Assembly (NCBI RefSeq): GCF_001310085.1
Contig: NZ_CP012643.1
Span: 651,001 to 715,000 of the forward strand
DNA: 64,000 bases
Source of the DNA: Rufibacter tibetensis
GTDB lineage: Bacteria > Bacteroidota > Bacteroidia > Cytophagales > Hymenobacteraceae
Direction of reading: 5' to 3'
Both the position numbers and the translations under genes were made by a program. Below are positions 1 through 64,000 of the stretch, piece after piece. The notes under the pieces are model-generated. The model worked only from the letters and a program-made list of their open reading frames with translations. It was not told where the DNA came from and did not search any database. Position 1 is the stretch's first letter. The number at the start of each line of letters is the position of its first letter.

Positions 1-1
1 C

Positions 2-1993
2 CCTATTGTGGGTCGTGAAAAAGAAATTGAGCGCGTGGCTCAGGTATTGAGCCGTCGTAAGAAAAACAACCCAATCCTGATTGGGGAGCCCGGTGTTGGT
101 AAAACTGCCATCGCTGAAGGTCTTGCGCTGCGCATTATTCAGAAAAAAGTTTCTCGTGTGCTTTTCGGAAAACGCGTGGTAACCTTAGACCTTGCCTCTT
201 TGGTAGCGGGTACTAAATACCGCGGTCAGTTTGAAGAGCGTATGAAAGCCGTGATGAACGAACTGGAAAAATCTCCGGACGTGATTCTGTTCATTGATGA
301 GCTGCACACCATTGTAGGTGCTGGTGGAGCTTCCGGATCTCTGGATGCCTCTAACATGTTCAAACCTGCGCTGGCCCGCGGCGAAATCCAATGCATTGGC
401 GCTACTACGCTAGACGAGTACCGTCAGTACATTGAGAAAGATGGAGCCTTGGCTCGTCGTTTCCAGATTGTAATGGTAGACCCTACCACGCCAGAGGAAA
501 CCATTGAGATCCTGCACAACATCAAAGACAAATACCAGGATCACCACCATGTAACCTATTCAGACAAAGCCATTGAGGCCTGTGTGAAGTTGAGCGACCG
601 CTACATGAGCGACCGTTTCTTACCAGACAAAGCCATTGATATTCTGGATGAGGCCGGTGCCCGCGTGCACATCAACAACATTGTGGTGCCAGAAGATATT
701 CTCAAACTGGAGCAATCCATTGAGAACATCAAGGATGAGAAAAACCGCGTAGTGAAAAGCCAGAAATATGAAGAGGCTGCTCAACTACGTGATAAAGAAA
801 AGAAACTTCTTGACCAATTAGAAGCTGCTAAAAAGAGCTGGGAAGAGGAAACCAAGAAGAAGCGTTACGCCGTGAAAGAAGAAAACGTGGCCGAGGTAAT
901 CGCCATGATGACGGGTATTCCGGTGAAACGTATCGCGCAGAAAGAAAGCTTGAAGCTTTTGAACATGGGCGAAGAGCTGAAAGGCAAAGTAATTGGTCAG
1001 GAGAAAGCGATCACCCAGTTGGTGAAAGCGATCCAGCGTACCCGCGTTGGTTTGAAAGACCCTAAGCGCCCGATTGGTTCCTTCGTATTCCTTGGACCTA
1101 CCGGGGTTGGTAAAACTGAGCTTGCGAAAGTTCTGGCTACCTACCTGTTTGACAAGGAAGATGCGCTGGTGCGTATTGACATGAGTGAGTACATGGAGAA
1201 ATTCAGCGTATCTCGCTTAGTGGGAGCGCCTCCAGGCTACGTAGGTTACGAAGAAGGTGGTCAGTTAACGGAGAAAATCCGTCGTAAGCCATACTCTGTA
1301 GTATTGCTGGATGAGATTGAGAAAGCGCACCCAGACGTGTACAACCTGTTGTTGCAAGTACTAGATGACGGTGTGTTAACAGATGGTCTTGGCCGCAAAG
1401 TTGACTTCAGAAACACCATCATTATCATGACCTCGAACATTGGAGCCCGTGACTTGCAAGACTTCGGGGCTGGGGTTGGTTTTGCAACCAAGACCCGCCA
1501 GGAGAACATGGACGACATCATGAAAGGCACCATAGCGGCTGCTTTGAAGAAAACGTTCTCTCCTGAGTTCCTGAACCGTTTGGATGACGTAGTGGTGTTC
1601 AACTCTCTGCAAAAAGAAGATATCCATAAAATCATTGATATCTCTCTTGCCAAGTTGTTGACCCGCGTGAAAACATTGGGTTACACCATTGAGATCACTG
1701 ACAAAGCCAAAGATTTTGTGGCTGAGAAAGGATATGACTCTAAATATGGTGCCCGTCCGTTGAACCGCGCGATCACCAAGTACATGGAAGACCCAATTGC
1801 GGAGGAAATCCTGAAAGCCGAACTGGCCCAGGGAGACACCATCGTGATTGATTACGAAGAAGGTAAAGAAGAGCTTACGTTTGCGAACCGCAAGAACGAA
1901 GGCGTAGCTCCAGATACTTCTGATGATCTTCCGGAAACGTCTTCTTCTGAAGAGGAAGAAACCACGCCTACAGATGGCAAAAAGAAAGACTAA
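2..1993 (+). CDS. clpC: ATP-dependent Clp protease ATP-binding subunit ClpC (5' truncated)
   Basis: AAA+ unfoldase that feeds substrates to ClpP in the cytoplasm. The reading frame is open to the window edge (it begins P-I-V-G-R-E-K-E), so the gene starts upstream and the GTG at 8 is an internal valine. Visible parts in order: Walker A GEPGVGKT (about residues 28-35 of the fragment), Walker B ILFIDEL, a UVR-like coiled segment near residue 254 ([13 protein letters not shown]) that is typical of ClpC and not of ClpA, a second Walker A GPTGVGKT near residue 366, Walker [13 protein letters not shown] and sensor TSNIGAR. The acidic Ser/Thr/Glu-rich tail is low complexity. The missing part should be the N-terminal repeat domain. 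A strong hairpin terminator follows, so it is last in its transcript. Confidence 0.95.
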
Positions 1994-2011
1994 TTACTAA
2001 CTAATCTTTGG

Positions 2012-2044
2012 AAAGGCTGACAGACAAACTGTCAGCCTTTTTTT
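2012..2044 (+). terminator. Rho-independent terminator of clpC
   Basis: Arms AAAGGCTGACAG and CTGTCAGCCTTT form a perfect 12-bp stem around a 5-nt loop, followed by a T tract. It sits 19 nt after the clpC stop. Confidence 0.9.
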
Positions 2045-2102
2045 GTTTTCAAGCTGTTTTGAGAAAAACATAACAAAAATTTTACACTGCCCTATTCTTT
2101 CC

Positions 2103-2110
2103 TAAATTTG
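2103..2110 (+). promoter_or_regulatory. Bacteroidota-type -7 box (TAAATTTG)
   Basis: Exact match to the TAnnTTTG -7 consensus of the Bacteroidota primary sigma factor. A transcript starting about 7 nt downstream would begin near 2117, leaving about 23 nt before the ATG at 2140. That argues against the in-frame TTG at 2116 as the start. No clear -33 TTTG was found. Confidence 0.5.
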
Positions 2111-2139
2111 ATTTCTTGTACCAACATCAAACTGCTTCA

Positions 2140-3702
2140 ATGTCAGACCAAAATAACCTGAACAGCAAATTTGAGATTCTAGACCGCAAAAATGCCGAGG
2201 CACTCTTAGGAGGCGGCCAGGCGCGCATTGATGCACAGCATAAGAAGGGCAAACTTACGGCCCGTGAACGAATAGACCTGCTGATGGACGAAGGCTCTTT
2301 TGAAGAGATTGGCAAGTTTGTGATGCACCGCTCCAAAGATTTCGGGTTGGACAAAGAATACTATTTGGGTGACGGCGTAGTGACTGGGTATGGTACTGTG
2401 AATGGTCGCTTGGTCTACGTATTTTCCCAAGACTTCACGGTATTTGGGGGTTCTCTCTCAGAAACCCATGCCGAGAAGATTGTGAAGATCATGGATCTGG
2501 CCATGAAAAACGGGGCCCCAGTCATTGGTTTGAATGATTCAGGTGGTGCCCGTATCCAGGAAGGCGTTGTTTCTTTGGGTGGCTACGCCGATATCTTCTA
2601 CAAAAATACCTTGGCGTCTGGCGTAGTACCGCAACTATCTGGTATCATGGGCCCATGCGCCGGTGGAGCTGTTTACTCCCCTGCTATCACTGACTTCATC
2701 CTGATGGTGGAAGACACCTCTTACATGTTTGTGACCGGCCCTAACGTGGTAAAAACGGTAACGCATGAAACCGTAACGTCTGAGGAATTAGGTGGTGCCA
2801 GTACCCACAGTACTAAAAGCGGTGTAACCCATTTCTCTTGCGCCAATGAAGTGGTTTGTATTCAGAACATAAAGCAGCTTTTGAGCTATATGCCACAGAA
2901 CTGCGAGGAGCTTCCTCCTGCCCTACCGTATGAACCGCAAGCTGACGAAAGCCGCGAAATCCTTAACACCATTGTTCCGGATAATCCTAATCAACCTTAT
3001 GATATCCGCGAGGTGATTGAAGGGGTCATAGATGATGGATCTTTTCTAGAAGTGCACAAGAACTTCGGGGAGAACATTGTGGTAGGCTTTGCCAGATTGG
3101 CAGGCCGCAGCATCGGGATTGTAGGAAACCAACCAGCCGTTTTAGCCGGGGTTCTGGACATCAACGCCAGCACCAAAGCAGCCCGTTTCGTCCGTTTCTG
3201 TGATTCCTTCAACATTCCGCTACTGGTGTTGGAAGACGTGCCTGGTTTCTTGCCAGGTACTGACCAGGAGTGGCGGGGCATCATCACCAATGGAGCTAAA
3301 TTACTGTATGCTTTCTGCGAAGCCACGGTGCCACGTGTAACCGTCATTACCAGAAAAGCGTATGGTGGCGCCTATGATGTGATGAACTCCAAACACATAG
3401 GGGCTGACCTGAACTACGCCTGGCCTACAGCTGAGATTGCCGTGATGGGTGCCAAAGGAGCCGCTGAAATCATCTTCAAACGTGAGATCGCTGCCGCTGA
3501 AGACCCTGAAGCCAAACTAGCTGAGAAAGTAGCTGAGTACCAGGCCAAGTTTGCTACCCCGTACAGAGCCGCCCACCGTGGCTTTGTGGATGAAGTGATT
3601 TATCCGTCTGAAACTCGTGCCAAGCTGATCAGAGCCTTTAAGATGCTGGAAAACAAAGTAGACCAATTACCTAAGAAAAAGCACGGAAACATTCCGTTGT
3701 AA
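2140..3702 (+). CDS. Acyl-CoA carboxylase carboxyltransferase (beta) subunit, propionyl-CoA carboxylase type
   Basis: Carboxyltransferase subunit of a biotin-dependent acyl-CoA carboxylase, transferring CO2 from carboxybiotin to an acyl-CoA (propionyl-CoA is the usual substrate of this family). At 520 aa it has the full family length. Both crotonase-like halves are visible: the N-terminal half with GGARIQEGV and the [15 protein letters not shown] oxyanion segment, and the C-terminal half with [30 protein letters not shown] and [13 protein letters not shown]. The frame extends to a TTG at 2116, but the ATG at 2140 (MSDQNNLNS) is preferred because a -7 promoter box ends at 2110. No biotin carboxylase or biotin carrier gene is adjacent, so the partner subunit must be encoded elsewhere. 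Confidence 0.93.
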
Positions 3703-3881
3703 AAATAAACCCGTAGCCGGATTTTAGAAGCTATATCAAAAAGCAACTAAAATCTATACCTGAACCCTATTCAACATTTAATGCGCCTTTGGCTGGTGAT
3801 GACAAAGCACCCCAGCCAATCTACTACTTCAACTGACAAACAACTACCGGAGAGTGCTTTGCTCCACCTAAACAGAAAGCT

Positions 3882-4952
3882 ATGAGAGAAGAAAGCTTTA
3901 ATTTCTTACAGACCTATCTCAATAACGCCGCACCAACCGGCTTTGAGTCATCAGGCCAAAAACTGTGGTTAGACTACATCAAGCCCTACATTGACGAGTA
4001 CTTCGTAGACACGTACGGCTCTGTAGTAGGTGTAATTAACCCTGAGGCGGAATACAAGGTGGTTATTGAGGCGCACGCCGATGAAATCTCTTGGTTTGTG
4101 AACTATATCACACCAGAGGGCTACATCTACGTACGTCGTAACGGAGGCTCTGATGCTGTTATAGCTCCTTCTAAACGCGTGAACATTCATACCAAAAAAG
4201 GACTGGTAAAAGCGGTATTTGGCTACCCGGCCATTCATGTACGCAAACCAGACCAGGACAAAGCCCCTACCGTAGAAACCATCTTTCTAGACTGTGGTGC
4301 TGCCAACAAGCAGGAAGTAGAAGACATGGGCATTCACGTAGGCTGCGTAGTCACTTTTGACGATGAGTTCTGGGTGATGAATGAAAAATACTACGTAGGT
4401 CGTGCCTTAGACAACAGAATCGGAGGGTTCATGATTGCTGAGGTAGCCCGTATGCTGAAGGAAAACGAAGTGAAGCTTCCTTTCGGGTTATACATCGTAA
4501 ATGCCGTGCAGGAGGAAATCGGTCTTCGGGGTGCCGAGATGATTGCCCACCGCATTAAACCAAATGTGGCTGTTATCACAGACGTTACTCATGATACGCA
4601 GTCTCAGGGGTATGAGAAGAAAACCAACGGTGACTTACATTGTGGCAAAGGCTTAGTGCTTACCTATGGCCCTGCGGTACAAAACAACCTTTTGGACATG
4701 CTGATTGAGGTAGCCCGGAAAAACGAAATACCGTTCCAGCGGGCCGCCGCTACCCGCGCTACAGGTACCGATACCGATGCCTTCGCCTATTCTTCTGAAG
4801 GTGTGGCTTCCGCGTTGATTTCCCTGCCTTTGAAGTACATGCACACAACCGTAGAAACAGTGCATAAAGATGACGTGGAGAACATTATTCAACTGTATTA
4901 CCATTTCCTGACCCAGCTGCAAAGCGGACATGATTTCCGTTATTTGAAATAA
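3882..4952 (+). CDS. M42 family metallopeptidase (aminopeptidase/endoglucanase-annotated family)
   Basis: Cytosolic di-zinc aminopeptidase of family M42, 356 aa, the usual family length. Metal and catalytic segments visible: EAHADEISWF (His-X-Asp), RALDNRIGG (bridging Asp), VQEEIGLRGA (catalytic Glu followed by Glu ligand), ITDVTHDT (Asp) and the C-terminal MHTTVETVH (His). There is no signal peptide. Older annotations call these proteins cellulases or endoglucanases, but the family is peptidase. It has its own upstream gap of 179 nt, which holds one dispersed-repeat copy, and it is followed by a repeat copy and then a terminator, so it is probably monocistronic. Confidence 0.93.
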   Translation: MREESFNFLQTYLNNAAPTGFESSGQKLWLDYIKPYIDEYFVDTYGSVVGVINPEAEYKVVIEAHADEISWFVNYITPEGYIYVRRNGGSDAVIAPSKRVNIHTKKGLVKAVFGYPAIHVRKPDQDKAPTVETIFLDCGAANKQEVEDMGIHVGCVVTFDDEFWVMNEKYYVGRALDNRIGGFMIAEVARMLKENEVKLPFGLYIVNAVQEEIGLRGAEMIAHRIKPNVAVITDVTHDTQSQGYEKKTNGDLHCGKGLVLTYGPAVQNNLLDMLIEVARKNEIPFQRAAATRATGTDTDAFAYSSEGVASALISLPLKYMHTTVETVHKDDVENIIQLYYHFLTQLQSGHDFRYLK

Positions 4953-4997
4953 GCTTTTAGGCTCCTTTTCAAAAACCAGCTTAGAAACATCTTTTCC

Positions 4998-5034
4998 AAG
5001 GCCTGTGAAGTTTAGTAAACTCCACAGGCCTTTT
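4998..5034 (+). terminator. Terminator after the M42 peptidase gene
   Basis: Arms AAGGCCTGTG and CACAGGCCTT with an inner AGTTT/AAACT pairing, followed by TTTT. A copy of the dispersed intergenic repeat lies on each side (4959-4989 and 5042-5070). Confidence 0.8.
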
Positions 5035-5229
5035 AGTTTTTAGGCTTATTTGAGAAAACAGCCAACTAAAATTGATCCATTAATCCTCGATAAAGAAGGC
5101 CTATGCTCTCCTTCTAAGCTTCGGAACGGAAATGAAGTTCTGCGTTAAACAAAAGCAGAAAAACCAAAACCAAAACAAATGGTTTAATTTGCGTCTGTTG
5201 GTACCTTCACACAGCACCCTTAATAAACC

Positions 5230-5775
5230 ATGGAATTACTCACCCCTCGGTTGCACTTGCGCGAGTTCAAAGAAGATGACTGGCATTTTACCAATCTCTA
5301 TGAATCTGAGGAGGAGGTAATGCGCTACCAGACCGCTGAAGTACGCAACAGCAAAGAAAGTCTGGAGTACATTAAGGTTTGCCTGGAGGAAGCCAAGGAG
5401 TATCCCAGAACCTTATTCGACCTAGCCATCGTGCTGAAAACTACCAGCATGCTGATAGGCCGGGTAGGCATGAAAGTGGACTATGATGCTGAGGAAGCTG
5501 TGCTGTGGTATATCCTGAATAGAACCTACTGGAACAAAGGTTACACCTCAGAAGCCGCCGCAGCCTTGATGAAGTATGGGTTTGAAGAACTTCACCTCCA
5601 CCGCATCTGGGCTGACTGTGACCCGCGTAACGTTGGCTCATATAAAATTATGGAGAAACTAGGCATGCGTCGCGAAGCTCATTTCAAAGAGAACATTTTC
5701 ATCAAAGGCCAGTGGTGTGATTCTTATGTGTATGCAATCTTGGATCACGAATGGCGGCAGAGAAATAGTAGCTAA
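5230..5775 (+). CDS. GNAT family N-acetyltransferase, RimJ/RimL type
   Basis: 181-aa acetyl-CoA-dependent N-acyltransferase of the RimJ/RimL/SpeG-like branch of GNAT. It opens with MELLTPRLHLREFKEDDW, the usual beta1 of this branch. It also carries the motif A region (YWNKGYTSEAAAALMKYGFE, which binds the acetyl-CoA pyrophosphate) and the conserved D-P-R-N-V-G-S-Y-K-I-M-E-K-L-G segment of motif B, then GMRREAHFKENIFIKGQWCDSYVYAIL. Substrate cannot be told: the branch acts on ribosomal protein N-termini, polyamines or aminoglycosides. The start ATG begins the conserved beta strand. Confidence 0.9.
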   Translation: MELLTPRLHLREFKEDDWHFTNLYESEEEVMRYQTAEVRNSKESLEYIKVCLEEAKEYPRTLFDLAIVLKTTSMLIGRVGMKVDYDAEEAVLWYILNRTYWNKGYTSEAAAALMKYGFEELHLHRIWADCDPRNVGSYKIMEKLGMRREAHFKENIFIKGQWCDSYVYAILDHEWRQRNSS

Positions 5776-5907
5776 AATTCTACTCTCAAACCAAAGGGCC
5801 CATTTTCTATCTGATTTCTTGAAAGGCAGCTAGAACGACAAAGCGTATGAGGTTAGCACCTTTTCTCCCCCATCAAATCTTGTTTTCACTTCAATTCTAA
5901 TCCTAAA

Positions 5908-6693
5908 GTGCTCTTTACTGATCAAATGAACCGGCAAATCACGTTGCCTCACCCACCCCAGCGGATCGTTTCTCTTGTCCCTTCTCAAACCGAGTTATTG
6001 TTCCATTTAGGATTGGGAGACAAAGTGGTAGGAGTAACTAAATTCTGCATCCACCCTAAGGATCAGGTTAAGCAGAAAAGGAAAGTTGGAGGTACCAAGA
6101 ACTTCCATTTTGAGACCATTGACCAACTCCAGCCTGACTTAATTATTGGGAACAAAGAAGAAAACTACCAGGAGGGCATTGAGCAGTTACAAGAGAAATT
6201 CCCCGTCTGGATGAGCGACATCTACACCTTAGAAGATGCTTTTAAGATGATGGTTGGTATTGGGGAGATAACTGGGGTGGCAGATAAAGCAAAAGAATTG
6301 GTGGCCCTGTTACAACAGCAATTCTCTTGTCTACAATCTGCCAGCACCCCTATTGCTACCGCATATTTTATCTGGCGCAAGCCTTATATGGGCGTAGGTA
6401 GCCAGAACTTTATTGACCACGTGCTTTCCCTTTGTGGCTTCAAAAATGTGTTGGGCCACTTGCCAAGATACCCAGAGGTAACACCTGAGCAGTTGCAGGA
6501 AGCGAATCCTTCTTTGATTTTACTTTCTTCTGAGCCTTTCCCGTTCAAGGAGAAACACATTCAGGAGTTTCAGGCCATTTGCCCACAGGCACTGGTAAGA
6601 GTAGTAAATGGGGAATTGTTTAGCTGGTACGGAAGCAGGCTTTTGCATTCTGTAGCCTATTTGCAAAAGTTAATTAATGACGTAACTGGTTGA
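5908..6693 (+). CDS. Helical-backbone metal receptor / BtuF-like ABC substrate-binding protein
   Basis: 261-aa protein of the class III periplasmic binding protein fold (cobalamin, haem or siderophore binders such as BtuF). It shows PPQRIVSLVPSQTELLFHLGL near the start, GTKNFHFETIDQLQPDLII, and a long central helix region (EDAFKMMVGIGEITGVADKAKELV). No lipobox or signal peptide is visible. This is usual for the stand-alone Bacteroidota members of this family, so its cellular location is uncertain. The start is the GTG at 5908, because the residues between it and the ATG at 5926 (LFTDQM) belong to the conserved N-terminal strand. No permease or ATPase gene is adjacent. Confidence 0.8.
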   Translation: MLFTDQMNRQITLPHPPQRIVSLVPSQTELLFHLGLGDKVVGVTKFCIHPKDQVKQKRKVGGTKNFHFETIDQLQPDLIIGNKEENYQEGIEQLQEKFPVWMSDIYTLEDAFKMMVGIGEITGVADKAKELVALLQQQFSCLQSASTPIATAYFIWRKPYMGVGSQNFIDHVLSLCGFKNVLGHLPRYPEVTPEQLQEANPSLILLSSEPFPFKEKHIQEFQAICPQALVRVVNGELFSWYGSRLLHSVAYLQKLINDVTG

Positions 6694-6721
6694 CAAGTTA
6701 AGATGATTATAACAGCATCCA

Positions 6722-6761
6722 TAAAAAAGCCCTGCCGTACTGAGTACGGCAGGGCTTTTTT
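6722..6761. terminator. Bidirectional terminator between convergent genes
   Basis: Nearly perfect hairpin (AAAAAAGCCCTGCCGTACT / GTACGGCAGGGCTTTTTT) with A and T runs at the two ends, placed between the convergent binding-protein and DUF4142 genes. It can serve both strands. Confidence 0.9.
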
Positions 6762-6773
6762 ATGGATTGAAAA

Positions 6774-7325
6774 TTATTTTGCTTTGTCAACCTGCGCAAC
6801 TGCATTCTGCAGTTCTTGCGCCTCTGCCAAGTGCTCTTTTAGAACCGGCAAAATCTGATCAATGAATTGCTGAACATCAGGGTCACTTACTTCTTTGTCA
6901 GCTTTCTCATAGAAAGCGATTGCTTCCTCGTGGGCTGCTACTTCTACCTTTGCAAAGGTTTGGTCAAACTCCTCCCCTTTCTTCGCTTCAAGGCTGTCTA
7001 CTAGGGCCTTGTTTTCACTTCCCATTTCAGCAGGAAGTTGCACATCTTTTTTCTTAGCAATCTCCGCTAGAACCGGAGTGGTTCTGGAGTGTACGTGGTA
7101 TATTTTCTGCCCTAAAGCACCCACCTCACCTGATTCAGTTTGGTCATTGGCCATCATACCTGCCATCAACTGAAAGTTGTCATTTGTTGCTGCTTGTTTC
7201 AGGAACTGCTCTACTTTTACGCGGTCTGCTGCAGAAGCTTCTTTTTCTGTTTTATTGCAAGAAACCAATGTCATACTGCCCATCATACATGAACCAGCCA
7301 GCATCCAAACATTGAAATTTTTCAT
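6774..7325 (-). CDS. DUF4142 family lipoprotein
   Basis: 183-aa predicted lipoprotein of the DUF4142 (ferritin-like four-helix) family. The signal peptide ends in the lipobox L-V-S-C (Cys23), followed by a charged linker (NKTEKEASAADRVKVEQFLKQ). The conserved family pattern is visible: a first helix with FLKQAATNDNFQLMAG, a long helix with KVEVAAHEEAIAFYEKADKE (conserved His) and a C-terminal helix LPVLKEHLAEAQEL. The function of the family is not settled. In Bacteroidota these proteins often appear among stress-induced envelope proteins. It ends at the shared bidirectional terminator. Confidence 0.85.
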   Translation of the reverse strand: MKNFNVWMLAGSCMMGSMTLVSCNKTEKEASAADRVKVEQFLKQAATNDNFQLMAGMMANDQTESGEVGALGQKIYHVHSRTTPVLAEIAKKKDVQLPAEMGSENKALVDSLEAKKGEEFDQTFAKVEVAAHEEAIAFYEKADKEVSDPDVQQFIDQILPVLKEHLAEAQELQNAVAQVDKAK

Positions 7326-7718
7326 AGTTGTACGTTTTAGTTGCGTTCTGATGTTAAGACATCATTTGCCCTTTAAACGAGCTCCTTATAGGAAAAGTTC
7401 ATAAGCCACATTAGGTACATCTTTAATCAAGCCATTGTACAACAAAAAAGTTATATTCATTATACTCACAAGTGTTAGGCTTGCGCGCAAAAAACAGATG
7501 CTATTACCTATAATTGAAGGTATTAGCAGGATATCACCACGGCTGCTAAAAGTAAAACCAAGCATGAAGATTTTAGGTAAACACAAACTTGCAATGCTAC
7601 TTTATTCTTAACTTAAGCAGATAAAGAAGAGGCAAAATCAATTACACAAAAAGCAATGCCCTCCCATTTTGCAAAATGGGAGGGCATTGCTTTTTGTGTC
7701 GAGTACAGGCTTTAAAAT
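7326..7718. other. Intergenic gap upstream of the DUF4142 gene
   Basis: No credible gene. The short minus-strand frame at 7386-7586 has no recognisable content. The left part presumably holds the DUF4142 promoter, but no exact TAnnTTTG box was found on the minus strand. The right end holds the aroA terminator hairpin. Confidence 0.5.
7644..7699 (-). terminator. 56-bp perfect hairpin, terminator of aroA
   Basis: A perfect inverted repeat with 28-nt arms and almost no loop (centre at 7671/7672). The stem includes GCAATGCCCTCCCATTTT, and on the minus strand it ends in a T run 20 nt beyond the aroA stop. It is unusually long for a simple terminator. Confidence 0.85.
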
Positions 7719-8957
7719 TTATTTTACCTCCAGGGCAAATCCAGCCTTTTCTAATTCATTCCAGTAAGTAGGGTAAGACTTCCTGACTACCTTCGGTTCT
7801 TCTATGATAACCGGTACTTTCAAAGCCAGGGGTGCAAAGGCCATGGCCATGCGGTGATCTTCATAGGTATGAATGGTTGGCTCGTTTTCCGGTTGTTTAG
7901 CCAAAAACACCTTGAAAACATCTGGAGAAACCTCCCGAAGTTCAGCTCCCAATTTTACCAGTTCAAACTGAAGGGCGGCAATACGGTCCGTTTCCTTGAT
8001 TCTTAAACTTTCCAGCCCTGTCATTTCAACTTCCAGACCTAAACCAGCTGCCAGAGCCGCTACCGTTTGGGCCAGATCTGGGCAGGCGAAGAAATCGATT
8101 TGTGCCAAAGGCTCCTGAACAGGCTTCTTCGTTAACTGCACGCCTTCCGGAGTAAACTGGGTCTGGACACCAAAAGGAGCCATCAATACAGGAAGTACGC
8201 TGTCACCTTGTAATGAATCTGATCGCAAGGCAGGAAGAAACAAATCTGCTTCTTTGGCCAACGCAGTAATACTATACCAGTAGCTAGCCGCCGACCAGTC
8301 TGATTCTACAGTGTATTCTTTGGCCTGGTACTCCTGCTTAGCTACAGTTATTTTCTGTCCCTCAAAAGTAGCCTGCACCCCAAAATGGGTCATTTGCGCC
8401 AAAGTCATTCTTATGTAAGGCTCTGAGCTGATTTTACCCTCTAAGGTTAATTCCAAACCTTGTGGTAACAGCGGGGCAATCATAAGCAGCGCAGAAATAT
8501 ACTGGCTACTGATGTCGGAGCGAACAGTCAATTGATTGGTGCCAGCGGGCTCAAAGCCTTTCATTCGCAGTGGCGGATAGCCTTCCTCACCCAGATACTC
8601 AATCTGAGCACCCAACTGCCGAAGCGCATCTACCAAGACTCCAATAGGTCGTTGGCACATGCGGGGAGTTCCGGTTAACGTAAGTTCCTGGCCAGTGGCA
8701 GCGTAATAAGCGGTCAGAAAACGCATCACGGTACCCGCATCTTCGGCACTTACTTCTTCGCCGGCAGGCGTGGAAAGCAGACGATTCAAAAGCTGGGTGT
8801 CATTTGCGTCTGACAGGTTATGAATAGGAAAATCCTTTCCGGATAGGGCCCTGATAATAAGGGCCCGGTTGGCTTCACTTTTGGAGGCGGGCAAGGTCAC
8901 GCGTCCACGTAACACGCCCGTTGGGTGCGATACGCGCACGGCAGCAGCTGAAATCAT
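7719..8957 (-). CDS. aroA: 3-phosphoshikimate 1-carboxyvinyltransferase (EPSP synthase)
   Basis: Transfers the enolpyruvyl group of PEP to shikimate 3-phosphate, the sixth step of the shikimate pathway. 412 aa, normal for the short Bacteroidota form. Visible landmarks: LPASKSEANRALII (substrate-binding Lys/Ser), AEDAGTVMRFLTAYYA (GT-R phosphate-binding region), RPIGVLVDALRQLGA, SSQYISALLMIAP (Ser-Ser-Gln), SDWSAASYW, and LRIKETDRIAAL with the catalytic Lys-Glu-x-Asp-Arg, then TYEDHRMAMAFAPLA. Its ATG overlaps the aroB stop in an ATGA arrangement, so the two are translationally coupled. Confidence 0.96.
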   Translation of the reverse strand: MISAAAVRVSHPTGVLRGRVTLPASKSEANRALIIRALSGKDFPIHNLSDANDTQLLNRLLSTPAGEEVSAEDAGTVMRFLTAYYAATGQELTLTGTPRMCQRPIGVLVDALRQLGAQIEYLGEEGYPPLRMKGFEPAGTNQLTVRSDISSQYISALLMIAPLLPQGLELTLEGKISSEPYIRMTLAQMTHFGVQATFEGQKITVAKQEYQAKEYTVESDWSAASYWYSITALAKEADLFLPALRSDSLQGDSVLPVLMAPFGVQTQFTPEGVQLTKKPVQEPLAQIDFFACPDLAQTVAALAAGLGLEVEMTGLESLRIKETDRIAALQFELVKLGAELREVSPDVFKVFLAKQPENEPTIHTYEDHRMAMAFAPLALKVPVIIEEPKVVRKSYPTYWNELEKAGFALEVK

Positions 8958-9994
8958 AGTAATTGGTAATAGCGTAAGGCACTTTGTACCTCAGGTAAAG
9001 TGATAGGTTGATCATAAACGGCCTCGCCAATCTTCTGCAGCAAGGTACAGTTGATGGTAGCCCCGTCATTTTTTTTATCGTGGAGACACAGCTGGCTGAT
9101 GGCTTGTAAATCAGCTTGGGCTAGGTTTACTTTTTCATAGATAGACAAGATAAATGTCTCAATCTGGTTTAACTCATCTTCCGGCAGCAAACCTTTCTGC
9201 ACCGAAAGCCAGGCCTCACACAGCATACCCACAGCAATGGCCTCGCCATGCAGCAACACCTGTCCAGGCTGCTCCAGGTAAAAGCTTTCTACCGCATGAC
9301 CAATGGTATGCCCAAAATTCAGGATTTTGCGCAGGCCGTTCTCCAATGGATCAGCAGTAACCACGCGAGATTTGATATCTATGGAATGCCGGATCAAATC
9401 GGTCCAGTCTTCCGTGAACATGCCAATGTACCGTTGCTCATAGAACTTCTCAGCATCCATAATCAGCCAATGCTTGATGATCTCGGCGTAGCCGGATTTC
9501 ATCTGGCGCATGTCCAAGGTTTGAAGAAACGTTGGGTTCACCAGCACCGCCAATGGCTCCTGAAAAACCCCGATGTGGTTTTTAAAACCCATGAAATCGA
9601 TGCCGGTTTTACCGCCCACGCTGGCGTCTACCTGAGACAGCAAGGTAGTTGGCACGTTCACGAACCTAATGCCGCGCTTGTACAAACTGGCGCAGAAACC
9701 ACCTAAATCTGTTAAAACGCCGCCCCCCAGGTTCACTAACAAACTCCAACGGTCCAGTCCTTGCTCGGTGAGTTCCCGCCAAACGTGCTCACAGGTAGCA
9801 AGATTCTTGTTTTCCTCGCCACTTTTGATGTGTACCACGTGGTGTTCCTGGGGTAAATACGGCTTCAGGAGAGCGTAACAGTGCCGATGCGTGTTCTCGT
9901 CTACCAACACTACAGTCTTTTTGAAGGCCCTATTTTGCAGCAACTGTTGCCACTGGCCCATGGCTTCCTGGCCTATGAATATTTCTTCAGTCAA
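8954..9994 (-). CDS. aroB: 3-dehydroquinate synthase
   Basis: NAD-dependent enzyme converting DAHP to 3-dehydroquinate, the second shikimate step. 346 aa. Visible motifs: SGEENKNLATCEHVW (nucleotide-binding region), NLGGGVLTDLGGFCASLYKRGI (dinucleotide-binding Gly-rich loop), VPTTLLSQVDASVGGKTGID, the zinc-ligand segment GYAEIIKHWLI, and LNFGHTIGHAVE with the His ligands. It forms a two-gene operon with aroA (4-bp overlap). A TATTTTTG -7-like box on the minus strand at 10107-10100 could be its promoter, though no -33 element stands at the right distance. The upstream gap of 277 nt contains two dispersed-repeat copies. Confidence 0.96.
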   Translation of the reverse strand: MTEEIFIGQEAMGQWQQLLQNRAFKKTVVLVDENTHRHCYALLKPYLPQEHHVVHIKSGEENKNLATCEHVWRELTEQGLDRWSLLVNLGGGVLTDLGGFCASLYKRGIRFVNVPTTLLSQVDASVGGKTGIDFMGFKNHIGVFQEPLAVLVNPTFLQTLDMRQMKSGYAEIIKHWLIMDAEKFYEQRYIGMFTEDWTDLIRHSIDIKSRVVTADPLENGLRKILNFGHTIGHAVESFYLEQPGQVLLHGEAIAVGMLCEAWLSVQKGLLPEDELNQIETFILSIYEKVNLAQADLQAISQLCLHDKKNDGATINCTLLQKIGEAVYDQPITLPEVQSALRYYQLL

Positions 9995-10271
9995 TGTGTT
10001 CTACGTTAATTTGTTTTCGGGCTGTTTTTCCTAAAAGGCCCTTAAACCAGATATTTCCCCAAAAACGGGATTGTTTGGGGCAGTTCAAAATTAAAAAAGC
10101 AAAAATACATTTCCTCAAGTGTTAAAAGTACAGCCAAACCTTTCAGGAAGATAGAATTTACTATAAAAGATGATCAAGCACTCGCCTTAGTCCACTTACT
10201 ACGAAGCAGTTTCTAAGCTCTTTTTCTAAAACTATCGTGAAACCGCAATCTATCTCTCTCCTTTTGCTCTG

Positions 10272-11366
10272 CTATTCTTTTTCCTTTGATTCGCCTACTA
10301 TTTCCGATTGAATCCTGATGGACTCCAGGTGAATCAATTCATAAAGTTCAGCGGCAAACTCGGGGTTTACATGCAATTCCAGCGCCCAGGTTTTACGGCT
10401 TTCAAAGATGCTTTTCCAGCGGTCTGGCTGAAATAGGGCAATGTTGTTTTCTTTTTTGTCCTGGCCAATCTTTTCCACCAGTTGCATACGTCGGGCCAAG
10501 GCTTCAATGATTTCCTGGTCGGCACGATCTATTTTCTGGCGAAGTTCTTCGGTGCGGCTGATGAAGGCGGCATCTGGCATGCTGCGCACCTGCAGCCTGG
10601 CTATTATCTCGTTAAAGGTTTGGGGTGTAATTTGCTGCCCGGCATCTGATAAGGCGGTCAGCGGATTAAGATGGGTCTCAATCATCACTCCTTCAAAATC
10701 CACGTCCAATCCTTTCTGGGAAATAGGCAAAATATGGTCTGGGTTACCTCCTATATGGCTGGGGTCTACCACAACGGGCAGAAACGGGTACATGCCTTTC
10801 AGTTGGATGGGAATCTGCCAAAGCGGAACATTGCGGTACTGGGTAGGCTCAAAGGATGAAAACCCACGGTGAATGGCGGCTACATCCTGTAGCCCTACTG
10901 CCCATAGCCGCTCTATTGCTCCGGCCCAAAGGCTCAGGTCTGGGTTTACGGGGTTCTTGACCATGACGGGAACATTGGTACCGCGTAGGGCTTCGGCGAG
11001 CTCCTGCACTGCAAAAGGATTACCTGTGGTGCGGGCGCCAATCCAGAGAACGTCTATGTTGTGTTTGAGGGCGGTTTCTACGTGGTGGGATTCGGCGACT
11101 TCGGTAGCCACAGGTAACCCATGCGTTTGCCGTACTTCCTGTAGCCATTTCATTCCCTCGGGCCCCACGCCTTCAAAGGTGCCCGGTTTGGAGCGAAGTT
11201 TCCAGACTCCGGCCCTGAAAATATCTACCTGCAGTTCTTTTAACTGGCGGGCAGTCTCCAGAACCTAGTCTCGGGTTTCGGCGCTGCAGGGGCCTGCAAT
11301 GACCAATGGTTTGCGGCGCACTTTGCTGAGTTGGTGAAAATAATTGAGTTCTTTTTTCTGTTCCAT
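10272..11366 (-). pseudogene. Bifunctional 3-deoxy-7-phosphoheptulonate synthase / chorismate mutase, interrupted by an in-frame TAG
   Basis: Would catalyse the first shikimate step (PEP + erythrose 4-phosphate to DAHP) and the chorismate-to-prephenate step. From the ATG at 11366 the frame reads MEQKKELNYFHQLSK, then VIAGPCSAETRD, then codon 34 is TAG (11267-11265). After it the same frame continues VLETARQLKELQVDIFRAGVW, KLRSKPGTFEG and on to a normal type I-beta DAHP synthase domain (ARTTGNPFAVQELAEAL, MVKNPVNPDLSLW, VDPSHIGG) and a C-terminal AroQ chorismate mutase helix bundle (LRQKIDRADQEIIEALARRM). A glutamine codon (CAG) at position 34 would differ by one base. Restart at the GTG at 11168 would lose the GPCS metal/PEP loop and the KLRS segment, so it could keep only mutase activity. 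Confidence 0.85.
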
Positions 11367-11447
11367 CCTCTAGATCAGTAAGGCGGTAGGGTTTTAGAAA
11401 TGATTTCGGCAAATCTTCTCAGAAACAACTAACAACCGTTTTTACGT

Positions 11448-11455
11448 TATCTTTG
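11448..11455 (+). promoter_or_regulatory. Bacteroidota-type -7 box (TATCTTTG)
   Basis: Exact TAnnTTTG match, 27 nt before the ATG of the proline dehydrogenase gene, giving a predicted start near 11462. No convincing -33 box was found. Confidence 0.55.
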
Positions 11456-11481
11456 CATAGCTTAAATGTAGCACATAATCT

Positions 11482-12660
11482 ATGACTCCTGCCCCGAAAG
11501 TTTCTTTTGAAGATACCGCCATTGCGTTTGCTGACAAATCTGATGCGGAATTATATAAAACCTACCTTCTTTTTGCGGCCATGAACAACAACTCCATGGT
11601 GAAAATGGGGGGAGGTCTCATGAAGAAGGCGTTGAGCTGGAACCTGCCAGTTAAATTCCTGATCAAGAAAAGTATTTTTGAGCAGTTCTGCGGGGGCGAA
11701 ACCATTGAGGAATGCAGACCTACCATTGAGAAACTTGGCCGCTCTGGCATAGGAACCATTCTGGACTACTCTGTGGAAGGAGAAAGCAATGAGGCTAGTT
11801 TCGACCACACGGTGCAGGAGATAATCTCTACCATTGAGATGGCTGCTACCTCTGAGCATATACCCTTCAGCGTTTTCAAGGTGACCGGGGTGGCAGATCC
11901 GGCCTTGCTGGCCAAAGCCCAGGCAACCCAGGAACTAACCCAATCTGACAAAGCAGCTTTAGGCCGGGTAAGAGCACGCGTAAAATCTATCTGTCAACGG
12001 GCCTATGAACGCGGGGTACGTGTTTTTATTGACGCTGAGGAAAGCTGGATGCAGGAAACCATTGACCAAATGACCTACGAGATGATGGAACTCTACAACC
12101 AGGAGCGCCCCATTGTCTATAACACCTACCAATTGTACCGCCATGACCGCCTGGACGTGATTAAACGTGACTTTGAACGGGCACAAAAACTGGGTTACTA
12201 CCTGGGTGGTAAACTGGTGAGGGGCGCCTACATGGAGAAAGAAGGTCGGGTAGCGCAGCAAAAAGGACTCAACAATCCCATAAACCCCACCAAACAAGCC
12301 ACCGATGCTTTGTATGATGAGTCACTTCGGTTCTGCATGGAGCACCTTGACCGTATTGCCATCTGCGCCGGAACCCACAATGAGCACAGTTGTTACCACC
12401 TCATGGAGCTGATGGCTGAATTCAACGTGCAGCCTAATGATGAACGCATCTATTTTGCACAGCTGCTGGGCATGAGTGATAACCTGTCTTACAACCTGGC
12501 ACACGCCGGCTACAATGTTGCTAAATATGTTCCTTACGGTCCGGTAGAGGCTGTTATGCCGTATCTGTTGCGCCGGGCAGATGAAAACACCGCCATTGCT
12601 GGTCAGTCTAGCCGTGAATTCTCCCTTGTAAAAAAAGAACTGGAACGCCGCAAACGCTAA
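11482..12660 (+). CDS. Proline dehydrogenase (PRODH family, monofunctional)
   Basis: FAD-dependent oxidation of proline to pyrroline-5-carboxylate. 392 aa, the length of the monofunctional Bacteroidota enzyme, with no P5C dehydrogenase domain. Recognisable segments: GRSGIGTILDYSVEGE, VFIDAEESWMQ, YNTYQLYRHDRL, GGKLVRGAYMEKE (flavin-site region), ICAGTHNEHSC, AQLLGMSDNLSYNLAHAGYNVAKYVPYG and the C-terminal LLRRADENTA that closes over the substrate. It is transcribed divergently from the DAHP synthase gene and has its own -7 box and its own terminator, so it is monocistronic. Confidence 0.95.
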   Translation: MTPAPKVSFEDTAIAFADKSDAELYKTYLLFAAMNNNSMVKMGGGLMKKALSWNLPVKFLIKKSIFEQFCGGETIEECRPTIEKLGRSGIGTILDYSVEGESNEASFDHTVQEIISTIEMAATSEHIPFSVFKVTGVADPALLAKAQATQELTQSDKAALGRVRARVKSICQRAYERGVRVFIDAEESWMQETIDQMTYEMMELYNQERPIVYNTYQLYRHDRLDVIKRDFERAQKLGYYLGGKLVRGAYMEKEGRVAQQKGLNNPINPTKQATDALYDESLRFCMEHLDRIAICAGTHNEHSCYHLMELMAEFNVQPNDERIYFAQLLGMSDNLSYNLAHAGYNVAKYVPYGPVEAVMPYLLRRADENTAIAGQSSREFSLVKKELERRKR

Positions 12661-12667
12661 AAGAAAA

Positions 12668-12730
12668 TTGCCCCGTTTGGTTTAGGACCTGTTTACAGAA
12701 AACAAAGCTTAAACCAAACGGGGCAAAAAA
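12668..12730 (+). terminator. Terminator of the proline dehydrogenase gene, with a repeat copy as its loop
   Basis: 17-bp arms TTGCCCCGTTTGGTTTA and its complement (12710-12726) enclose a 25-nt loop, then an A-rich stretch. The loop and inner stem are a copy of the dispersed intergenic repeat (12684-12715). Confidence 0.75.
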
Positions 12731-12731
12731 G

Positions 12732-12768
12732 TAAGGCGTCTCATACGCAAACCGTAAGAGACGCCTTA
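12732..12768 (-). terminator. Terminator of the small Thr-rich lipoprotein gene
   Basis: Arms TAAGGCGTCTC and GAGACGCCTTA (11 bp) with a 15-nt loop. On the minus strand it is followed by CTTTTTTG, placed 44 nt beyond the stop of the minus-strand gene. Confidence 0.75.
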
Positions 12769-12811
12769 TCTTTTCCTTATGCAGGAGAGGTGTGCAGACG
12801 CACACCACTAA

Positions 12812-13054
12812 TTACTGAGCAGTAGTAGCGCCAGTTGTAGTGGCAGTAGTGTCAGTACCAGTAGTAGTACCAGTTGTAGTAGCGTCAGTTGTAGTGGTAG
12901 TTGTAGTGTCAGTACCAGTCATATCAGTGCCTTCAGTAGCAGCAGCATCAGTAGACTCAGTAGCAGCACCTTCAGTTCCTTCAGCAGACTTAGACTCGCA
13001 AGAAGCGAAAACGAACATACCAGCAACTAGGGCAAGAGAAAATACCTTTTTCAT
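12812..13054 (-). CDS. Small Thr/Ala-rich lipoprotein
   Basis: 80-aa predicted lipoprotein. MKKVFSLALVAGMFVFASCES is a textbook lipoprotein signal with the lipobox F-A-S-C (Cys19). The rest is low-complexity Thr, Ala, Gly and Asp, with runs of Thr (TTTTTTTDATTTGTTTGTD). The longer upstream frame (to 13090) is ignored because the signal peptide starts at the internal Met. The encoding DNA is a degenerate run of GTA/GTT-type triplets that could slip in replication. Function is unknown; such tails may span the periplasm or be surface exposed. Confidence 0.75.
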   Translation of the reverse strand: MKKVFSLALVAGMFVFASCESKSAEGTEGAATESTDAAATEGTDMTGTDTTTTTTTDATTTGTTTGTDTTATTTGATTAQ

Positions 13055-13193
13055 TGTAATTTGTTTTAAGGGTTTTAGCGTTAATTTCAACCTTTATACC
13101 ACTACCCCCCCAGAGGTAACCCACGCTTTTGAAATATTTTTTATTTTTTTCCTGTGGGTTACTAATTGACTGAAACTGTATTAATTGACGAGC

Positions 13194-13775
13194 ATGATTA
13201 GTAAGGCGCTAGTGACCGATGCGGCCATTATAGAAGGAATTCTTCAGGATGATGACACGGCTCTGAGCAGGTTATACAAACTCCATTTCCCCATGGTTCT
13301 GTTTTTTGTGCAGAGCAACAGCGGAACGGAGGATGATGCCAAGGATATTTTTCAGGAAGCGGTGATTGTCTTCTACGAGAAGATAAAGGCAGGCCAACTG
13401 GAATTAAACTGCCAGATTAAGACCTACCTGTATTCTATTTGCCGCCGGTTGTGGCTTAAGAGGCTTTCGCGCAGCAGCAGGTTCAGCCATGGTATGGTGG
13501 AAGACACAGAGTCAGAAATAGTACCACAGGTTGAAGGAGAAGTAGAACAGGCTGAGCAGAACGAACTCAAGTTTGAAGCCATGAGCAACGCCATGTCTCA
13601 ACTGGGAGAACCCTGCAAGACACTGCTGGAAGATTTTTATATCAGAAGCATGGGCATGGCTGAGATCACTGACAAATTTGGCTACAACAATGTTGACTCA
13701 GCCAAGAACCAGAAGTACAAATGTTTGATGCGCCTGAAGAAACTGTTCTTTTTAGATTATCAGGTGCCTTCCTGA
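13194..13775 (+). CDS. ECF-type RNA polymerase sigma factor
   Basis: 193-aa sigma-70 family ECF factor. Region 2 is seen in DDTALSRLYKLHFPMVLFFVQ and AKDIFQEAVIVFYEKIKAG, and in TYLYSICRRLWLKRL. An acidic linker (VEDTESEIVPQVEGEVEQAEQ) separates it from region 4 (LGEPCKTLLEDFYIRSMGMAEITDKFGYNNVDSAKNQKYKCLMRLKK). The ATG at 13194 is preferred to the TTG at 13185. It lies 48 nt upstream of a membrane protease gene with an anti-sigma-like N-terminus, which suggests the two work as a signalling pair. Target promoters are not visible. Confidence 0.9.
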   Translation: MISKALVTDAAIIEGILQDDDTALSRLYKLHFPMVLFFVQSNSGTEDDAKDIFQEAVIVFYEKIKAGQLELNCQIKTYLYSICRRLWLKRLSRSSRFSHGMVEDTESEIVPQVEGEVEQAEQNELKFEAMSNAMSQLGEPCKTLLEDFYIRSMGMAEITDKFGYNNVDSAKNQKYKCLMRLKKLFFLDYQVPS

Positions 13776-13823
13776 TTAATAGGTCCGTAATAACAGACAT
13801 CCTAAGAGGATGCACAGCTATAT

Positions 13824-14927
13824 ATGAGTGAACGGGAATTATTAGAATTAATTGAACGCTACCATCAGCACCAGGTGACCTCTACAGAGCGCCGGATGCT
13901 GGAGGAACGCATGGCCGCTGACCCGGTCTTTGCCCAACGGGTAAAGGAGGCGAAGCTGTTTACGGCTGCCCTGCAGAACTACGGCAAACAAAAATCTTTG
14001 CGTGACCGCCTGAGCCAGCACCACCAGGAGTGGCAACAGGAAAACGTGAAAGTAGCCCCTGTTTTGAAACGCAGAACACCAGTTCAAATCTTTATGCGCC
14101 GGTACGCTGCAACTATGGGTGTGGCTGCTACGGTTGCTATTGTAACGGTGTTCAGCAGTTTACTAGGAATGGAAATGTGGCGGTCAGCCACCAAACAGCA
14201 GGCTGCCCGTTACGTAGAGTTGCGCCGTGAAATGGATGACCTCAAGCGGAAGCAAAATGCTATTTTGGGCAGTAATACTATCACTCCTAAAGCTGTTTCC
14301 ATCAATCCAGGCCAGTTCTCGGGTACAGGCTTTGTGCTTACCTCAGACGGGTACTTCGTGACCAGCTACCACGTGATTGAGGGCGCCGATTCCCTGATGA
14401 TTGAAAATAAGAATGGCATCAAATACAAGGTAGAGGAAATCTACTCTGACCAGGTGCGTGACCTGGCCTTGCTGCGGGTTACAGACACAACGTTTACCGG
14501 CTTCGGGAAACTGCCTTACTCCTTTAAACAAAAAGAAAGTGAGTTAGGAGAGCGTGTGTTCACATTGGGTTATCCAAGGGAAGACGTGGTATTTGGGGAA
14601 GGCACCCTTAGTTCCCGCTCAGGTGTGTACGGAGACACGGCTTCTTACCAGATCTCTATTCCTTTAAACCCAGGTAACAGCGGTGGTCCTTTGCTTGATG
14701 ATCGTGGGAACATGATTGGTGTGATTTCCGGCAAAATGCTGGGCGTAGATGGTGCTGCATTCGCAGTTAAATCAGCGTATTTGCTTACTTTGTTAGACCA
14801 GCTTCCAGAACACCGGTTGCCTACCCCTATTTCTCTGCCTAAAGTAAATAACCTAGCCGGAAACGCACGTCCGCAACAGTTGAAGAAGCTGCAGGACTAC
14901 GTGTACATGGTTAAAGTCTATAACTAA
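13824..14927 (+). CDS. Membrane-anchored trypsin-like (HtrA/S1C) serine protease with anti-sigma-like N-terminal region
   Basis: 367 aa. Residues 1-50 (ELLELIERYHQHQVTSTERRMLEERMAADP) resemble the cytoplasmic N-terminal segment of FecR/anti-sigma proteins. One membrane helix lies at about 95-117 (ATMGVAATVAIVTVFSSLLG), followed by a short coiled coil (about 127-147). A chymotrypsin-fold domain runs from about 160, with catalytic His183 (TSYHVIEGA), Asp213 (VRDLALLRV) and Ser286 (NPGNSGGPL). No PDZ domain follows, unlike DegP. Topology would put the protease in the periplasm and the anti-sigma-like part in the cytoplasm next to the ECF factor encoded just upstream. I infer co-transcription and a stress-sensing role. 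Confidence 0.85.
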   Translation: MSERELLELIERYHQHQVTSTERRMLEERMAADPVFAQRVKEAKLFTAALQNYGKQKSLRDRLSQHHQEWQQENVKVAPVLKRRTPVQIFMRRYAATMGVAATVAIVTVFSSLLGMEMWRSATKQQAARYVELRREMDDLKRKQNAILGSNTITPKAVSINPGQFSGTGFVLTSDGYFVTSYHVIEGADSLMIENKNGIKYKVEEIYSDQVRDLALLRVTDTTFTGFGKLPYSFKQKESELGERVFTLGYPREDVVFGEGTLSSRSGVYGDTASYQISIPLNPGNSGGPLLDDRGNMIGVISGKMLGVDGAAFAVKSAYLLTLLDQLPEHRLPTPISLPKVNNLAGNARPQQLKKLQDYVYMVKVYN

Positions 14928-14970
14928 GAACTGCCTTTCCTTTTAAAGATATTTTCCTGAAATACCACCT

Positions 14971-15004
14971 AAACGCCTGTGCCCTGCATGGGCGTTTGTG
15001 TTTT
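14971..15004 (+). terminator. Terminator after the protease gene
   Basis: AAACGCC and GGCGTTT arms enclose a short GC-rich loop, followed by GTGTTTT. A dispersed-repeat copy (14947-14975) overlaps its left arm. Confidence 0.6.
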
Positions 15005-15135
15005 CTGCCTAGAGCACAGATGTAACTAATACGTAGTCTTTGCGTTTAGCTAACTACTAATTGTCAGTTGCCAGACAAGTGATTGACTCAGTAATTACCA
15101 TTATGTTACATCTACTAAACATCAAACAAAGAACT

Positions 15136-15756
15136 ATGGAAAACAGGACAGGAAATACTCCCAATGGAGGCATGAACAGTGGCGACATGAATAGCAGCGG
15201 CTTGAACAGCGGAGGTTTAAACAGCACCGGAATGAACAGTGGCGGTGGTATGATGACCGGTATGTTCAGAGACAGAGACAGTGCAGAACGCGCGTACAAC
15301 TCTTTACACAGCCGCGGCTACAGCAAAGATGACATTAACGTGATTATGAGCGATGATGCTCGTAAGCGCCACTTTTCTGACAGCGAAAACAACGACACAG
15401 AACTTGGCAGCAAAGCCTTAGAAGGAGCCGGAGCTGGTTCTGCTATTGGAGGTACTTTGGGTGCTATTGTTGGAGCCATTGCTGCTATTGGTACTTCTAT
15501 TGCACTTCCTGGACTAGGTTTGGTGATTGCTGGTCCGTTGGCGGCTGGTTTGGCTGGTGCCGGTGCTGGTGGCCTGACAGGTGGTTTACTTGGTGCCTTA
15601 GTAGGCTCTGGCATTCCGGAAGAACGTGCCAAGGTGTATGAGTCTGGCATTAAAGAAGGAAATATAGTAATGGGCGTTACTCCTCGTTCACATGAGGATG
15701 CTGATTACTTTGAAAACGAGTGGCGCACCAACCGCGGTGAGCATATCTACCGTTAG
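15136..15756 (+). CDS. Glycine-rich general stress protein-like (YflT-type N-terminal domain)
   Basis: 206 aa from the ATG at 15136 (MENRTGNTPNGG). The frame extends upstream to 15061 but those residues look non-coding. An Asn/Gly/Ser/Met repeat (MNSGDMNSSGLNSGGLNST...) leads to a short alpha/beta segment, MFRDRDSAERAYNSLHSRGYSKDDINVIMSD, typical of heat-induced stress protein YflT-like domains. A long Gly/Ala hydrophobic stretch follows (GAGAGSAIGGTLGAIVGAIAAIGTS... to GALVGSG), like glycine-zipper membrane segments, and then GIPEERAKVYESGIKEGNIVMGVTPR. Probably a stress-induced membrane-associated protein; molecular function unknown. Confidence 0.75.
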   Translation: MENRTGNTPNGGMNSGDMNSSGLNSGGLNSTGMNSGGGMMTGMFRDRDSAERAYNSLHSRGYSKDDINVIMSDDARKRHFSDSENNDTELGSKALEGAGAGSAIGGTLGAIVGAIAAIGTSIALPGLGLVIAGPLAAGLAGAGAGGLTGGLLGALVGSGIPEERAKVYESGIKEGNIVMGVTPRSHEDADYFENEWRTNRGEHIYR

Positions 15757-15780
15757 TCTGTAGACACTCCTTCAATATTG

Positions 15781-15826
15781 AAATATAAAAGCCCCGGTTC
15801 TATACAGAGCCGGGGCTTTTATATTT
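15781..15826. terminator. Long A/T-flanked terminator hairpin
   Basis: AAATATAAAAGCCCCGG pairs with CCGGGGCTTTTATATTT with one mismatch; the loop is about 10 nt. It follows the stress-protein gene and can also serve the convergent tonB gene. Confidence 0.85.
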
Positions 15827-15956
15827 AAAACTATTTATACTTCTTGTCCGTTTGTGATGCGTTTTTAATAATAAAAGAAGGAAATAACCCGAGTAGTTGA
15901 GGTATAGACTTCCCTCCTATTTTCTTGTAGAGACCAAATTAATATCCAGCTCCTTC

Positions 15957-16790
15957 CTATTTTAGCTCTAGCCTGATAGGCAAGGTCATTCGTACGGGAA
16001 CGGCTCTTCCATTCTGATTGCCGGGTTTCCAGCGAGGTAGTTTTTTCATGACCCTTACTGCCTCTTCTTCGGTGCCGTATCCTAAGCCTTTCAGAATCTG
16101 GATATCGGTGATGTCACCGGTAGCGGCAACCACAAAGCTCACCACCACTGTTCCTTCTATTCCACTTGCCTGAGCTGCCCTTGGGTACCTAAGGTTCTTG
16201 CCTACAAATTCCATCAGTTTAGAAAGTCCTCCCTCAAACTGAGGCATGTTCTCCACGCTTAGAAAGGGCTCCACTGCGGCTGATGCATCCTCCTTTCCAG
16301 TTCCGGTGCCATCCCCTGTTCCACCAGCAGGTTCAGGATTATTGAGGTTCCCTTCACCAGTTCCCTCTGAAGTAGCAATTCCTGAGTTAGCGGTTTTAAG
16401 TTGCTCCTGCGTTGGAATCTCATCTATGACCTTTTTTGTGTCTTCCACTACTTTGATGGATACGTTCTTTACGGTGGGTGCAGCAGGTTTGGGAGCGGAA
16501 GGCTCTGACGCTTTTACTTCTTTTATTTTCTCTGGTTCAGGCAAGTCAACCGGCACCCATTTGCCTGTATCCACTTTAGGGGGTGTTATAGGAATGGCTG
16601 TCTTTACAAAAAATCTGTTCGCCAGAGTAGGAATAGAGAAGGCAATCAGGAATAATGAAATTGCAAACAGAGTGGCCTGACTTAAATGCTGATGGTACAA
16701 TTTGCGTAAGACATAGGCACCATAGGCTTTGTTTCGGCCTTCAAAAACCATGTCATCCAGGGTGGCGGCGTAAGTGGAGTTTGTTTCCAT
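15957..16790 (-). CDS. TonB family protein (energy transducer)
   Basis: 277-aa TonB that couples inner-membrane proton motive force to outer-membrane receptors. The N-terminus has the Bacteroidota signature DDMVFEGRNKAYGAYVLRKLY ahead of a single membrane helix (ATLFAISLFLIAFSIPTL, about residues 38-57). A proline/lysine-rich periplasmic linker follows (EPEKIKEVKASEPSAPKPAAPTVK), then a Gly-rich stretch, then the TonB C-terminal domain (FEGGLSKLMEFVGKNLRYPRAAQASGIEGTVVVSFVV to PRWKPGNQNGRAVPVRMTLPI). ExbB/ExbD are not adjacent, so it may act with a complex encoded elsewhere. Confidence 0.92.
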   Translation of the reverse strand: METNSTYAATLDDMVFEGRNKAYGAYVLRKLYHQHLSQATLFAISLFLIAFSIPTLANRFFVKTAIPITPPKVDTGKWVPVDLPEPEKIKEVKASEPSAPKPAAPTVKNVSIKVVEDTKKVIDEIPTQEQLKTANSGIATSEGTGEGNLNNPEPAGGTGDGTGTGKEDASAAVEPFLSVENMPQFEGGLSKLMEFVGKNLRYPRAAQASGIEGTVVVSFVVAATGDITDIQILKGLGYGTEEEAVRVMKKLPRWKPGNQNGRAVPVRMTLPIRLELK

Positions 16791-17133
16791 GTTGTTTGGC
16801 GGTTAAGGTGAAGTTGAGATCTATTTTCCTCATGATGCCGCCATGCCTTCGTTTCCACACACCCTTGAATTTTTGAGGTGTACCTACATTGCCTATAAAT
16901 ATTATTCTCATTGAAAATCAAGGAGAAACAAAACCAAGGTCACTATTGTTAAAAAAAACAGAGTCAAAAAGAACAACTACTGCCACGTTCTGCTTACTTG
17001 CAATTCTTTATTAAATTATCTTATACCGCTTACACCTTTCTACAGATAGTGTACGTTTAAGCTAAAGTAATGCAACCGCAAAACAGGCACTACTTTTGTA
17101 TATAGATTAACAGACATTTCTAGAGACGCATAT
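16791..17133. other. Divergent intergenic region between tonB and the tail-specific protease gene
   Basis: AT-rich gap of 343 nt with no credible gene. It must hold promoters for both divergent genes. Only the plus-strand -7 box at 17091-17098 could be identified. Confidence 0.5.
17091..17098 (+). promoter_or_regulatory. Bacteroidota-type -7 box (TACTTTTG)
   Basis: Exact TAnnTTTG match. It places the start near 17105, about 29 nt before the protease ATG. No good -33 element was seen. Confidence 0.5.
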
Positions 17134-19242
17134 ATGTTTTCATTTAAGAAAAAACTGGTTACGTACGGTACTGCCGCTTCTGTGGTGTTCGGCATTGCTT
17201 CCTACAAACTGCTGGAGACAGATACCACAGCACGGGACCAGAAAAACGAAGTATTAACCAAAGTGCTTATGCAGGGATTGAGCTCGGCTCACTACTCTCC
17301 GGAGCGCTTAGACGATAATTTCTCCAAAAAAGCCTTCAATCTATACCTGGAGCGCCTGGATCATAATAAGAAATTCTTATTGCAGTCAGACGTAGACCAG
17401 TTAGCAACTTACCAGACCCAACTGGACGATGAGTTCAAGAACGGCTCTTTTAAGTTCTTCGACCTTTCCATGAGTCTTTTTCAGAAAAGACTGAAAGAGG
17501 CTGAAAGTTATTATAAAGAGATTCTGGAGAAACCATTTGAGTTTGATAAAGAAGAAACCATTGAGGTAAAACCAGAGAAACTGAAGTTTGCTTCATCGCC
17601 AGCTGCTTTAAAAGAAGAGTGGCGCAAGTACTTGAAGTACCAGGCACTCATAAGAGTAGCTGACGCTATTGACAGCCAGCAAAAAGCCGACTCAGTAGGT
17701 TCTAAAGAAACGAAGAAGAGCATGCCTGAAATTGAGGCTGATGCCCGTAAGAAGCTGCGCGAAAACTACGATGAGCTTTTCAAGCGGATGGGCCAGTTAG
17801 AGAACGAAGATTACCGTTCTTCTTATCTCAACTCCTTCGCGAACATCTATGACCCGCACACAGAGTACTATGCCCCTAAAGAGAAAGAAGACTTTGACTA
17901 TGAGTTCTCTGGTCGTTTAGAAGGTATTGGTGCCTTGTTACAGGAAAAAGACGGGGTTATTAAAGTTTCTGAAATCACCCCCGGTAGCCCTTCTTACCTG
18001 CAAGGTGAGTTGAAGCCCGGTGATGTGATCTTGAAAGTAGCGCAGGGAAATCAGCAACCAGTAGATATTTCTGGGATGCGCATTGACAAGGCTGTTACTT
18101 TGATCAGAGGTAAAAAAGGTACTGAGGTTCGTCTGCACGTGAAGAAAGTCGATGGTACCATGAAAGTGGTTTCCATCATCCGTGACGTGGTGGTACGGGA
18201 AGAAGGCTATGCCAAGTCCCTAATCATCAAAGGCCAAAAACCAATTGGCTACATTCATTTGCCTGCCTTCTACGCTGACTTCAAGAACGCCGGTGGCCGC
18301 AACAGCGGTAAAGACGTGGCAAATGAAATCCAGAAGCTGAAGCAGGAAAATGCCCAAGGCATTATTCTTGACTTAAGAAACAACGGTGGCGGTTCTTTGC
18401 AGGACGTGGTTGACATGGTGGGCTTGTTCATCAAGTCCGGTCCAGTGGTCCAAGTGAAATCAGCCAATGGCCCTGCTGCGGTTTTAGAAGACCGTGATCC
18501 GCAGGTTCAGTTTGGTGGCCCGTTGGTGGTGTTGGTAAATGAGAACAGTGCCTCTGCATCTGAGATCATGGCTGCCGCCATTCAGGACTACAAACGTGGT
18601 GTGATTGTAGGTAGCTCTACTTATGGCAAAGGTACTGTTCAGCAGTTCTTTGACTTAGACCAGGTATTGCCGGCTTCTTTTGATGCAGTGAAACCTCTAG
18701 GTCACCTGAAACTGACAACTCAGAAGTATTACCGAATCAGTGGTAAAACTGTCCAGTTGCGTGGCGTGACTCCAGACATCGTGCTACCAGACACTTATAC
18801 GTACCTGAAATATGGCGAGAAAGAGCAGGAATATGCGCTTCCGTTTGATGAGATCCAATCGGCTAAATTCAACACTTGGAACAGCCCCAACTTCTCTATT
18901 GAGAAACTGAAAGCTTCTTCTAAGGCCAGAGTGGCCGCTAGCCCAACGTTCTCTTTGATCAACCAAACTGCTATGCGTTTGAAAGAAAGAACCGAGACTT
19001 CTACCCGCTCGCTGAAACTAAGCACTTACTTAGCTGAAGAACGCAAAGCTCAGGAAGAATCTAAGAAACTGGAGAACCTGCGGAAAAACATCCCACAACT
19101 GGATGTGGCTGGCTTGAAGCAAGACTTGTCTAAGTTAACCGGAGATACTGCTGCTTCTGCTCGCTTCCAGGCTTTTACCCGTAACGCTAAGAAAGACTTG
19201 TATATTCAGGAAGCTGTTTCTATCCTGAAAGATGGTTTGTAA
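17134..19242 (+). CDS. Tail-specific (carboxy-terminal processing) protease, S41 family
   Basis: 702-aa periplasmic protease of the Prc/Tsp group, which degrades or trims proteins from the C-terminus. An N-terminal hydrophobic segment (about residues 8-25) acts as signal or anchor. A helical domain follows to about 250, then a PDZ domain at about 262-338 (LEGIGALLQEKDG, LKPGDVILKVAQG). The S41 core has Ser474 (NENSASASEI), Asp485 and Lys499 (TYGKGTVQ). The 11- and 25-residue spacings equal those of the Ser430/Asp441/Lys455 triad of E. coli Tsp. A C-terminal DUF3340-like region begins with LPDTYTYLKYGEKE. It has its own promoter box and terminator. Confidence 0.95.
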   Translation: MFSFKKKLVTYGTAASVVFGIASYKLLETDTTARDQKNEVLTKVLMQGLSSAHYSPERLDDNFSKKAFNLYLERLDHNKKFLLQSDVDQLATYQTQLDDEFKNGSFKFFDLSMSLFQKRLKEAESYYKEILEKPFEFDKEETIEVKPEKLKFASSPAALKEEWRKYLKYQALIRVADAIDSQQKADSVGSKETKKSMPEIEADARKKLRENYDELFKRMGQLENEDYRSSYLNSFANIYDPHTEYYAPKEKEDFDYEFSGRLEGIGALLQEKDGVIKVSEITPGSPSYLQGELKPGDVILKVAQGNQQPVDISGMRIDKAVTLIRGKKGTEVRLHVKKVDGTMKVVSIIRDVVVREEGYAKSLIIKGQKPIGYIHLPAFYADFKNAGGRNSGKDVANEIQKLKQENAQGIILDLRNNGGGSLQDVVDMVGLFIKSGPVVQVKSANGPAAVLEDRDPQVQFGGPLVVLVNENSASASEIMAAAIQDYKRGVIVGSSTYGKGTVQQFFDLDQVLPASFDAVKPLGHLKLTTQKYYRISGKTVQLRGVTPDIVLPDTYTYLKYGEKEQEYALPFDEIQSAKFNTWNSPNFSIEKLKASSKARVAASPTFSLINQTAMRLKERTETSTRSLKLSTYLAEERKAQEESKKLENLRKNIPQLDVAGLKQDLSKLTGDTAASARFQAFTRNAKKDLYIQEAVSILKDGL

Positions 19243-19261
19243 GAAACCATTGGCAAGCCTC

Positions 19262-19297
19262 TAAAAAAGGCCGGTACATAAGTACCGGCCTTTTTTA
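19262..19297. terminator. Bidirectional terminator between convergent genes
   Basis: TAAAAAAGGCCGGTAC pairs perfectly with GTACCGGCCTTTTTTA around a 4-nt loop. It serves the protease gene and possibly the convergent PLP enzyme gene. A dispersed-repeat copy starts at its last base. Confidence 0.9.
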
Positions 19298-19328
19298 TGC
19301 CTTTTTCTGAAAGCAGCCTTAAATCAGA

Positions 19329-20492
19329 TTACCTTTTCATTTTGGTAAAAGCCTGCTCCAGGTCCTTGATTAAATACTCAGGGTCTTCCAGCCCAATGTA
19401 AAACCTGATTAGAGTGAAAGGCATGGACGACCTGAAGTTGCCATCCCTGTAAGAAGCCGCCACCGGAAAAATTAATGATTCATACCCTCCCCAGGAAGCC
19501 GCCATCAAGAAGTGCTGCAAGCTGTCACAGAACCTTTCTACCTCCTCCAAACTTTCTGCCGCTAACCTGATGGTGAATTGCCCTGTATTGTTCCGCATCT
19601 GTTTTTTAGCCAGATAATACTGCGGGTGCTCTGGTAAGAAAGGCCAGATAATCTCAGCGACCTCATCTCTTTGCTGCAGGTAAGCGACAACCTGACGAGT
19701 GGTCTTCGCCACCCGTTCCATACGCAGGGGCAGCGTTCTCAAGCCTCTCAGCAATAGCCAGGCATCATGGGGTGACAACACAGCCCCTAAGGTCATGAAT
19801 TCAGCCTCAAAGATTCGGTTGATGCGCTCCCGTGTTCCACAGACTATGCCGCCCATGGCATCACTATGACCACCAATGTATTTAGTAGCTGAATGCACTA
19901 CCAGATCTACCCCCATAGCTGCCGGGTTCTGGAATAACGGGGACGCAAAGCTGTTGTCAATGATGGTGCAGATGTTCCTGCCTTTGGCGTAGGAAGTAAC
20001 CCGGGCAATATCTTGCAGTTCAAAAGTGAAGGAGTTGGGGCTTTCTAAATAATACAACACCGTATTTTCCTTGCTGGCCAAGTCAAAGTTTCTGGCATCA
20101 GTGCCATCTACCATCGTCACCTCCACTCCAAACCGAGGCAGAAAATACCGCATGAGTTTATTCGTCCAGGTATATGGCTTCTTGATACAGACTACATGGT
20201 CACCAGCTTTCACCTGAGACAATACCGCTGCTGCCACGGCTGCAATCCCGCTTCCAAAAGCAATGGCGTGTTCTGTTCCTTCTAAGGCGGCAACCTTTTG
20301 CTCCAGCATGCTCACCGTTGGATTATTCCCTCGCGAATAAAAGTGCACCTCCGCCTCATGTTGGAGCATAAAGCGCATCTCAGCTACTGTTCTACAGGCA
20401 AAGTTGCTACTCTGTATAATGGGTGGCGCCACTGCATTGAAATACGTAGCTCTGTCTTCCCCAAGCTCATTCAGGATATAGGATAGGTCCAT
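19329..20492 (-). CDS. Trans-sulfuration family PLP-dependent enzyme (Cys/Met metabolism)
   Basis: 387-aa fold-type I PLP enzyme of the cystathionine gamma-lyase/synthase, methionine gamma-lyase and O-acetylhomoserine sulfhydrylase family. Visible: FYSRGNNPTVSMLEQKVAALEGTEHAIAFGSGIAAV (N-terminal substrate and PLP phosphate region), YYLESPNSFTFELQDI, IIDNSFASPLFQNPAAMGVDLVVHSATKYIGGHSD with the Schiff-base Lys in S-A-T-K-Y, and LRTLPLRMERV. Which reaction it performs cannot be decided by motif alone. The N-terminus is close to those of cystathionine-lyase-like enzymes. No other sulfur metabolism gene is adjacent. Confidence 0.88.
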   Translation of the reverse strand: MDLSYILNELGEDRATYFNAVAPPIIQSSNFACRTVAEMRFMLQHEAEVHFYSRGNNPTVSMLEQKVAALEGTEHAIAFGSGIAAVAAAVLSQVKAGDHVVCIKKPYTWTNKLMRYFLPRFGVEVTMVDGTDARNFDLASKENTVLYYLESPNSFTFELQDIARVTSYAKGRNICTIIDNSFASPLFQNPAAMGVDLVVHSATKYIGGHSDAMGGIVCGTRERINRIFEAEFMTLGAVLSPHDAWLLLRGLRTLPLRMERVAKTTRQVVAYLQQRDEVAEIIWPFLPEHPQYYLAKKQMRNNTGQFTIRLAAESLEEVERFCDSLQHFLMAASWGGYESLIFPVAASYRDGNFRSSMPFTLIRFYIGLEDPEYLIKDLEQAFTKMKR

Positions 20493-20570
20493 ACAGTAGA
20501 AGGTAGTTTTCTCCTTCTACTCAGGCCATCTTTGTTAGGTTGTACCTCCTGGGTTTGTGGTCAAGACATA

Positions 20571-20599
20571 AAAAAAGGCCTGCCTTCTGGCAAGCCTTC
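20571..20599 (-). terminator. Terminator of the porP/sprF-like gene
   Basis: AAGGC-TGCC and GGCA-GCCTT stem with a TTCT loop. On the minus strand it ends in a run of Ts about 23 nt after the stop of the PorP/SprF gene. Confidence 0.75.
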
Positions 20600-20621
20600 A
20601 TAGTATCTACTATGTTTGATG

Positions 20622-21527
20622 TTAGAACCGTATGTGGAGATTTGCCTCTACCTGAGGATCAGGCTTTGGCACCCCAACTGATTTTTTTGTAATGTCAAAG
20701 GTAGTAGTTAAGTGCACGTTGTCTTTGATGTTGAGACCAGCACTCACGTTCCATGGAGCTCTCTTATCAAATTGGCCCCGGTAGTTAACCCCAGCCGTAA
20801 GGAACTTGATATGAGCCATCGTGCCAAATTGATACTCTTGTTTGCCGTCTTCCAACGCTTGGGTCATTAGAAACGAAGGAATTAAGGAATACTGCTCTGT
20901 TAAAGCGAGCTTATACCCGGCAGTTACTACTATTTCCCTGATGCCCTCGTGTTCAGCGTCGCCCACTAAATTATAAGAAGGCTCCAGTATACTAGCCACT
21001 GTACCACCAGCATAGAAATTTCGGAGCTTCAGCCAAACCCCGGCATCGATATCAGGCCGAAGGTCATTGTCATGGCCTACCATTCTCCGTTCTTCTCCCC
21101 GGCTTTTCTCAGAAAGATCAACGTTCATGTATTCGGCGGCCAACTGGGCACCAAATGCAAGGCTGCTTTGGGTTCCTAATTGAAAACGTTTGGCATAAGT
21201 GAAGCCTAACTTACCTAACCAATAAGGACCAAATTGGTCATACACCCCTACAATGCCTATCCCGTTTGAGTTATTAGCATTCACATACCCTTGATAATGC
21301 GCAATTACAGACAATGGAGCAGAAGAAGATTCCCGGTTTATAGAATTCACGTGTCCAAAAACCCCAAATTCACGTCTCCCTTCTGCTCCTGCAAAAGCAG
21401 GGTTCAGGTAGAAATAATTTTGCTGGTATAGACGCGGAATGAACATTCTTTGAGGTGTCACCTGTGCCCTAGAAACGCTTGCAAGTAACAACAGCAAGCC
21501 AAGAGCAGCAATTTGCTTCAGATTCAT
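20622..21527 (-). CDS. PorP/SprF family type IX secretion system membrane protein
   Basis: 301-aa predicted outer-membrane beta-barrel of the PorP/SprF family, which takes part in type IX secretion and in the display or gliding function of secreted adhesins. A signal peptide (LKQIAALGLLLLLASVSRAQ) is cleaved near residue 22. The family N-terminal signature is visible (IPRLYQQNYFYLNPAFAGAEGRREFG) together with alternating beta-barrel strands (YVNANNSNGIGIVGVYDQFGPYWLGKLGFTYAKRF, LAFGAQLAAEYMNVDL) and a C-terminal aromatic residue (LHIRF), as outer-membrane barrels have. Family members often sit beside a large repetitive adhesin; none is here, so it may act with T9SS cargo encoded elsewhere. 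Confidence 0.9.
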   Translation of the reverse strand: MNLKQIAALGLLLLLASVSRAQVTPQRMFIPRLYQQNYFYLNPAFAGAEGRREFGVFGHVNSINRESSSAPLSVIAHYQGYVNANNSNGIGIVGVYDQFGPYWLGKLGFTYAKRFQLGTQSSLAFGAQLAAEYMNVDLSEKSRGEERRMVGHDNDLRPDIDAGVWLKLRNFYAGGTVASILEPSYNLVGDAEHEGIREIVVTAGYKLALTEQYSLIPSFLMTQALEDGKQEYQFGTMAHIKFLTAGVNYRGQFDKRAPWNVSAGLNIKDNVHLTTTFDITKKSVGVPKPDPQVEANLHIRF

Positions 21528-21861
21528 TGTCTAAGATTGATGAAGGGGTTGAATTGAAAAGTCTATTCTAGCAGATAGGCAAAGCAATTATGATGGATTT
21601 TCCTATTAGATGTTGGTACAACTAAAAGGCTACACTATAAGTTCATTGAAAATGTAACTTTATATATCTGAATACCTTAATATTCGCACAACTTCTTAAT
21701 AGACAGAGAACGAGTTGACTCCTATGAAATTATATTTAGAATGATTTATATACTACACACTTCAGACAAATTGATATCATACATGAGATACTCATATTCC
21801 ATTTTGATATAGATTGCATACTAAGCTCTTCTTGAATCTAATTAATAGGACAAAGAACAAG

Positions 21862-21896
21862 TAGTATGTACAATTGACAGGAAGTTGTACATGCTA
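21862..21896. repeat. Inverted repeat with 12-nt arms
   Basis: TAGTATGTACAA and TTGTACATGCTA pair with one mismatch across an 11-nt spacer. There is no T tract, so it is not an obvious terminator. It could be an operator or an RNA hairpin. Confidence 0.55.
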
Positions 21897-22082
21897 TTAG
21901 AGTAGTCAATCCAAAACGAAGAAGGATATGGAATTAATGGACTCAGATGAGAAATGGGGTCTACCATTTAGTAAGTGGGCGCTACTAGGCGGAAAGGTCC
22001 CCTAAATCAATGAAAACTCCTTGTTGACATATATGAAATGGAGCAAATCTCTACTGTCTAATGCCCCTTCTCATTAAAGACA

Positions 22083-22122
22083 AAAAAGCTTCACCACCCT
22101 GTAAAACCAGTGTAGCGAAGCT
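22083..22122 (-). terminator. Terminator of the gamma-glutamyltransferase gene
   Basis: AAGCTTC-C-AC-CTG pairs imperfectly with CAG-GT-G-GAAGCTT around a TAAAAC loop. On the minus strand a T6 run follows (AAAAAAG on the plus strand), 37 nt beyond the stop. Confidence 0.7.
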
Positions 22123-22158
22123 TGAATGCTTTAGAATAGAATTGTATTCCCGTTAAAA

Positions 22159-23874
22159 TCAATAACCCATCGCAGTATCATCTCCTCTTGGGTCTGCTCC
22201 ACCTTCCCAAGTACCATTTTTAAGTTTGAGAATGCCTTCTACCGCTCCGTAGCTAGATCTATTCTGGAGAAGGTGCCCTCTTTTTTGCAGCTCCGCTCTT
22301 ACTGATGCAGACAAAGCATCGGATTCAGGTTCAATGCGATCCGGAAGCCATTGGTGATGGAATCTAGGAGCCGAAACTGCTTTCTGCATGCCCATGTCAT
22401 GGTCAATGACGTTCAGGATTGTCTGAAACACAGAGGTGATAATGGTTGATCCACCGGGAGTGCCTACCACCATAAAAAGTTTTCCGTCCTTTTCCAGAAT
22501 GGTGGGGGTCATAGAGCTTAACATTCTTTTGCCTGGAGCAATGGCGTTCGCCTCCCCTCCTATTAACCCAAACATGTTGGGCACCCCTGGCTTCACACTG
22601 AAGTCGTCCATCTCATTGTTCAAGATAAAGCCAGCCCCTTCTACTACTACTTTTGAGCCGTAGCCTCCGTTAAGAGTTGTTGTCACTGAAGCCGCGTTTC
22701 CCCATTGGTCAACAATGGAGTAATGAGTAGTCTGATCACTTTCTCTGGCCAACAACCTTCCCTGCTGCACCTGAGTGGAAGGCGTGGCTTGCTCCATGTT
22801 CAGGGTAGCCATGCGGTTTTTTAAGTATGCAGGGTTCAGGAGATTGGCTACCGGGACTTTAAAAAAGTCTGGGTCACCTAAGTAGGTAGCCCGGTCTGCG
22901 TATACCCTCCGTTGGGCTTCTACCATCACATGTACGGTGTTGGCGTGTTGCCAGCCCCACTTTTGCAGATCATAAGGTTCTACCATCTGCAGCAACTGCA
23001 AGAGCGCTATTCCTCCACTGGAAGGTGGAGGCATGGAAATAACTTTGTACCCGCGGTAGGTCCCCGTAAGAGCAGGTCTCCAAACCGACTGGTACTCTTT
23101 CAGATCCTGGTGCGTAATGATTCCTCCGCCCCGGCGCATTTCTTTCACCAGCAAATCTGCCGTTTCTCCTTCATAGAAGCCGTTTCTTCCCTTATCCCGT
23201 ATTCGTTCTAAGGTACGCGCTAACTCCTGCAGGGGCAGAATATCTCCTTTTTCCCACGGCGTCTCTCTCACCACATGGGTGTTGAACTTGTTGGCTTTGA
23301 TAAAACCTTCCTTTGCACCGTTAAGCATCCGGGCTTCTCGTTCAGTAAGCACTACTCCTTTTTGGGCCAGATCTATGGCAGGCTGTACAACCTGCGCCCA
23401 GGGAAGGCTTCCGAGTTTCTGATGCATGGCTACCAACCCGGCTACTGCCCCTGGCACACCTACTGCTAAATGTCCTAAAGTGCTGGCATCTGCCACCACA
23501 TTGCCTTGGGCATCAAGGTACATGTTTTTAGTAGCGGCTTTGGGTGCTTTTTCCCGATAATCCAGGGTGCCTATTTCTCCATCTTGTTTCCGGTAGACCA
23601 AAAAACCGCCTCCGCCAATATTGCCTGCTACAGGGTAAGCTACGGCCAAGGCAAACCCCGTGGCAACCGCTGCATCATAGGCATTGCCCCCTTTTTGCAG
23701 AATCTCCAACCCTATGCGGGATGCCTCAGGGTGGGCGCTTACTACCATCCCGTTCTTACCAGTTACTCCAGTTTCCTGACGGGAAGCAGAGACATGCCTG
23801 TCTGCTGGTTTACAACCCGCCAATTGCAGGAAAAGCCAAAGAAAAACCACGGGATAGAGTGAGACTTTACGCAT
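22159..23874 (-). CDS. ggt: Gamma-glutamyltransferase (lipoprotein)
   Basis: 571-aa Ntn-hydrolase that cleaves gamma-glutamyl bonds, for example of glutathione, and transfers the glutamyl group. The N-terminus is a lipoprotein signal with L-A-G-C (Cys21), so the enzyme is probably anchored facing the periplasm or outside. The large subunit shows GMVVSAHPEASRIGLEILQKGGNAYDAAVA, GNIGGGGFLVYR and MPPPSSGGIALLQLLQM. The autoprocessing site is Thr382 in DQTTHYSIVD, which becomes the N-terminal nucleophile of the small subunit. Downstream are NNEMDDF, MLSSMTPTI and GTPGGSTIITSVFQ, the usual glutamate-binding and oxyanion segments. The protein is full length and monocistronic. Confidence 0.95.
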   Translation of the reverse strand: MRKVSLYPVVFLWLFLQLAGCKPADRHVSASRQETGVTGKNGMVVSAHPEASRIGLEILQKGGNAYDAAVATGFALAVAYPVAGNIGGGGFLVYRKQDGEIGTLDYREKAPKAATKNMYLDAQGNVVADASTLGHLAVGVPGAVAGLVAMHQKLGSLPWAQVVQPAIDLAQKGVVLTEREARMLNGAKEGFIKANKFNTHVVRETPWEKGDILPLQELARTLERIRDKGRNGFYEGETADLLVKEMRRGGGIITHQDLKEYQSVWRPALTGTYRGYKVISMPPPSSGGIALLQLLQMVEPYDLQKWGWQHANTVHVMVEAQRRVYADRATYLGDPDFFKVPVANLLNPAYLKNRMATLNMEQATPSTQVQQGRLLARESDQTTHYSIVDQWGNAASVTTTLNGGYGSKVVVEGAGFILNNEMDDFSVKPGVPNMFGLIGGEANAIAPGKRMLSSMTPTILEKDGKLFMVVGTPGGSTIITSVFQTILNVIDHDMGMQKAVSAPRFHHQWLPDRIEPESDALSASVRAELQKRGHLLQNRSSYGAVEGILKLKNGTWEGGADPRGDDTAMGY

Positions 23875-23953
23875 AGCATTTTAGAGTCAATTTCACAAAA
23901 CAGCCTTAAAACCAAGTCTGCCCTAGAAGCAAGTAAGGAAAATATATCGGCAT

Positions 23954-23987
23954 AAAAAAGCCTGCCAGAATGGTTCTGGCAGGCTTT
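23954..23987 (-). terminator. Terminator of the secreted nuclease gene
   Basis: AAAGCCTGCCAGAA pairs perfectly with TTCTGGCAGGCTTT around a 3-nt loop. On the minus strand it is followed by T residues, 18 nt after the stop. Confidence 0.85.
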
Positions 23988-24004
23988 GAAGAAGTAGGTT
24001 AGTC

Positions 24005-27000
24005 TTACTTTTTGATCAATCTGGTTTCGTAGGTTTTGTCACCTACCTGCACTTTTACCAGATACATGCCCGGAAGTGCCGTAGACATTTTCTCTGACAG
24101 ACGCTGGTTCAGGGTTTGCTCTAAACCGCTTGCCTGAAGCACCAATTCACCTCTGTGGCTGTACACCATGATAGAAAGGTTGTCTCTTGAAGCTAGAACT
24201 GGTAGTTGCAAGCTAACGTTGCCAATAGTTGGGTTAGGGTACACTCTGAATTTATCCTTCTCATCTTTCTTAGTGCCCGTTGGGTCAATAGACGTGAAGG
24301 CAAAACGGGCATATACCGGTAAGTGATCAGAAGTAGTGTTAGAGTAGTTGATCACGTAGCTTCTAGGGTCTTCAATGGTAGTAGAAGGCTCCAGGTATTC
24401 ATCGGTTAACTCATCAGAGATGATGATGTGGTCCAGGAAGCTGCCAGAGCTTGGGAAAGAGAAGCCACCATTCTGGGCCAAGGTATACGTCAACGTTTTG
24501 AAGTCTTCCACATCAGACACAAACGAGCTGTAGCTTGACACACCGCTCGTATTGATAGAGCCAACCACATTGTCATTGAAGTCACCTAACAAAATCACGT
24601 TCTGGTCTGCGTAGTAAGTATCAATAGTATCTTTCAAAGCTTGCAAGTCAGCTACACGACGGTTATAGTCTGCATTGGAAGAGCCTGACTTAGCGTGGAT
24701 GGTAATCACGTTGATGCGCTTGGTGATCCCATTTACGTTTACGTCAAAGGTGCCCATGTATGGCAATCTACCAGAAGACCAGAAATCATCATCAACCAGA
24801 GTAGTAGCACCGGCAACAGCTTTTCTGTACAAGTCTTCAAAAATCACTCTGAAACCAACTGGGGTTACATTGGCCGTGTTGTAAATGAAGCCTACTTTTT
24901 GCGCCGGGAAAGGCTGTGTAGACGAATTTGGCTTGATGGAGTACGAATACACCTGGGAAATCTGCTTGGCATAACCAGGAAGGCTGGCAATTACCTGGTC
25001 AACGGCGGCCTCATTACTGATTTCCTGTAGTCCAATGATATCCATGTTCAACCGGTTCACAACAGTGGTTGCATTAGCAATTTGCAAAGCCCCATTGGCA
25101 GGCCCAAAGCCTCCTGCAATTTGGCCACCATTTCCGAAGAACTCCATGTTGTAGGTAGCCACGTCAAAAGTTTCTGACTTCAGGTAAGAAGATCCCTTCA
25201 GCTTAATGGTTTCGGTGCTTAAGTCTGTTCCAGTGATAGCGATCGTTCCTTCTACTATTACTTGTCTGGAAGCAGGAGTAAAACGTACCTGTACAGTTTT
25301 ACCCGCTGCAGCAACAGTTTCTGATTCTGAAACAACTACAGAAGAAGCAAACGTTGCCCCGTTGTCAGCAGATAACTCAAATCCAGTAGAGGCGGTCAGC
25401 GTGATATTTCCATAACCAACGGCTCTGAAGGTGAAAGACTGAGCCTCCGAATGACTTCCGCTTGCGGCTTCCCCGAAAGCAAGAGTAGTGGTAGGAATGG
25501 TGTTGTAGCTGCTTACATCCTGAATTCTAAAATCATCTACTGTCCAGCGGGAAGCACCAGTGGTGGTGGTATAAACAAAGGCTACATATTTGGCCGTCTT
25601 CGGCAATTCAATTCCTTGAGACAACGTCCACAGGTTGCTGTTGGCAGCTGGGAATACGCCGGGAACTTCAGTCCAGGTGGCTGCATTAGGATTACCAGTT
25701 CCGGTGTAGTCTGCCGAGTACATCAATCTAAGCTGGTCTCCGGAAAAAGCTGAGATCGTCCAGAAGTCTAACACCGCCATGTTGGCGAATGAAGCCAGGT
25801 CAAGCTCAGGGGAGATCAACCAATCTTCGTTAGGCACGCTGATACCTCCGGCAAACCCATTTATCTGTACTGCTTTGTTTAAGGTAGCGGCATTGCAACC
25901 AGAAAGGCAGTCACGACCAAAGTTGGTGCTTGCCCATTGTTGTGCACCGCTTACGTTGAACCTGGACCATCCACTGTTAGTCAAGAAGGCAACATCATTG
26001 AAGTTCTGGTTGTAGGGGTCTCCACTAACTCCGGTAAGATTCAAGGTTAAATCCTGGCCACCTTCCGTAGCATTGGTAACTGTACCAGCAAATCTTCCTG
26101 CTTCTGATGGCGCAAATAGCACATACACTTTTTGGGCGGCGGCAAGCTCTGCGGCAGTAAAGGTCATGGAAGTAGTGAAGTCAGCAGTTGTTTTAGAAAT
26201 CTGGAAAGGACCTGTTACAGACACGGTCACGTTTTCTACTACATTTACCCCAGAAAGGTCATAGGACATCACTCTGTTTTTGCCAAGAGCGGTAAACGGA
26301 AACGAAAGAGCTTCGGCTGTAGAAGAAAGCACTGGAGTTGGCGCAGCCGCAGTGGTAAACGACAGGGCAGTTCCAGTGACACCTGCAAAGAAATTACCAG
26401 CGGCATCTTTAATAGCAGCATGATCAACTACCACAGAGTAAGTAGTTTTAGCAAGCAACTCACCTGTTTTCACTGTTACTATTGAACCTTCTATTTGAAT
26501 ATCAGAGCCACTGATTGTTTTAGACATGGTTCCTCCATTCCAGGTAAGAGATACATTACCAGTTCCTAACTCTACAGCCTCGCTGAAGCTCAAAACCAGG
26601 TTGGTGACAGTTTCCACGTTAGTAGCCCCATCAGCCGGAGTTGAAGAAACTAAGGTTGGAGCAGTAATGTCAGCTGTGACTAATTTAGCAGAGAAATCAT
26701 CAATGGCATATAACCCGTCACTTCCAGCAGCGTCCTGATCTCTCCATCTAATCCAAATAATCGCATCAGGAGCAAGCGAAGCCGTAATGTCCCCGGTGAT
26801 GGCGGTTCTATTAGCCGCATCGTTTCCGTTTACCGCTGCTGCTGCTGTGGTAGTGGTTAGTATTTCAACCAAGTCTAAGCTTTCAACTCCTACCCAGGTG
26901 CCTGTAGTTAAGCTAGTGGCATCAGTACTGTATTCAAAAATGACTTTTTCAACTACTGTATTACTTGAATGGGTTCTCCATTGCTCCATTGTGGCATCAA

Positions 27001-27355
27001 TTCTAAAGCCATTTAAGGTTGTTCCAGTGGTATTCCTGAAGCTAACCCCAACCGCAGGTATAGCGCCTCCAGAAGCTAAAGTCCCTAATGCTCTGTCAGC
27101 AGCTCCACTAGTGCCAACATTATAAACTCCGCCAGTAGCTGTTGATCCATTTGTTACTCCTAAAGTTAAGGGATTAGTTCCTGTTCCTGCTAAACGAACA
27201 AACTGCCAGCCTTCCGGCATTCCAGATTCCAAGTTGTCAAAGTTCTGGGTGTAGCCGGTTGAGTTTAGATAAACTTGCCCTAAAGCTTTCCCGCTGCTGC
27301 CTAGGCACAGGAAAGCCATCAGTATAAAACTTAGTTTTTGTAATGGTTTTACCAT
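24005..27355 (-). CDS. Secreted multidomain endonuclease/exonuclease/phosphatase protein with T9SS C-terminal sorting domain
   Basis: 1116-aa exported protein. Domains in order: signal peptide (about 1-27); an N-terminal jelly-roll-like region (YTQNFDNLESGMPEGW); a Big_5/SbsA-type Ig domain at about 230-335 (STPADGATNVETVTNLVLSFSEAV); a middle domain at about 340-440; a choice-of-anchor J-like region (YNQNFNDVAFLTNSGW, NEDWLISPELDL) at about 450-610; a beta domain; an endonuclease/exonuclease/phosphatase domain from about 730 (ATYNMEFFGNGG, IIGLQEISNE, INVITIHAKSGS, VILLGDFNDN, SDHLPVYARF carrying the expected Asn, Glu, His, Asp-x-Asn and Asp-His); and a type A T9SS sorting domain (FRVYPNPTIGNVSLQL). 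It is likely a surface or extracellular nuclease or phosphodiesterase that scavenges nucleic acid or phosphate. Substrate is an inference. Confidence 0.9.
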   Translation of the reverse strand: MVKPLQKLSFILMAFLCLGSSGKALGQVYLNSTGYTQNFDNLESGMPEGWQFVRLAGTGTNPLTLGVTNGSTATGGVYNVGTSGAADRALGTLASGGAIPAVGVSFRNTTGTTLNGFRIDATMEQWRTHSSNTVVEKVIFEYSTDATSLTTGTWVGVESLDLVEILTTTTAAAAVNGNDAANRTAITGDITASLAPDAIIWIRWRDQDAAGSDGLYAIDDFSAKLVTADITAPTLVSSTPADGATNVETVTNLVLSFSEAVELGTGNVSLTWNGGTMSKTISGSDIQIEGSIVTVKTGELLAKTTYSVVVDHAAIKDAAGNFFAGVTGTALSFTTAAAPTPVLSSTAEALSFPFTALGKNRVMSYDLSGVNVVENVTVSVTGPFQISKTTADFTTSMTFTAAELAAAQKVYVLFAPSEAGRFAGTVTNATEGGQDLTLNLTGVSGDPYNQNFNDVAFLTNSGWSRFNVSGAQQWASTNFGRDCLSGCNAATLNKAVQINGFAGGISVPNEDWLISPELDLASFANMAVLDFWTISAFSGDQLRLMYSADYTGTGNPNAATWTEVPGVFPAANSNLWTLSQGIELPKTAKYVAFVYTTTTGASRWTVDDFRIQDVSSYNTIPTTTLAFGEAASGSHSEAQSFTFRAVGYGNITLTASTGFELSADNGATFASSVVVSESETVAAAGKTVQVRFTPASRQVIVEGTIAITGTDLSTETIKLKGSSYLKSETFDVATYNMEFFGNGGQIAGGFGPANGALQIANATTVVNRLNMDIIGLQEISNEAAVDQVIASLPGYAKQISQVYSYSIKPNSSTQPFPAQKVGFIYNTANVTPVGFRVIFEDLYRKAVAGATTLVDDDFWSSGRLPYMGTFDVNVNGITKRINVITIHAKSGSSNADYNRRVADLQALKDTIDTYYADQNVILLGDFNDNVVGSINTSGVSSYSSFVSDVEDFKTLTYTLAQNGGFSFPSSGSFLDHIIISDELTDEYLEPSTTIEDPRSYVINYSNTTSDHLPVYARFAFTSIDPTGTKKDEKDKFRVYPNPTIGNVSLQLPVLASRDNLSIMVYSHRGELVLQASGLEQTLNQRLSEKMSTALPGMYLVKVQVGDKTYETRLIKK

Positions 27356-27703
27356 AAAAAAAAATAAAAAGAAGATTGCTTAAGAAGGACGGGCTTTACA
27401 AATGGCTAACTTTCAGTTGTTAGCAGTAGAGAAAGCTCCTGCAAAAGTAGCCAATCCAATCGGTTGGTATGTTAAGAAGGAATTAATATTTCATTATAAC
27501 CTTGAATTATATAACTACTTAACTCCTATCAACTCACCATTCTCCTTTGACTTTTCCCCTAACAAAACCTTTCAAAAACAGTCACCCCAGAAATTGCTAA
27601 TATTTTTATTAACTGTAGATAATTTGCTTATCTTCAGCGATTTAACAAACCAAAAAAATTAGCATACATGCAACTCTAGCTACTTCTTTTGTGTTTATTA
27701 AGC
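27356..27703. other. AT-rich divergent intergenic region
   Basis: 348-nt gap between the nuclease gene and the next plus-strand gene. The 86-codon plus frame at 27402-27662 has no coding character and lies where two promoters must sit. No exact promoter boxes were identified. Confidence 0.5.
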
Positions 27704-28741
27704 ATGAAGAAGGTATTAGATGAAAATGTGATTCCGCTCTTTCAGGAAGAGCAAAAACCACAGGATTCTGCCTGGCGGAAATCTATTCCGGCTCAGGTAT
27801 TCCTGAACTATTTTTTTGCAATCAACTACCACATCAGCCATAGCTCGGAAGAATCTGGCTTGAGAACCAATGCCTTTTTCAGACAGCATTCTGCTGATGT
27901 CACGGAGCAGGACCTACAGGCATTGGCCAGAATCCTACACAATAGCTGGAGCACAGAATATGCATTACGGGCTACTGCTGAACTAGGAGATGAGACTTAC
28001 TTGCGCAATGCCCTGCATTGGACATTCCCGCAGGCCTATTATTCTATCTTCGCGGGATTGCAGGCTTTTCTGTACACGTTGGGTATCAAAACCAATAGCG
28101 AGGCTGCCATTAGAAGGGAAGCTGGGCGTTTAGTGGTAAAGAATGCTTACCCTAGAGCTATTGGGTACTATGCCGCTGGCCCGTATTGTGACTTCAGCAT
28201 CCACCGTTTGCCTCTGGCTGGCTACAAAGCAGGTCTGCAGATTGCGGGTAAGGAGATTGAAGCACAAGCCCAGATTGGACAGTTCTTACGTACCACCCGC
28301 AAACTGACCGCTAACGCGATCAGGCAGCAGGTACAGAAGAATCCGGCAACGGCTATCAAAAGCGCCAAAACGGGTAAGGTATTAGACAAATGGTCCTCGC
28401 AGCATTGGCAGCAGATTACCTGGCGCATGGGCTACACCACCTTATTTGACTTGTTGAGCCGTTTACGCATCTCCTCTTCACAGAAAGAGATTGACCGTTT
28501 TGTAGAGGCTGAGATTGACTTCAAATTGTTCCATGAATGCTTGCTTTCAATTGTAAGCTACATGAACGGATTGCATGAAAGTTATGTGGCCCAAGCTATG
28601 GGCTTGGAGAAATACAGAAAAATAGTGACTGAGCTGCCAGAGCATCTGAGCAACAGCTTTGTAGAAAACCGTTTACACCACATGGTAGAACCTCTTTTCA
28701 CAGAAGGAACTTCCCCTATGCAGATTTCAGCGGCTGCATAA
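27704..28741 (+). CDS. Conserved hypothetical protein (345 aa), possibly HEPN-like
   Basis: Unrecognised soluble helical protein. The ATG at 27704 (MKKVLDENVIPLF) is preferred over the TTG at 27689. A segment near residue 105 (FPQAYYSIFAGLQAFLYTLG) is reminiscent of the A-Y-Y-x-x-F-x-A-x-x-A-x-L helix of HEPN/AbiV-type proteins, and it is followed by a positively charged region rich in Gln/Lys. I see no signal peptide, no membrane helix and no confirmed R-x4-6-H motif, so the HEPN link is only a resemblance. It has its own terminator, shared with the convergent downstream gene, and no functional neighbour. Confidence 0.6.
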   Translation: MKKVLDENVIPLFQEEQKPQDSAWRKSIPAQVFLNYFFAINYHISHSSEESGLRTNAFFRQHSADVTEQDLQALARILHNSWSTEYALRATAELGDETYLRNALHWTFPQAYYSIFAGLQAFLYTLGIKTNSEAAIRREAGRLVVKNAYPRAIGYYAAGPYCDFSIHRLPLAGYKAGLQIAGKEIEAQAQIGQFLRTTRKLTANAIRQQVQKNPATAIKSAKTGKVLDKWSSQHWQQITWRMGYTTLFDLLSRLRISSSQKEIDRFVEAEIDFKLFHECLLSIVSYMNGLHESYVAQAMGLEKYRKIVTELPEHLSNSFVENRLHHMVEPLFTEGTSPMQISAAA

Positions 28742-28753
28742 TGCTTACATATT

Positions 28754-28795
28754 ATAAAAGGAAAAGCCCGGCAGATGCCGGGCTTTTCCTTTTAT
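28754..28795. terminator. Bidirectional terminator
   Basis: Perfect hairpin ATAAAAGGAAAAGCCCGGCA / TGCCGGGCTTTTCCTTTTAT with a 2-nt loop, between convergent genes. A repeat copy follows at 28809-28840. Confidence 0.9.
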
Positions 28796-28855
28796 TTGCT
28801 TCTAATTTAGAGGCTTTTTTCAAAAAGTAGCCTGCAAACAAGAGCTTACTATATT

Positions 28856-29323
28856 CTATTCATGACTGAACTTCTCAATCTGAACACCTTTGGCACCTGC
28901 TGTTTTTAAGGCTTCAATAGCGCAATGGTTTATCTGCTGAAGCTTTAATTCATGGCCCTCAAACAATGCTAGTACTTCAGGGTCCACTGATTCTGGGTCA
29001 GCGGCTTTCTGCATGTGGCCCGCCTGTTCAATGGTGAAGCAGATAGACTTGATCTTCTCTCCTTTCACCCGTACCTGCGAGGCATTAAACTTAAGAAGGT
29101 TCTGTTTTAGGTAATCCCGTACAAAATCCCCTTCGTCTATGTCTGTCTCCGCTAGCCTGACTACCTCCTGGTAACTGCGTTTATGCAGAAACTCCTGCAG
29201 GGTTGGTTGTAACATTTTGCGCACCTTCGGTTCACTTATCTGGTGGGCATAGATCAAAATATTGAAGATCCACCGGAGGGTCCCGTCGTTTTCTTCAAAG
29301 ATTAAACTCAATTCACACTTCAT
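28856..29323 (-). CDS. Hypothetical protein (155 aa)
   Basis: Unrecognised soluble protein beginning MKCELSLIFEENDGTLRWIF. The open frame extends to 29440, but the extra 39 residues are Trp/Phe/Lys-rich without coding character and the ATG at 29323 begins the folded part. Charged alpha-helical content is high (VRKMLQPTLQEFLHKRSYQEVVRLAETDIDEGDFVRDYLKQNL). No motif or signal peptide was found. It is convergent with the preceding gene and divergent from the aldo/keto reductase gene. Confidence 0.6.
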   Translation of the reverse strand: MKCELSLIFEENDGTLRWIFNILIYAHQISEPKVRKMLQPTLQEFLHKRSYQEVVRLAETDIDEGDFVRDYLKQNLLKFNASQVRVKGEKIKSICFTIEQAGHMQKAADPESVDPEVLALFEGHELKLQQINHCAIEALKTAGAKGVQIEKFSHE

Positions 29324-29576
29324 AGTTTTTGGGGGATTAGTTCTTGGCTTAAACGTTGAAAACAAATGAAGGATGAAAACTTGAATGCCTTTCCAGAACT
29401 TTATAAGCCATATTTCCGCTTTGGCAGTAGTCTCCTTCACAAAACCAGGTATCTTCTACACTACCATCACTCCTACGTTACTATAAGAATGATTCCTTTT
29501 CTTTGACGCTCGTAAAAAGAGGCGGCACAATGAAAAGAGTAGCCGTTTACAGTATTCTTTACTAGACAAAGTACCC

Positions 29577-30572
29577 ATGGAATTCAGAAAATTAGGAACC
29601 TCAGACCTTGAAATATCAGCGTTAACCTTTGGTGCTTGGGCAGCGGGGGGTTGGATGTGGGGCGGAACTGAGCGCCAGGAAGCGGTTGGTGCCATCAGAG
29701 CCGCCTATGATCATGGCATGACCTCCATTGACACGGCACCCATTTACGGGCAAGGCTTAAGCGAGGAAATTGTAGGCGAAGCCATCAAAGGCATACCGCG
29801 CGACAAGGTGCAGATCTTAACCAAATACGGTATGCGCTGGGACCTGGCCAAAGGAGATTTCGCCATGAAAAGCGAGGACACCAAAGGCATTAAGATAGAC
29901 ATCTACAAATACGCTGGCCGTGAGAGCATCATCAAAGAATGTGAAGACAGCCTCCGCCGTTTAGGGACCGATTACATAGATCTGTACCAAATCCACTGGC
30001 CAGACAGCACCACGCCCATCCAGGAAACCATGGAAACTGTGGCTCAACTGATTAAAGAAGGAAAAGTGCGCCAAGCCGGGGTAAGTAACTACAACGTGGC
30101 TCAAATGCAGGAAGCCGAAAAGCACATCACACTGGTCTCCAATCAAGTACCCTACAGCATGGTCACCCGCGGCATAGAGGGTAGTGTAGTACCGCATAGC
30201 TTAGAGCAGAACATCTCCATACTGGCCTACAGCCCACTAGAGCGCGGCTTGCTCACTGGAAAAATCAAACCGGGCCACCACTTCAATGAAGGGGACCATC
30301 GTGCTGGTCTGCCAGTGTACCAACCAGAGAACTTAGAGAAAGTGAACGCCTTCCTAAACAAAATCAAGCCGCTAGCCGAAGACAAGCATGCTGCCCTTGG
30401 CCAATTGGTGCTTCGCTGGACCATCGCGCAGCCCGGCATCACCATTGCCTTGGTGGGAGCCCGCAACGCCGAGCAGACCATCCAGAACGCCAAAGCCATG
30501 GACGTACAGTTAAGCCAAAACGAGCTCTCCTTCATCACCGAGGAACTGAACAAACTGGAGCTGCCTAAATAA
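29577..30572 (+). CDS. Aldo/keto reductase
   Basis: 331-aa NADPH-dependent oxidoreductase with a TIM-barrel fold, of the branch that includes YajO/Tas and general stress protein 69-like enzymes. Visible: MEFRKLGTSDLEISALTFGAWAAGG, catalytic Asp and Tyr in SIDTAPIYGQGLSEEIVG, catalytic Lys in ILTKYG, the active-site His in YQIHWPD, GVSNYNVAQM, YSPLERGLLTGKI and the coenzyme-binding end IALVGARNAEQTIQNAKA. The physiological substrate cannot be predicted. The start ATG at 29577 begins the conserved first strand. It is followed by its own terminator. Confidence 0.94.
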   Translation: MEFRKLGTSDLEISALTFGAWAAGGWMWGGTERQEAVGAIRAAYDHGMTSIDTAPIYGQGLSEEIVGEAIKGIPRDKVQILTKYGMRWDLAKGDFAMKSEDTKGIKIDIYKYAGRESIIKECEDSLRRLGTDYIDLYQIHWPDSTTPIQETMETVAQLIKEGKVRQAGVSNYNVAQMQEAEKHITLVSNQVPYSMVTRGIEGSVVPHSLEQNISILAYSPLERGLLTGKIKPGHHFNEGDHRAGLPVYQPENLEKVNAFLNKIKPLAEDKHAALGQLVLRWTIAQPGITIALVGARNAEQTIQNAKAMDVQLSQNELSFITEELNKLELPK

Positions 30573-30593
30573 GTGCTTTCTTTGCCCAATGAC

Positions 30594-30641
30594 AAAATCG
30601 AAACGGGGCTGATTTTCAGAAAACACCCCCGTTTCGATTTT
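30594..30641 (+). terminator. Terminator of the aldo/keto reductase gene, with a repeat copy as its loop
   Basis: AAAATCGAAACGGGG pairs with CCCCGTTTCGATTTT. The loop (CTGATTTTCAGAAAACAC) is a dispersed-repeat copy, as in the proline dehydrogenase terminator. Confidence 0.8.
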
Positions 30642-30754
30642 TCTATTTACTCATGATCTAGCGCAAGTGCCTTTTGGCTAACGGAAGTTGGATACTTCCA
30701 ATCATAGTAGGTCCAAGTCACAGACTAGAACCATGGAGTGTTCTATGCTACTTT

Positions 30755-30872
30755 CCGCAATTCCAGTCTTTTCCTCGAGCGCCTCGCTTTTGGCCATAGA
30801 TAGGCAGAAGTTAAAAGAGATAGACATCTCAGGCCGAAAGGGCAGTGCGAGAGGGGAAGACTGGAATTGCGG
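30755..30872. repeat. 118-bp rod-like palindromic element
   Basis: Perfect 16-nt terminal arms CCGCAATTCCAGTCTT (30755-30770) and its complement (30857-30872) enclose further pairings: TTCCTC with GAGGGG using G-T pairs, CTTTTGGCC with GGCCGAAAG, and an apical GAGAT-AGAC-ATCTC hairpin. It could be a MITE- or REP-like mobile palindrome or a structured RNA. No target duplication and no known RNA family signature was seen. Confidence 0.7.
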
Positions 30873-31081
30873 CCGTGAGCGCATGGAGGGCAGCTATGAA
30901 ACAACCAAGCATATGGGCCTCGCATCAATCCCCCACCACGTCAGCAAAAACAAACCAATCACAGCCCTGTTCTACCCTTCATAGAAACGAATCAAAAGGA
31001 TTACCCCCATACCTCTGCATGTATGGGAATAATTTCCGAAATTCGCGCTTTGATATAAGTAATTACTGAAAGACCGTTTCC

Positions 31082-32608
31082 ATGCATTTAAGCGAACAGG
31101 AACTACGCCGGCGCCATGAGCGCGAAGAGCTCCAGAAGATGGGCATCAACCCCTACCCTTCCGAACTTTTTGACGTGACTGCCACGGCCAAGGATATAAA
31201 GGACAACTACGATCCGGAGCAGAACAACTATCAAGAGGTGAGCCTGGCGGGCCGGTTGATGAGCCGCCGCGTCATGGGCAAGGCTTCTTTTGCAGAGTTG
31301 ATGGACAGCTCTGGCCGTATCCAGATCTATGTTTCCCGTGATGACATCGCGCCGGGCGAAAACAAAGACCTATACAACACCGTGTTCAAGAAAATGCTGG
31401 ACATTGGTGACTTCATAGGCGTGAAAGGCTACGTGTTCAAAACCCAGGTGGGCGAAACCTCGGTGCACGTAACTGAATTGACCTTGCTTGCCAAGTCTTT
31501 GAAGCCGCTTCCTATTGTGAAGCGCGAGGTAGACGAGAATGGTGTAGAGCACGTGTATGATGCGTTCACTGACCCCGAGTTGCGTTACCGCCAGCGGTAC
31601 GTGGACATGGTGGTGAACCCAGACGTACGGGATACCTTCATCAAGCGTACCAAGCTGGTGAACACCATGCGCGAGTACCTGAACGAGCGTGGTTACCTGG
31701 AAGTTGAAACGCCTATCCTGCAGCCCTTGTATGGTGGCGCCGCCGCCCGTCCATTCAAGACACACCACAACACCCTGGACATGACCTTGTACCTGCGTAT
31801 CGCCAATGAGCTGTATCTGAAGCGCCTGATCGTGGGTGGTTTTGACGGCGTGTACGAGTTCTCCAAAGACTTTAGAAATGAAGGCATGAGCCGTTTCCAT
31901 AACCCGGAGTTCACCCAGGTAGAACTGTACGTAGCGTACAAAGATTACTATTGGATGATGGACCTGGTAGAGGAAATGGTTGAGAAAGTAGCCCTGGCCC
32001 TGCACGGAACCACCGAAGTACAGGTAGGCGAGAACGTGATCAACTTTGCCCGCCCATGGAAGCGTTTCACCATGTTTGAAGCCATTCAGCATTTCACGGG
32101 CATTGACATCTCTGAGATGGATGAAACCCAGCTGCGCGAAACTGCTACCAACTTAGGCATCAAACTAGATCCGAACATTGGGAAAGGCAAAATTATTGAC
32201 GAAATCTTTGGGGAGAAATGCGAAGGTCAGTTAATCCAGCCTACCTTTATCACCGACTATCCGGTAGAAATGAGCCCGCTGGCTAAGAAGCACCGCAGCA
32301 AAGAAGGTCTGGTAGAACGTTTCGAGGCGATTTGTAACGGAAAAGAAATTTGTAACTCCTTCTCTGAGTTGAACGATCCAATCGACCAACGTGCCCGCTT
32401 TGAGGAGCAACTAGAGTTAGGCAAACGCGGCGATACCGAAGCCATGGTGCTGGACGAAGACTTCCTACGTGCCTTGGAGTATGGTATGCCGCCAACTGCT
32501 GGGTTAGGCATCGGAATTGACCGCTTAAGCATGATCATGACCAACTCACAGTCTATACAGGATGTGCTGTTCTTCCCACAAATGAAACCAGAGCGTCAGG
32601 ATAGCTAA
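31082..32608 (+). CDS. lysS: Lysine--tRNA ligase (class II)
   Basis: 508 aa. Charges tRNA-Lys with lysine in the cytoplasm. An N-terminal OB-fold anticodon-binding domain (about 60-150: [31 protein letters not shown]) is followed by the class II catalytic core: motif 1 ([34 protein letters not shown]), motif 2 ([18 protein letters not shown]) and motif 3 ([26 protein letters not shown]). The whole protein is collinear with bacterial LysS. It stands alone with its own terminator. Confidence 0.97.
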
Positions 32609-32640
32609 GGCTATTGAATAAACTGGATTTAGCTTTATCA

Positions 32641-32681
32641 TAAACAGGAATGGCCGTTCAATGAGCGGCCATTCCTGTTTA
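32641..32681 (+). terminator. Terminator of lysS
   Basis: TAAACAGGAATGGCCG pairs perfectly with CGGCCATTCCTGTTTA around a 9-nt loop, 33 nt after the lysS stop. Confidence 0.85.
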
Positions 32682-32824
32682 TATCTCCTTTTAGTAAAAA
32701 TATCCTTAAAACATAAGTTTCTAGTTGCCGCTGGCAAGAGCTTGCACCTCGTGCCAATGACAAACTGATAGTTTAATTTTTCTTTACAGAAACCAGCCTT
32801 GAAACAGATAAGCTTATAAAAGCA

Positions 32825-32852
32825 GAGAGCCTTTCCTAATGGAAAGGCTCTC
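32825..32852. terminator. Hairpin, possible terminator of the minus-strand YtxH gene
   Basis: GAGAGCCTTTCC pairs perfectly with GGAAAGGCTCTC around TAAT. On the minus strand TGCTTTTA follows. It lies 244 nt beyond the YtxH gene stop, so the assignment is uncertain. Confidence 0.5.
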
Positions 32853-33096
32853 CTATATTGGTTAAATAACTTCTACTTGCTACTGTATGATGTGACTTTC
32901 GTCTGTTATGCTCGGCTATAATCGTATCCCTTAAAAAGCTAAACCTAACGGTCAATTTTATTTAAGTTTTAACGCTTACTTGTTGCTTCGCTTTACTTCA
33001 TCTGGTTCGCAATTTCTTATTTAACCAATCATGCTTTCTATCTTTAACGCTCTTGTGAACAGAAGGTTACAAGAACATTCAAATCAAGAAACAAAA

Positions 33097-33639
33097 TTAA
33101 GCAGAGGCATCTGAACCAGTACCGGTGTTTCCGCTTTTAGAAGCCCCTTTCGCTTTGCTGGCTCTTTTTGGCTTAGTAGTAGCACCACTGGTGGTACCAG
33201 CACTGGTAGAGGTAGCATTCGCGTCTGTGTCACTTCCAAGGGTACCAGCATCTGCTCCTAAAGCGCCGGCGTCAATTCCAGCTCCAACGTCAGAGGTAGC
33301 AGTACCGGTAGCATTATCTCGTGGATCATCACCCGTCATCAGATCCATATTTCCGCCCGTTGGATTGTTGTCCAGGTGCGAAGTTGGGGTGGTGTTTGAA
33401 CCAAGATTAACTACATCAGGGTCACCAGATCCAGAAGCCTTCTTGCCTAGCAAGGCACCAGCACTTGAACCTAAGTCAGAAAGCTTAGATCCAATACCTG
33501 AGCCCAGCTTTGAGGCTGATTTTTTCAAATTGCCACGGGTAGCTTCCCCTGCTTCGGGAGCCATCAAAATACCAGCCACTAAACCAGCGCTCGCACCGGC
33601 TAACATGGCTAGGATTATTTTTCCATTATCGTCTTTCAT
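33097..33639 (-). CDS. YtxH domain-containing protein (180 aa)
   Basis: Begins with the YtxH signature: a short polar start (MKDDNGK), one Gly/Ala-rich membrane helix with glycine-zipper spacing (IILAMLAGASAGLVAGILMAP), then EAGEATRGNLKKSASKLGSGIG. The C-terminal two thirds are low-complexity Gly/Asp/Ala/Thr/Ser ending in Lys-rich repeats (TTKPKRASKAKGASKSGN). The family is linked to stress (Bacillus general stress), but the molecular role is unknown. A shorter paralogue lies 117 nt upstream on the same strand, which suggests tandem duplication followed by tail divergence. Confidence 0.85.
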   Translation of the reverse strand: MKDDNGKIILAMLAGASAGLVAGILMAPEAGEATRGNLKKSASKLGSGIGSKLSDLGSSAGALLGKKASGSGDPDVVNLGSNTTPTSHLDNNPTGGNMDLMTGDDPRDNATGTATSDVGAGIDAGALGADAGTLGSDTDANATSTSAGTTSGATTKPKRASKAKGASKSGNTGTGSDASA

Positions 33640-33756
33640 GAGCTTTATTTTTAGAGAAACAAATGTTTCGTTTACAAAACGTCCGTTTCTAGTTAACGAT
33701 AGTCAAAACATTTGGTTATGCCACTGCTTTGCCTTACCGAGGAGCCCATGTACAGC

Positions 33757-34044
33757 TTAAGATTGTGATCCTGTATTGCTAGCGTCAGAAGAAGTGTCAC
33801 CACCAGATGTGTTAGAAGCATTGTTTCCACCTTCTGAACCACCCAGCTTGCTGGTTAATCCGCTTAGTTTCTCCAGGTAAGGAGCAATTTGTCCGTTCAC
33901 ACTGTCAGCTAATTGGCTGGCGGCTTTCACTAAACCTTCACGTGAGTCCTTGCCATTGCTAGGAGCCATTAAAATACCAGCAACTACACCAGCAGCAGCA
34001 CCAGCAGCGGCGGCAATTAAGATTTTTGAATTGTCATTTCTCAT
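33757..34044 (-). CDS. YtxH domain-containing protein (95 aa)
   Basis: Short YtxH protein with the same layout as its downstream paralogue: MRNDNSKILIAAAAGAAAGVVAGILMAP membrane helix, then SNGKDSREGLVKAASQLADSVNGQI, then a Ser/Asn/Gly-rich tail. The shared N-terminal pattern (M-x-N/D-D-N-x-K-I-x-x-A and GVVAGILMAP/GLVAGILMAP) supports duplication. The two are probably co-transcribed, although a 117-nt gap separates them. Confidence 0.83.
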   Translation of the reverse strand: MRNDNSKILIAAAAGAAAGVVAGILMAPSNGKDSREGLVKAASQLADSVNGQIAPYLEKLSGLTSKLGGSEGGNNASNTSGGDTSSDASNTGSQS

Positions 34045-34300
34045 TGTACTAAAATTGAAAGGGTTAAACGTTGTGTTTCCTTGCAGATAACTGATTATAT
34101 AACGATCAGCTTTGCTCCGGCAATATGGGAAACAATAAATATATATTTCAATATATATTCCTGCATTTTACGGGTAAATACGGACATGGGTTAACTGTTA
34201 AGAGTCTATTTTTATAAAATAACCGGAAAACCGCTTTCTTAGCTGACAAGGGTAGATACGCATTTCCTATTTCCGTATATTTCACCAGATGAATATAGCT

Positions 34301-34549
34301 ATGAAGAAATCGCTTGTTTTTGCGGGTTTGGCAGTCCTGCTTTCTGCCTGGGGCTGCAAAACAAATGAGCAAACCGCCTCTGCCTGCATTGACCCTGCTA
34401 AAATTGATAATGAGCGTGCCTGTACCATGCAATACGAGCCAGTGTGCGGCTGCGATGGCAAAACGTACGGCAATTCCTGCTCAGCAGAAAGTAAGGGTGT
34501 TACTTCTTATACTTCGGGTGAGTGCCCTGTGAAAGGCACCAATAACTAA
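34301..34549 (+). CDS. Kazal-type serine protease inhibitor domain lipoprotein
   Basis: 82-aa lipoprotein. Signal peptide MKKSLVFAGLAVLLSAWGC with lipobox S-A-W-G-C, then a single Kazal domain: ACIDPAKIDNERACTMQYEPVCGCDGKTYGNSC and AESKGVTSYTSGEC. The V-C-G-C-D-G-x-T-Y-x-N-x-C core is a clear Kazal signature and the six cysteines are present. A longer start at 34289 (MNIAMKK) is possible. The domain normally blocks serine proteases in animals; in bacteria it is sporadic. As an envelope lipoprotein it might protect against external or own proteases. The cupin gene follows 8 nt later, so the two are probably one operon. Confidence 0.85.
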   Translation: MKKSLVFAGLAVLLSAWGCKTNEQTASACIDPAKIDNERACTMQYEPVCGCDGKTYGNSCSAESKGVTSYTSGECPVKGTNN

Positions 34550-34557
34550 TCTACCTC

Positions 34558-34929
34558 ATGAGCGAGAAAAAATACTTCCTGCAAACGGCCCCTTTCAGAG
34601 TGCCAACTTCTGATGGCAAATTGATAGAAGAGCACTTTGGGCTGGCCAGCACCCACACCGAGGCGTTCAGTGTGGCCCACATGATTGCCCCTCCTTTTTG
34701 GGGTGAACCACACCAGACTCCTGAATTTGATGAAGTAACCATTGTCATAAGGGGCAAGAAACAGATTGAGGTGGACGGAGAAAATGTAGAGCTTTCTGCT
34801 GGCCAGACACTGCACATTAAAGCGGGAGCCCGCATCAGGTACTTCAACCCCTTTGAGGAAGAATGCGAGTACTGGTCTGTCTGTGTTCCGGCCTTTAACA
34901 TCAATACTGTAAACCGGGAAGACGATTGA
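34558..34929 (+). CDS. Cupin domain-containing protein
   Basis: 123-aa single-domain cupin. The beta-barrel signature is seen in PPFWGEPHQTPEFDEVTIVIRGKKQIEVDGE and LSAGQTLHIKAGARIRYFNP. The first motif resembles G-x5-H-x-H-x3,4-E-x6-G with only one His (H-Q-T-P-E-F-D-E), so metal binding may be altered or absent. No signal peptide. It starts 8 nt after the Kazal lipoprotein gene and is followed by a terminator, so these two form a small operon. Substrate unknown. Confidence 0.85.
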   Translation: MSEKKYFLQTAPFRVPTSDGKLIEEHFGLASTHTEAFSVAHMIAPPFWGEPHQTPEFDEVTIVIRGKKQIEVDGENVELSAGQTLHIKAGARIRYFNPFEEECEYWSVCVPAFNINTVNREDD

Positions 34930-34947
34930 TTTTCCTTACCTATACCT

Positions 34948-34990
34948 AAACAGAAAAGCCACTGCCCTGCCGCAGTGGCTTTTCTGTTTT
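34948..34990 (+). terminator. Terminator of the Kazal-cupin operon
   Basis: AAACAGAAAAGCCACTGC pairs with GCAGTGGCTTTTCTGTTT around a short loop. A repeat copy follows directly (34992-35019). Confidence 0.85.
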
Positions 34991-35084
34991 AAACTTGTTT
35001 TTAAAAAGGAGTCTAAAATATACCTCATCTATTTTCAGTTGTGCCTTCTTTTTGGTTCTTTGGCTTTCCTAATCTCACCCATCT

Positions 35085-36638
35085 ATGAAACACTCCGCCT
35101 CTTCTCTAAAATCACTGCAACACCTTGCCCCAGCCTGCGCAATGGCGTTGCTTTCTCTGGCGGGTTGCTCCCGCCCGGTCGTTCCGTCAACTAGTGCACC
35201 AGTAGCCTCTGCCACCAACCCTCCGGCGTTCTCCATCATCACGGAAGAAAACCTGCGCCGCGATCTGTTTGCCCTGGCTAGCGACAGCCTGCGGGGAAGA
35301 CGGGCAGGTGAAACCGAGGAACTGCGGGCCGCCGCCTGGACCGCTGAACGCGCCCGCGAAGCTGGCCTGGAACCCGCCGGCGATGACGGCACTTATTTTC
35401 AGTTCTTCCCGCTGCGCCGTAACCAGGTATCAACCAGAAGCCAAATTGTATTAGATGGCAAAACCTTGACTTTAGGCAAAGAGGTTTGGGCTACTTCTCC
35501 TATTGAAGCCAATGTAACCGGAACACCGGTTTGGCTTGCCTCCATGGCAGACACCACCCGGCAGACGTTGCGGGGCAAAATTGTAACCATGAACTTACTG
35601 CCACCTACCACCCTTCCTTCCCCGGGCATGAGCTTGTGGGGGTACCGGTACATTCTGTTCGCAGTGCGGCAGCATGCAACCCTGCTTTCAAGGCAAGGCG
35701 CTGCGGCTCTTGTGCTGCTAGCAGATTCCACCACAGAGGCCAACCTGGCGTTTGCGGGGCACGGCTTTGAAGAAGGAACCTATAACCTGGACGTACCTTC
35801 CACGCAGACGAACAGCCGCGCAGTTCCTGTTTTGCTTGTACGGTCTACGGTGAGCGGGCAATCCATGCAGGACCGCCTGCGCAGGAACCCGGCAGGTGCA
35901 ACTATCAGCATCAAGGTTGATTCTTATGTGTATCCGTCAGTGAACGTGATTGCCCGGGCACCCGGGGCAGACCCAACCTTGAAAGGCGAGCACGTGCTGT
36001 TCAGCGGCCACCATGACCATGACGGCGTGGGAGAAGCCATTGCGGGCGACTCTATCTGGAACGGAGCCGATGACAATGGAACCGTAAGCGTGGCCATGCT
36101 GGCTATTGCGCGGGCCTGGAAACAAAATCCTGGCCAACGGTCTGCCTTGTTTGTCTGGCATGGAGCCGAAGAACGGGGGTTGCTGGGTTCCCGCTGGTAT
36201 GCAGAGCACCCAACGGTGAAAAAAGAAAGCATTGTGGCCGTCCTGAACGGAGACATGATTGGCAGGAACGCGCCAGATACAGCCGCCTTGCTGGGTTCCA
36301 CCAAACCACACCGCAACTCCACTGCCTTAGTAGACATGGCCCTGCAGGCAAACCAGAACTTCTCCAAGTTTACCATTGACACTTCCTGGGACGATGCCCG
36401 TCACCCCGAGGGTTGGTACTTCCGGAGTGATCACCTCCCTTACGCCCGCGTAGGTATTCCAGCCATTTTCTTTACCACCCTCCTTCACCCCGACTACCAT
36501 ACCCCGGAAGATGAGGCAGACCGCATTGACATCAAGAAACTAGCCAGAATGACCCGCTGGATGTATGCTACCGGTTGGGCAATCTCCAATACGCCGCAAC
36601 GCCCCACCATTGACTCTGATTTCAAATTGGAACGGTAG
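35085..36638 (+). CDS. M28 family zinc peptidase (lipoprotein)
   Basis: 517-aa envelope metallopeptidase, probably an aminopeptidase. The N-terminal signal has the lipobox L-A-G-C (MALLSLAGCSR). A protease-associated-like insert lies in the middle (RGKIVTMNLLPP... QGAAALVLLADS). The M28 zinc site is visible: His in LFSGHHDHDG, Asp in WNGADDNGTVSVAML, catalytic and ligand Glu in WHGAEERGLLGSRW, Asp in LNGDMIGRN and the C-terminal His in HPDYHTPEDEADRI. The protein has full length for the family. It stands between its own promoter region and a terminator shared with recN. Confidence 0.93.
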   Translation: MKHSASSLKSLQHLAPACAMALLSLAGCSRPVVPSTSAPVASATNPPAFSIITEENLRRDLFALASDSLRGRRAGETEELRAAAWTAERAREAGLEPAGDDGTYFQFFPLRRNQVSTRSQIVLDGKTLTLGKEVWATSPIEANVTGTPVWLASMADTTRQTLRGKIVTMNLLPPTTLPSPGMSLWGYRYILFAVRQHATLLSRQGAAALVLLADSTTEANLAFAGHGFEEGTYNLDVPSTQTNSRAVPVLLVRSTVSGQSMQDRLRRNPAGATISIKVDSYVYPSVNVIARAPGADPTLKGEHVLFSGHHDHDGVGEAIAGDSIWNGADDNGTVSVAMLAIARAWKQNPGQRSALFVWHGAEERGLLGSRWYAEHPTVKKESIVAVLNGDMIGRNAPDTAALLGSTKPHRNSTALVDMALQANQNFSKFTIDTSWDDARHPEGWYFRSDHLPYARVGIPAIFFTTLLHPDYHTPEDEADRIDIKKLARMTRWMYATGWAISNTPQRPTIDSDFKLER

Positions 36639-36694
36639 ATATAATAAGAAGTGGTAGTAAAAGCCTTTTTAAGCCACCTTTCCCAAAAATGGAC

Positions 36695-36741
36695 CTAAAA
36701 CAGAAAACCCTCTGCTACAAGCGGAGGGTTTTCTGTTTTAG
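36695..36741. terminator. Bidirectional terminator between the M28 peptidase gene and recN
   Basis: CTAAAACAGAAAACCCTCTGC pairs with GCGGAGGGTTTTCTGTTTTAG (one G-T pair) around TACAA. A dispersed-repeat copy (36671-36701) overlaps its left arm. Confidence 0.88.
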
Positions 36742-36755
36742 GAATTCAATGTAGA

Positions 36756-38414
36756 CTAAGCACTTAAAGCCAACAGCTCTTTCGCACTTTGGAAGGCGTT
36801 TTCTGATGGGTTGGCTCCGGCAATCATCTGGGCAATTTCCACCACGCGTTCCTCATGGCTCAACTGCCTGATGCGGCTGATGGTGCGGTCGGCGCGATCT
36901 TCTTTGTAGACAAAGTAATGCGTTTCGCCTTGGGCAGCCATCTGTGGTAAGTGTGAGATACAGATCAACTGGTGCTTCTGCGACATTTGCTGCATCATTT
37001 TACCCACTTTCACCGCAATCTCGCCGGAAATACCTGTGTCAATCTCGTCAAAGATGATAGTAGGCAAGGCAGTTTTATCAGCGAGCAGGTACTTTACACA
37101 AAGCATCAGGCGGGAGAACTCACCACCAGAAGCGGCTTTGCTCAACGTCTGTGGCGCTGCTCCTTTGTTTGCGCTGAAGAGAATGTTCACGATGTCAATT
37201 CCTGTTGGGGCTGGAGCCGAGGTTTTGTGGTCTATGACCACGCGGGCGTTCGGCATGCCTAGTTCAAAAAGCAGGCTGTGCAGCTCATCCTGAAAAACAG
37301 AGAACACGTTGGTCCGGCTTTGCGACAAGGCTTCGGCACGGGTTTCCACCTCCTGCAAGGCAGCGGTTAAGGCTTTCTTGGTTTTCTCAATGGCGGCATC
37401 CAGGTTGTGGACACTGCTTACTTTGGTTTCCAGTTCGGCCTGCAACGTCAAAAGCTCCTCCACGGTGCGTACCTGGTGCTTGCGCTGCAAGGTGTAGATC
37501 AGATCCAGACGTTCCTGCAGTTGCTCCGCGCGCTGCGGATCTGCCTCGGTTTTGCGTTCAGCGTCTTCCAGTTCGCTTCCAATGTCAATCAGCTCAATAA
37601 GGCAGCTGTCCAGGCGCTCTTTCAAGGTCTTGAAAGTCTCACCGTACTCAGTTACCTGGCCTATGAGATGACTGGCATCTTTGAGGGCACCGGAGGCGTT
37701 GTACTCACTTTCGAAGATATACTGCAGCGCCTGGCTGAGTTTCATTTTAATCTCCTCGGCGTGCTCCAGTTGCTTCAACTCTATTTCGTGGCTTTCCTGT
37801 TCTTCGGCTTGCAGGTTGGCTTCCACCAGTTCGTTCAGCAGAAACGTATTGTAGTCCAGTTCCTTTTGGGACTGCGCTAATTGGCTTTCTAGTTCTTTGT
37901 ATTCCTTTTCCAGCTTCCGGTAGGTGCGGTAGGCGGTACCATACTGGGTACGCAGGTCATCGTTCTGCGCGAAGGAGTCCACAATGTTCAACTGGTAGCC
38001 CTGGTCACCCAACAGTAAGGTGTCATGCTGCGAGTGGATATCCATGAGTTGCTCACCTATGCGCCGAAGGGTCTCCAGCGTGACAGGGGTATCATTCACA
38101 AACGCACGTGATTTTCCGCTGGGGCTAATTTCGCGGCGCAACAGACTCACCGGTTCAAAGTCCAGGTCTTCTTCCTCAAAGAATGAAGCCAGGTTGTATT
38201 CAGAAACATTAAAAGAGCCTTCTATCACGCACTTTTCATTCTGGTTGAAAAGCAGTTTTGAATCTGCCCGATTTCCCAGCAGCAAGCCAATGGCTCCCAA
38301 CATGATAGACTTACCAGCACCCGTTTCACCGGTAATAATGTTCAGCAGCGGCGATGGTTGCAGCTCCAGCTGCTCAATAAGGGCGTAATTTTTTATCTTA
38401 AGATCTACGAGCAT
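36756..38414 (-). CDS. recN: DNA repair protein RecN
   Basis: 552-aa SMC-like ATPase that acts early in double-strand break repair. Walker A GETGAGKS at residues 29-36, a long central coiled coil (about 160-370, rich in Glu, Leu, Gln, Lys), the ABC signature region LSKAASGGEFSRLMLCVKYLLA, Walker B PTIIFDEIDTGISGEIAVKVG and the H-loop region HQLICISHLPQMAA. Length and architecture are normal. It is the last gene of the minus-strand group bamD-rpoZ-coaBC-porD-recN, but an 807-nt gap separates it from porD, so it likely has its own promoter. Confidence 0.96.
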   Translation of the reverse strand: MLVDLKIKNYALIEQLELQPSPLLNIITGETGAGKSIMLGAIGLLLGNRADSKLLFNQNEKCVIEGSFNVSEYNLASFFEEEDLDFEPVSLLRREISPSGKSRAFVNDTPVTLETLRRIGEQLMDIHSQHDTLLLGDQGYQLNIVDSFAQNDDLRTQYGTAYRTYRKLEKEYKELESQLAQSQKELDYNTFLLNELVEANLQAEEQESHEIELKQLEHAEEIKMKLSQALQYIFESEYNASGALKDASHLIGQVTEYGETFKTLKERLDSCLIELIDIGSELEDAERKTEADPQRAEQLQERLDLIYTLQRKHQVRTVEELLTLQAELETKVSSVHNLDAAIEKTKKALTAALQEVETRAEALSQSRTNVFSVFQDELHSLLFELGMPNARVVIDHKTSAPAPTGIDIVNILFSANKGAAPQTLSKAASGGEFSRLMLCVKYLLADKTALPTIIFDEIDTGISGEIAVKVGKMMQQMSQKHQLICISHLPQMAAQGETHYFVYKEDRADRTISRIRQLSHEERVVEIAQMIAGANPSENAFQSAKELLALSA

Positions 38415-38852
38415 AAGGGAAGAATGCCTCTTTCAGTTTGTGTTGCGATGGTGTACTCCAATAGACAAAGATGCTAATTTATTTAGTTTCAAGACTAATC
38501 AGCCTAGCTTATTTTCTTTTCATGGGAGATACTTTCTATGAAGCTGCATCTATCAGCTTTTTAGATCCAATACCCTTGCTGTACGTGGCGCACAGGCAAA
38601 AGTGTGGGCATTAGTTCTATTCTCTTCCAACAGTTTCTCTGGCGCAACCGTTCTCCGTTTGAGCATTTTACACCTGTTTTCTAAAAACAAGCCCAAAAGC
38701 AAACCCCAATGTACGGAACCGAATACCAACTTGTCTGATGTCGCCAATTCATAACTGAAGCAAGAGTGGTATTGAATCTTATCAACTCTTCTTTCTTTTG
38801 GCAAGACGATTAGCCATAGCTTTAAGGCTCAACTTCTCTTCCGAAGATATAG

Positions 38853-39020
38853 AAAGTTTTTGAATGGGGCGCCCGCAGGAGAGATGACATTGGAACTAAC
38901 TTATACCTGCAGCAGGCAAATGACATGAACTACATCCGAAGCGTGGAAGGCTTTATAAAACGGCTTAGAGAATTGAGGAAAAAAGAAAGCCTCCAAACCC
39001 TAAGAGAAGGTGTCCAATGA
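38853..39020 (+). pseudogene. Possible gene remnant (C-terminal fragment)
   Basis: Open frame after a TAG at 38850. It reads ...LYLQQANDMNYIRSVEG and FIKRLRELRKKESLQTLREGVQ before TGA. The internal ATG at 38925 would give 31 aa. The basic amphipathic helix at the end looks protein-like, but no family is recognised and there is no upstream part. Confidence 0.25.
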
Positions 39021-39061
39021 AGATGTTTCAAAAGGTAATACCCCTACCTAATTATACCATA

Positions 39062-39126
39062 GGTCCCTAAACAAAGAACCCCTTCCTACTCATAGAAGTT
39101 TGGGAAAGGGTTCTTTGTTTAGGGAC
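39062..39126. terminator. Long hairpin, probable terminator of the porD-like gene
   Basis: GGTCCCTAAACAAAGAACCC pairs with GGGTTCTTTGTTTAGGGACT (G-T at the outer pair) around a loop of about 20 nt. It lies about 95 nt beyond the minus-strand stop at 39222. Confidence 0.65.
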
Positions 39127-39221
39127 TAATTTCCAAGAAATAAGCTTAAAGCATTCTTTGGGGATTGGCTCCATAGATCTGCTTTTAAAGTCTTTTAGCT
39201 AAACCGTCTCAAAAGAGAAAT

Positions 39222-40136
39222 TTAGCGTTTCATCAACGTCTCGTATCTGGCGCGGTTGGTAGGATCCACCTGCGTGAGTAATTCGTAGGCTTGTTGTTTC
39301 TGGGCTGGCGTAGCCGACGTAAAGGCATTGCTTAACTCGGTGGCTTTGGCTTCAAAAAAGGAGCGCAAAGCGGCTGATCCCGGCCGGATACGGGCCACCT
39401 GCTGGATGTTGCGCAATGCTTCCAGAATGTTCTGCCGCGCCTTCTCTGGGTCTTGTACCATTAAATCCAGCCCTTGGCGGTGATACAAGTAAATAGCCGA
39501 TCTGAGGGGTTCAAACTGCGGGTCCTGCAGGTTATTGATAAGCCAGTAGCGGTTACGCGTGTCACCGGAAGCGCTCCAGCCGCCTCCGGCCGCCCCTGTA
39601 GAGGAAACCAGAGTTAAGATATTGTTCGCTTCTGACAAGGCGTTGGCTCCGCCCAAGCGCGAAAAGCTGTCGTTGTCCATGCCAATGATGGTGTAGGCAT
39701 AGAAAGACAGAATGGCCGTGAGGTTAGTAGTGAAAGTGTTGGGGGCGTATTGCAGAGGCTGAGCCGGGTTGTACTCAAACTCAAATTTGGTGTCTACAAA
39801 AGAAAGCACCGTGGTTTCATAGCCCGTGCCATAGGTAGGTCGGCTGGAGATAATCTGGGTATTAGCTTCATACACGCCAATCTGGGGCATGGCCCGTAAG
39901 GTGATGAACATTTTGCAACGGATGCGTTCTTCGTTCTGGTACACGTCACTGGTCCAGCGGGTATTGTTCATGATCTCAGAGATGGCGTTCTGCATCTGCT
40001 GAAACACCTGCCTATCGGTGGCTTGCACCTGCTCGCTGTTCACGGTAACCTCACAACGAAGCTCCTGCGCCTGCGCCCAAAAAGGGAACAGTAAGCCCAG
40101 CAAAATCCATCCTATTTTTTTTGCAAACATGCCCAT
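39222..40136 (-). CDS. DUF4835 family protein, PorD-like type IX secretion component
   Basis: 304-aa protein with a signal peptide (IGWILLGLLFPFWAQAQ, cleaved near residue 24) and the DUF4835 pattern: ELRCEVTVNSEQVQATDRQVFQQMQNAISEIMNNTRW, FEFEYNPAQPLQYAPNTFTTNLTAILSFYAYTIIGMDNDSF and NNLQDPQFEPLRSAIYLYHRQGLDLM. This family includes PorD of Porphyromonas, needed for type IX secretion, so the protein is likely periplasmic or outer-membrane associated. Its start overlaps the 3' end of coaBC by 25 nt (or 19 nt if the Met at 40130 is used), implying translational coupling. The recN-porD-coaBC-rpoZ-bamD order is conserved in Bacteroidota. Confidence 0.9.
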   Translation of the reverse strand: MGMFAKKIGWILLGLLFPFWAQAQELRCEVTVNSEQVQATDRQVFQQMQNAISEIMNNTRWTSDVYQNEERIRCKMFITLRAMPQIGVYEANTQIISSRPTYGTGYETTVLSFVDTKFEFEYNPAQPLQYAPNTFTTNLTAILSFYAYTIIGMDNDSFSRLGGANALSEANNILTLVSSTGAAGGGWSASGDTRNRYWLINNLQDPQFEPLRSAIYLYHRQGLDLMVQDPEKARQNILEALRNIQQVARIRPGSAALRSFFEAKATELSNAFTSATPAQKQQAYELLTQVDPTNRARYETLMKR

Positions 40137-40813
40137 TCAGCTTTTATGGATTCCAGAATATCTTGTGCTACCTCATCTTTGGCCTTCAGTTCATACTCCT
40201 CTACTGTAGTAGGCTTCACGATGGTGATTTTATTCGTATCATGCTTGAAACCCGCCCCGGGGTCACGCAGGGAGTTAAGCACCACCATATCCAGATTTTT
40301 CCTGAGGAGCTTTCCGCGGGCGTTTTCCAGTTCCTGATCGGTTTCCAGGGCAAAACCCACCGCAAACTGGTCCAGGCGTTTCTGTTTACCTAAGGTAGCT
40401 GCTATATCAACGTTCTTCACCAGTTCAATGGTAAAAGAGGCATCACTTTTTTTTATTTTGGAAGCAGCGATGTCTTTGGGTTTGTAATCTGCCACGGCCG
40501 CAGCAAAAATCCAAACGTCGGTCTCTTTTGCTTTTGATTGACAGGCAGCAAACATTTCATCAGCGGTCATAATAGTGGTTACGTGCACCCTAGGGTGTTG
40601 TAACGAGAGCGATGTAGGGCCTGCTACTAAGAAAACCTCCGCGCCTTGTTCAGCCAGGGAACGTGCCAACGCAAACCCCATTTTACCGGTGGAGTGGTTC
40701 CCTATGAAACGAACGGGATCAATAGGCTCATAGGTGGGCCCAGCTGTAATCAGGACTTTCTTTCCGCTAAACAAAGTTAAGTGAAGTAAAATGCTGTTGT
40801 AAAACCTGAACAA
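40112..40813 (-). CDS. coaBC: CoaB part of CoaBC: phosphopantothenate--cysteine ligase (separated by a frameshift)
   Basis: C-terminal half of the bifunctional coenzyme A biosynthesis enzyme, joining cysteine to phosphopantothenate using CTP. From GKKVLITAGPTYEPIDPVRFIGNHSTGKMG onward it is a normal CoaB domain, with FAAAVADYKP and the Lys-containing KIKKSDASFTIELVKNVDIAATLG segment. The frame listed starts at a TTG at 40813 inside the coaC frame. The conserved CoaB sequence begins only at about 40777 (LFSGKKVLIT), one base out of frame with the upstream half. Either it is expressed by restart within the 47-nt overlap, or the two halves are one gene and the base count here is wrong. Confidence 0.8.
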   Translation of the reverse strand: MFRFYNSILLHLTLFSGKKVLITAGPTYEPIDPVRFIGNHSTGKMGFALARSLAEQGAEVFLVAGPTSLSLQHPRVHVTTIMTADEMFAACQSKAKETDVWIFAAAVADYKPKDIAASKIKKSDASFTIELVKNVDIAATLGKQKRLDQFAVGFALETDQELENARGKLLRKNLDMVVLNSLRDPGAGFKHDTNKITIVKPTTVEEYELKAKDEVAQDILESIKAEWACLQKK

Positions 40814-41327
40814 TCTCTTCTGGCTCTGCCAAACGCCCCTGCCCTACCAAACCACTGGCTAGTTCACCGTGCCCTGCCTCAATCACATGATTGCCGTAGG
40901 AGCGCAACAGCCGGAAATTTTCCTGCACCGCCGGATGCTGGTACATGTCCAAATCCATGGCCGGGGCCACAAACACGGGACAACGGGCTGAGAGGTAAGT
41001 AGCCGAGAGCAGATTGTCACACAAGCCACGGGCGAACTTTCCTACTGTATTGGCACTTGCGGGCGCCACCACCAGGGCATCGGCCCAAAGGCCTAGTTCC
41101 ACGTGGTTATGCCAGAGCCCAGAGGCATCATCCCGTACAAACTCGGTTAAAACCGGCTTTTTAGAAAGGGTGGCTAGGGTGACAGGGGTTATAAAAGCAG
41201 AAGCAGAAGTGGTCAGGATTACCTGCACTTCTGCTTCTGCTTTTATCAGGAGCCTAACCAGCAAAGCCGCTTTGTATGCCGCAATGCTTCCGCAAACCCC
41301 CAGAATTATTTTCTTATGCCGAAGCAT
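40767..41327 (-). CDS. coaBC: CoaC part of CoaBC: phosphopantothenoylcysteine decarboxylase (separated by a frameshift)
   Basis: N-terminal half of the bifunctional enzyme, an FMN-dependent decarboxylase (HFCD family). Visible: KKIILGVCGSIAAYKAALLVRLL, the active-site His in SGLWHNHVELGLWADALVVAPASANTVGKFARGLCDNLL and the substrate clamp region VFVAPAMDLDMYQHPAVQENF. After VQVLQQHFTSL the frame reads N-F-V-stop, while one base later it continues as the CoaB domain. Removing one base of the TTT run (complement of 40773-40775) gives TSLNLFSGKKVLITAG, an intact CoaBC of about 400 aa. The gene lies 14 nt after rpoZ in the conserved operon. Confidence 0.85.
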   Translation of the reverse strand: MLRHKKIILGVCGSIAAYKAALLVRLLIKAEAEVQVILTTSASAFITPVTLATLSKKPVLTEFVRDDASGLWHNHVELGLWADALVVAPASANTVGKFARGLCDNLLSATYLSARCPVFVAPAMDLDMYQHPAVQENFRLLRSYGNHVIEAGHGELASGLVGQGRLAEPEEIVQVLQQHFTSLNFV

Positions 41328-41341
41328 TCAGAAACCTGAAA

Positions 41342-41671
41342 TTAAAACGCGGAAGAGGTTTGCTCTTCGTCATCTGCGGTACGGAAATAAACTTTTTTCT
41401 CAATGAACTCCTCAATGGCCATGTTGGTAGGCTTAGGAAGACGCTCATAATATTTAGAGATTTCAATCTGCTCGCGGTTCTCAAAAACTTCTTCCAGGTT
41501 GTCCACGGTAGTGGCAAACTCGGCTAGTTTGGAGTTCAATTCCTCCTTCACCTTTACGGCAATCTGGTTCGCACGCTTAGAGATGATAGAGATAGACGCA
41601 TATACGTTACCGGTTTCATCGGCCAGGTCTGAAATATTACGCGTTACGATGGATGCTGGTACTTGGGCCAT
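41342..41671 (-). CDS. rpoZ: DNA-directed RNA polymerase omega subunit (RpoZ/Rpb6 family)
   Basis: 109-aa Bacteroidota-type omega subunit, which helps assemble RNA polymerase. It begins MAQVPASIVTRNISDLADETGNVYASISIISKRANQIA, with the conserved R-A-N-Q-I-A/V segment of the omega/Rpb6 fold, then KVKEELNSKLAEFATTVDNLEEVFENREQIEISKYYERLPKPTNMAIEEF. Position between bamD (27 nt upstream) and coaBC (14 nt downstream) is the usual Bacteroidota context and supports the call. Confidence 0.9.
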   Translation of the reverse strand: MAQVPASIVTRNISDLADETGNVYASISIISKRANQIAVKVKEELNSKLAEFATTVDNLEEVFENREQIEISKYYERLPKPTNMAIEEFIEKKVYFRTADDEEQTSSAF

Positions 41672-41698
41672 ATAGCTAGTGAATTGGGTTTTACAAAA

Positions 41699-42556
41699 TT
41701 ATTGATTGTTGGTGGCAGTTGCCGCCGCAGGCTGGTTTTTGCCTAGTTTCTCTACCGCTTCGCGGCTTAGACTGTACAGTCTTTCCGCGTCACGCAAAAA
41801 CTTACTGTTTGGATAAGCGTCTACGTAGGTTTGGTACATAGAGATTACCTCTAAATACCGTTCTCTTTGCTTACTTTCAATGCTTTCGCGGGCATAGTTG
41901 TACTGGGCATCTATGCGCAGATAAGCGGCCTCCTCATTGTACACACTGGACGGAAAGCTCTTCCGGAAGTTCTCTAACGCCACAACTGCTGCCTTGTAGT
42001 ATTGCGGGTCGTAGTTGGTAAGTTTATAGTATTGCTTGGCACTGTCAAAGGCTTTCACCTCAATCTTGCGCGAAAGTTCATCATATATCTTATTTGCATC
42101 GGCCATGTACTTGCTTTGCGGGTACCGGCGCATGAACTCCTGTAAGGCAGACATGGCCTGTGCTGTGCTTTGCTGGTCTAAGTTCACAGACGGCGACTCA
42201 TTGCTCAACGACTTGGCGTTCATGAAAGCGGCTTCTTCTGCGAACTGGCTACGCGGAAACGTCTGCCCGAATGAGATGAAGTGGAAAGAGCTTTCCAGGT
42301 AAAGTTGCTGGTGGTATTTGGTATAGGCGTACAGGAAGTTAGCCCGCTCATACTCGCTGCGGCCTTTTAGCAAAGGCATCAGGTCTTCCAGCAACGCTCC
42401 GGCTTTCTCGTACTCCTCCTTTTCATAGTAGGAGAGCGCGGCGGCGTATTTTTTATCTACGTCGTCGCTTTTCAGGATTTTATTGTATTGCCCACAGGCG
42501 CTCATCAGAAGAACTAAGAGCAGAATAGGCAAATAAGAAAGATTGCGTTTGGTCAT
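41699..42556 (-). CDS. bamD: Outer membrane assembly lipoprotein BamD
   Basis: 285-aa lipoprotein component of the BAM machine that folds outer-membrane proteins. The signal peptide ends in L-L-M-S-A-C (lipobox S-A-C). Tetratricopeptide-like repeats follow: YEKAGALLEDLMPLLKGRSEYERANFLYAYTKYHQQLYLESSFHFISFGQTFPRSQFAEEAAFMNAKSL and later ALQEFMRRYPQSKYMADANKIYDEL, FRKSFPSSVYNEEAAYLRIDAQYNYA and MYQTYVDAYPNSKFLRDAERLY. First gene of the operon with rpoZ and coaBC. Confidence 0.92.
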   Translation of the reverse strand: MTKRNLSYLPILLLVLLMSACGQYNKILKSDDVDKKYAAALSYYEKEEYEKAGALLEDLMPLLKGRSEYERANFLYAYTKYHQQLYLESSFHFISFGQTFPRSQFAEEAAFMNAKSLSNESPSVNLDQQSTAQAMSALQEFMRRYPQSKYMADANKIYDELSRKIEVKAFDSAKQYYKLTNYDPQYYKAAVVALENFRKSFPSSVYNEEAAYLRIDAQYNYARESIESKQRERYLEVISMYQTYVDAYPNSKFLRDAERLYSLSREAVEKLGKNQPAAATATNNQ

Positions 42557-42630
42557 AAGCGCGCAAAAATAACGTTTTTTTTTATATCTACCAGAACGAT
42601 TGGCGTTTCCTTTCAGTATAAGGCGCCTCT

Positions 42631-44310
42631 TTATGTGGCTGGCTTTAAAGTAGCCAATGGCTTTTTAACCGGTTTAGCTGGTTTTGGGGCTGTTTTGGGT
42701 TTATCTTTTCCCTTGGCTGGCTGCTTTGATTTAGTTGAAGCCGCTGGGGTAGAAACCTTCTTCTTAGGTTTCTTAGGTACTCTTTTCGCAAGAACGAAAG
42801 CACGGGTAGGCTTTTCATCACTGCGCCAGACAAAGCCTTTCAGGCGGGTGTCTGGTTCTTCCAACTCATGGGGCGGAATCAGTTTGGCATCTGGCTGCTC
42901 CAGAAACGTGATGTACTGCACCTGGCCATCCTTGAACATCATGCGCATGTCACTGCTTACGGCCCGGTTCATGCCCATGGTGGTGGTATCACCCTGCAAC
43001 GCGAAGTAAAGGCTTTCTGCGTTTCCGTTCACGTCTATGCGCCTGATCTTGCCCTCGGCGAAACGGGCCGTCATGTTTCGGCCTTTCACCTGGTTGTAGT
43101 TCTCCAGGGTGTCTATTGAAATAGCGAAGGCGTTCCCGAACATGCGCATCTGGTCCAGCGTGTTGCCGCGTAATTGCATCACTACACTGTCTGCAGTCAT
43201 CTGGTTTTTGTTTGCCCACAAACGCGGGTTCCGGTTCATGTAAATGATAGAGTCGTTCTGATCATAGGTAAGCGAATCGCAAAGCCCCTGCAAATCAGAT
43301 TTAAAGATCCGAACATCGTTGTAGGCATACAGTTTGCCTTTCTTGGTCTTATCCTTCACGTTCTCCACCGAAACCAACGTATCAGCAGATAGGTACATGG
43401 TGTCGCGCTTGGCAATGCTACGCATGACCGGTGAACCGTAGACTTTGGCCCTTCCCCTCGCCCGCCAATACAGAGCAGTCTGCCCGGTGATAATGGTCGT
43501 GTCCTTAATGGACGTCATAGATACATTACGGGAAGCCGTGTAGTATTCTTTCCCTTTGTCATAGGTCAGCACTTCTCCTCTAATCAGGTAATCGGGGGTC
43601 TTGATGCTTGCGTTACCTCTGAAGTTAGACTCACGGGTCACAGTGTTGTAAGTCCCGCGGTTCGCAAACAAAGTACCGTCCGGTGATTTGATGGTGGTTG
43701 GCCCGAAGAACTCCACTACCTTAGTCACGGTGTTATAAGACATGGTATCACTTACCACTTCGGCGTTCTGGCCTAGGTACTTGATGTTCTTTTTAAACGT
43801 AAGGACTTTGTCTTCTGAGGTGTAGGTACCCAATTGGCTTTGGATGGTGTAGTCAGGTCCCACAATGTTACCTGCCAAAGTATAATAGGCGCGCTTGGCG
43901 TTAAGGTCGTAGTCAAGGGAGGGCGTAGTCAGGGTCATCTGCTCGTCACGCAAAGTAACGCCGCCCCGCATGTTGGCAATACGGCGCGTACCGTCATAGC
44001 TGGCAGTGGCACTGGTGGCATCCATCCCCGGCTGGGTGATGTGCACGTTCCCGAAAACCTCCAGCTTATTCCGGTCACTGACGTATTGGTAAGCCGAGTC
44101 TGAGGTGAGGGTGGTTTGTCCCTGGCGCATTACTACGTTGCCCAACAGGCGGCGCACTTCCTCACCGTTGTACCGGCCGGACTGCAGCGTATTTGCCGAC
44201 ACCTCTACCGGTTGCCCACCTCCCTGCGGCGCCGGTGCACCCTGGCCAAAAGCCAAAATAACCGAGAACAGGGAGAAAAGAGATACTAAACCTATCTTTG
44301 TGAACTTCAT
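42631..44310 (-). CDS. OstA/LptA-like periplasmic organic solvent tolerance protein
   Basis: 559 aa from the ATG at 44310. The open frame runs to 44571 through the divergent tilS gene, and that extension is a shadow. A signal peptide (FTKIGLVSLFSLFSVILAFGQ) precedes an OstA/LptA-type beta-jelly-roll built of repeated strands (VRRLLGNVVMRQGQTTLTSDSAYQYVSDRNKLEVFGNVHI), seen several times up to about residue 450. The C-terminus is a Lys/Pro/Ala-rich basic tail (PKKPKKKVSTPAASTKSKQPAKGKDKPKT). It probably helps carry lipopolysaccharide across the periplasm or shapes the outer membrane. A TAATTTTG -7-like box on the minus strand at 44336-44329 could be its promoter. Confidence 0.87.
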   Translation of the reverse strand: MKFTKIGLVSLFSLFSVILAFGQGAPAPQGGGQPVEVSANTLQSGRYNGEEVRRLLGNVVMRQGQTTLTSDSAYQYVSDRNKLEVFGNVHITQPGMDATSATASYDGTRRIANMRGGVTLRDEQMTLTTPSLDYDLNAKRAYYTLAGNIVGPDYTIQSQLGTYTSEDKVLTFKKNIKYLGQNAEVVSDTMSYNTVTKVVEFFGPTTIKSPDGTLFANRGTYNTVTRESNFRGNASIKTPDYLIRGEVLTYDKGKEYYTASRNVSMTSIKDTTIITGQTALYWRARGRAKVYGSPVMRSIAKRDTMYLSADTLVSVENVKDKTKKGKLYAYNDVRIFKSDLQGLCDSLTYDQNDSIIYMNRNPRLWANKNQMTADSVVMQLRGNTLDQMRMFGNAFAISIDTLENYNQVKGRNMTARFAEGKIRRIDVNGNAESLYFALQGDTTTMGMNRAVSSDMRMMFKDGQVQYITFLEQPDAKLIPPHELEEPDTRLKGFVWRSDEKPTRAFVLAKRVPKKPKKKVSTPAASTKSKQPAKGKDKPKTAPKPAKPVKKPLATLKPAT

Positions 44311-44359
44311 CAATTCGTGTAAGTGAAACAAAATTACTAAAAATACCCTTCCTTCCCCG

Positions 44360-45688
44360 ATGCTCCAGAAAGTTTTACAGTATATCACCACCCACCAACT
44401 GGCTTCTACTGAAACCAAAATCCTTGCCGCGATCAGCGGAGGGCTTGACTCAGTGGTACTGGCGGATCTTTTACACCGCCTAAAACTACCCTTTGCCGTG
44501 CTGCACTGCAACTTCGGGCTGCGTGGCCAGGAGTCAGACGCCGACGAACTGTTTGTGCGCAAACTGGCCAAACAATATGACGCGCCTTTCTACAGCGAGC
44601 AGTTCCAGACCGAGGCTTTTGCCAAACAGGAAGGAATCTCCACCCAGATGGCCGCCCGCACCCTGCGCTACCAATGGTTTGAGCAGATGCGCCAGCAACT
44701 GGGCTATGACGTGATCGCCACTGCCCACCACCAGTCTGACGCCTTGGAAACCGTGCTCCTGAACTTGGTGCGCGGCACTGGTTTAGCCGGACTTCACGGA
44801 ATCCTACCTAAAAACGGGAACCTCATCCGTCCGCTGCTGGGCCTCACCAAAGACGACCTGTATGAGTGGCTGGTAACCAAACGTTTAGCTTGGCGGGAAG
44901 ATTCCAGCAATGAGAGCACCAAATACAACCGCAACCTGGTGCGCCATGAAGTCATTCCAGTGCTGAAGAAACTCAACCCCAACCTAGAAGAAACCTTCAC
45001 CTCCACTTTGGAGCGCCTGCAAGGCGCCGAAGCCGTGTTTCTGGCCGCTTTTCAGGAAATCAAAGCCAAAACACAACGCGAGGAAAACGGCGCTATTTAT
45101 CTTTCTATTGCGCCCCTGCAAAACAGCCCTGCCCCCGTGGTTCTGCTGCATGAGCTGCTAAAACCGTTCCATTTCTCCTACAGCCAGGCACAGGAAATCG
45201 CCACCGCCTGGGAAGCTCAATCAGGGAAGACGTTCTCCTCACCTACCCACGTGCTGGTAAAAGACCGCGAAAACCTGGTGATCACCCCCAAGCCGCTGGA
45301 AAAATTCGGCAGCATCACCGTCCCGGAAGAAATTACGGAAATCCAGTTTGGGCCTTTTTTGGCCAAAATCGCCCGAAAACCCGCCGAAGGTTATAAAGTC
45401 CCCCGCTCCAAAGACGTAGCTGCCTTAGATGCTGAACTGCTAAAGTTCCCGCTGAAATTACGCCCCTGGAAAGAAGGCGATTGGTTTATCCCGCTGGGCA
45501 TGAACGGCAAGAAGAAAGTGAGCGACCTGCTGATTGACAAGAAAGTCCCGGCCAACATTAAACCCGATGTCTGGGTATTAGTCTCTGACGCATCACTGAC
45601 GTGGGTCATAGGCCAGCAACCGGACAATCGATTCAAAATCACGGAGAACACCCAGGAAGTACTGGAAATCATGGTTACCAGAAGTTGA
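44360..45688 (+). CDS. tilS: tRNA(Ile)-lysidine synthetase
   Basis: 442-aa ATP-dependent enzyme that modifies C34 of the CAU-anticodon isoleucine tRNA to lysidine, an essential decoding step. PP-loop ISGGLDSVVL at about residues 25-34, HCNFGLRGQESDADELFVRKLA, ATAHHQSDALETVLLNLVRGTGLAGL, and REDSSNESTKYNRNLVRHEVIP (substrate tRNA/ATP region). The C-terminal TilS domain is seen in LRPWKEGDWFIPLGMNGKKKVSDLLIDKKVP. It is divergent from the OstA-like gene with a 49-nt gap. Confidence 0.95.
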   Translation: MLQKVLQYITTHQLASTETKILAAISGGLDSVVLADLLHRLKLPFAVLHCNFGLRGQESDADELFVRKLAKQYDAPFYSEQFQTEAFAKQEGISTQMAARTLRYQWFEQMRQQLGYDVIATAHHQSDALETVLLNLVRGTGLAGLHGILPKNGNLIRPLLGLTKDDLYEWLVTKRLAWREDSSNESTKYNRNLVRHEVIPVLKKLNPNLEETFTSTLERLQGAEAVFLAAFQEIKAKTQREENGAIYLSIAPLQNSPAPVVLLHELLKPFHFSYSQAQEIATAWEAQSGKTFSSPTHVLVKDRENLVITPKPLEKFGSITVPEEITEIQFGPFLAKIARKPAEGYKVPRSKDVAALDAELLKFPLKLRPWKEGDWFIPLGMNGKKKVSDLLIDKKVPANIKPDVWVLVSDASLTWVIGQQPDNRFKITENTQEVLEIMVTRS

Positions 45689-45915
45689 TTGATGATTGTT
45701 AGTAGCTATTGAGCCTACAGCTAAAAGGCACAGGCTTAGGAGTGACTTTAGCAGAGGCCTTTTTACCGAGATTTCAGGAAAACTGGCTTAGATCAACAAT
45801 GAAAAATCAGCAATCAACTAGTAACCATCAGACAGATATTCTTGAAATAATTTTCCGGTGACGCCCTTTTTCCTAATTTCACCACGTAGTATATCATCTA
45901 ACCAAACCTAAACAA

Positions 45916-46854
45916 ATGAAAGTAACCGTAGTTGGAGCCGGAAACGTAGGGGCCACCTGTGCCGACGTGCTGGCATACCGCGAGATTGCCAATGAAGTAG
46001 TGTTAGTGGATATCAAAGAAGGCTTCGCCGAAGGCAAGGCATTGGATATCTGGCAGAAATCGCCAATTAACCTGTATGACACCCGCACTGTGGGTGTTAC
46101 CAATGATTATACCCGTACCGCCAACTCAGACGTGGTGGTGATTACTTCCGGTTTGCCCCGCAAGCCCGGCATGACCCGCGATGACCTGATCAGCACCAAC
46201 GCCGGTATCGTTCGTTCTGTTACCGAGAACGTGATCAAGCATTCGCCGGAGGCCATCATCATTGTGGTTTCTAACCCACTGGATGTGATGACGTACGCCG
46301 CTCATGTCACCTCTAAACTGCCCCGCACTAAAGTAATGGGTATGGCTGGTATCCTGGACACTGCCCGCTACCGTGCTTTCTTAGCCGAAGAACTGAACGT
46401 ATCCCCTAAAGACATCCAAGCAGTATTGATGGGCGGTCACGGTGATACCATGGTTCCGCTTCCACGCTACACGACCGTAGGTGGTATTCCGGTAACTGAA
46501 CTGATTGATTCTGCCAAGTTGGACGCTATTGTTGACCGCACCAAAAACGGTGGCGGCGAACTGGTGAAACTTATGGGCACTTCTGCCTGGTATGCTCCTG
46601 GTTCAGCGGCTGCGCAGATGGTGGAAGCTATTGTACGTGACCAGAAACGCGTGTTCCCGGTTTGTATCAAACTGGAAGGCGAGTACGGCATCAACGGCAC
46701 GTACTTAGGAGTACCTGTGGTATTAGGTAAAAACGGTATTGAAAAAGTAATTGAGCTGCAATTAAACGAGGACGAAATGGCCTTGTTGAAGGCCTCTGAG
46801 AAAGCCGTGCGCGAAGTAATGGACGTGTTAGACAATATGCCTGCCAACGCATAA
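45916..46854 (+). CDS. mdh: Malate dehydrogenase
   Basis: 312-aa NAD-dependent TCA-cycle enzyme of the LDH-like group. Rossmann GAGNVGATCADVLA near residue 7, ending the second strand with Asp (VVLVDIKEGFAEGKALD), substrate loop with ITSGLPRKPGMTRDDL (Arg residues for malate specificity), VVSNPLDVMTYAA, AGILDTARYRAFLAEEL and the catalytic His in GGHGDTMVPLPRY. It has its own terminator downstream. Confidence 0.97.
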   Translation: MKVTVVGAGNVGATCADVLAYREIANEVVLVDIKEGFAEGKALDIWQKSPINLYDTRTVGVTNDYTRTANSDVVVITSGLPRKPGMTRDDLISTNAGIVRSVTENVIKHSPEAIIIVVSNPLDVMTYAAHVTSKLPRTKVMGMAGILDTARYRAFLAEELNVSPKDIQAVLMGGHGDTMVPLPRYTTVGGIPVTELIDSAKLDAIVDRTKNGGGELVKLMGTSAWYAPGSAAAQMVEAIVRDQKRVFPVCIKLEGEYGINGTYLGVPVVLGKNGIEKVIELQLNEDEMALLKASEKAVREVMDVLDNMPANA

Positions 46855-46871
46855 GCTTTTGCTATAAAAAA

Positions 46872-46919
46872 CTATAAACAGGAAAGCCCGGCCAATTGGT
46901 CGGGCTTTCCTGTTTATAG
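46872..46919 (+). terminator. Terminator of mdh
   Basis: CTATAAACAGGAAAGCCCG pairs with CGGGCTTTCCTGTTTATAG; the centre is CCAATTGG. Placed 17 nt after the stop. Confidence 0.88.
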
Positions 46920-46932
46920 CTTAACTGTCTTC

Positions 46933-47008
46933 TTGAAAAGATCTTGTGGACGACCCTAATACGCGTTGCAACTATCGCTATTACAGTCCACCCACAAGGT
47001 CTTTTCAA
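46933..47008. repeat. Inverted repeat with 17-nt arms between convergent genes
   Basis: TTGAAAAGATCTTGTGG (46933-46949) and CCACAAGGTCTTTTCAA (46992-47008) pair with one G-T wobble across a 42-nt loop. No T tract. The left arm with its flank (CTGTCTTCTTGAAAAG) resembles the dispersed intergenic repeat. Confidence 0.65.
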
Positions 47009-47027
47009 AATGACAAGGAAGAAGGAG

Positions 47028-48317
47028 TTACTGCTTATACACCACTCCATCTTTCATTACGAAGTTCACTTGCTGCAGCACTTTGATATCCTGCAACGGG
47101 TTACCGCTTACGGCCACAAAATCAGCGAACTTGCCTTTCTCCACGGTTCCTAGCTTATCAGACATTCCCAATAGCTCAGCTGCGCTCACGGTAGCGGCTT
47201 TGATGGCTTCCATGGCAGGCATGCCGGCCTCCACCATGTACTCAAACTCCTTGGCGTTCTTGCCGTGCATGAATACGCCGGCATCGGTACCGAAGGCAAT
47301 CTTAACGCCTTTTTTGTACGCTTTCCCAAAAGTGCCCTGTAACTGCGGCCCAATTGCTAAAGCTTTTGGCGTAACCAATGGAGGGTAGTACCCTTTGATC
47401 TTAGCAGAATCAGCTACTGATTTTCCGGCAGTAATGGTAGGCACAAACCAGGTGCCGTTTTTCTTCATCAGGTTCATGGTTTCCTCATCCATCAGAGTTC
47501 CGTGCTCCACTGAGGTAACCCCCGCTCTTACGGCGCGTTTCATGCCCTCAGCGCCATGGGCGTGCACGGCTACTTTCAAACCCAGATCACGGGCAGTCTC
47601 TACAATGGCCCTGATTTCTTCTTCAGAGAACTGCGGGGCAGAACCGTCTTTGGCTACGCTCAGCACGCCCCCCGTAGAGGCAATTTTGATCAGATCGGCT
47701 CCGTTCTTGTATTGGTACCGCACTGCTTTCCGGCATTCATCAGGTCCGTTGGCTACCCCCTGCGCAGGACCCGGGTCTCCCTGTAAATCGGCCCGGTAGC
47801 CGTTGGTGGGGTCCATGTGTCCGCCAGTGGCCGAAATAGCTTTGCCCACCACAAACATGCGGGGCCCTTTCACCATTCCTTGGTTAATGGCATTCCTGAG
47901 TTGCACATTCACCCCGCTTCCACCCAGATCTCGGACGGTGGTGAAACCTGCCATCAGGGTCTTCTCAGCATAACTAATAGACCGGAAGGCAATGGTGGCT
48001 TGGTTTAAAGAGAGGGCCTCGGCATACGCAGTAGGGCTGGTCTCGCTTTCAAAGTGCACGTGCATGTCCATAAAGCCGGGCATCACGGTTCTATTTTTCA
48101 GGTCAATGATTTTGGCCCCGGCAGCCGGAGAAGTGTAGCCTTTCTCTACGCCTACAATTTGGTTCCCTTCAATGATGACGGTCATCTCAGATTGAGGCTT
48201 GTCTTTAATACCGTCAATCAGTTGCCCGCAGTGCAGGTAAGTTCTTTGCGCCATCGTTTCCACCCCAGAAAAGGCCATTAGCGCCAGGGTAGCAATTGAG
48301 TAAAAATATTTCTTCAT
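47028..48317 (-). CDS. Secreted amidohydrolase family protein
   Basis: 429-aa metal-dependent hydrolase of the imidazolonepropionase-like / Xaa-Pro dipeptidase-annotated amidohydrolase group. A signal peptide (MKKYFYSIATLALMAFSGVETMAQ) suggests export to the periplasm. The TIM-barrel metal site is visible: H-V-H in MPGFMDMHVHFESET, the Lys region GADLIKIASTGGV, the His in KVAVHAHGAEGM and SVEHGTLMDEETM, and the Asp in AFGTDAGVFMHG. The C-terminal beta domain (GKFADFVAVSGNPLQDI) closes the composite sandwich. Substrate is probably a dipeptide or cyclic amide, not determinable here. Confidence 0.92.
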   Translation of the reverse strand: MKKYFYSIATLALMAFSGVETMAQRTYLHCGQLIDGIKDKPQSEMTVIIEGNQIVGVEKGYTSPAAGAKIIDLKNRTVMPGFMDMHVHFESETSPTAYAEALSLNQATIAFRSISYAEKTLMAGFTTVRDLGGSGVNVQLRNAINQGMVKGPRMFVVGKAISATGGHMDPTNGYRADLQGDPGPAQGVANGPDECRKAVRYQYKNGADLIKIASTGGVLSVAKDGSAPQFSEEEIRAIVETARDLGLKVAVHAHGAEGMKRAVRAGVTSVEHGTLMDEETMNLMKKNGTWFVPTITAGKSVADSAKIKGYYPPLVTPKALAIGPQLQGTFGKAYKKGVKIAFGTDAGVFMHGKNAKEFEYMVEAGMPAMEAIKAATVSAAELLGMSDKLGTVEKGKFADFVAVSGNPLQDIKVLQQVNFVMKDGVVYKQ

Positions 48318-48509
48318 AAAAAGTAATTCACAGGTGGTTTAACAGACTAATGTAATAAAAAACTTGATATGCACCCGTATTTGCCCGGTGCTTGAACACC
48401 GCTCCTTTTAAGGTCGATTTCCTGAAAACAACCCTTGAACCCGTTCAATGCAAATACACTTGCATATCCCGTGAATTTTGTTACCTTGAATAAATAACTC
48501 TGTGAACCT

Positions 48510-48941
48510 ATGGACTTTGAATTATGGTGGTTGTGGCTGATTGCGGGCATCCTGCTACTGGTAGCAGAGATGATTACGGGTACCTTTTACCTGTTGTGGC
48601 TGGGCATTGCGGTGTTTGTGGCGGCAGTCCTGGCATACCTGTTCCCCGAGACCTATTGGCTTCCACCTGCCGCCGCAAGTGCTTCTGCCCTGCTGTTGAT
48701 CCTCTTCACCAAGCCGCTCACCGTCCGCCTGCGCCAAGCCAAAGGATACCATGACCCTTCGCACCAACTCACCAACAAGCACGGCGAGGTACTGGAACCT
48801 ATCTCCCCTACCCGCTTGGGTACAGTGCGGGTGGGTACAGAAATCTGGTCGGCCAGTTCACCCGAAGAGCTTTCACCGGGACAGCGCATCATTGTGATAA
48901 GCCAAAGTAGCACCGTGTTAAAGGTAGTACCTATTAAATAG
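48510..48941 (+). CDS. NfeD family membrane protein
   Basis: 143-aa short NfeD protein. Three hydrophobic segments (about residues 5-24, 27-46 and 51-68) are followed by the C-terminal OB-fold NfeD domain (HGEVLEPISPTRLGTVRVGTEIWSASSPEELSPGQRIIVISQSSTVLKVVPI). NfeD proteins work with SPFH proteins in membrane microdomain organisation, and the SPFH gene follows 55 nt later, so the two form an operon. Confidence 0.93.
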   Translation: MDFELWWLWLIAGILLLVAEMITGTFYLLWLGIAVFVAAVLAYLFPETYWLPPAAASASALLLILFTKPLTVRLRQAKGYHDPSHQLTNKHGEVLEPISPTRLGTVRVGTEIWSASSPEELSPGQRIIVISQSSTVLKVVPIK

Positions 48942-48996
48942 ATAAACCTCGTGCTACCCGCATCAACTAAATACTTTAAACTACTTAATCAACCCT

Positions 48997-49944
48997 ATGA
49001 CAACCTCCCTCATTATTCTTGCCTCAGTCATTGTACTGTTGGCGCTTTCCGTTAGAATTATACAGCAGCAACGCGTTGCCGTGGTAGAGCGACTGGGTAA
49101 ATTCCAGCGGATCATGCACCCAGGCCTTAACCTGTTTATCCCCATTGTGGACCGCGTGCGCGTGTACCATGACCTGCGCATCCAGCAGACCAACGTACCG
49201 CCCCAGTCGGTGATTACCCGTGACAACGTGCAGGTACTCATTGATACCATTGTGTTCTATCAGGTGGTAGGTCCTGAGCAAGCTACTTACGGCATCTTTG
49301 ACTACGTGCTGGGCGTACGAAACATCACCACGGCCACCATGCGCCAGATCATCGGTAATTTGGAATTAGACGAAACACTATCAGGTCGTGAGCGGATCTC
49401 CGCTGAGATTAGAACCGCCCTGGACGAGGCTACGGAGAAGTGGGGCGTGCGTATAGAGCGCGTGGAAGTCATTGACATCAAACCTCCGTTGGATATTCAG
49501 GAGGCGATGGACAAGCAGATGAAAGCCGAACGGAACCGCCGGGCCACCATTCTGGAGGCTGAAGCTGCCAAACAAGACATGATCTTGCGCGCCGAGGGTG
49601 ACAAAACAAGTAAAATCCTAAGGGCCGAAGGGGAACGCGCGTCCGCAGAACTGCAGGCATTAGGCCAGGCCCGCGCCATTGCAGATGTGGCTGAAGCCGA
49701 GAAAACCAGAATTAAACTGTTATTGGAAGCTGGCCTGGATGACCGGGTACTCACCTATAAATCCTTTGAGGCCCTTGAAAAAATCGCTATGGGCCCAGCT
49801 AACAAGGTGTTCTTACCTACTGCAGCCGTTGAAACCTTGGGCAACATAGGTGCCATTAGCGACATGCTGAAGAGCAACAGGGATAAAGGTGATTCTGGGC
49901 TTCTTTCCAGAAAACCTGCCCAAAACGGAGACAAAGTAGCGTAA
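48997..49944 (+). CDS. SPFH/stomatin (slipin, QmcA-like) membrane protein
   Basis: 315-aa stomatin/prohibitin-homology protein. One N-terminal membrane helix (LIILASVIVLLALSVRIIQ) is followed by the SPFH/band-7 domain (RVAVVERLGKFQRIMHPGLNLFIPIVDRVR, DNVQVLIDTIVFYQVVGPEQATYGI, WGVRIERVEVIDI) and an Ala/Glu-rich coiled coil (AERNRRATILEAEAAKQDMILRAEGDKTSKILRAEGERASAELQ) that mediates oligomers. Likely assembles a membrane scaffold with the NfeD partner encoded upstream. Confidence 0.94.
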   Translation: MTTSLIILASVIVLLALSVRIIQQQRVAVVERLGKFQRIMHPGLNLFIPIVDRVRVYHDLRIQQTNVPPQSVITRDNVQVLIDTIVFYQVVGPEQATYGIFDYVLGVRNITTATMRQIIGNLELDETLSGRERISAEIRTALDEATEKWGVRIERVEVIDIKPPLDIQEAMDKQMKAERNRRATILEAEAAKQDMILRAEGDKTSKILRAEGERASAELQALGQARAIADVAEAEKTRIKLLLEAGLDDRVLTYKSFEALEKIAMGPANKVFLPTAAVETLGNIGAISDMLKSNRDKGDSGLLSRKPAQNGDKVA

Positions 49945-49955
49945 GATAGAGTAGC

Positions 49956-50006
49956 CTAAAAAGAGAACGCCTCGCAGAGTATGTCTGCGAGGCGTTCTCT
50001 TTTTAG
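49956..50006. terminator. Bidirectional terminator after the SPFH gene
   Basis: CTAAAAAGAGAACGCCTCGCAGA pairs perfectly with its complement (a 23-bp stem) around GTATG-type loop bases. It serves the SPFH gene and the convergent rhomboid gene. Confidence 0.9.
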
Positions 50007-50018
50007 ATATAAAGGAGA

Positions 50019-50936
50019 TTACTTCTGGCTGGCTTTAAACAGCTTCTGCTTTTCTTCTTTGGTCAAGCTTTCATAGCCGGATACTGAAATCTTATCCAGA
50101 ATTTGGTCTATTTCTAACTGTGAAGGATTGCCGGGAGTACCCACGTTAGACGAAACCGATGAGGCTGTCGACGCGGTGTACGGTCGGTTAGGGTTCTTAT
50201 ATGCCACTTTCAACGGGGAACGGGACTTGAACAATCCTCTAAAAAAGCCCAGTACTGCTTGCACCGGCCTTCCTAAATCAGAGCCGCTTTGCAACTGCCG
50301 CACATAAAAGAACCCCAGAAGTGCTCCTCCTAAGTGAGCAATATTCCCACCGGCATTCCCGCCCGTGGCGCCAGAGATAGACAACAGCACCATCACCAAG
50401 GCAATGTACTTTATCCGGACAGGCCCAATCAAAATCAGGTTGAAGGTATAGTTGGGCAATAGCGTAGCGGCAGCCACCATGATCGCGATGACACTACCCG
50501 AGGCTCCCATCATGTAAGAACCTTCAGAGCGGATTTGCAGGTACGGAATGGTGTTGTAGCTCAGAAGGTAGATAAGCCCACCAGCCAGGCCACCCAGAAT
50601 GTAAAGGTTTACCAGGCGCTTGTCTCCCAGATACTCCCTGATCAGCATCCCAAACCAGTACAGGTTGAGCATGTTGAACAAAATATGGAAGAACTCCAGG
50701 TGCGTGAAAAAATACGTCAGCAGGGTCCAGAAACGGTACGGGAAGAGCTGCAGGTTGGAAGGCACGCTCAGGAAAGTCATCAGGTAGGAAAAGAATCCAC
50801 CTGAACCACTCAGGGTTAACACGGTGCGCAGGATGATCAATGTCGCAAACACCACCACATTTATGAAAATGAGCTGATGCAGGGCATTGTTCCCCTTGCT
50901 GAACGCCGATTTGATATCGTCAAAAATACTGGTCAT
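50019..50936 (-). CDS. Rhomboid family intramembrane serine protease (305 aa)
   Basis: Six-helix rhomboid protease. The catalytic Ser146 lies in MMGASGSVIA and the catalytic His201 in NIAHLGGALLGFF. The L1 region has WTLLTYFFTHLEFFHILFNMLNLYWFG with the conserved H-x-x-x-N pattern. A cytoplasmic C-terminal tail of about 85 residues (rich in Arg, Lys, Ser, Pro) ends with LEIDQILDKISVSGYESLTKEEKQKLF, a conserved C-terminal helix of Bacteroidota rhomboids (DUF6576-like). It starts 3 nt after a second rhomboid gene, so they are one operon. Substrates unknown. Confidence 0.92.
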   Translation of the reverse strand: MTSIFDDIKSAFSKGNNALHQLIFINVVVFATLIILRTVLTLSGSGGFFSYLMTFLSVPSNLQLFPYRFWTLLTYFFTHLEFFHILFNMLNLYWFGMLIREYLGDKRLVNLYILGGLAGGLIYLLSYNTIPYLQIRSEGSYMMGASGSVIAIMVAAATLLPNYTFNLILIGPVRIKYIALVMVLLSISGATGGNAGGNIAHLGGALLGFFYVRQLQSGSDLGRPVQAVLGFFRGLFKSRSPLKVAYKNPNRPYTASTASSVSSNVGTPGNPSQLEIDQILDKISVSGYESLTKEEKQKLFKASQK

Positions 50937-50939
50937 AGT

Positions 50940-51719
50940 TTAGTAAAAATTATCGCGTTTCCGTTCCCAGAGCTTCAGTAGGATATACGCAAAAAGCATC
51001 CCACCTAAGTGGGCAAAATGCGCCACATTGTCTCCGGGCATGCGGTTTAATCCAGAATACACTTCAAACGCCCCATACATCAGCACAAAATATTTGGCCT
51101 TGATGGGAATTGGAAAAAACAACAGCATGAGCTCTGTGTTAGGGAACAACATGCCAAAGGCCATCAAAATCCCGAACACCGCTCCTGATGCTCCCAACAT
51201 AGGGCTGTTCACCATCACATCAGACAAACGTTCCGAGAAGGCTTTGGCCTGAGTGACGAGTTGCGGATCAGTAGGGTTCCGGTTGAACTCCACTAAAAAG
51301 GACTCCATCCCTCGCAGGTTTACTCCTGCCGTCTCTAACAGGTTCTTGAAGTCAATAGGGTCTGGGTTCTGCATGAAAAGGGCTACCCCATCAATCACCT
51401 GGGAGATCTCATAAAACCGTACTGCAGAGTAAAGCAAACTGGCACCTAGGCCGGTAATCAGGTAAAAGGTAAGGAAACGCATTTCTCCCCAATACCGCTC
51501 CAACAAGGGGCCGAAGATAAACAAACTGAACATGTTCCCGAACAAGTGCATGATGTTGCCGTGCATGAACATGTGGGTGACAAACTGATGCGGCCGGAAG
51601 AGGTCTGAGCGAATATCGTGCAAGGCAAACAACTCTTGGGGGAATAGCCTATCTGTAAAAAAGTACATGAGTACATTCAAGATAAGCAGGTTACGCACCA
51701 TGGGCGTGATGGGTGGCAT
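50940..51719 (-). CDS. Rhomboid family intramembrane serine protease (259 aa)
   Basis: Second rhomboid of a tandem pair. Catalytic Ser178 in MLGASGAVFGILMAF, catalytic His237 in NVAHFAHLGGMLFAYIL, and the L1/TM2 pattern VTHMFMHGNIMHLFGNMFSLFIFG. About 70 residues are inserted between the second and third helices (VIDGVALFMQNPDPIDFKNLL ... AKAFSERLSD), a feature of this Bacteroidota subfamily and absent from its neighbour. The two genes are translated back to back (3-nt gap), with this one first. Confidence 0.92.
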   Translation of the reverse strand: MPPITPMVRNLLILNVLMYFFTDRLFPQELFALHDIRSDLFRPHQFVTHMFMHGNIMHLFGNMFSLFIFGPLLERYWGEMRFLTFYLITGLGASLLYSAVRFYEISQVIDGVALFMQNPDPIDFKNLLETAGVNLRGMESFLVEFNRNPTDPQLVTQAKAFSERLSDVMVNSPMLGASGAVFGILMAFGMLFPNTELMLLFFPIPIKAKYFVLMYGAFEVYSGLNRMPGDNVAHFAHLGGMLFAYILLKLWERKRDNFY

Positions 51720-51754
51720 AGCGTCGCGTTAAGTAGATATATGGTGTAAAGGAA

Positions 51755-51785
51755 CGAAAAAAAGGGGCATTAGGATAAGCCCCTT
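51755..51785 (-). terminator. Terminator of mutL
   Basis: AAGGGGC / GCCCCTT stem with a 10-nt loop and, on the minus strand, a T7 run. It lies between mutL and the rhomboid genes, so mutL and the rhomboids are separate transcripts. Confidence 0.7.
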
Positions 51786-51929
51786 CCTCTCCTCCTAGCA
51801 TAACAGGTTACGAAAGTAATGGTTCTGTTTCAAACAGTACGGAGGAATCCTCGCTATTGGTACCCAACCTCTCCTAAAATATCTACCCAACTCCTGTATT
51901 ACGCCCAGAAAACCAAAAACAGTCAAAAA

Positions 51930-53777
51930 CTAACTTCTCAGAAACAGGTCCTGCAACTGCTCGGTCTGCAGAATGACCAACGTTTTCTGGCCACTTGGCG
52001 TGTAGTTAGGTACCTGGCACCCAAACAACCGGTCTACCAACGCATTCATTTCCTGATCACTCAACCTGCCAGTTAAACGTGACGCAACCCGCTTGGCCAT
52101 AGAACGGGCCAGGTTCTCCTGGCGGTCTACTTTCATAGTCGAGAGGTTATTCTTGTACTGCTCCAGCAAGCCTTCTATCAATTCCTTTTCATCGCGCAAC
52201 GGAATCTCGGCCGGAATGCCGTTCACCACAAGGGTATTGTTCCCGAAGTCATTGAACACGAACCCTAGAGCCGTAAATTCTTCAGACAACTCCATCACCA
52301 AAGAAAAGTCGGCGGGCGAAAGTTGCAAGGTCTGAGGAAAGAGCAGTTGTTGTGAGGCGCCGGTGCGTTTGCCCAAAGCCTGACTGTATTTCTCGTACAG
52401 AATACGCTCTTGGGCGGCTTGTTGGTCCACCACCATCAAACCAGATTTCACCTGTACCATCAAATACTTCTGGTGCACCTGCAAGGTCTTGGAACCGCTG
52501 GTCATGCTGGTTTTAGCAGGAGCAAACGTATCTTCCTCCTCGGGGAACAGGTTGCTGTGGTCCTCAGTGTTGGCCCGAGATACCTCTCGGGTTGGCGCTA
52601 CCTCTGGGTAACTCCCTCCTCTCCCGCCGCTTGAGGCGCGGGAAGGAAACGTGTTTGATTCATTCATCTTAGAAGAGGCTCTTGGTGCTAACGCCGGTGC
52701 GGTTTCAAAATCCATGGAAGCCGGAAACTTCATGGGCTGTAACGGCATATAGTTCACATCGGCCCCGAAGTCCAGGGACGGGGCGATGTTGTGCAGCCCT
52801 AGGCTCTGTTTCACGGCCGCGCGCACAATGGCATAGACGGTTTTCTCGTCTTCAAACTTAATCTCCGTTTTGGTGGGATGCACATTGATGTCAATCGTTT
52901 CCGGAGCAATTTCCAGAAACAAGACGTAAAACGGAAAGCTGTCTTTAGGCAGCAAGCCCTCAAAAGCAGTGAGCACCGCGTGGTTCAGGTACTGGCTTTT
53001 GATGTAGCGGTTGTTCACGAAGAAGAACTGCTCGCCGCGGCTTTTTTTAGCAAACTCCGGCTTTCCAATGTAGCCGCGTACCGTCAGAAACGGGGTGGTT
53101 TCCTCACATGCCGCCATCTGTTCTTTGTACTCTTTCCCGAAAATGCTCACTATACGCTGGCTCAGTTTACCGGCGGGCAGGTTCATCACTTCCACTTCGT
53201 TCTGGTACAAGGCAAACGCAATCTCGGGGTTCGCCAAAGCCACCCGCTGGAATTCATCCAGGATGTGACGCATCTCCACGGGGTTGCTTTTCAGGAAATT
53301 TCGGCGGGCGGGTACGTTGAAGAAAAGGTTCTTCACGCTGACCACTGTTCCTTCAGCCATGGCCACCGGCTCCTGCTTGATCACCTCGTTTCCTTCAATG
53401 GTGAGGCAGGTACCCAGCTCAGAGCCGCGGGCACGAGTTTTCATCTCCACCTGGGCCACGGCCGCAATGGACGCCATCGCCTCGCCCCGGAATCCCATGG
53501 TTTTAATGCGGAAAAGGTCTTCAGTGGATTTTATTTTAGAGGTGGCGTGGCGCTCAAAGCACATGCGGGCGTCAGTTTCGGTCATGCCTACCCCGTCGTC
53601 CACTACCTGAATGAGCTGCTTGCCCGCGTCTTTAATGATCAAGGTTACGCTGCTACTGCGTGCGTCTACGCTATTCTCCAACAACTCCTTTACCACAGAG
53701 GCCGGGCGCTGCACCACCTCGCCGGCGGCGATCTGGTTGGCCAGGTACTCAGGTAATAAACGGATGATATCTGCCAT
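51930..53777 (-). CDS. mutL: DNA mismatch repair protein MutL
   Basis: 615 aa from the ATG at 53777 (MADIIRLLPEYLANQIAAGEVVQRPASVVKELLENSVDA), which matches the family start better than the Met six codons earlier at 53795. GHKL ATPase motifs: ELLENSVDA, VVDDGVGM, ATSKI and GFRGEAMASIAAV. The second half of the ATPase module is seen in NVHPTKTEIKF. The C-terminal dimerisation domain contains DQQAAQERILYEKY and a final GCQVPNYTPSGQ. No D-Q-H-A-x2-E-x4-E endonuclease motif is intact (D-Q-Q-A-A-Q-E-R). This is seen in other Bacteroidota MutL and suggests an E. coli-like non-nicking or altered form. Confidence 0.94.
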   Translation of the reverse strand: MADIIRLLPEYLANQIAAGEVVQRPASVVKELLENSVDARSSSVTLIIKDAGKQLIQVVDDGVGMTETDARMCFERHATSKIKSTEDLFRIKTMGFRGEAMASIAAVAQVEMKTRARGSELGTCLTIEGNEVIKQEPVAMAEGTVVSVKNLFFNVPARRNFLKSNPVEMRHILDEFQRVALANPEIAFALYQNEVEVMNLPAGKLSQRIVSIFGKEYKEQMAACEETTPFLTVRGYIGKPEFAKKSRGEQFFFVNNRYIKSQYLNHAVLTAFEGLLPKDSFPFYVLFLEIAPETIDINVHPTKTEIKFEDEKTVYAIVRAAVKQSLGLHNIAPSLDFGADVNYMPLQPMKFPASMDFETAPALAPRASSKMNESNTFPSRASSGGRGGSYPEVAPTREVSRANTEDHSNLFPEEEDTFAPAKTSMTSGSKTLQVHQKYLMVQVKSGLMVVDQQAAQERILYEKYSQALGKRTGASQQLLFPQTLQLSPADFSLVMELSEEFTALGFVFNDFGNNTLVVNGIPAEIPLRDEKELIEGLLEQYKNNLSTMKVDRQENLARSMAKRVASRLTGRLSDQEMNALVDRLFGCQVPNYTPSGQKTLVILQTEQLQDLFLRS

Positions 53778-53918
53778 ACTATCTTCCTTCTTCATTATAT
53801 ACCCAAATTTGACAGAAAACGATGTTTTCTAAAGAGTCTGAAATTACTTCACCCTCCCTTTCACCCGCAAGTTATTTTAACTAATTTCACTCCGACAATA
53901 ACAAGGACTAGGAATGAT

Positions 53919-55253
53919 ATGATTAACCTTACCCTGCGGGTCACCGTCACCCTAGACAAAAAACGACGGAAAGGCCCTGAGTACCCCATCATCCTGCGCG
54001 TGCGCCTGGGGCGCAGCGAGGAGTTCACCGTCAATACGGGCCGCATAAGCGAAGAGGCGAAGTTCGACAATGGCCGCATCAAAGGCAAATCTTATCAGGC
54101 CAATGAGGATAATGCGCATATTGCACGCCTCAAAGCCCGGATTGAGAATACCTGGCATGACATGGTGCAAGCCAATGGTGGATTCCCCGTCCGCCTCCCC
54201 GACTTCCGTGTCCGGCTTGAAGAGGAAGCAGGCGTGAGCCGCAAACCCAAGACAAGCAATATCGACCTTATTCAACTTATAGGTCAATATGTACAGGAAC
54301 GGCATGCTGAATTGAGGCCTGGCACCTTGGACCAGATGCGAACTACCGTGACCATACTGGAGTCTTTCCTTTCCCACCACAAGCACGCAGGCCGCTACTC
54401 ATCGGAATTACGTAAGTTCGACTTCGATACGTACACCGCTCTCCGAAATTTCCTGGTGAGTGATTATCGGGGAATCAAGAAACGCGCCATGACCAATGCC
54501 TCCGTCAACACACGTCTGGCAAATCTAAAAGCAATGATCCGCTACTATTACGACAACGGCACCCCTGAGATCCGATCACAGATCAACTTGGACTTCATGC
54601 GCTTCAAACCTTTCAAGAGCGTGCTGAAGCAGCGGCAGGCGCTGAAGGAGGAGGAGGTGAATCAGCTCTGGGCCGAGGATCTCTCCGATGCCCCGCACCT
54701 GGAACGGGTACGCGATCTCTACATTTTCTGCTGTTTCACCGGCCTGAGACATGGTGATGCTGTTTCACTTAACAGAACGAATATAACACCTACCGGACCG
54801 GACCAGTTTGAGTTGCGATGGTACATGGGCAAGACCATGAAACCCAACTCAGTACCGCTCGTGGGCCCGGCACTTGAGATTATTTCCAAATACCGGGACA
54901 GGTACGTAACGCTGCTCCCTCCGCTCAAGAACAATCGTACGAGCGCCAACCTGCCTAAGCTATGGAGACGAATGGTATCCCGGATGCCTTCCCTGGCTGA
55001 AGTGGTCGAGGTGATTGACCAGAAAGGCAACATCCGCGAGGTCAAGCGAATGCCACGCTATGAGGCGCTGAACTTTCATACCTCGCGCCATACCTATGCC
55101 CGCATGCTGTTGGCCAAGGGTGCCCCTACTGAGCACGTGAAGGAAATGCTTGGCCAAAGCGACATCCGTACAACACAGATCTACGCCAAGACGAATGTGC
55201 AGATGGCAATCTCCTCCACGAGGCTTTTGCTTGAAATGGCAAAAAGAAAGTAA
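53919..55253 (+). CDS. Tyrosine-type site-specific integrase
   Basis: 444-aa recombinase of mobile elements. N-terminal arm-binding domain (INLTLRVTVTLDKKRRKGPEYPIILRVRL), a core-binding SAM-like domain at about 115-225, then the catalytic domain. Arg277 is in FTGLRHGDAVSL, Lys305 in MGKTMKP, H-x-x-R at 387-390 (HTSRH), and the nucleophile Tyr422 in TTQIYAKT. The usual second His before the Tyr is Gln here (EMLGQSDIRTTQ), a known variant position. It is the first gene after mutL, so the junction near 53.85-53.92 kb is one edge of an integrated element. It has its own terminator. Confidence 0.93.
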   Translation: MINLTLRVTVTLDKKRRKGPEYPIILRVRLGRSEEFTVNTGRISEEAKFDNGRIKGKSYQANEDNAHIARLKARIENTWHDMVQANGGFPVRLPDFRVRLEEEAGVSRKPKTSNIDLIQLIGQYVQERHAELRPGTLDQMRTTVTILESFLSHHKHAGRYSSELRKFDFDTYTALRNFLVSDYRGIKKRAMTNASVNTRLANLKAMIRYYYDNGTPEIRSQINLDFMRFKPFKSVLKQRQALKEEEVNQLWAEDLSDAPHLERVRDLYIFCCFTGLRHGDAVSLNRTNITPTGPDQFELRWYMGKTMKPNSVPLVGPALEIISKYRDRYVTLLPPLKNNRTSANLPKLWRRMVSRMPSLAEVVEVIDQKGNIREVKRMPRYEALNFHTSRHTYARMLLAKGAPTEHVKEMLGQSDIRTTQIYAKTNVQMAISSTRLLLEMAKRK

Positions 55254-55280
55254 AGGGGGCATCATCGTCCCTTTACTTTC
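55246..55280 (+). terminator. Terminator overlapping the integrase stop
   Basis: GAAAGTAAAGGG pairs perfectly with CCCTTTACTTTC. The left arm includes the integrase stop codon. Confidence 0.75.
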
Positions 55281-55315
55281 ATGGTTGTCACCCAGCATTC
55301 CAGCCCTACGCACCC

Positions 55316-57463
55316 TTGTCGTGTTTTCAGCCGGACCAGTGGTTCAACAGCCAATATTATGACAGCTGCGCATTCAAGGCTGAATGTGGGTGCCCTCATG
55401 TGCTATTACTTCGTATCGCAGCAAACGAGCAGATCGGGAAGGAGTTCCGCCTGCTGGCCAAGGCCAAGGAGCAGCTGGAGCGTTCCGACGAGCACATGGA
55501 CTACCGCGCGCTGAACACGGACATGACGCTGGGCGACCTGGAGGCCTGGGTGAAAAGCCAGGGCGAGTACTTCAACTCGCAGATGAACTGGGTGTTCAAG
55601 ACGATCCAGGACTACATGGAGCGCGTGAAGCACCGCTACATGCGCGAGTACATGCCGGGCAAGAACAAGTTCTTCGACGAGTACCACAAAGCCTGGGAGG
55701 CGGACGCGGCGAACGGCGCGGGCGCCGGGCGCTACACGCTCAACGACGCGACGGTCTACTACGAGAACCTGTTCAAGACCTACACCGGCGTGGACCCGCA
55801 GGGCAACGAGGTGGCCTTCAACAACTACGAGCTCAAGGATGAGTCCGATCCGAGCCTGCGCGCCTACGAGAGGGCGTTCATCAAGAACGTCAAGGCCGAG
55901 GTTGAGAAATCGGTGAAGGCCATCGTGGCCAAGAAGATCAAGGACGGCGAGATCGCCAACTACGCGTCGGCCGACGCCTGGTACGAGGACAACTACCGCG
56001 GGCAGGAGGGTTTGCTGCCGATCGTGACCGCCAACATGGGCGAGCGCCTGGCCAAGGGCAGCGTGAAGGGCGGCATCAACGCCTACGTGGAGCAGAACAC
56101 GAACTTCAACAACCTGTCGCTGGGCACGGAGAAGAACCTGAACCGCCGCAACGCCGCCGGGCTGGCCACGGCCAACATCGGCACGGGCTTCGGTTCCTAC
56201 GAGCGCATCGGGCGCCTGGGCCTGTCCATGGAGGGCGAGAAGGTCGTGGTGGCCGACCCGGGCCGCAACGCGAGCGGCTCCACGGACGTGCAGACCCTGC
56301 TCGACTACTTCGTCTACATGAACATGAAGATGGAGCACGAGGCGGAGTTCACCACGGTGCACGCGGCCGCCAAGACGATCCTCCTGACCCAGGAGGTGCG
56401 GGCGGGCAAGGACCGCGAGAACGAGCTCAAGACGCTGGACGCGGTCTTCGACCTGCTCATCTACAACGAGCGGCAGGAGATCCAGGCGGCCGGCAGGCTC
56501 AACCTGGCCAAGGTGGCCGACACCCTCAGGAACGTGACGACGGGGGCGACCCTTTCCTTCAACCTCCAGTCGGCGTTCCTGGCCACGTTCGGGGATATGT
56601 ACTCGATGTACTCGAACGCGCTGGCCAAGCGCTACGGGAAGGCCTTCTTCGGCGCCGGCGACCTCAACAAGGCGCTGGGGCTCATGGCCTCGGACAACAA
56701 GAAGTTCAACGATTTGATCGACCTGTTCCTTTTCCAGGACATGGACGAGAGCGCGCTGATCTTCTCCGACAAGTACAAGGAGGGCTACAAGGGCGTGGCC
56801 AAGTCGCGCTACTCGCGGATCCAGCAGCACATGGGCGAGCGGATGGTCAGGGGCATGCTCCTGGTCTCGCAGCTCTACCACGACGGGCTGGTCGACAAGT
56901 TCAGCTACGACGAGAACGGCCAGCTGTCCTACGACTGGAGCAGGGACGAGCGCGGCGCGATCGGCCAGACGATCCTTGCCAAGGTCCAGAGGCGCGGCAC
57001 GGAGTTCCTGCCGTACGATGACGTGATGCTGCGCTCGCTGAGCGCCATCGCGGGCAAGATGTACGGCGCCTTCAACGACGCCGAGCGCGGCCGGATGGAC
57101 ACCAACGCCATCGTGCAGTTCTTCGGGCAGTTCCGCAAGTTCATCGTGGCCCGGGGCAACGAGCTGCTGAGCCGCGGCTTCGAGAACGAGAACATCCGCT
57201 GGTACGAGATGATCGAGGAGGAAGGCGCGCAGAAAGTGAACGTGCGGCTGTTCTACCAGGAGGGGATCTACCAGTCCGTGGTGCACCTGTTCAAGGAGAG
57301 CAGGCGCCTGAGCGGGCAGGATGCGTCGGCGTGGCAGAGCATGCGCCCTGAGCAGCGGGCCAACATCCGCAAGCTGTATGATTATGTGACGGAGGGAGAG
57401 CTGCTAGAAGGAATCAAAGCTGACTGGATTGAATCCAGTCAGCTTTTGCTAAGCAGGGCTTAA
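55316..57463 (+). CDS. Fragment of a large phage- or mobile-element protein (unrecognised), strongly GC-rich
   Basis: 715 codons without a stop. The only in-frame upstream start is a TTG at 55316. The segment from about 55430 to 57360 is much richer in G and C, with third positions nearly all G or C, unlike all neighbours. Predicted protein is mostly helical and charged, with WVKSQGEYFNSQMNWVFKTI, YYENLFKTYTGVDPQGNEVAF, a hydrophobic Gly/Ser stretch (ATLSFNLQSAFLATFGDMYSMYSNALAKRYG) and QFFGQFRKFIVARGNELLSRG. This style resembles internal pieces of giant virion or polyvalent proteins of Bacteroidota phages and conjugative elements. That is only a resemblance. The first ~33 residues (CFQPDQWFNSQYYDSCAFKAECG) have ordinary base composition and may belong to something else. 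Confidence 0.45.
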   Translation: MSCFQPDQWFNSQYYDSCAFKAECGCPHVLLLRIAANEQIGKEFRLLAKAKEQLERSDEHMDYRALNTDMTLGDLEAWVKSQGEYFNSQMNWVFKTIQDYMERVKHRYMREYMPGKNKFFDEYHKAWEADAANGAGAGRYTLNDATVYYENLFKTYTGVDPQGNEVAFNNYELKDESDPSLRAYERAFIKNVKAEVEKSVKAIVAKKIKDGEIANYASADAWYEDNYRGQEGLLPIVTANMGERLAKGSVKGGINAYVEQNTNFNNLSLGTEKNLNRRNAAGLATANIGTGFGSYERIGRLGLSMEGEKVVVADPGRNASGSTDVQTLLDYFVYMNMKMEHEAEFTTVHAAAKTILLTQEVRAGKDRENELKTLDAVFDLLIYNERQEIQAAGRLNLAKVADTLRNVTTGATLSFNLQSAFLATFGDMYSMYSNALAKRYGKAFFGAGDLNKALGLMASDNKKFNDLIDLFLFQDMDESALIFSDKYKEGYKGVAKSRYSRIQQHMGERMVRGMLLVSQLYHDGLVDKFSYDENGQLSYDWSRDERGAIGQTILAKVQRRGTEFLPYDDVMLRSLSAIAGKMYGAFNDAERGRMDTNAIVQFFGQFRKFIVARGNELLSRGFENENIRWYEMIEEEGAQKVNVRLFYQEGIYQSVVHLFKESRRLSGQDASAWQSMRPEQRANIRKLYDYVTEGELLEGIKADWIESSQLLLSRA
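57416..57446 (+). terminator. Perfect hairpin inside the 3' end of the GC-rich frame
   Basis: AAAGCTGACTGGATT and AATCCAGTCAGCTTT are perfect 15-nt arms around one G, followed by TTGCT. It looks like a terminator but lies before the stop at 57461, so the listed stop may not be the native end of the gene. Confidence 0.6.
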
Positions 57464-57496
57464 CACTAACTATCCTTTTTCCGGAGTCAGGAAGGT

Positions 57497-58453
57497 TTAA
57501 TTTACAAAGGCTAACACAGGAAGATAATCCTGGGTAATACCAGATACTTTCAGCAAAGGAATTATCTGCTCTAACTCTAATAAATCCCGGAGAATGATCA
57601 AGTTTATTCCAGGCTCCCCATCCGGATCTTCAAATTCGTATCGGTCGTCCGGAACATGTAAACCGTCTCCAAAGTCCACGACATAATCATTAGCATAAAG
57701 CCATGCTAAATAAATAAAGCTTTTAATGTAATCTTCTGCACATTCACTCACCACGTAATATTTGTCCAGGTGTTTTTTACACGCCTCAATAATTGAGTCT
57801 GGAATTGCTTCGTACACAAACTCTCTAAATTCGATTTCCTCCTTATCTATCCCCTTTTCACTGATCACCTGATCCACATACTCAATAAATTGTTGATGGG
57901 CCAGTGCTTGTGCCAAAGGCTGATTTTCCAAATACAATTGCTCATCCTCTGTAGAAAAAAAAGGAAGATTATTATTCCAGTAAGCTACTATCTGCCCCTC
58001 GGACAGTTCAACAAAACTTAAGTTTAGGAGCTTATTCAACAAAAAGTTGTATCCGTCCCCTGTAGTTAGCGTTTCCAAATACCCGTTATCATGGACAAGC
58101 ACTACCTCCATCATATCACCCATTGCTGGAAAAACATCTTTTTCTTTGATCAGGGAATAAACCAGTTCTATGTATACCCAGTCTTTTGAGTGAATGCCAA
58201 ACTCAGACCTGTACCGCGGCTTATCATTACTCCCATCATGTTGTTTGTACAACAGGAAGCTTGCCGAAAGAACCGGTTCAATAATAACCTTATTAAGGGT
58301 AGCTGAAAAGAACCCATAATATTCATCTTCCCTGAAGCCAAACAAGGAATCAGAATGCTCCCATACCGCGTCATACACGCAGGGCAGAACTTCCTCTGAA
58401 CCTCTTTTCAACCCAAACTTCTGATTGTTCTCAACTAAGGTGTAACCGTTCAT
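57497..58453 (-). CDS. Hypothetical protein with WG-repeat-like N-terminus (318 aa), third gene of the sigma-54 operon
   Basis: Unrecognised cytoplasmic protein. The first 70 residues read like WG/KWG repeats (NNQKFGLKRGSEEVLPCVYDAVW, EDEYYGFFSATLNKVIIEPVL). The rest is acidic alpha/beta (FVYEAIPDSIIEACKKHLDKYYVVSECAEDYIKSFIYLAWLY), with an Asp/Glu-rich patch (FGDGLHVPDDRYEFEDPDGE). No signal peptide, membrane helix or catalytic motif stands out. It is the last of three minus-strand genes (205, 114 and 318 aa) that follow a sigma-54 promoter. The 98-nt gap after the 114-aa gene shows no terminator. Confidence 0.7.
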   Translation of the reverse strand: MNGYTLVENNQKFGLKRGSEEVLPCVYDAVWEHSDSLFGFREDEYYGFFSATLNKVIIEPVLSASFLLYKQHDGSNDKPRYRSEFGIHSKDWVYIELVYSLIKEKDVFPAMGDMMEVVLVHDNGYLETLTTGDGYNFLLNKLLNLSFVELSEGQIVAYWNNNLPFFSTEDEQLYLENQPLAQALAHQQFIEYVDQVISEKGIDKEEIEFREFVYEAIPDSIIEACKKHLDKYYVVSECAEDYIKSFIYLAWLYANDYVVDFGDGLHVPDDRYEFEDPDGEPGINLIILRDLLELEQIIPLLKVSGITQDYLPVLAFVN

Positions 58454-58551
58454 AGCTATAAGGGATTAGGCTGATTTGACTAGAATACAAACTACTTTTT
58501 TAGTATATACCAAGTTCATTTATGACAAAAAATAAGAGGACACAGGTATAA

Positions 58552-58896
58552 CTAGGCTTCTTCCTCTTCATCGGTTTCCACCTGAACCATGTACATCGTA
58601 TTCCAAACTTGCCCATAAGCACCATATTTATCACGTTGCAAGGGAGTGTCTGCAATCATGTTTTTGAAGTTGTCATAGTCGATGGACTCTGCAAGCTTTT
58701 GGAAAATAGCGGGGATGCTCTTTGCACCCACAATTACCCTGTACCGGTAGTCTGCAGATGGCCATACCTGGATAGGCTCCACCAGTTCAGCCGCAGTTAA
58801 GAGCTGCTCCAAATCTTGTTTTACCCTTGCCCTCACATGAAACCCCTCTTCCTTTACCACAATTGAGAAAAATCCGTATTTTGATGCTATCCACAT
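58552..58896 (-). CDS. Small conserved protein of unknown function (114 aa), second gene of the sigma-54 operon
   Basis: Begins MWIASKYGFFSIVVKEEGFH and shows V-R-A-R, then D-Y-R-Y-R-V, then Y-D-N-F-K, then Y-G-x-V-W-x-x-M-Y-x-V-Q. From memory, a similar pattern (MWxFTxYGFFS..., VRAR, DYRYRI, NFK, VWxxMY) occurs in widespread small hypothetical proteins, including many actinobacterial ones, so this looks like a broadly conserved family without an assigned role. The tail is acidic (ETDEEEEA). It lies 57 nt after the 205-aa gene. Confidence 0.75.
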   Translation of the reverse strand: MWIASKYGFFSIVVKEEGFHVRARVKQDLEQLLTAAELVEPIQVWPSADYRYRVIVGAKSIPAIFQKLAESIDYDNFKNMIADTPLQRDKYGAYGQVWNTMYMVQVETDEEEEA

Positions 58897-58953
58897 ATTT
58901 TTATAGTTTTGTTTTGTTTCAAATTAATTGACCTGCTCTCGCTGGAGTACTTT

Positions 58954-59571
58954 TCACAAGCATGTGTCTATAGCAAAGTGTCCTCCACCATACACTATGT
59001 AATGCCATTTCACCTGCTCGTCCTTCACCATTGGAAATAAAGCCAGGTACTCCTCTTGGGCACTTACTGCTACCTTGGAAAGCTTTTGCCCAAGTATTTC
59101 TTTGTACTGCTCCTGTTCAGCTTCCTCCAAAACAGGCAGTATGAGAATTTTCAGGACACCTTCCGACTTCATCAGCTTAGGCAAAACCCGCTTCAATTCG
59201 GCTGTGTCATGCACACGGGCAAATTGCAATACATCTACATCATCAAGCGCCTGCCGTACAACTCCAGCCTCTTCATCATGGTATTCCTGCTCGGGCTCTA
59301 ACGCGTAACCGGTTAAGTCAAAGTTTGAAAAATAATCAGTGGCAGCAATGTCCAACTTTTCACGTAGGCAATGCACCAACAACGTCTGCCCTATCACCTG
59401 GTAGTTATTGGCGTACAAGAGGTAATTCAGCCAATTGCTATTCCCTTTCTCATACTTCTGAAGCGCTGTTTTAACAATGCCACTCTCTTGAGCTAGTTCG
59501 TTAAAGCTCTTCCACATTTCTAAAAATTTGTTTGCGTCTACTTGCGTTGTAATGCTCTTTTCCATATTCAT
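58954..59571 (-). CDS. Hypothetical protein (205 aa), first gene of the sigma-54 operon
   Basis: Unrecognised acidic cytoplasmic protein (MNMEKSITTQVDANKFLEMW). The second Met (59565) is an alternative start. Mostly helical with a segment LQKYEKGNSNWLNYLLYANNYQVIGQTLLVHCLREK, an acidic middle (EPEQEYHDEEAGVVRQALDDVD) and a C-terminal KWHYIVYGGGHFAIDTCL. No known motif. The gene follows a near-consensus sigma-54 promoter by about 100 nt and faces the gene of a sigma-54 activator, so it is probably under that regulator. Confidence 0.7.
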   Translation of the reverse strand: MNMEKSITTQVDANKFLEMWKSFNELAQESGIVKTALQKYEKGNSNWLNYLLYANNYQVIGQTLLVHCLREKLDIAATDYFSNFDLTGYALEPEQEYHDEEAGVVRQALDDVDVLQFARVHDTAELKRVLPKLMKSEGVLKILILPVLEEAEQEQYKEILGQKLSKVAVSAQEEYLALFPMVKDEQVKWHYIVYGGGHFAIDTCL

Positions 59572-59681
59572 ATAAGTTTAAGTACTTGTCTACTCCAAAA
59601 GCATTATCGCTTTGGTCTATTGATTCTAATTTTGATTCTAATCTTAGCCATGTTGAGATAAGGTATATGTGATAAGAGATT

Positions 59682-59697
59682 TGCAAAGGCCATGCCA
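59682..59697 (-). promoter_or_regulatory. Sigma-54 promoter (-24 TGGCAT / -12 TTGCA)
   Basis: On the minus strand the site reads TGGCATGGCCTTTGCA, against the consensus TGGCAC-N5-TTGCA. GG and GC are 10 nt apart, as required. Predicted start is near 59672, about 100 nt before the 205-aa gene. Confidence 0.8.
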
Positions 59698-59808
59698 GTG
59701 GAGAAAAGGCGCTTAAACCACTAATTTGAGACCCTTCATCTATCAATCATATTGCATCCCATATCATTAATTGATATAATTACATTACCCATTACTACTG
59801 TAAGCATA

Positions 59809-59821
59809 GGTTCTCAGAACC
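59809..59821. promoter_or_regulatory. Perfect palindrome GGTTCT-C-AGAACC, candidate activator site
   Basis: Lies about 112-139 nt upstream of the sigma-54 promoter, a usual distance for enhancer-like activator sites, and about 50 nt before the activator gene. Binding by the activator is an inference. Confidence 0.45.
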
Positions 59822-59872
59822 CGTCAACCCTTATAATTTTAATCACAAATTTTTATACATTTTCCTTCTTTT

Positions 59873-61405
59873 ATGAGTCAACCTATACTATTCTCCTGGA
59901 TTGCCTGGAACAATGATTATGAATATAAAACCAACAATGTAGACCCCAAAGGGCCAAACAATACCATACATCAGCACTTCTACCCGAAGCAAAAGTACCA
60001 GAAGCATTACCTGCTTACCTCAGCTGCTTCAAGAGAGGCAGATGGTGGCAGAAGTGAGAAATTAGCTAAGTACCTGAACCACCAGTATGCAGATGAGAAG
60101 CATAAGGTTGAACTCCTATACCTGGACATTGAAAACGTGATTGACCCTGAGGAGATCATCTCGAAAGTACAGCCCTTGTTGTTTGAACAGAGAGCGCATG
60201 AAGTGCATGCTTTCATCTCCACGGGCACGCCCATGATGCAGGTGGCATGGGTGTCATTGTACATGGCGAAGGCAATACCCCACCTAAGACTGATCCAAGG
60301 AGTAGAAGCTTCTAAAACAAAAAGTAAATTCCCTGAATTTAATTTCAGGGAATTTACCCAATCACAGGGAGTACGGGCTCTATTTGTAAAGTCAACAGAA
60401 TCTATCCATTTCCCGGAGTCTGACGAAGGCTTTTTTGAAGCAGAGATCCTTAAACCAATCTACAAGAAAGCAGCCATGGCGGCCGCTGTGCCTAAGCGGG
60501 AGATCTCTGTTCTTATACAAGGAGAAAGCGGCACCGGGAAAGAACACCTGGCCCAGTTCATGCACCAGGCATCTGCCAGAAAAAACAAAAAATTCATAGC
60601 GGTCAACTGCGCCTCCATGGGAGACCACTTACTGGAATCCAGGTTATTTGGGTATGTCAAAGGAGCCTTCACAGATGCCCGGGAAGACTGCAAGGGCTAC
60701 TTTGAAGACTGTGACGGTGGCACCCTCTTTTTGGATGAGATTGGAGATACCAGTCCCCAATTCCAACAAAGTCTGCTACGAGTGTTACAAGAGGGGGTAA
60801 TTACGAGGGTTGGCAGCACTACACCAATCAAGGTAGATGTGAAAACCATTGCGGCTACGCATAAACACTTAAAAAGCCTTTGTGAGGAGAGCAAATTCAG
60901 ATGGGATCTCTACTATAGATTAACCACCGTAGAATTAAAATTACCTCCACTTAGGCACTATGCTAAGAACGACCGTGAAGGAATTTTAAACCACCTGATC
61001 AGCAGCCGTGCCGATTTTTTCGAGAAGAAACCTTTAGAACTTTCCAAGGAGGTAAAGACCGCTTTTATGAAATACTCCTTCCCCGGCAACATTCGGGAAC
61101 TGCAGCACATGATAGACAGGTGCTACATATTCTGCGAGGATGAAGCTGCTTTACAGGAAATTCCAGAGGAAATTACCCGCAACCCCCAAGAGTTCTCCTG
61201 GAAGATGGATGATATAAAAAAGACACATGTAACCAAAGCCTTAACTTTTTTTGACTACAATCTGTCTCGGACCGCCGATGAACTAGATATTTCCTATAAT
61301 ACTTTGGTTAAACATATAAAAACCATGAAGATAGATACTTCTAAAAGCAAAAATCCACTTGTGAAAGTGGGTAAACGTAAAATAGAAGAAGCTAAATTGG
61401 GATAA
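59873..61405 (+). CDS. Sigma-54-dependent activator with RtcR/CARF-like N-terminal domain
   Basis: 510-aa bacterial enhancer-binding protein. Residues 1-200 form a sensor domain with an S-T-G-T-P-M-M-Q loop (116-123) like the T-T-G-T-x-x-x-Q loop of RtcR and the ligand loop of CARF domains, which bind cyclic or linear oligonucleotides. The AAA+ core has Walker A GESGTGKE (217-224), GAFTDA (264-269) in place of GAFTGA, Walker B FLDEIGD (286-292) and Arg residues in FRWDLYYRL (343, 349). The C-terminal part ends in a Fis-like helix-turn-helix (NLSRTADELDISYNTLVKHIKTM, about 463-485). It is divergent from a three-gene operon with a sigma-54 promoter, its likely target. The best-known relative, RtcR, controls RNA repair; no rtcA/rtcB is present here. 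Confidence 0.88.
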   Translation: MSQPILFSWIAWNNDYEYKTNNVDPKGPNNTIHQHFYPKQKYQKHYLLTSAASREADGGRSEKLAKYLNHQYADEKHKVELLYLDIENVIDPEEIISKVQPLLFEQRAHEVHAFISTGTPMMQVAWVSLYMAKAIPHLRLIQGVEASKTKSKFPEFNFREFTQSQGVRALFVKSTESIHFPESDEGFFEAEILKPIYKKAAMAAAVPKREISVLIQGESGTGKEHLAQFMHQASARKNKKFIAVNCASMGDHLLESRLFGYVKGAFTDAREDCKGYFEDCDGGTLFLDEIGDTSPQFQQSLLRVLQEGVITRVGSTTPIKVDVKTIAATHKHLKSLCEESKFRWDLYYRLTTVELKLPPLRHYAKNDREGILNHLISSRADFFEKKPLELSKEVKTAFMKYSFPGNIRELQHMIDRCYIFCEDEAALQEIPEEITRNPQEFSWKMDDIKKTHVTKALTFFDYNLSRTADELDISYNTLVKHIKTMKIDTSKSKNPLVKVGKRKIEEAKLG

Positions 61406-61798
61406 CCATAATTTCCATATGCTTCCTTTTAGAAAACTGCCAGTTGACGCACCGCTCTTCCTAACTGGCAGTTTTTAAATTTGTCTATCAATAATTGACT
61501 GTGTTTTACAAAGGGCCAATCTATATTCCAACTGCATATCTTAAAAGGTTATCAAGTTTATACATTGTAAATCAGCTCTTTATTTTTGTTAAATAAATTC
61601 CCTTTGCTCACAAGCGATTAATTCCAATTTATCGGCATCTTTTGTGATATTCTTCCTATAGCATTTTACACTTATAATAAAATAACTATGACCTAACCTA
61701 CTCTGCTTTAAGATTTATACCTATTCCATTGCCCGATAAATAAAAACAATACTGAGACCAGTAAACGGGAGTGGCATGTTAAATCTTATCTAAATTTT
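61406..61798. other. 393-nt AT-rich gap before the 171-aa gene
   Basis: Contains the activator terminator and one weak dispersed-repeat-like stretch (61421-61448). A TGGCAT at 61772 was checked as a sigma-54 site, but no GC stands 10 nt after the GG. No gene seen. Confidence 0.5.
61433..61476 (+). terminator. Terminator of the sigma-54 activator gene
   Basis: AAAACTGCCAGTT pairs with AACTGGCAGTTTT around a 17-nt loop, followed by T residues. Confidence 0.85.
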
Positions 61799-62314
61799 AT
61801 GAGCAGAGAAGACTATCTCCACAAGCCAACCATCCGCACCAACCGCTATCTGTACCATGTCACTCCTTTTGACACCCGAGATGCCATAGACCGGCTGGGG
61901 ATTTTATCCCGCAATGATATTGGCCATGGCCCCCGATTTGGCTACCCGCCTGCCGTGTTCGCAAACAACACCTCAGTGGAAGAATACTTTATTTGGTGGC
62001 CCATTGTGGACTACTACTTTGACTACCTGTTCTCAGGCATAGACCCAGACCAGTTACTGTGGGAGTATGACATCTGGGAAATAGACACCAGAATAGCCAA
62101 TACCAAATGGTACGAAGATCCAGGTACTGGCTCCCAAAACAGTTCTGTCTTCGCCTTGGATGACATTCCCCGGGAGGCTATCCGATTGGTTCGGTTGGAA
62201 GGGGCAGAAAGAAGAATCCGATACAGTGATGGAGTAGCCTCTACTTACATCTGGAGCGGCATCACAACCGTGTTGCCCCGCCGGCCCAGGTACTTACTCC
62301 CATGTGTAAGGTAG
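61799..62314 (+). CDS. Hypothetical protein (171 aa), possible ADP-ribosyltransferase-like fold
   Basis: Unrecognised soluble protein. RYLYHVTPFDTRDAIDRLGILSRN resembles the L-Y-H-x-T ... I-x-x-x-G-L start of small ADP-ribosyltransferase-fold proteins (Tpt1/KptA-like and DUF4433-like). It is followed by PAVFANNTSVEEYF, a W/Y/F-rich middle (IWWPIVDYYFDYLF), LLWEYDIWEID, and ALDDIPREAIRLVRL, the last two being strand-like segments often seen in this fold. No catalytic assignment can be made by eye. It starts its own transcript and is followed by a hairpin and then the N-formylglutamate amidohydrolase gene. Confidence 0.5.
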   Translation: MSREDYLHKPTIRTNRYLYHVTPFDTRDAIDRLGILSRNDIGHGPRFGYPPAVFANNTSVEEYFIWWPIVDYYFDYLFSGIDPDQLLWEYDIWEIDTRIANTKWYEDPGTGSQNSSVFALDDIPREAIRLVRLEGAERRIRYSDGVASTYIWSGITTVLPRRPRYLLPCVR

Positions 62315-62322
62315 ACAACAAA

Positions 62323-62353
62323 CTTCCGGCAAGTATCTAATGCTTGCCGGAAG
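62323..62353 (+). terminator. Perfect hairpin between the 171-aa gene and the amidohydrolase gene
   Basis: CTTCCGGCAAG and CTTGCCGGAAG pair perfectly (11 bp) around 9 nt, just after the stop at 62314. There is no T tract, so it may be an attenuator or processing site and not a terminator. Confidence 0.5.
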
Positions 62354-62395
62354 GATTCCAAAATACTCATACTCACCTCTATATAATCTGCATAC

Positions 62396-63139
62396 ATGAA
62401 ACAGCTTATTCTACATATCCCCCATTCGTCTACGAATATCCCTTTGAAGGACGGATATCTTGTCGATGACGAGTTCCTGGAAGCGGAGATGCTGAAACTA
62501 ACTGATTGGCACACCGATGACCTATTTCAATCTGAGGAGGACATTTCCATCATTGCCAATTTCTCCAGAGTCTTCTGCGACCCAGAAAGGTTCTCGGATG
62601 ATGAGCAAGAAGTAATGGCAAAGGTGGGCATGGGCGTATTGTATGAAAGAAGTGATGCTGGTCAGATCATCAGAAGGGTTACTCCAGAACTGAGAGAAAG
62701 GATACTGAACCAATATTATTGGAAACACCACCAACAGTTGAACGAGGCAGTCAGGAGCCAACTTGGAAAGTATGGCCAAACCTTAATCATAGATTGCCAT
62801 TCCTACCCTGACACACCACTGTTGAGAGATTTACACCAGGAGACTGGCAGGCCAGACTTCAATATAGGCACTGACCCCTATCATACCCCACAATCTTTGA
62901 TTGACTTTTCAATAGAGTTCTTTAAAAATAAAGGCTATTCGCTTGGAGTTGACTGGCCCTATAAAGGCTCCATTGTACCTATGGAGTATTATCAGAAGGA
63001 TAAAAGGGTTCAGACAATTATGCTGGAGGTAAATAGGAAGCTTTATTTAAAGGAGCCCTCAAATAATAAGTCAAAAAAATACATGGAGACAAAAGAAGTA
63101 GTAATGGATTATCTACAAGAAATTAAAATCAATTTATAA
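62396..63139 (+). CDS. N-formylglutamate amidohydrolase family protein
   Basis: 247-aa zinc hydrolase of the FGase (HutG-like) family, which removes formyl groups from N-formylglutamate. Residues 7-12 show HIPHSS, then DWHTDDLF (about 38-45), R-V-F-C-D-P-E-R-F and the IIDCHSYPD segment (about 132-140), then MLEVNRKLYL near the end. These are the conserved His, Asp and Arg positions of the family. No histidine degradation genes are near, so it may act on another N-acyl amino acid or be part of the accessory region's function. It sits 81 nt after the preceding gene. Confidence 0.88.
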   Translation: MKQLILHIPHSSTNIPLKDGYLVDDEFLEAEMLKLTDWHTDDLFQSEEDISIIANFSRVFCDPERFSDDEQEVMAKVGMGVLYERSDAGQIIRRVTPELRERILNQYYWKHHQQLNEAVRSQLGKYGQTLIIDCHSYPDTPLLRDLHQETGRPDFNIGTDPYHTPQSLIDFSIEFFKNKGYSLGVDWPYKGSIVPMEYYQKDKRVQTIMLEVNRKLYLKEPSNNKSKKYMETKEVVMDYLQEIKINL

Positions 63140-63307
63140 TTGCAACTACATAAAACTAATTAGCACATCCACACCTGTACAGCGGAATATCAAATGATAC
63201 AAGTCAAGACAAAGTGTTAAGGCTTTTTTTGATCTTAAATTTAATAATATTATAAACTAAATATTATAAATCACTTATATTTAATATCCACCTCTTTATC
63301 TCCATCA

Positions 63308-64000
63308 ATGAGCTTAACCATACTCCGTGCATCAGCTGGCAGTGGCAAAACCTATGCCCTGACCATGAACTACCTGCAGTTACTTCTGGGCCAAAATGAT
63401 CCTTCCTATTTCCGGAGTATACTTGCTGTAACCTTCACCAATAAGGCTACACAGGAAATGAAAACCCGCATTCTGAAGGAATTGGAATTAATTGCTTCCG
63501 GGAAAATAGATAAAGGTATGGGGAAGGTCCTTTTAGAACTCATAAGGATAAAACCCGACGAACTTCAAAACCGAGCTAAAAATGCGTTGGTTAATATCCT
63601 GCATAACTACAGTCATTTTAGCGTCAGCACCATTGATAGCTTTTTCCAGAAAGTAGTCCGTTCTTTTGCGCGCGAAGCGGAATTACCAGCAGGTTATAGG
63701 ATAGAACTGAATACTGCCAAAGTCCTGGAAGATCTAACAGATCAGTTGATGGACAAGGCAGAGCATGATGAGTTCCTGCGGAACTGGCTTGTGAGATTCT
63801 CAACAGAACAGATTAGCCAGGGGAAGTCCTGGGATATTCGTAAAAATCTGCACAAGCTGATTGGAGAAGTAGTCAAAGAGGGGTTTGCGGAACAAGCGGA
63901 AGGCCTGAAAGGACTGTCAAGCGACAGAAGTGTGTCACAAAGATTCCTAAACAGCTTAAGTAAGATCAAGCGGGAGTTTGAAGATGAAATGAGGCGACTT
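63308..64000 (+). CDS. UvrD/RecB-type helicase (3' truncated by the window end)
   Basis: 231 codons open to the last base, so the stop is beyond the window. From the ATG at 63308 it reads MSLTILRASAGSGKTYALTMNYL, with Walker A ASAGSGKT at residues 8-15, motif Ia ILAVTFTNKATQEMKTRIL and VSTIDSFFQKVVRSFAREA. These are the first motifs of superfamily 1A helicases of the AddA/RecB type (double-strand break repair nuclease-helicase). Only the 1A and part of the 1B domain are seen, so nuclease content cannot be judged. Probable core gene and right boundary of the accessory region. Confidence 0.9.
   Translation, partial: MSLTILRASAGSGKTYALTMNYLQLLLGQNDPSYFRSILAVTFTNKATQEMKTRILKELELIASGKIDKGMGKVLLELIRIKPDELQNRAKNALVNILHNYSHFSVSTIDSFFQKVVRSFAREAELPAGYRIELNTAKVLEDLTDQLMDKAEHDEFLRNWLVRFSTEQISQGKSWDIRKNLHKLIGEVVKEGFAEQAEGLKGLSSDRSVSQRFLNSLSKIKREFEDEMRRL

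Follow-up and report, generated by a model that had tools for sequence, protein, structure and literature searches.

The window analysed here, a 64,000-nt stretch of the Rufibacter tibetensis genome, contains the near part of a genomic island and, directly behind the island integrase, a block of very GC-rich DNA (Table 1). The island lies at a gene which, from its sequence, we take to be mutL. In 12 of the 15 congeners (G001-G007 and G010-G014) the mutL 5′ end (~53787) joins the DNA found here at ~107.5-107.8 kb, the two being separated by no more than ~0.3 kb, so that the window genome holds a 53.7-kb island (GC 0.438, integrase at the mutL end) where these relatives have an empty site. As for the remaining congeners, G008 carries at mutL a ~30-kb version of the island (G008:C33, L101-L102) that lacks the block and in which the helicase-nuclease pair and a large share of the far part recur; G015 (L052) has a 2.3-kb insert at the same spot beside mutL; and in G009 the far side did not turn up within the 20 kb covered.

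A terminal integrase and sites that are empty in relatives give the locus the marks of a tyrosine-integrase island that presumably is or was mobile. Because 46 bp of the integrase survive beside mutL in the blockless G008 island, that gene belongs with the island. The initial annotation had described the block as stranded beside an integrase; it does adjoin one, but the integrase goes with the island at mutL and not with a phage. No match to this integrase at E ≤ 1e-40 was found in 58 other relatives; more distant integrases (E 1e-25 to 6e-31) occur in 23 of 203 other family genomes. (T)TCACCCGCAAG repeats near both island ends (53859-53873 and ~107361-107410) are possibly arm-type integrase sites. 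Further cargo beyond that in Table 1 includes an ADP-ribosylglycohydrolase, a large helicase and, in a GC-poor stretch, DISARM-like drmA and drmB (PADLOC); the same stretch holds two large genes (563 and 835 aa) without assignment. The end-placed tyrosine integrase, the empty sites and the DISARM-like and helicase-nuclease cargo liken the island, whose mobility is putative, to integrative defence islands, from which it differs by the phage-gene fragment beside its integrase.

Table 1. Features at the mutL end of the island (positions in the window)
Feature	Position	Strand	Remarks
mutL	51930-53795	-	Present in 16/16 genus genomes; island inserted at its 5′ end
CTGCCATA, 8-bp repeat at both island ends	53771-53778 and ~107.5 kb		Short; possible att duplication
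Near part of island	53788-64000		Continues to ~107.5 kb, outside the window
Tyrosine integrase of island, 444 aa	53919-55253	+	Pfam Phage_integrase 2.7e-13, Phage_int_SAM_5 2.5e-7
Hairpin overlapping integrase stop	55246-55280	+	Inverted repeat I4; no T run; absent from terminator-scan list
Mechanical open frame around block	55316-57463	+	First start codon TTG; 715 aa; ends derive from flanking DNA
GC-rich block	55424-57376	+	In-frame fragment, homologue of crassvirus virion cargo protein (crAss001 gp49 type), residues ~790-1395 of ~1,530
Perfect hairpin, 15-bp arms, between block and convergent gene	57416-57446	-	Inverted repeat I1; terminator-like for convergent gene
Convergent island gene, 318 aa	57497-58453	-	No Pfam family
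CARF-AAA-HTH regulator, RtcR type	59873-61405	+	PADLOC RtcR_PspF2 1.7e-135; Pfam; island cargo
Start of UvrD-helicase/PD-(D/E)XK gene pair (63308-69545)	63308-64000	+	Pfam; 80% DNA identity to G008 island

Composition and setting of the block

A change-point scan of third codon positions delimited the block as one segment of 651 codons with GC3 0.971 and a log-odds score of 306.8. Elsewhere in the window, the six frames of 1-55000 and 57500-64000 score 10.6 at best, and seven further 20-kb pieces of this genome reach at most 16.8. The GC content of 55436-57391 is 0.633, against a mean of 0.467 (sd 0.044) and a maximum of 0.545 in 291 overlapping control windows of 1,950 bp, taken from window positions 1-53000, extending slightly past that limit, and from five further sites in the genome. 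The genes adjoining the block have GC3 values of 0.42-0.67. The jump to G/C-rich third positions and the return of the flanks to background, both read off the sequence in the initial annotation, are thus borne out.

The reading frame is unbroken through all 651 block codons. About 36 codons at the start of the mechanical open frame and about 28 at its end are flanking DNA, so the observation that it lacks a normal start was correct: its TTG lies in the flank and there is no start codon at the block boundary, although in-frame ATGs do occur within the block. A 626-aa antisense frame over the block (GC 0.96 at its first positions) simply follows from the G/C third positions.

The block sits between two hairpins. 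That at the integrase stop has a fold z-score of -3.7 (1 of 200 shuffles as good); that of the convergent gene has -6.0 on the minus strand (0 of 200) and is among the sites of a terminator scan that returned 4 in total, against 3.7 from shuffles. An insert between the two would do little harm, making this a plausible neutral site. The convergent gene has a diverged paralogue outside the window (93521-94495) and a relative in the G008 island. There are no sigma-70-like sites on the plus strand from 55000 to the block end, and a pattern that we take to represent Bacteroidota-type promoters has one match in the window, at 58880, where 2 are expected by chance. Across 203 other family genomes, the left-flank DNA (55251-55435) gave just four matches, all of them short (25-37 bp).

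Homology to a crassvirus virion protein

A tblastn search of 50,697 phage records with the block frame gave no match at E ≤ 0.01. At E ≤ 10 it gave 26 records, 25 of them crAss001-like and all matched in one gene, named RNA-polymerase subunit or RNA polymerase; since the gene is the same each time, these amount to about one independent match. The remaining record is the unannotated phage MT835470, whose match covers 56% of the query. Such matches are a lead and not a test.

A profile was tested that was built from 11 full-length relatives, six from the crAss001 group and five from the MT835470 group. Four of the latter five were translated with TAG as glutamine, and of ten IMG/VR loci (L014-L023) two, L016 and L018, were omitted as near copies of L015 and L017. 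The profile matches the block frame in three collinear stretches (46.1 bits). In a test with 500 shuffles and 303 decoy frames, among them gp49 and the frame of the block itself, the block obtained 46.9 bits (E 3e-14) and no shuffle exceeded 5.1. When the profile was split, the block scored 28.4 bits with the MT835470 group (best shuffle 3.4) and 9.8 with the crAss001 group (3.8). The hhalign probability of the block was 98.5 against the 11 cropped relatives, 94.9 against the MT835470 group alone and 27.7 against the crAss001 group alone, with 15 shuffled controls per profile reaching at most 2.8. The two groups have a mutual hhalign probability of 7.8, or 17.0 with the relative from family genome G517 (below) included; they are only marginally alike, and the block resembles both. 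With the G517 relative included, the full profile gives the block 35.0 bits (E 1.3e-10) instead of 46.9; its score against the crAss001 group rises to 12.4 bits and the hhalign probability to 80.8 when that relative is added there.

Pairwise comparison points the same way. Among 1,147 frames of crassvirus regions, BLASTP aligned the block frame with the 1,525-aa MT835470 protein at E 1.2e-7 over 640 columns (block-frame residues 119-687 with residues 788-1395 of 1,529) and with gp49 (1,349 aa) of Bacteroides phage crAss001 at E 0.002. The other 44 proteins of the island and its borders have no match at E ≤ 0.01 in the same frames. Homology to both phage proteins is collinear over ~560-640 aligned columns, and the block and the MT835470 group have in common the segments LxFN, ‘DG..D ... 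YDW..D.R’ and ‘YG’ to ‘Q(F/M)’. The link to the MT835470 group is clear and that to crAss001 gp49 alone weak. A midpoint-rooted tree also groups the block with the MT835470 group, on a very long branch (2.83) for which the program warns of false joining.

MT835470 itself can be assigned to the crassviruses by two hallmark proteins, capsid (Crass_capsid, 4.2e-14) and muzzle (crAss_MUZ, 1.9e-27), at the level of sequence matches; its capsid falls in the same PHROG as that of crAss001. It is a distant crassvirus, because simple tblastn of ten crAss001 proteins (gp44 in a wrong frame) against the MT835470-group loci gave nothing at E ≤ 1e-3.

The block thus encodes a remote homologue (~20% identity) of a crassvirus virion protein, of the gp49 cargo type. 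According to PMC10172136, three cargo proteins associated with RNA polymerase were detected in crAss001 virions, gp49 among them, and gp49 probably has its place inside the capsid; the same paper reports a crystal structure for a gp49 homologue. Among the 11 full-length relatives, PHROG searches matched two to a virion structural family and one to an exonuclease family. Several weak matches were taken as chance: for the block frame, Pfam DUF3106 (E 0.057, which falls short of the family cut-off) and phrog_38570 (E 0.0023, where no single stretch passes), and by sequence in the PDB, a 186-residue chain named serine protease (E 8e-4) and one match at E 0.87. A PDB search with the full-length profile gave nothing meaningful, and the predicted structure of the block protein (mean pLDDT 33.7) was too poor for a fold search.

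The block lacks ~790 N-terminal and ~130 C-terminal residues of an MT835470-type protein. Since the matched stretch is ~790-1395 of ~1,530, both gene ends are missing, and ~40% of the full-length protein is present; gp49-type cargo proteins have ~1,350-1,600 aa with N- and C-terminal parts. The block is accordingly a gene fragment and not a gene. The proposal that it derives from a large phage or mobile-element protein holds insofar as it is a piece of a phage virion protein, but the parent has ~1,350-1,600 residues, not several thousand, and the piece is internal, not C-terminal. In the whole genome the full-length cargo profile found the block only and no second piece of the gene, a Crass_capsid search found no match, and Pfam scans of 36 island proteins found no phage structural family, so that in these scans no capsid or structural gene of a provirus turned up around the block. 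gp49 stands next to the virion RNA-polymerase genes (gp50/gp47) in crAss001 and in the G517 provirus; the block's neighbours are the integrase and the convergent hypothetical gene.

Neither 97 other relatives (at E ≤ 0.01) nor 203 other family genomes or 394 other phylum genomes (at E ≤ 0.001) contain a match to the block protein; homologues of about 700 aa with a normal start in the same context, which the initial annotation had named as evidence against its reading, did not turn up in these three sets. The phylum search with the single sequence gave seven weaker matches (E 0.002-0.09), none of which was accepted as a relative; one, L004, encodes a 243-aa protein judged unrelated by eye. Searching the phylum sample with the cargo-protein profile added one weak match (E 3e-6), within a 5,145-aa frame (L057, G326:C1:958000-958353). 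Plasmids yielded no match at E ≤ 0.01, and scans of IMG/VR (three) and of GTDB genomes by block peptide patterns confirmed no close relative.

An integrated crassvirus in the family and the probable source of the block

A Crass_capsid search of 204 family genomes gave a single match, in G517, and none in 14 control genomes. The matching segment, G517:C24:138685-238151 (L120-L125), has GC 0.536 in a contig of GC 0.637. A 55-bp direct repeat, identical in both copies, delimits it at C24:138685 and C24:238097, a distance of 99.4 kb. The left repeat lies 65 bp after an HSP70 (dnaK-type) gene, and a tyrosine integrase (Pfam 1.7e-11) lies just inside the right one. The segment encodes a capsid (Crass_capsid, 310 bits), a muzzle (crAss_MUZ, 3.8e-29), a portal and other crassvirus matches, and a ~3,670-aa frame with matches to crAss001 gp47 and gp50, behind which lies a homologue of gp49 (E 2e-23). 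It looks like a complete 99.4-kb integrated, possibly temperate crassvirus. This provirus is not the block donor, because it has a gp49 homologue similar to the crAss001 group (100 bits), a GC3 of 0.69 and an integrase unlike that of the island in BLASTP.

The codon usage of the block correlates with that of family members of GC 0.55-0.65 at 0.84 (G025), 0.80 (G020), 0.76 (G029) and 0.75 (G019), and with that of five other members (GC 0.42-0.50) at 0.03-0.52; high-GC hosts are not singled out, however, since G056, at GC 0.51, gives 0.78. Values were 0.26-0.54 for five pieces of its own genome, -0.46 to 0.43 for five crassvirus regions (the TAG-recoded one read by the standard code), and 0.81 and 0.61 for the host part and provirus of G517. 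With GC 0.633, GC3 0.971 and so low a correlation with its own genome, the block has indeed a different origin, as had been claimed. Its GC3 (0.97) also departs from that of the five crassvirus regions (0.19-0.57) and of the G517 provirus (0.69). A crassvirus that infected a high-GC host is the probable donor, and this host perhaps belonged to the same bacterial family.

Probable capture and its alternatives

Any explanation has to cover the homology, the loss of both gene ends, a composition foreign to the genome, the failure to find any further piece of the gene or a capsid gene in that genome, and the surrounding island. We consider it quite probable that the block is a stranded and probably silent fragment of a gp49-type gene, joined non-homologously from a very high-GC crassvirus into the defence island; inert capture from an unsampled crassvirus of this kind is the most likely course of events. 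A high-GC crassvirus would have infected the cell, a piece of phage DNA of ~2 kb would have entered and been joined illegitimately into the island gap between two convergent transcription units, and the piece would have persisted as a silent passenger. The joining seems illegitimate because the block has no integrase of its own and no target duplication is seen by eye. That it is not expressed is suggested by its position after the integrase hairpin, the absence of an upstream promoter-like site on its strand and the absence of a boundary start codon. The capture seems recent, because codon usage has not drifted to that of the host and the frame is unbroken. The intact frame cuts both ways: a dead piece keeps 651 open codons only if young, and a functional gene would keep them too. 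The low identity, about one residue in five by alignment, tells against a crassvirus fragment.

The sharp change of composition at both block edges and the lack of a homologous copy in the other genomes searched might also reflect contaminating phage sequence joined into the contig during assembly. We regard such a chimera as unlikely, since the assembly has 3 contigs for 5.4 Mb with an estimated contamination of 0.11, and the block falls at a plausible neutral site, between the hairpins of convergent genes. Somewhat less probable still is that a crassvirus integrated here and was mostly lost, leaving the fragment and perhaps the integrase. That a crassvirus can be found integrated in another family genome, with a tyrosine integrase and 55-bp repeats, speaks for this; but the island and G517 integrases, which share the Phage_integrase domain, reach a best BLASTP E of only 2.5, the integrase differs from the block in GC3 (0.65 against 0.97), the other island proteins lack crassvirus-frame matches at E ≤ 0.01, and the remnant in the blockless G008 island ties the integrase to the island. 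We therefore set low the idea that it was the phage's own.

The unbroken frame could instead mark a domesticated fragment, expressed as a decoy that interferes with the cargo or virion RNA polymerase of an incoming crassvirus. An island with DISARM-like drmA/drmB and other defence-type genes would be a fitting place for it, and the parent is reported (PMC10172136) to be RNA-polymerase-associated. The missing sigma-70-like site between 55000 and the block end, the lone promoter-pattern match at 58880 (fewer than chance predicts), the lack of a start codon at the block edge, the non-host codon usage and the absence of a copy in 203 other family genomes make this improbable, and it is more improbable yet that an expressed cargo-protein piece jams the early, protein-injecting step of crassvirus infection and so confers virus-derived resistance.

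Crassvirus-like sequences in Bacteroidota chromosomes have been published. PMC7886860 counts 516 close crassvirus-gene matches among complete genomes (325 in Bacteroidetes), some of which might come from prophages; PMC11054128 describes two incomplete crassvirus prophages in Parabacteroides; and a review (PMC10136315) holds that crassviruses seem strictly lytic. Like the cases in the first two, the block appears to be crassvirus-derived DNA in a bacterial chromosome. Those cases either match known crassviruses closely or represent prophage stretches in Parabacteroides, whereas the block is one gene fragment from a distant high-GC lineage within a defence island. In a literature search, mostly by listing, no report was found of such a crassvirus gene fragment, or of a crassvirus with an integrase and att repeats.

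The block points to a crassvirus lineage of extreme GC content, with 97% G/C at third positions. Searches of phage and viral collections did not find this lineage, which may infect the bacterial family studied here. Together with the integrated crassvirus of G517, it makes the possible temperateness of crassviruses directly testable.

Follow-up and report, generated by a model that had tools for sequence, protein, structure and literature searches.

The window analysed here, a 64-kb stretch of the 5.41-Mb Rufibacter tibetensis genome (C1:651001-715000), contains a gene for a sigma-54-dependent activator that is divergent from three minus-strand genes, which we call A205, B114 and C318. The features of the locus, in window coordinates, are as follows.

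53919-55253, plus strand: tyrosine integrase, at the end of a genomic island that adjoins mutL (PHROG integrase, 2.9e-33)
57416-57446, no strand assigned: stem-loop terminator (14 bp) at the operon end
57497-58453, minus strand: C318, operon gene 3, 318 aa; a Hymenobacteraceae family
58552-58896, minus strand: B114, operon gene 2, 114 aa; small alpha/beta protein, widespread and unnamed
58954-59571, minus strand: A205, operon gene 1, 205 aa; no known family
59682-59697, minus strand: TGGCATGGCCTTTGCA, candidate sigma-54 (-24/-12) promoter of the operon, from its sequence motif
59761-59777, no strand assigned: enhancer-like palindrome ATATCATTAATTGATAT (minus-strand reading), containing a ATCAATNATTGAT element
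59809-59821, no strand assigned: second inverted repeat GGTTCTCAGAACC, a possible extra operator (6-bp arm; not significant alone, p 0.53)
59873-61405, plus strand: activator, 510 aa; CARF-AAA+-HTH sigma-54 activator of the RtcR_PspF2 branch
59873-60382, plus strand: N-terminal CARF-like sensor domain, about residues 1-170, from motifs in a 29-sequence alignment
60470-60937, plus strand: sigma-54 interaction AAA+ domain (Walker A GESGTGK, Walker B FLDE, GAFTDA loop)
61220-61318, plus strand: C-terminal Fis-type HTH, predicted to bind DNA (PF02954, E 6.4e-4)

The positions and sizes that the first-pass annotation gave for the activator and the three minus-strand genes were all correct. Gaps of 57 and 98 bp separate the genes within the operon A205-B114-C318, and the strong terminator stem-loop lies 50 nt past the end of C318.

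The activator and its family

The activator matched the PADLOC RtcR_PspF2 CARF_AAA_HTH profile (PDLC01995) almost from end to end (E 1.7e-135; residues 4-487, profile positions 2-480 of 481), and the other PADLOC profiles were far worse (RtcR_PspF1, 8e-63; RtcR, 8e-46). The NCBI RtcR equivalog model NF038308 aligned over residues 5-448 and gave 253.8 bits against a cut-off of 650. Judged by these profile matches, the activator is a full-length member of the RtcR_PspF2 CARF family and is not RtcR. Its central domain matched Sigma54_activat in Pfam (5.8e-62) and carries the sigma-54 ATPase signature of Walker A, Walker B and GAFTGA, the last as the variant GAFTDA, which recurs in other activators. 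The C-terminal HTH match to PF02954 scored 19.8 bits, below the gathering score of 22.

The N-terminal domain retains the motif regions of CARF strand 1 (SW.A..ND[FY]) and strand 4 ([SN].G...MQ.[AS]W) in an alignment of the activator with 28 relatives. The loop STGTPMMQ, singled out earlier as CARF- or RtcR-like, occupies residues 116-123 at the strand-4 loop position and is largely conserved in those relatives. Searching the PDB at E<=10 with a profile of the domain returned four sequences only, all weak matches (E 0.2-0.43) to the N-terminal part of DUF1887 proteins, a part that we take to be a CARF domain.

Of the 390 genomes of the order that were searched, 25 besides the present one carry a homologue of the CARF domain; two more came from the phylum, one from a Hymenobacter plasmid and further ones from additional genomes of the family. 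The other searched genomes of the genus are without the activator. For 27 Bacteroidota relatives, the two closest genes to either side (107 proteins) matched 381 PADLOC families at E<=1e-10, versus 38 families, mostly one kinase-like family, for the neighbors of 18 ordinary sigma-54 activators (72 proteins); this excess is an enrichment and not proof of a defense association because PADLOC includes many generic helicase and methylase models. Neighbors that were checked singly included a type I methylase (locus L048), HmaA (L084), a CBASS nucleotide cyclase together with a HORMA protein (L086), a DpdF/C3a193-like helicase (L089), a type I restriction enzyme (L097) and a Csx1/Csm6 CARF-HEPN protein (L107). 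The partners of regulators in the RtcR_PspF2 branch are many and different, and the present survey extends the list. RtcR-like CARF activators outside rtc loci are often associated with restriction-modification (R-M) systems (Makarova et al., 2014; PMC4012209), and CoCoNuTs have been linked to RtcR homologues (PMC11090510). The tendency of the family to adjoin defense genes does not extend to the present locus, where the three genes beside the activator had no PADLOC match.

Candidate promoter and operator elements in the shared spacer

The near-consensus sigma-54 promoter reported in the first-pass annotation was recovered with its GG-N10-GC spacing exact. TGGCATGGCCTTTGCA fits TGGCAYRN4TTGCW without a mismatch, is the sole such site in the 64 kb (0.11 expected) and points toward the operon. 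The strict motif occurs twice in the whole 5.41-Mb genome, and the reversed-pattern control occurs four times. Among relatives, the best sigma-54-like site of the divergent spacer beat at least 98% of mononucleotide shuffles in 10 of 20 spacers; counting the window, 11 of 21 divergent spacers carry a sigma-54-like site at p<=0.02.

Many spacers of relatives also carry ATCAATNATTGAT elements beside the activator gene, often in pairs whose starts lie 20 bp apart (loci L048, L049, L089, L091 and L097) or 21 bp apart (L090). The element was noticed by eye in these relatives, so the counts there are not independent and its presence in the window is the sole test. There, it was found with one mismatch at 59763-59775 (p 0.005 in the shuffled spacer), about 66 bp upstream of the sigma-54 promoter, a position suited to a putative enhancer. 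The window thus combines a sigma-54 site with a single ATCAATNATTGAT element, versus pairs in relatives. A sigma-54 promoter accompanied by an activator site, a combination that is common in relatives without being a formal criterion, is present at the sequence level in the spacer of the window. Arm length alone gave no significance to any inverted repeat in the spacer. Sigma-70-like sites were not above chance (8 versus 10.3 expected), a weak argument because the housekeeping promoters of Bacteroidota differ from the consensus that was used.

Cargo proteins and their genomic setting

The three cargo proteins had been described as matching no recognized function, and our searches agreed: none of A205, B114 and C318 could be assigned convincingly to a family of Pfam, NCBIfam, PADLOC or PHROGs, and no effector domain was recognized in any of them. 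Against PADLOC 2023, nothing was returned at E<=1, and no catalogued anti-phage system was matched. The trio lacks any Pfam or NCBIfam family, so rtcA and rtcB are not among the divergent genes. In scans of viral contigs, neither A205 nor C318 nor the CARF domain had a relative.

Relatives of A205 were detected in three other species only, Pontibacter chinhatensis (62%), Pontibacter sp. HSC-14F20 (40%) and Rufibacter psychrotolerans (36%); one of the searches, a genome-contig scan, used two peptide patterns, which distant relatives may escape. None was present among the plasmids and phages searched. The AF2 model of A205 was poor (pLDDT 61, four sequences), and Foldseek returned nothing below E 0.01. 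A weak, partial resemblance to Era-like GTPases (E 5e-4 to 1e-3) was judged to be chance, as A205 has no P-loop.

At least 91 viral-contig proteins are related to B114. Its AF2 model was confident (pLDDT 94) and describes a small alpha/beta protein with no clear fold match in Foldseek (best E 0.09). VIA-align likenesses to a chain of a nucleotide-excision-repair complex (Z 6.6) and to CASTOR1 (Z 5.8 over about 60 residues) were set aside, both values lying in a range where chance arrangements are common. The fusion partner of B114 is an ADP-ribosylglycohydrolase in one locus (L052) and a NUDIX domain in another (L111), and these fusions hint at a role around ADP-ribose or NAD chemistry. Elsewhere, a MavL-type ADP-ribosylhydrolase and Sir2 are encoded near B114 (L112), and an ADP-ribosylglycohydrolase is about 1 kb away from it (genome G587).

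C318 has relatives in seven of 150 family genomes, the window's own genome counted. Its matches to NusA_N, CG0192 and ATP synthase b were at chance level or of low complexity, and WG repeats, seen by eye at its N terminus, were given no support by Pfam.

The locus lies within an island of about 54 kb that is missing from eight sister genomes, all of the same genus. There, mutL is about 0.4 kb from a gene for a 984-aa protein, and the same two genes are about 54 kb apart in the present genome (C1:704,795 to 758,883). The GC content of the locus is 0.42 versus 0.48 for the window. Defense genes of the island, all about 10 kb or more from the locus, comprise DISARM DrmA and DrmB, a Mokosh-like helicase piece and a ShosA-like DprA. 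The island also holds an ADP-ribosylglycohydrolase, a DUF2130 protein and a second C318-type gene, a paralogue.

The first-pass annotation had expected the trio to travel with the activator, and this held in part. The arrangement of the window, with the trio adjoining the activator, was found in no other genome searched, but homologues of the cargo and of the activator share a contig in three Pontibacter genomes, roughly 10-45 kb apart. In Pontibacter sp. HSC-14F20 and P. chinhatensis, A205 is no more than about 3 kb from B114, and the activator is 34-42 kb away; in P. chinhatensis, the B114 copy is interrupted by a stop and C318 is truncated. In genome G587, the activator is 11 kb from a C318 relative and 26 kb from B114. 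On a plasmid of Hymenobacter sp. DG25B, a C318 relative is the fifth gene upstream of a CARF activator, four genes separating the two. Among the 150 family genomes, 11 have the activator, and it is present in all four genomes with B114, in three of the four with a convincing A205 and in four of the seven with the C318 family. The overlap of B114 with the activator would have a probability of 1.6e-5 if the two were independent, but three of the four genomes come from a single genus, and the island is shared. Because the distances are tens of kilobases and the genomes are related, the co-occurrence in Pontibacter may stem from an island hotspot that they share and not from a functional link.

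A candidate sensor-gated defense operon and its alternatives

We interpret the locus as a defense-type transcription switch with new cargo, that is, a ligand-gated, undescribed and probably anti-phage accessory operon, and place the probability of this reading at roughly 60%. The activator would rest as an inactive, CARF-gated enhancer-binding protein until its CARF domain is bound by a nucleotide or RNA-end ligand that is made during phage infection or nucleic-acid damage. The AAA+ ring would then assemble on the palindromic site or sites of the shared spacer and open RNA polymerase-sigma-54 at 59682-59697, a site present in the sequence and presumed to be active. The three-gene operon would be switched on as far as the terminator at 57416-57446 and would most probably act as an inducible anti-phage or conflict module with a narrow distribution in the Hymenobacteraceae. 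The parts of this scheme differ in strength. Sigma-54 control of the operon, gated by the activator, is very probable from the spacer and protein signatures. A role of the operon in anti-phage defense has an even or slightly better chance, since the argument comes from the company of the regulator and of the island and not from any cargo domain. The fullest version, in which the trio is an undescribed anti-phage system whose families lie outside the searched catalogues and which stays off until CARF senses an infection ligand, is tentative, at a little short of even odds.

The proposal of the first-pass annotation, a nucleotide-sensing switch that turns on an undescribed response, is in keeping with the CARF-type sensor, the sigma-54 output, the divergent uncharacterized operon and a plausibly antiviral setting. 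A reading as RNA repair is not supported. An RNA-damage response would have the activator sense RNA ends such as 2',3'-cyclic phosphate and the trio form an undescribed RNA repair or tolerance pathway; the RtcR-type architecture and the long alignment to the NCBIfam RtcR profile agree with this, and RtcR itself is tied to damaged tRNA or RNA ends in PMC7790460 and in PMC11090510. We nonetheless consider it quite unlikely, given an activator score of 254 against the RtcR cut-off of 650, its placement with RtcR_PspF2 instead, cargo that matched no RNA enzyme family and branch relatives that adjoin DNA-targeting defense genes. The observations made in the first-pass annotation were confirmed, and its interpretation is partly supported.

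Two further alternatives concern the cargo and its link to the regulator. The trio may protect or maintain the mobile island, through addiction or inter-bacterial competition, with the activator recruited along with the island. The integrase at the edge, the low GC content, the patchy and decaying copies in Pontibacter and the frequency of B114 in phage contigs all suit such a module; no toxin-like gene or antitoxin pair was recognized in the cargo, the defense context is strong, and sensor-run sigma-54 control is unusual for addiction modules, which together make it unlikely. It is improbable that activator and operon are neighbors only, the activator serving another gene and the operon having its own housekeeping-sigma promoter. 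The separation of trio and activator in other genomes and the varied partners of the RtcR_PspF2 branch speak for that arrangement, but the near-unique sigma-54 site directed at the operon and the UAS-like element weigh against it, as does, weakly given the consensus used, the unremarkable count of sigma-70-like sites.

The reading of a sensor-gated defense operon places the locus beside several described systems. The PADLOC RtcR_PspF2 activators and those linked to R-M (Makarova et al., 2014; PMC4012209) share its domain order, a full-length match and the genomic setting, but the cargo here is neither R-M nor a catalogued defense system. RtcR of the rtcBA operon likewise pairs a CARF-like N-terminal domain and a sigma-54 AAA+ domain with a sigma-54 target operon and a UAS, whereas the activator of the window falls below the RtcR cut-off, its cargo is not rtcA or rtcB, and it is located in a defense island. 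An RtcR deprived of its CARF domain is constitutively active (PMC9650030). CoCoNuTs with an RtcR homologue (PMC11090510) also set an RtcR-like CARF activator next to antiviral genes; here, McrBC and CoCoNuT genes are absent from the cargo, and the operon is divergent rather than a downstream superoperon. WYL-domain regulators of defense operons provide sensor-gated transcription of defense genes (see also PMC4012209), but the WYL-wHTH regulators differ from the sigma-54 activation predicted here. Similar associations are recorded in PMC4012209 and PMC11090510, so the kind of regulator is already known; what is new is the uncharacterized, sensor-gated cargo and the common promoter and enhancer signature.

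Our literature search returned no report of the ligand of the CARF-sigma-54 activators that adjoin defense genes, and none in which, Rtc apart, a promoter was tested directly. The proximity of family members to CBASS and to a Csm6/Csx1-like gene suggests the testable idea that these activators sense cyclic oligonucleotides. The common sigma-54 site with paired ATCAATNATTGAT elements could serve directly as a reporter in a search for the infection signal. It can also help to recognize unknown defense operons through their regulator, and the A205-B114-C318 trio is one candidate.

The island and genes near the activator

A region of about 54 kb, bounded by mutL and the 984-aa gene (G000:C1:704795-758883 on the window's own contig, from window position 53795 on), was missing in eight sister genomes of the genus. 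Its content included DISARM DrmA/DrmB, ShosA-like, Mokosh-like, DUF2130 and ADP-ribosylglycohydrolase genes, and AddAB-like genes were recognized by eye.

55316-57463: 715-aa open reading frame without a convincing family
61799-62314: 171-aa protein, beginning YLYHVTPFDTRDAI

The 715-aa reading frame, with a GC content of about 0.64 vs. 0.48 for the window, is probably a fragment of another mobile element. Relatives of the 171-aa protein (167-171 aa, E of 1e-70 or better) were detected close to activators in three Pontibacter-group genomes. The protein had no Pfam match and, judged by eye, looks like an ADP-ribosyltransferase.

Defense genes beside CARF activators in other genomes

A nucleotide cyclase and a HORMA gene (CBASS-like) lay immediately downstream of the CARF sigma-54 activator at two loci, L086:6446-9642 (assignment individually checked) and L088:9141-12381 (assigned by similarity). 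At L107:1781-8102, the CARF activator adjoined a CARF-HEPN gene resembling Csx1/Csm6 as well as an AAA ATPase; a Csm5-like gene farther along was recognized by eye only.

Surroundings and fusions of operon relatives

Relatives of the 318-aa operon protein in Rufibacter and Pontibacter islands (L128, L129, L130, L131 and L132) were accompanied by a repeated cluster of 252-aa, ~130-aa, ~128-aa and ~290-aa proteins, several with a transglutaminase-like protein too; the one cluster scanned gave almost no Pfam matches. Groups of genes for SMC-like ATPases, which by eye resemble Wadjet, were near Pontibacter relatives of the 205-aa protein (L127:1-4288 and L146:139-5267). The domain typified by the 114-aa protein, whose small family has no name and is frequent in phages, was fused to ADP-ribosylglycohydrolase (L052:9711-11138) and NUDIX (L111:4001-5185) domains in different genomes, fusions that suggest a possible link of this domain to ADP-ribose.
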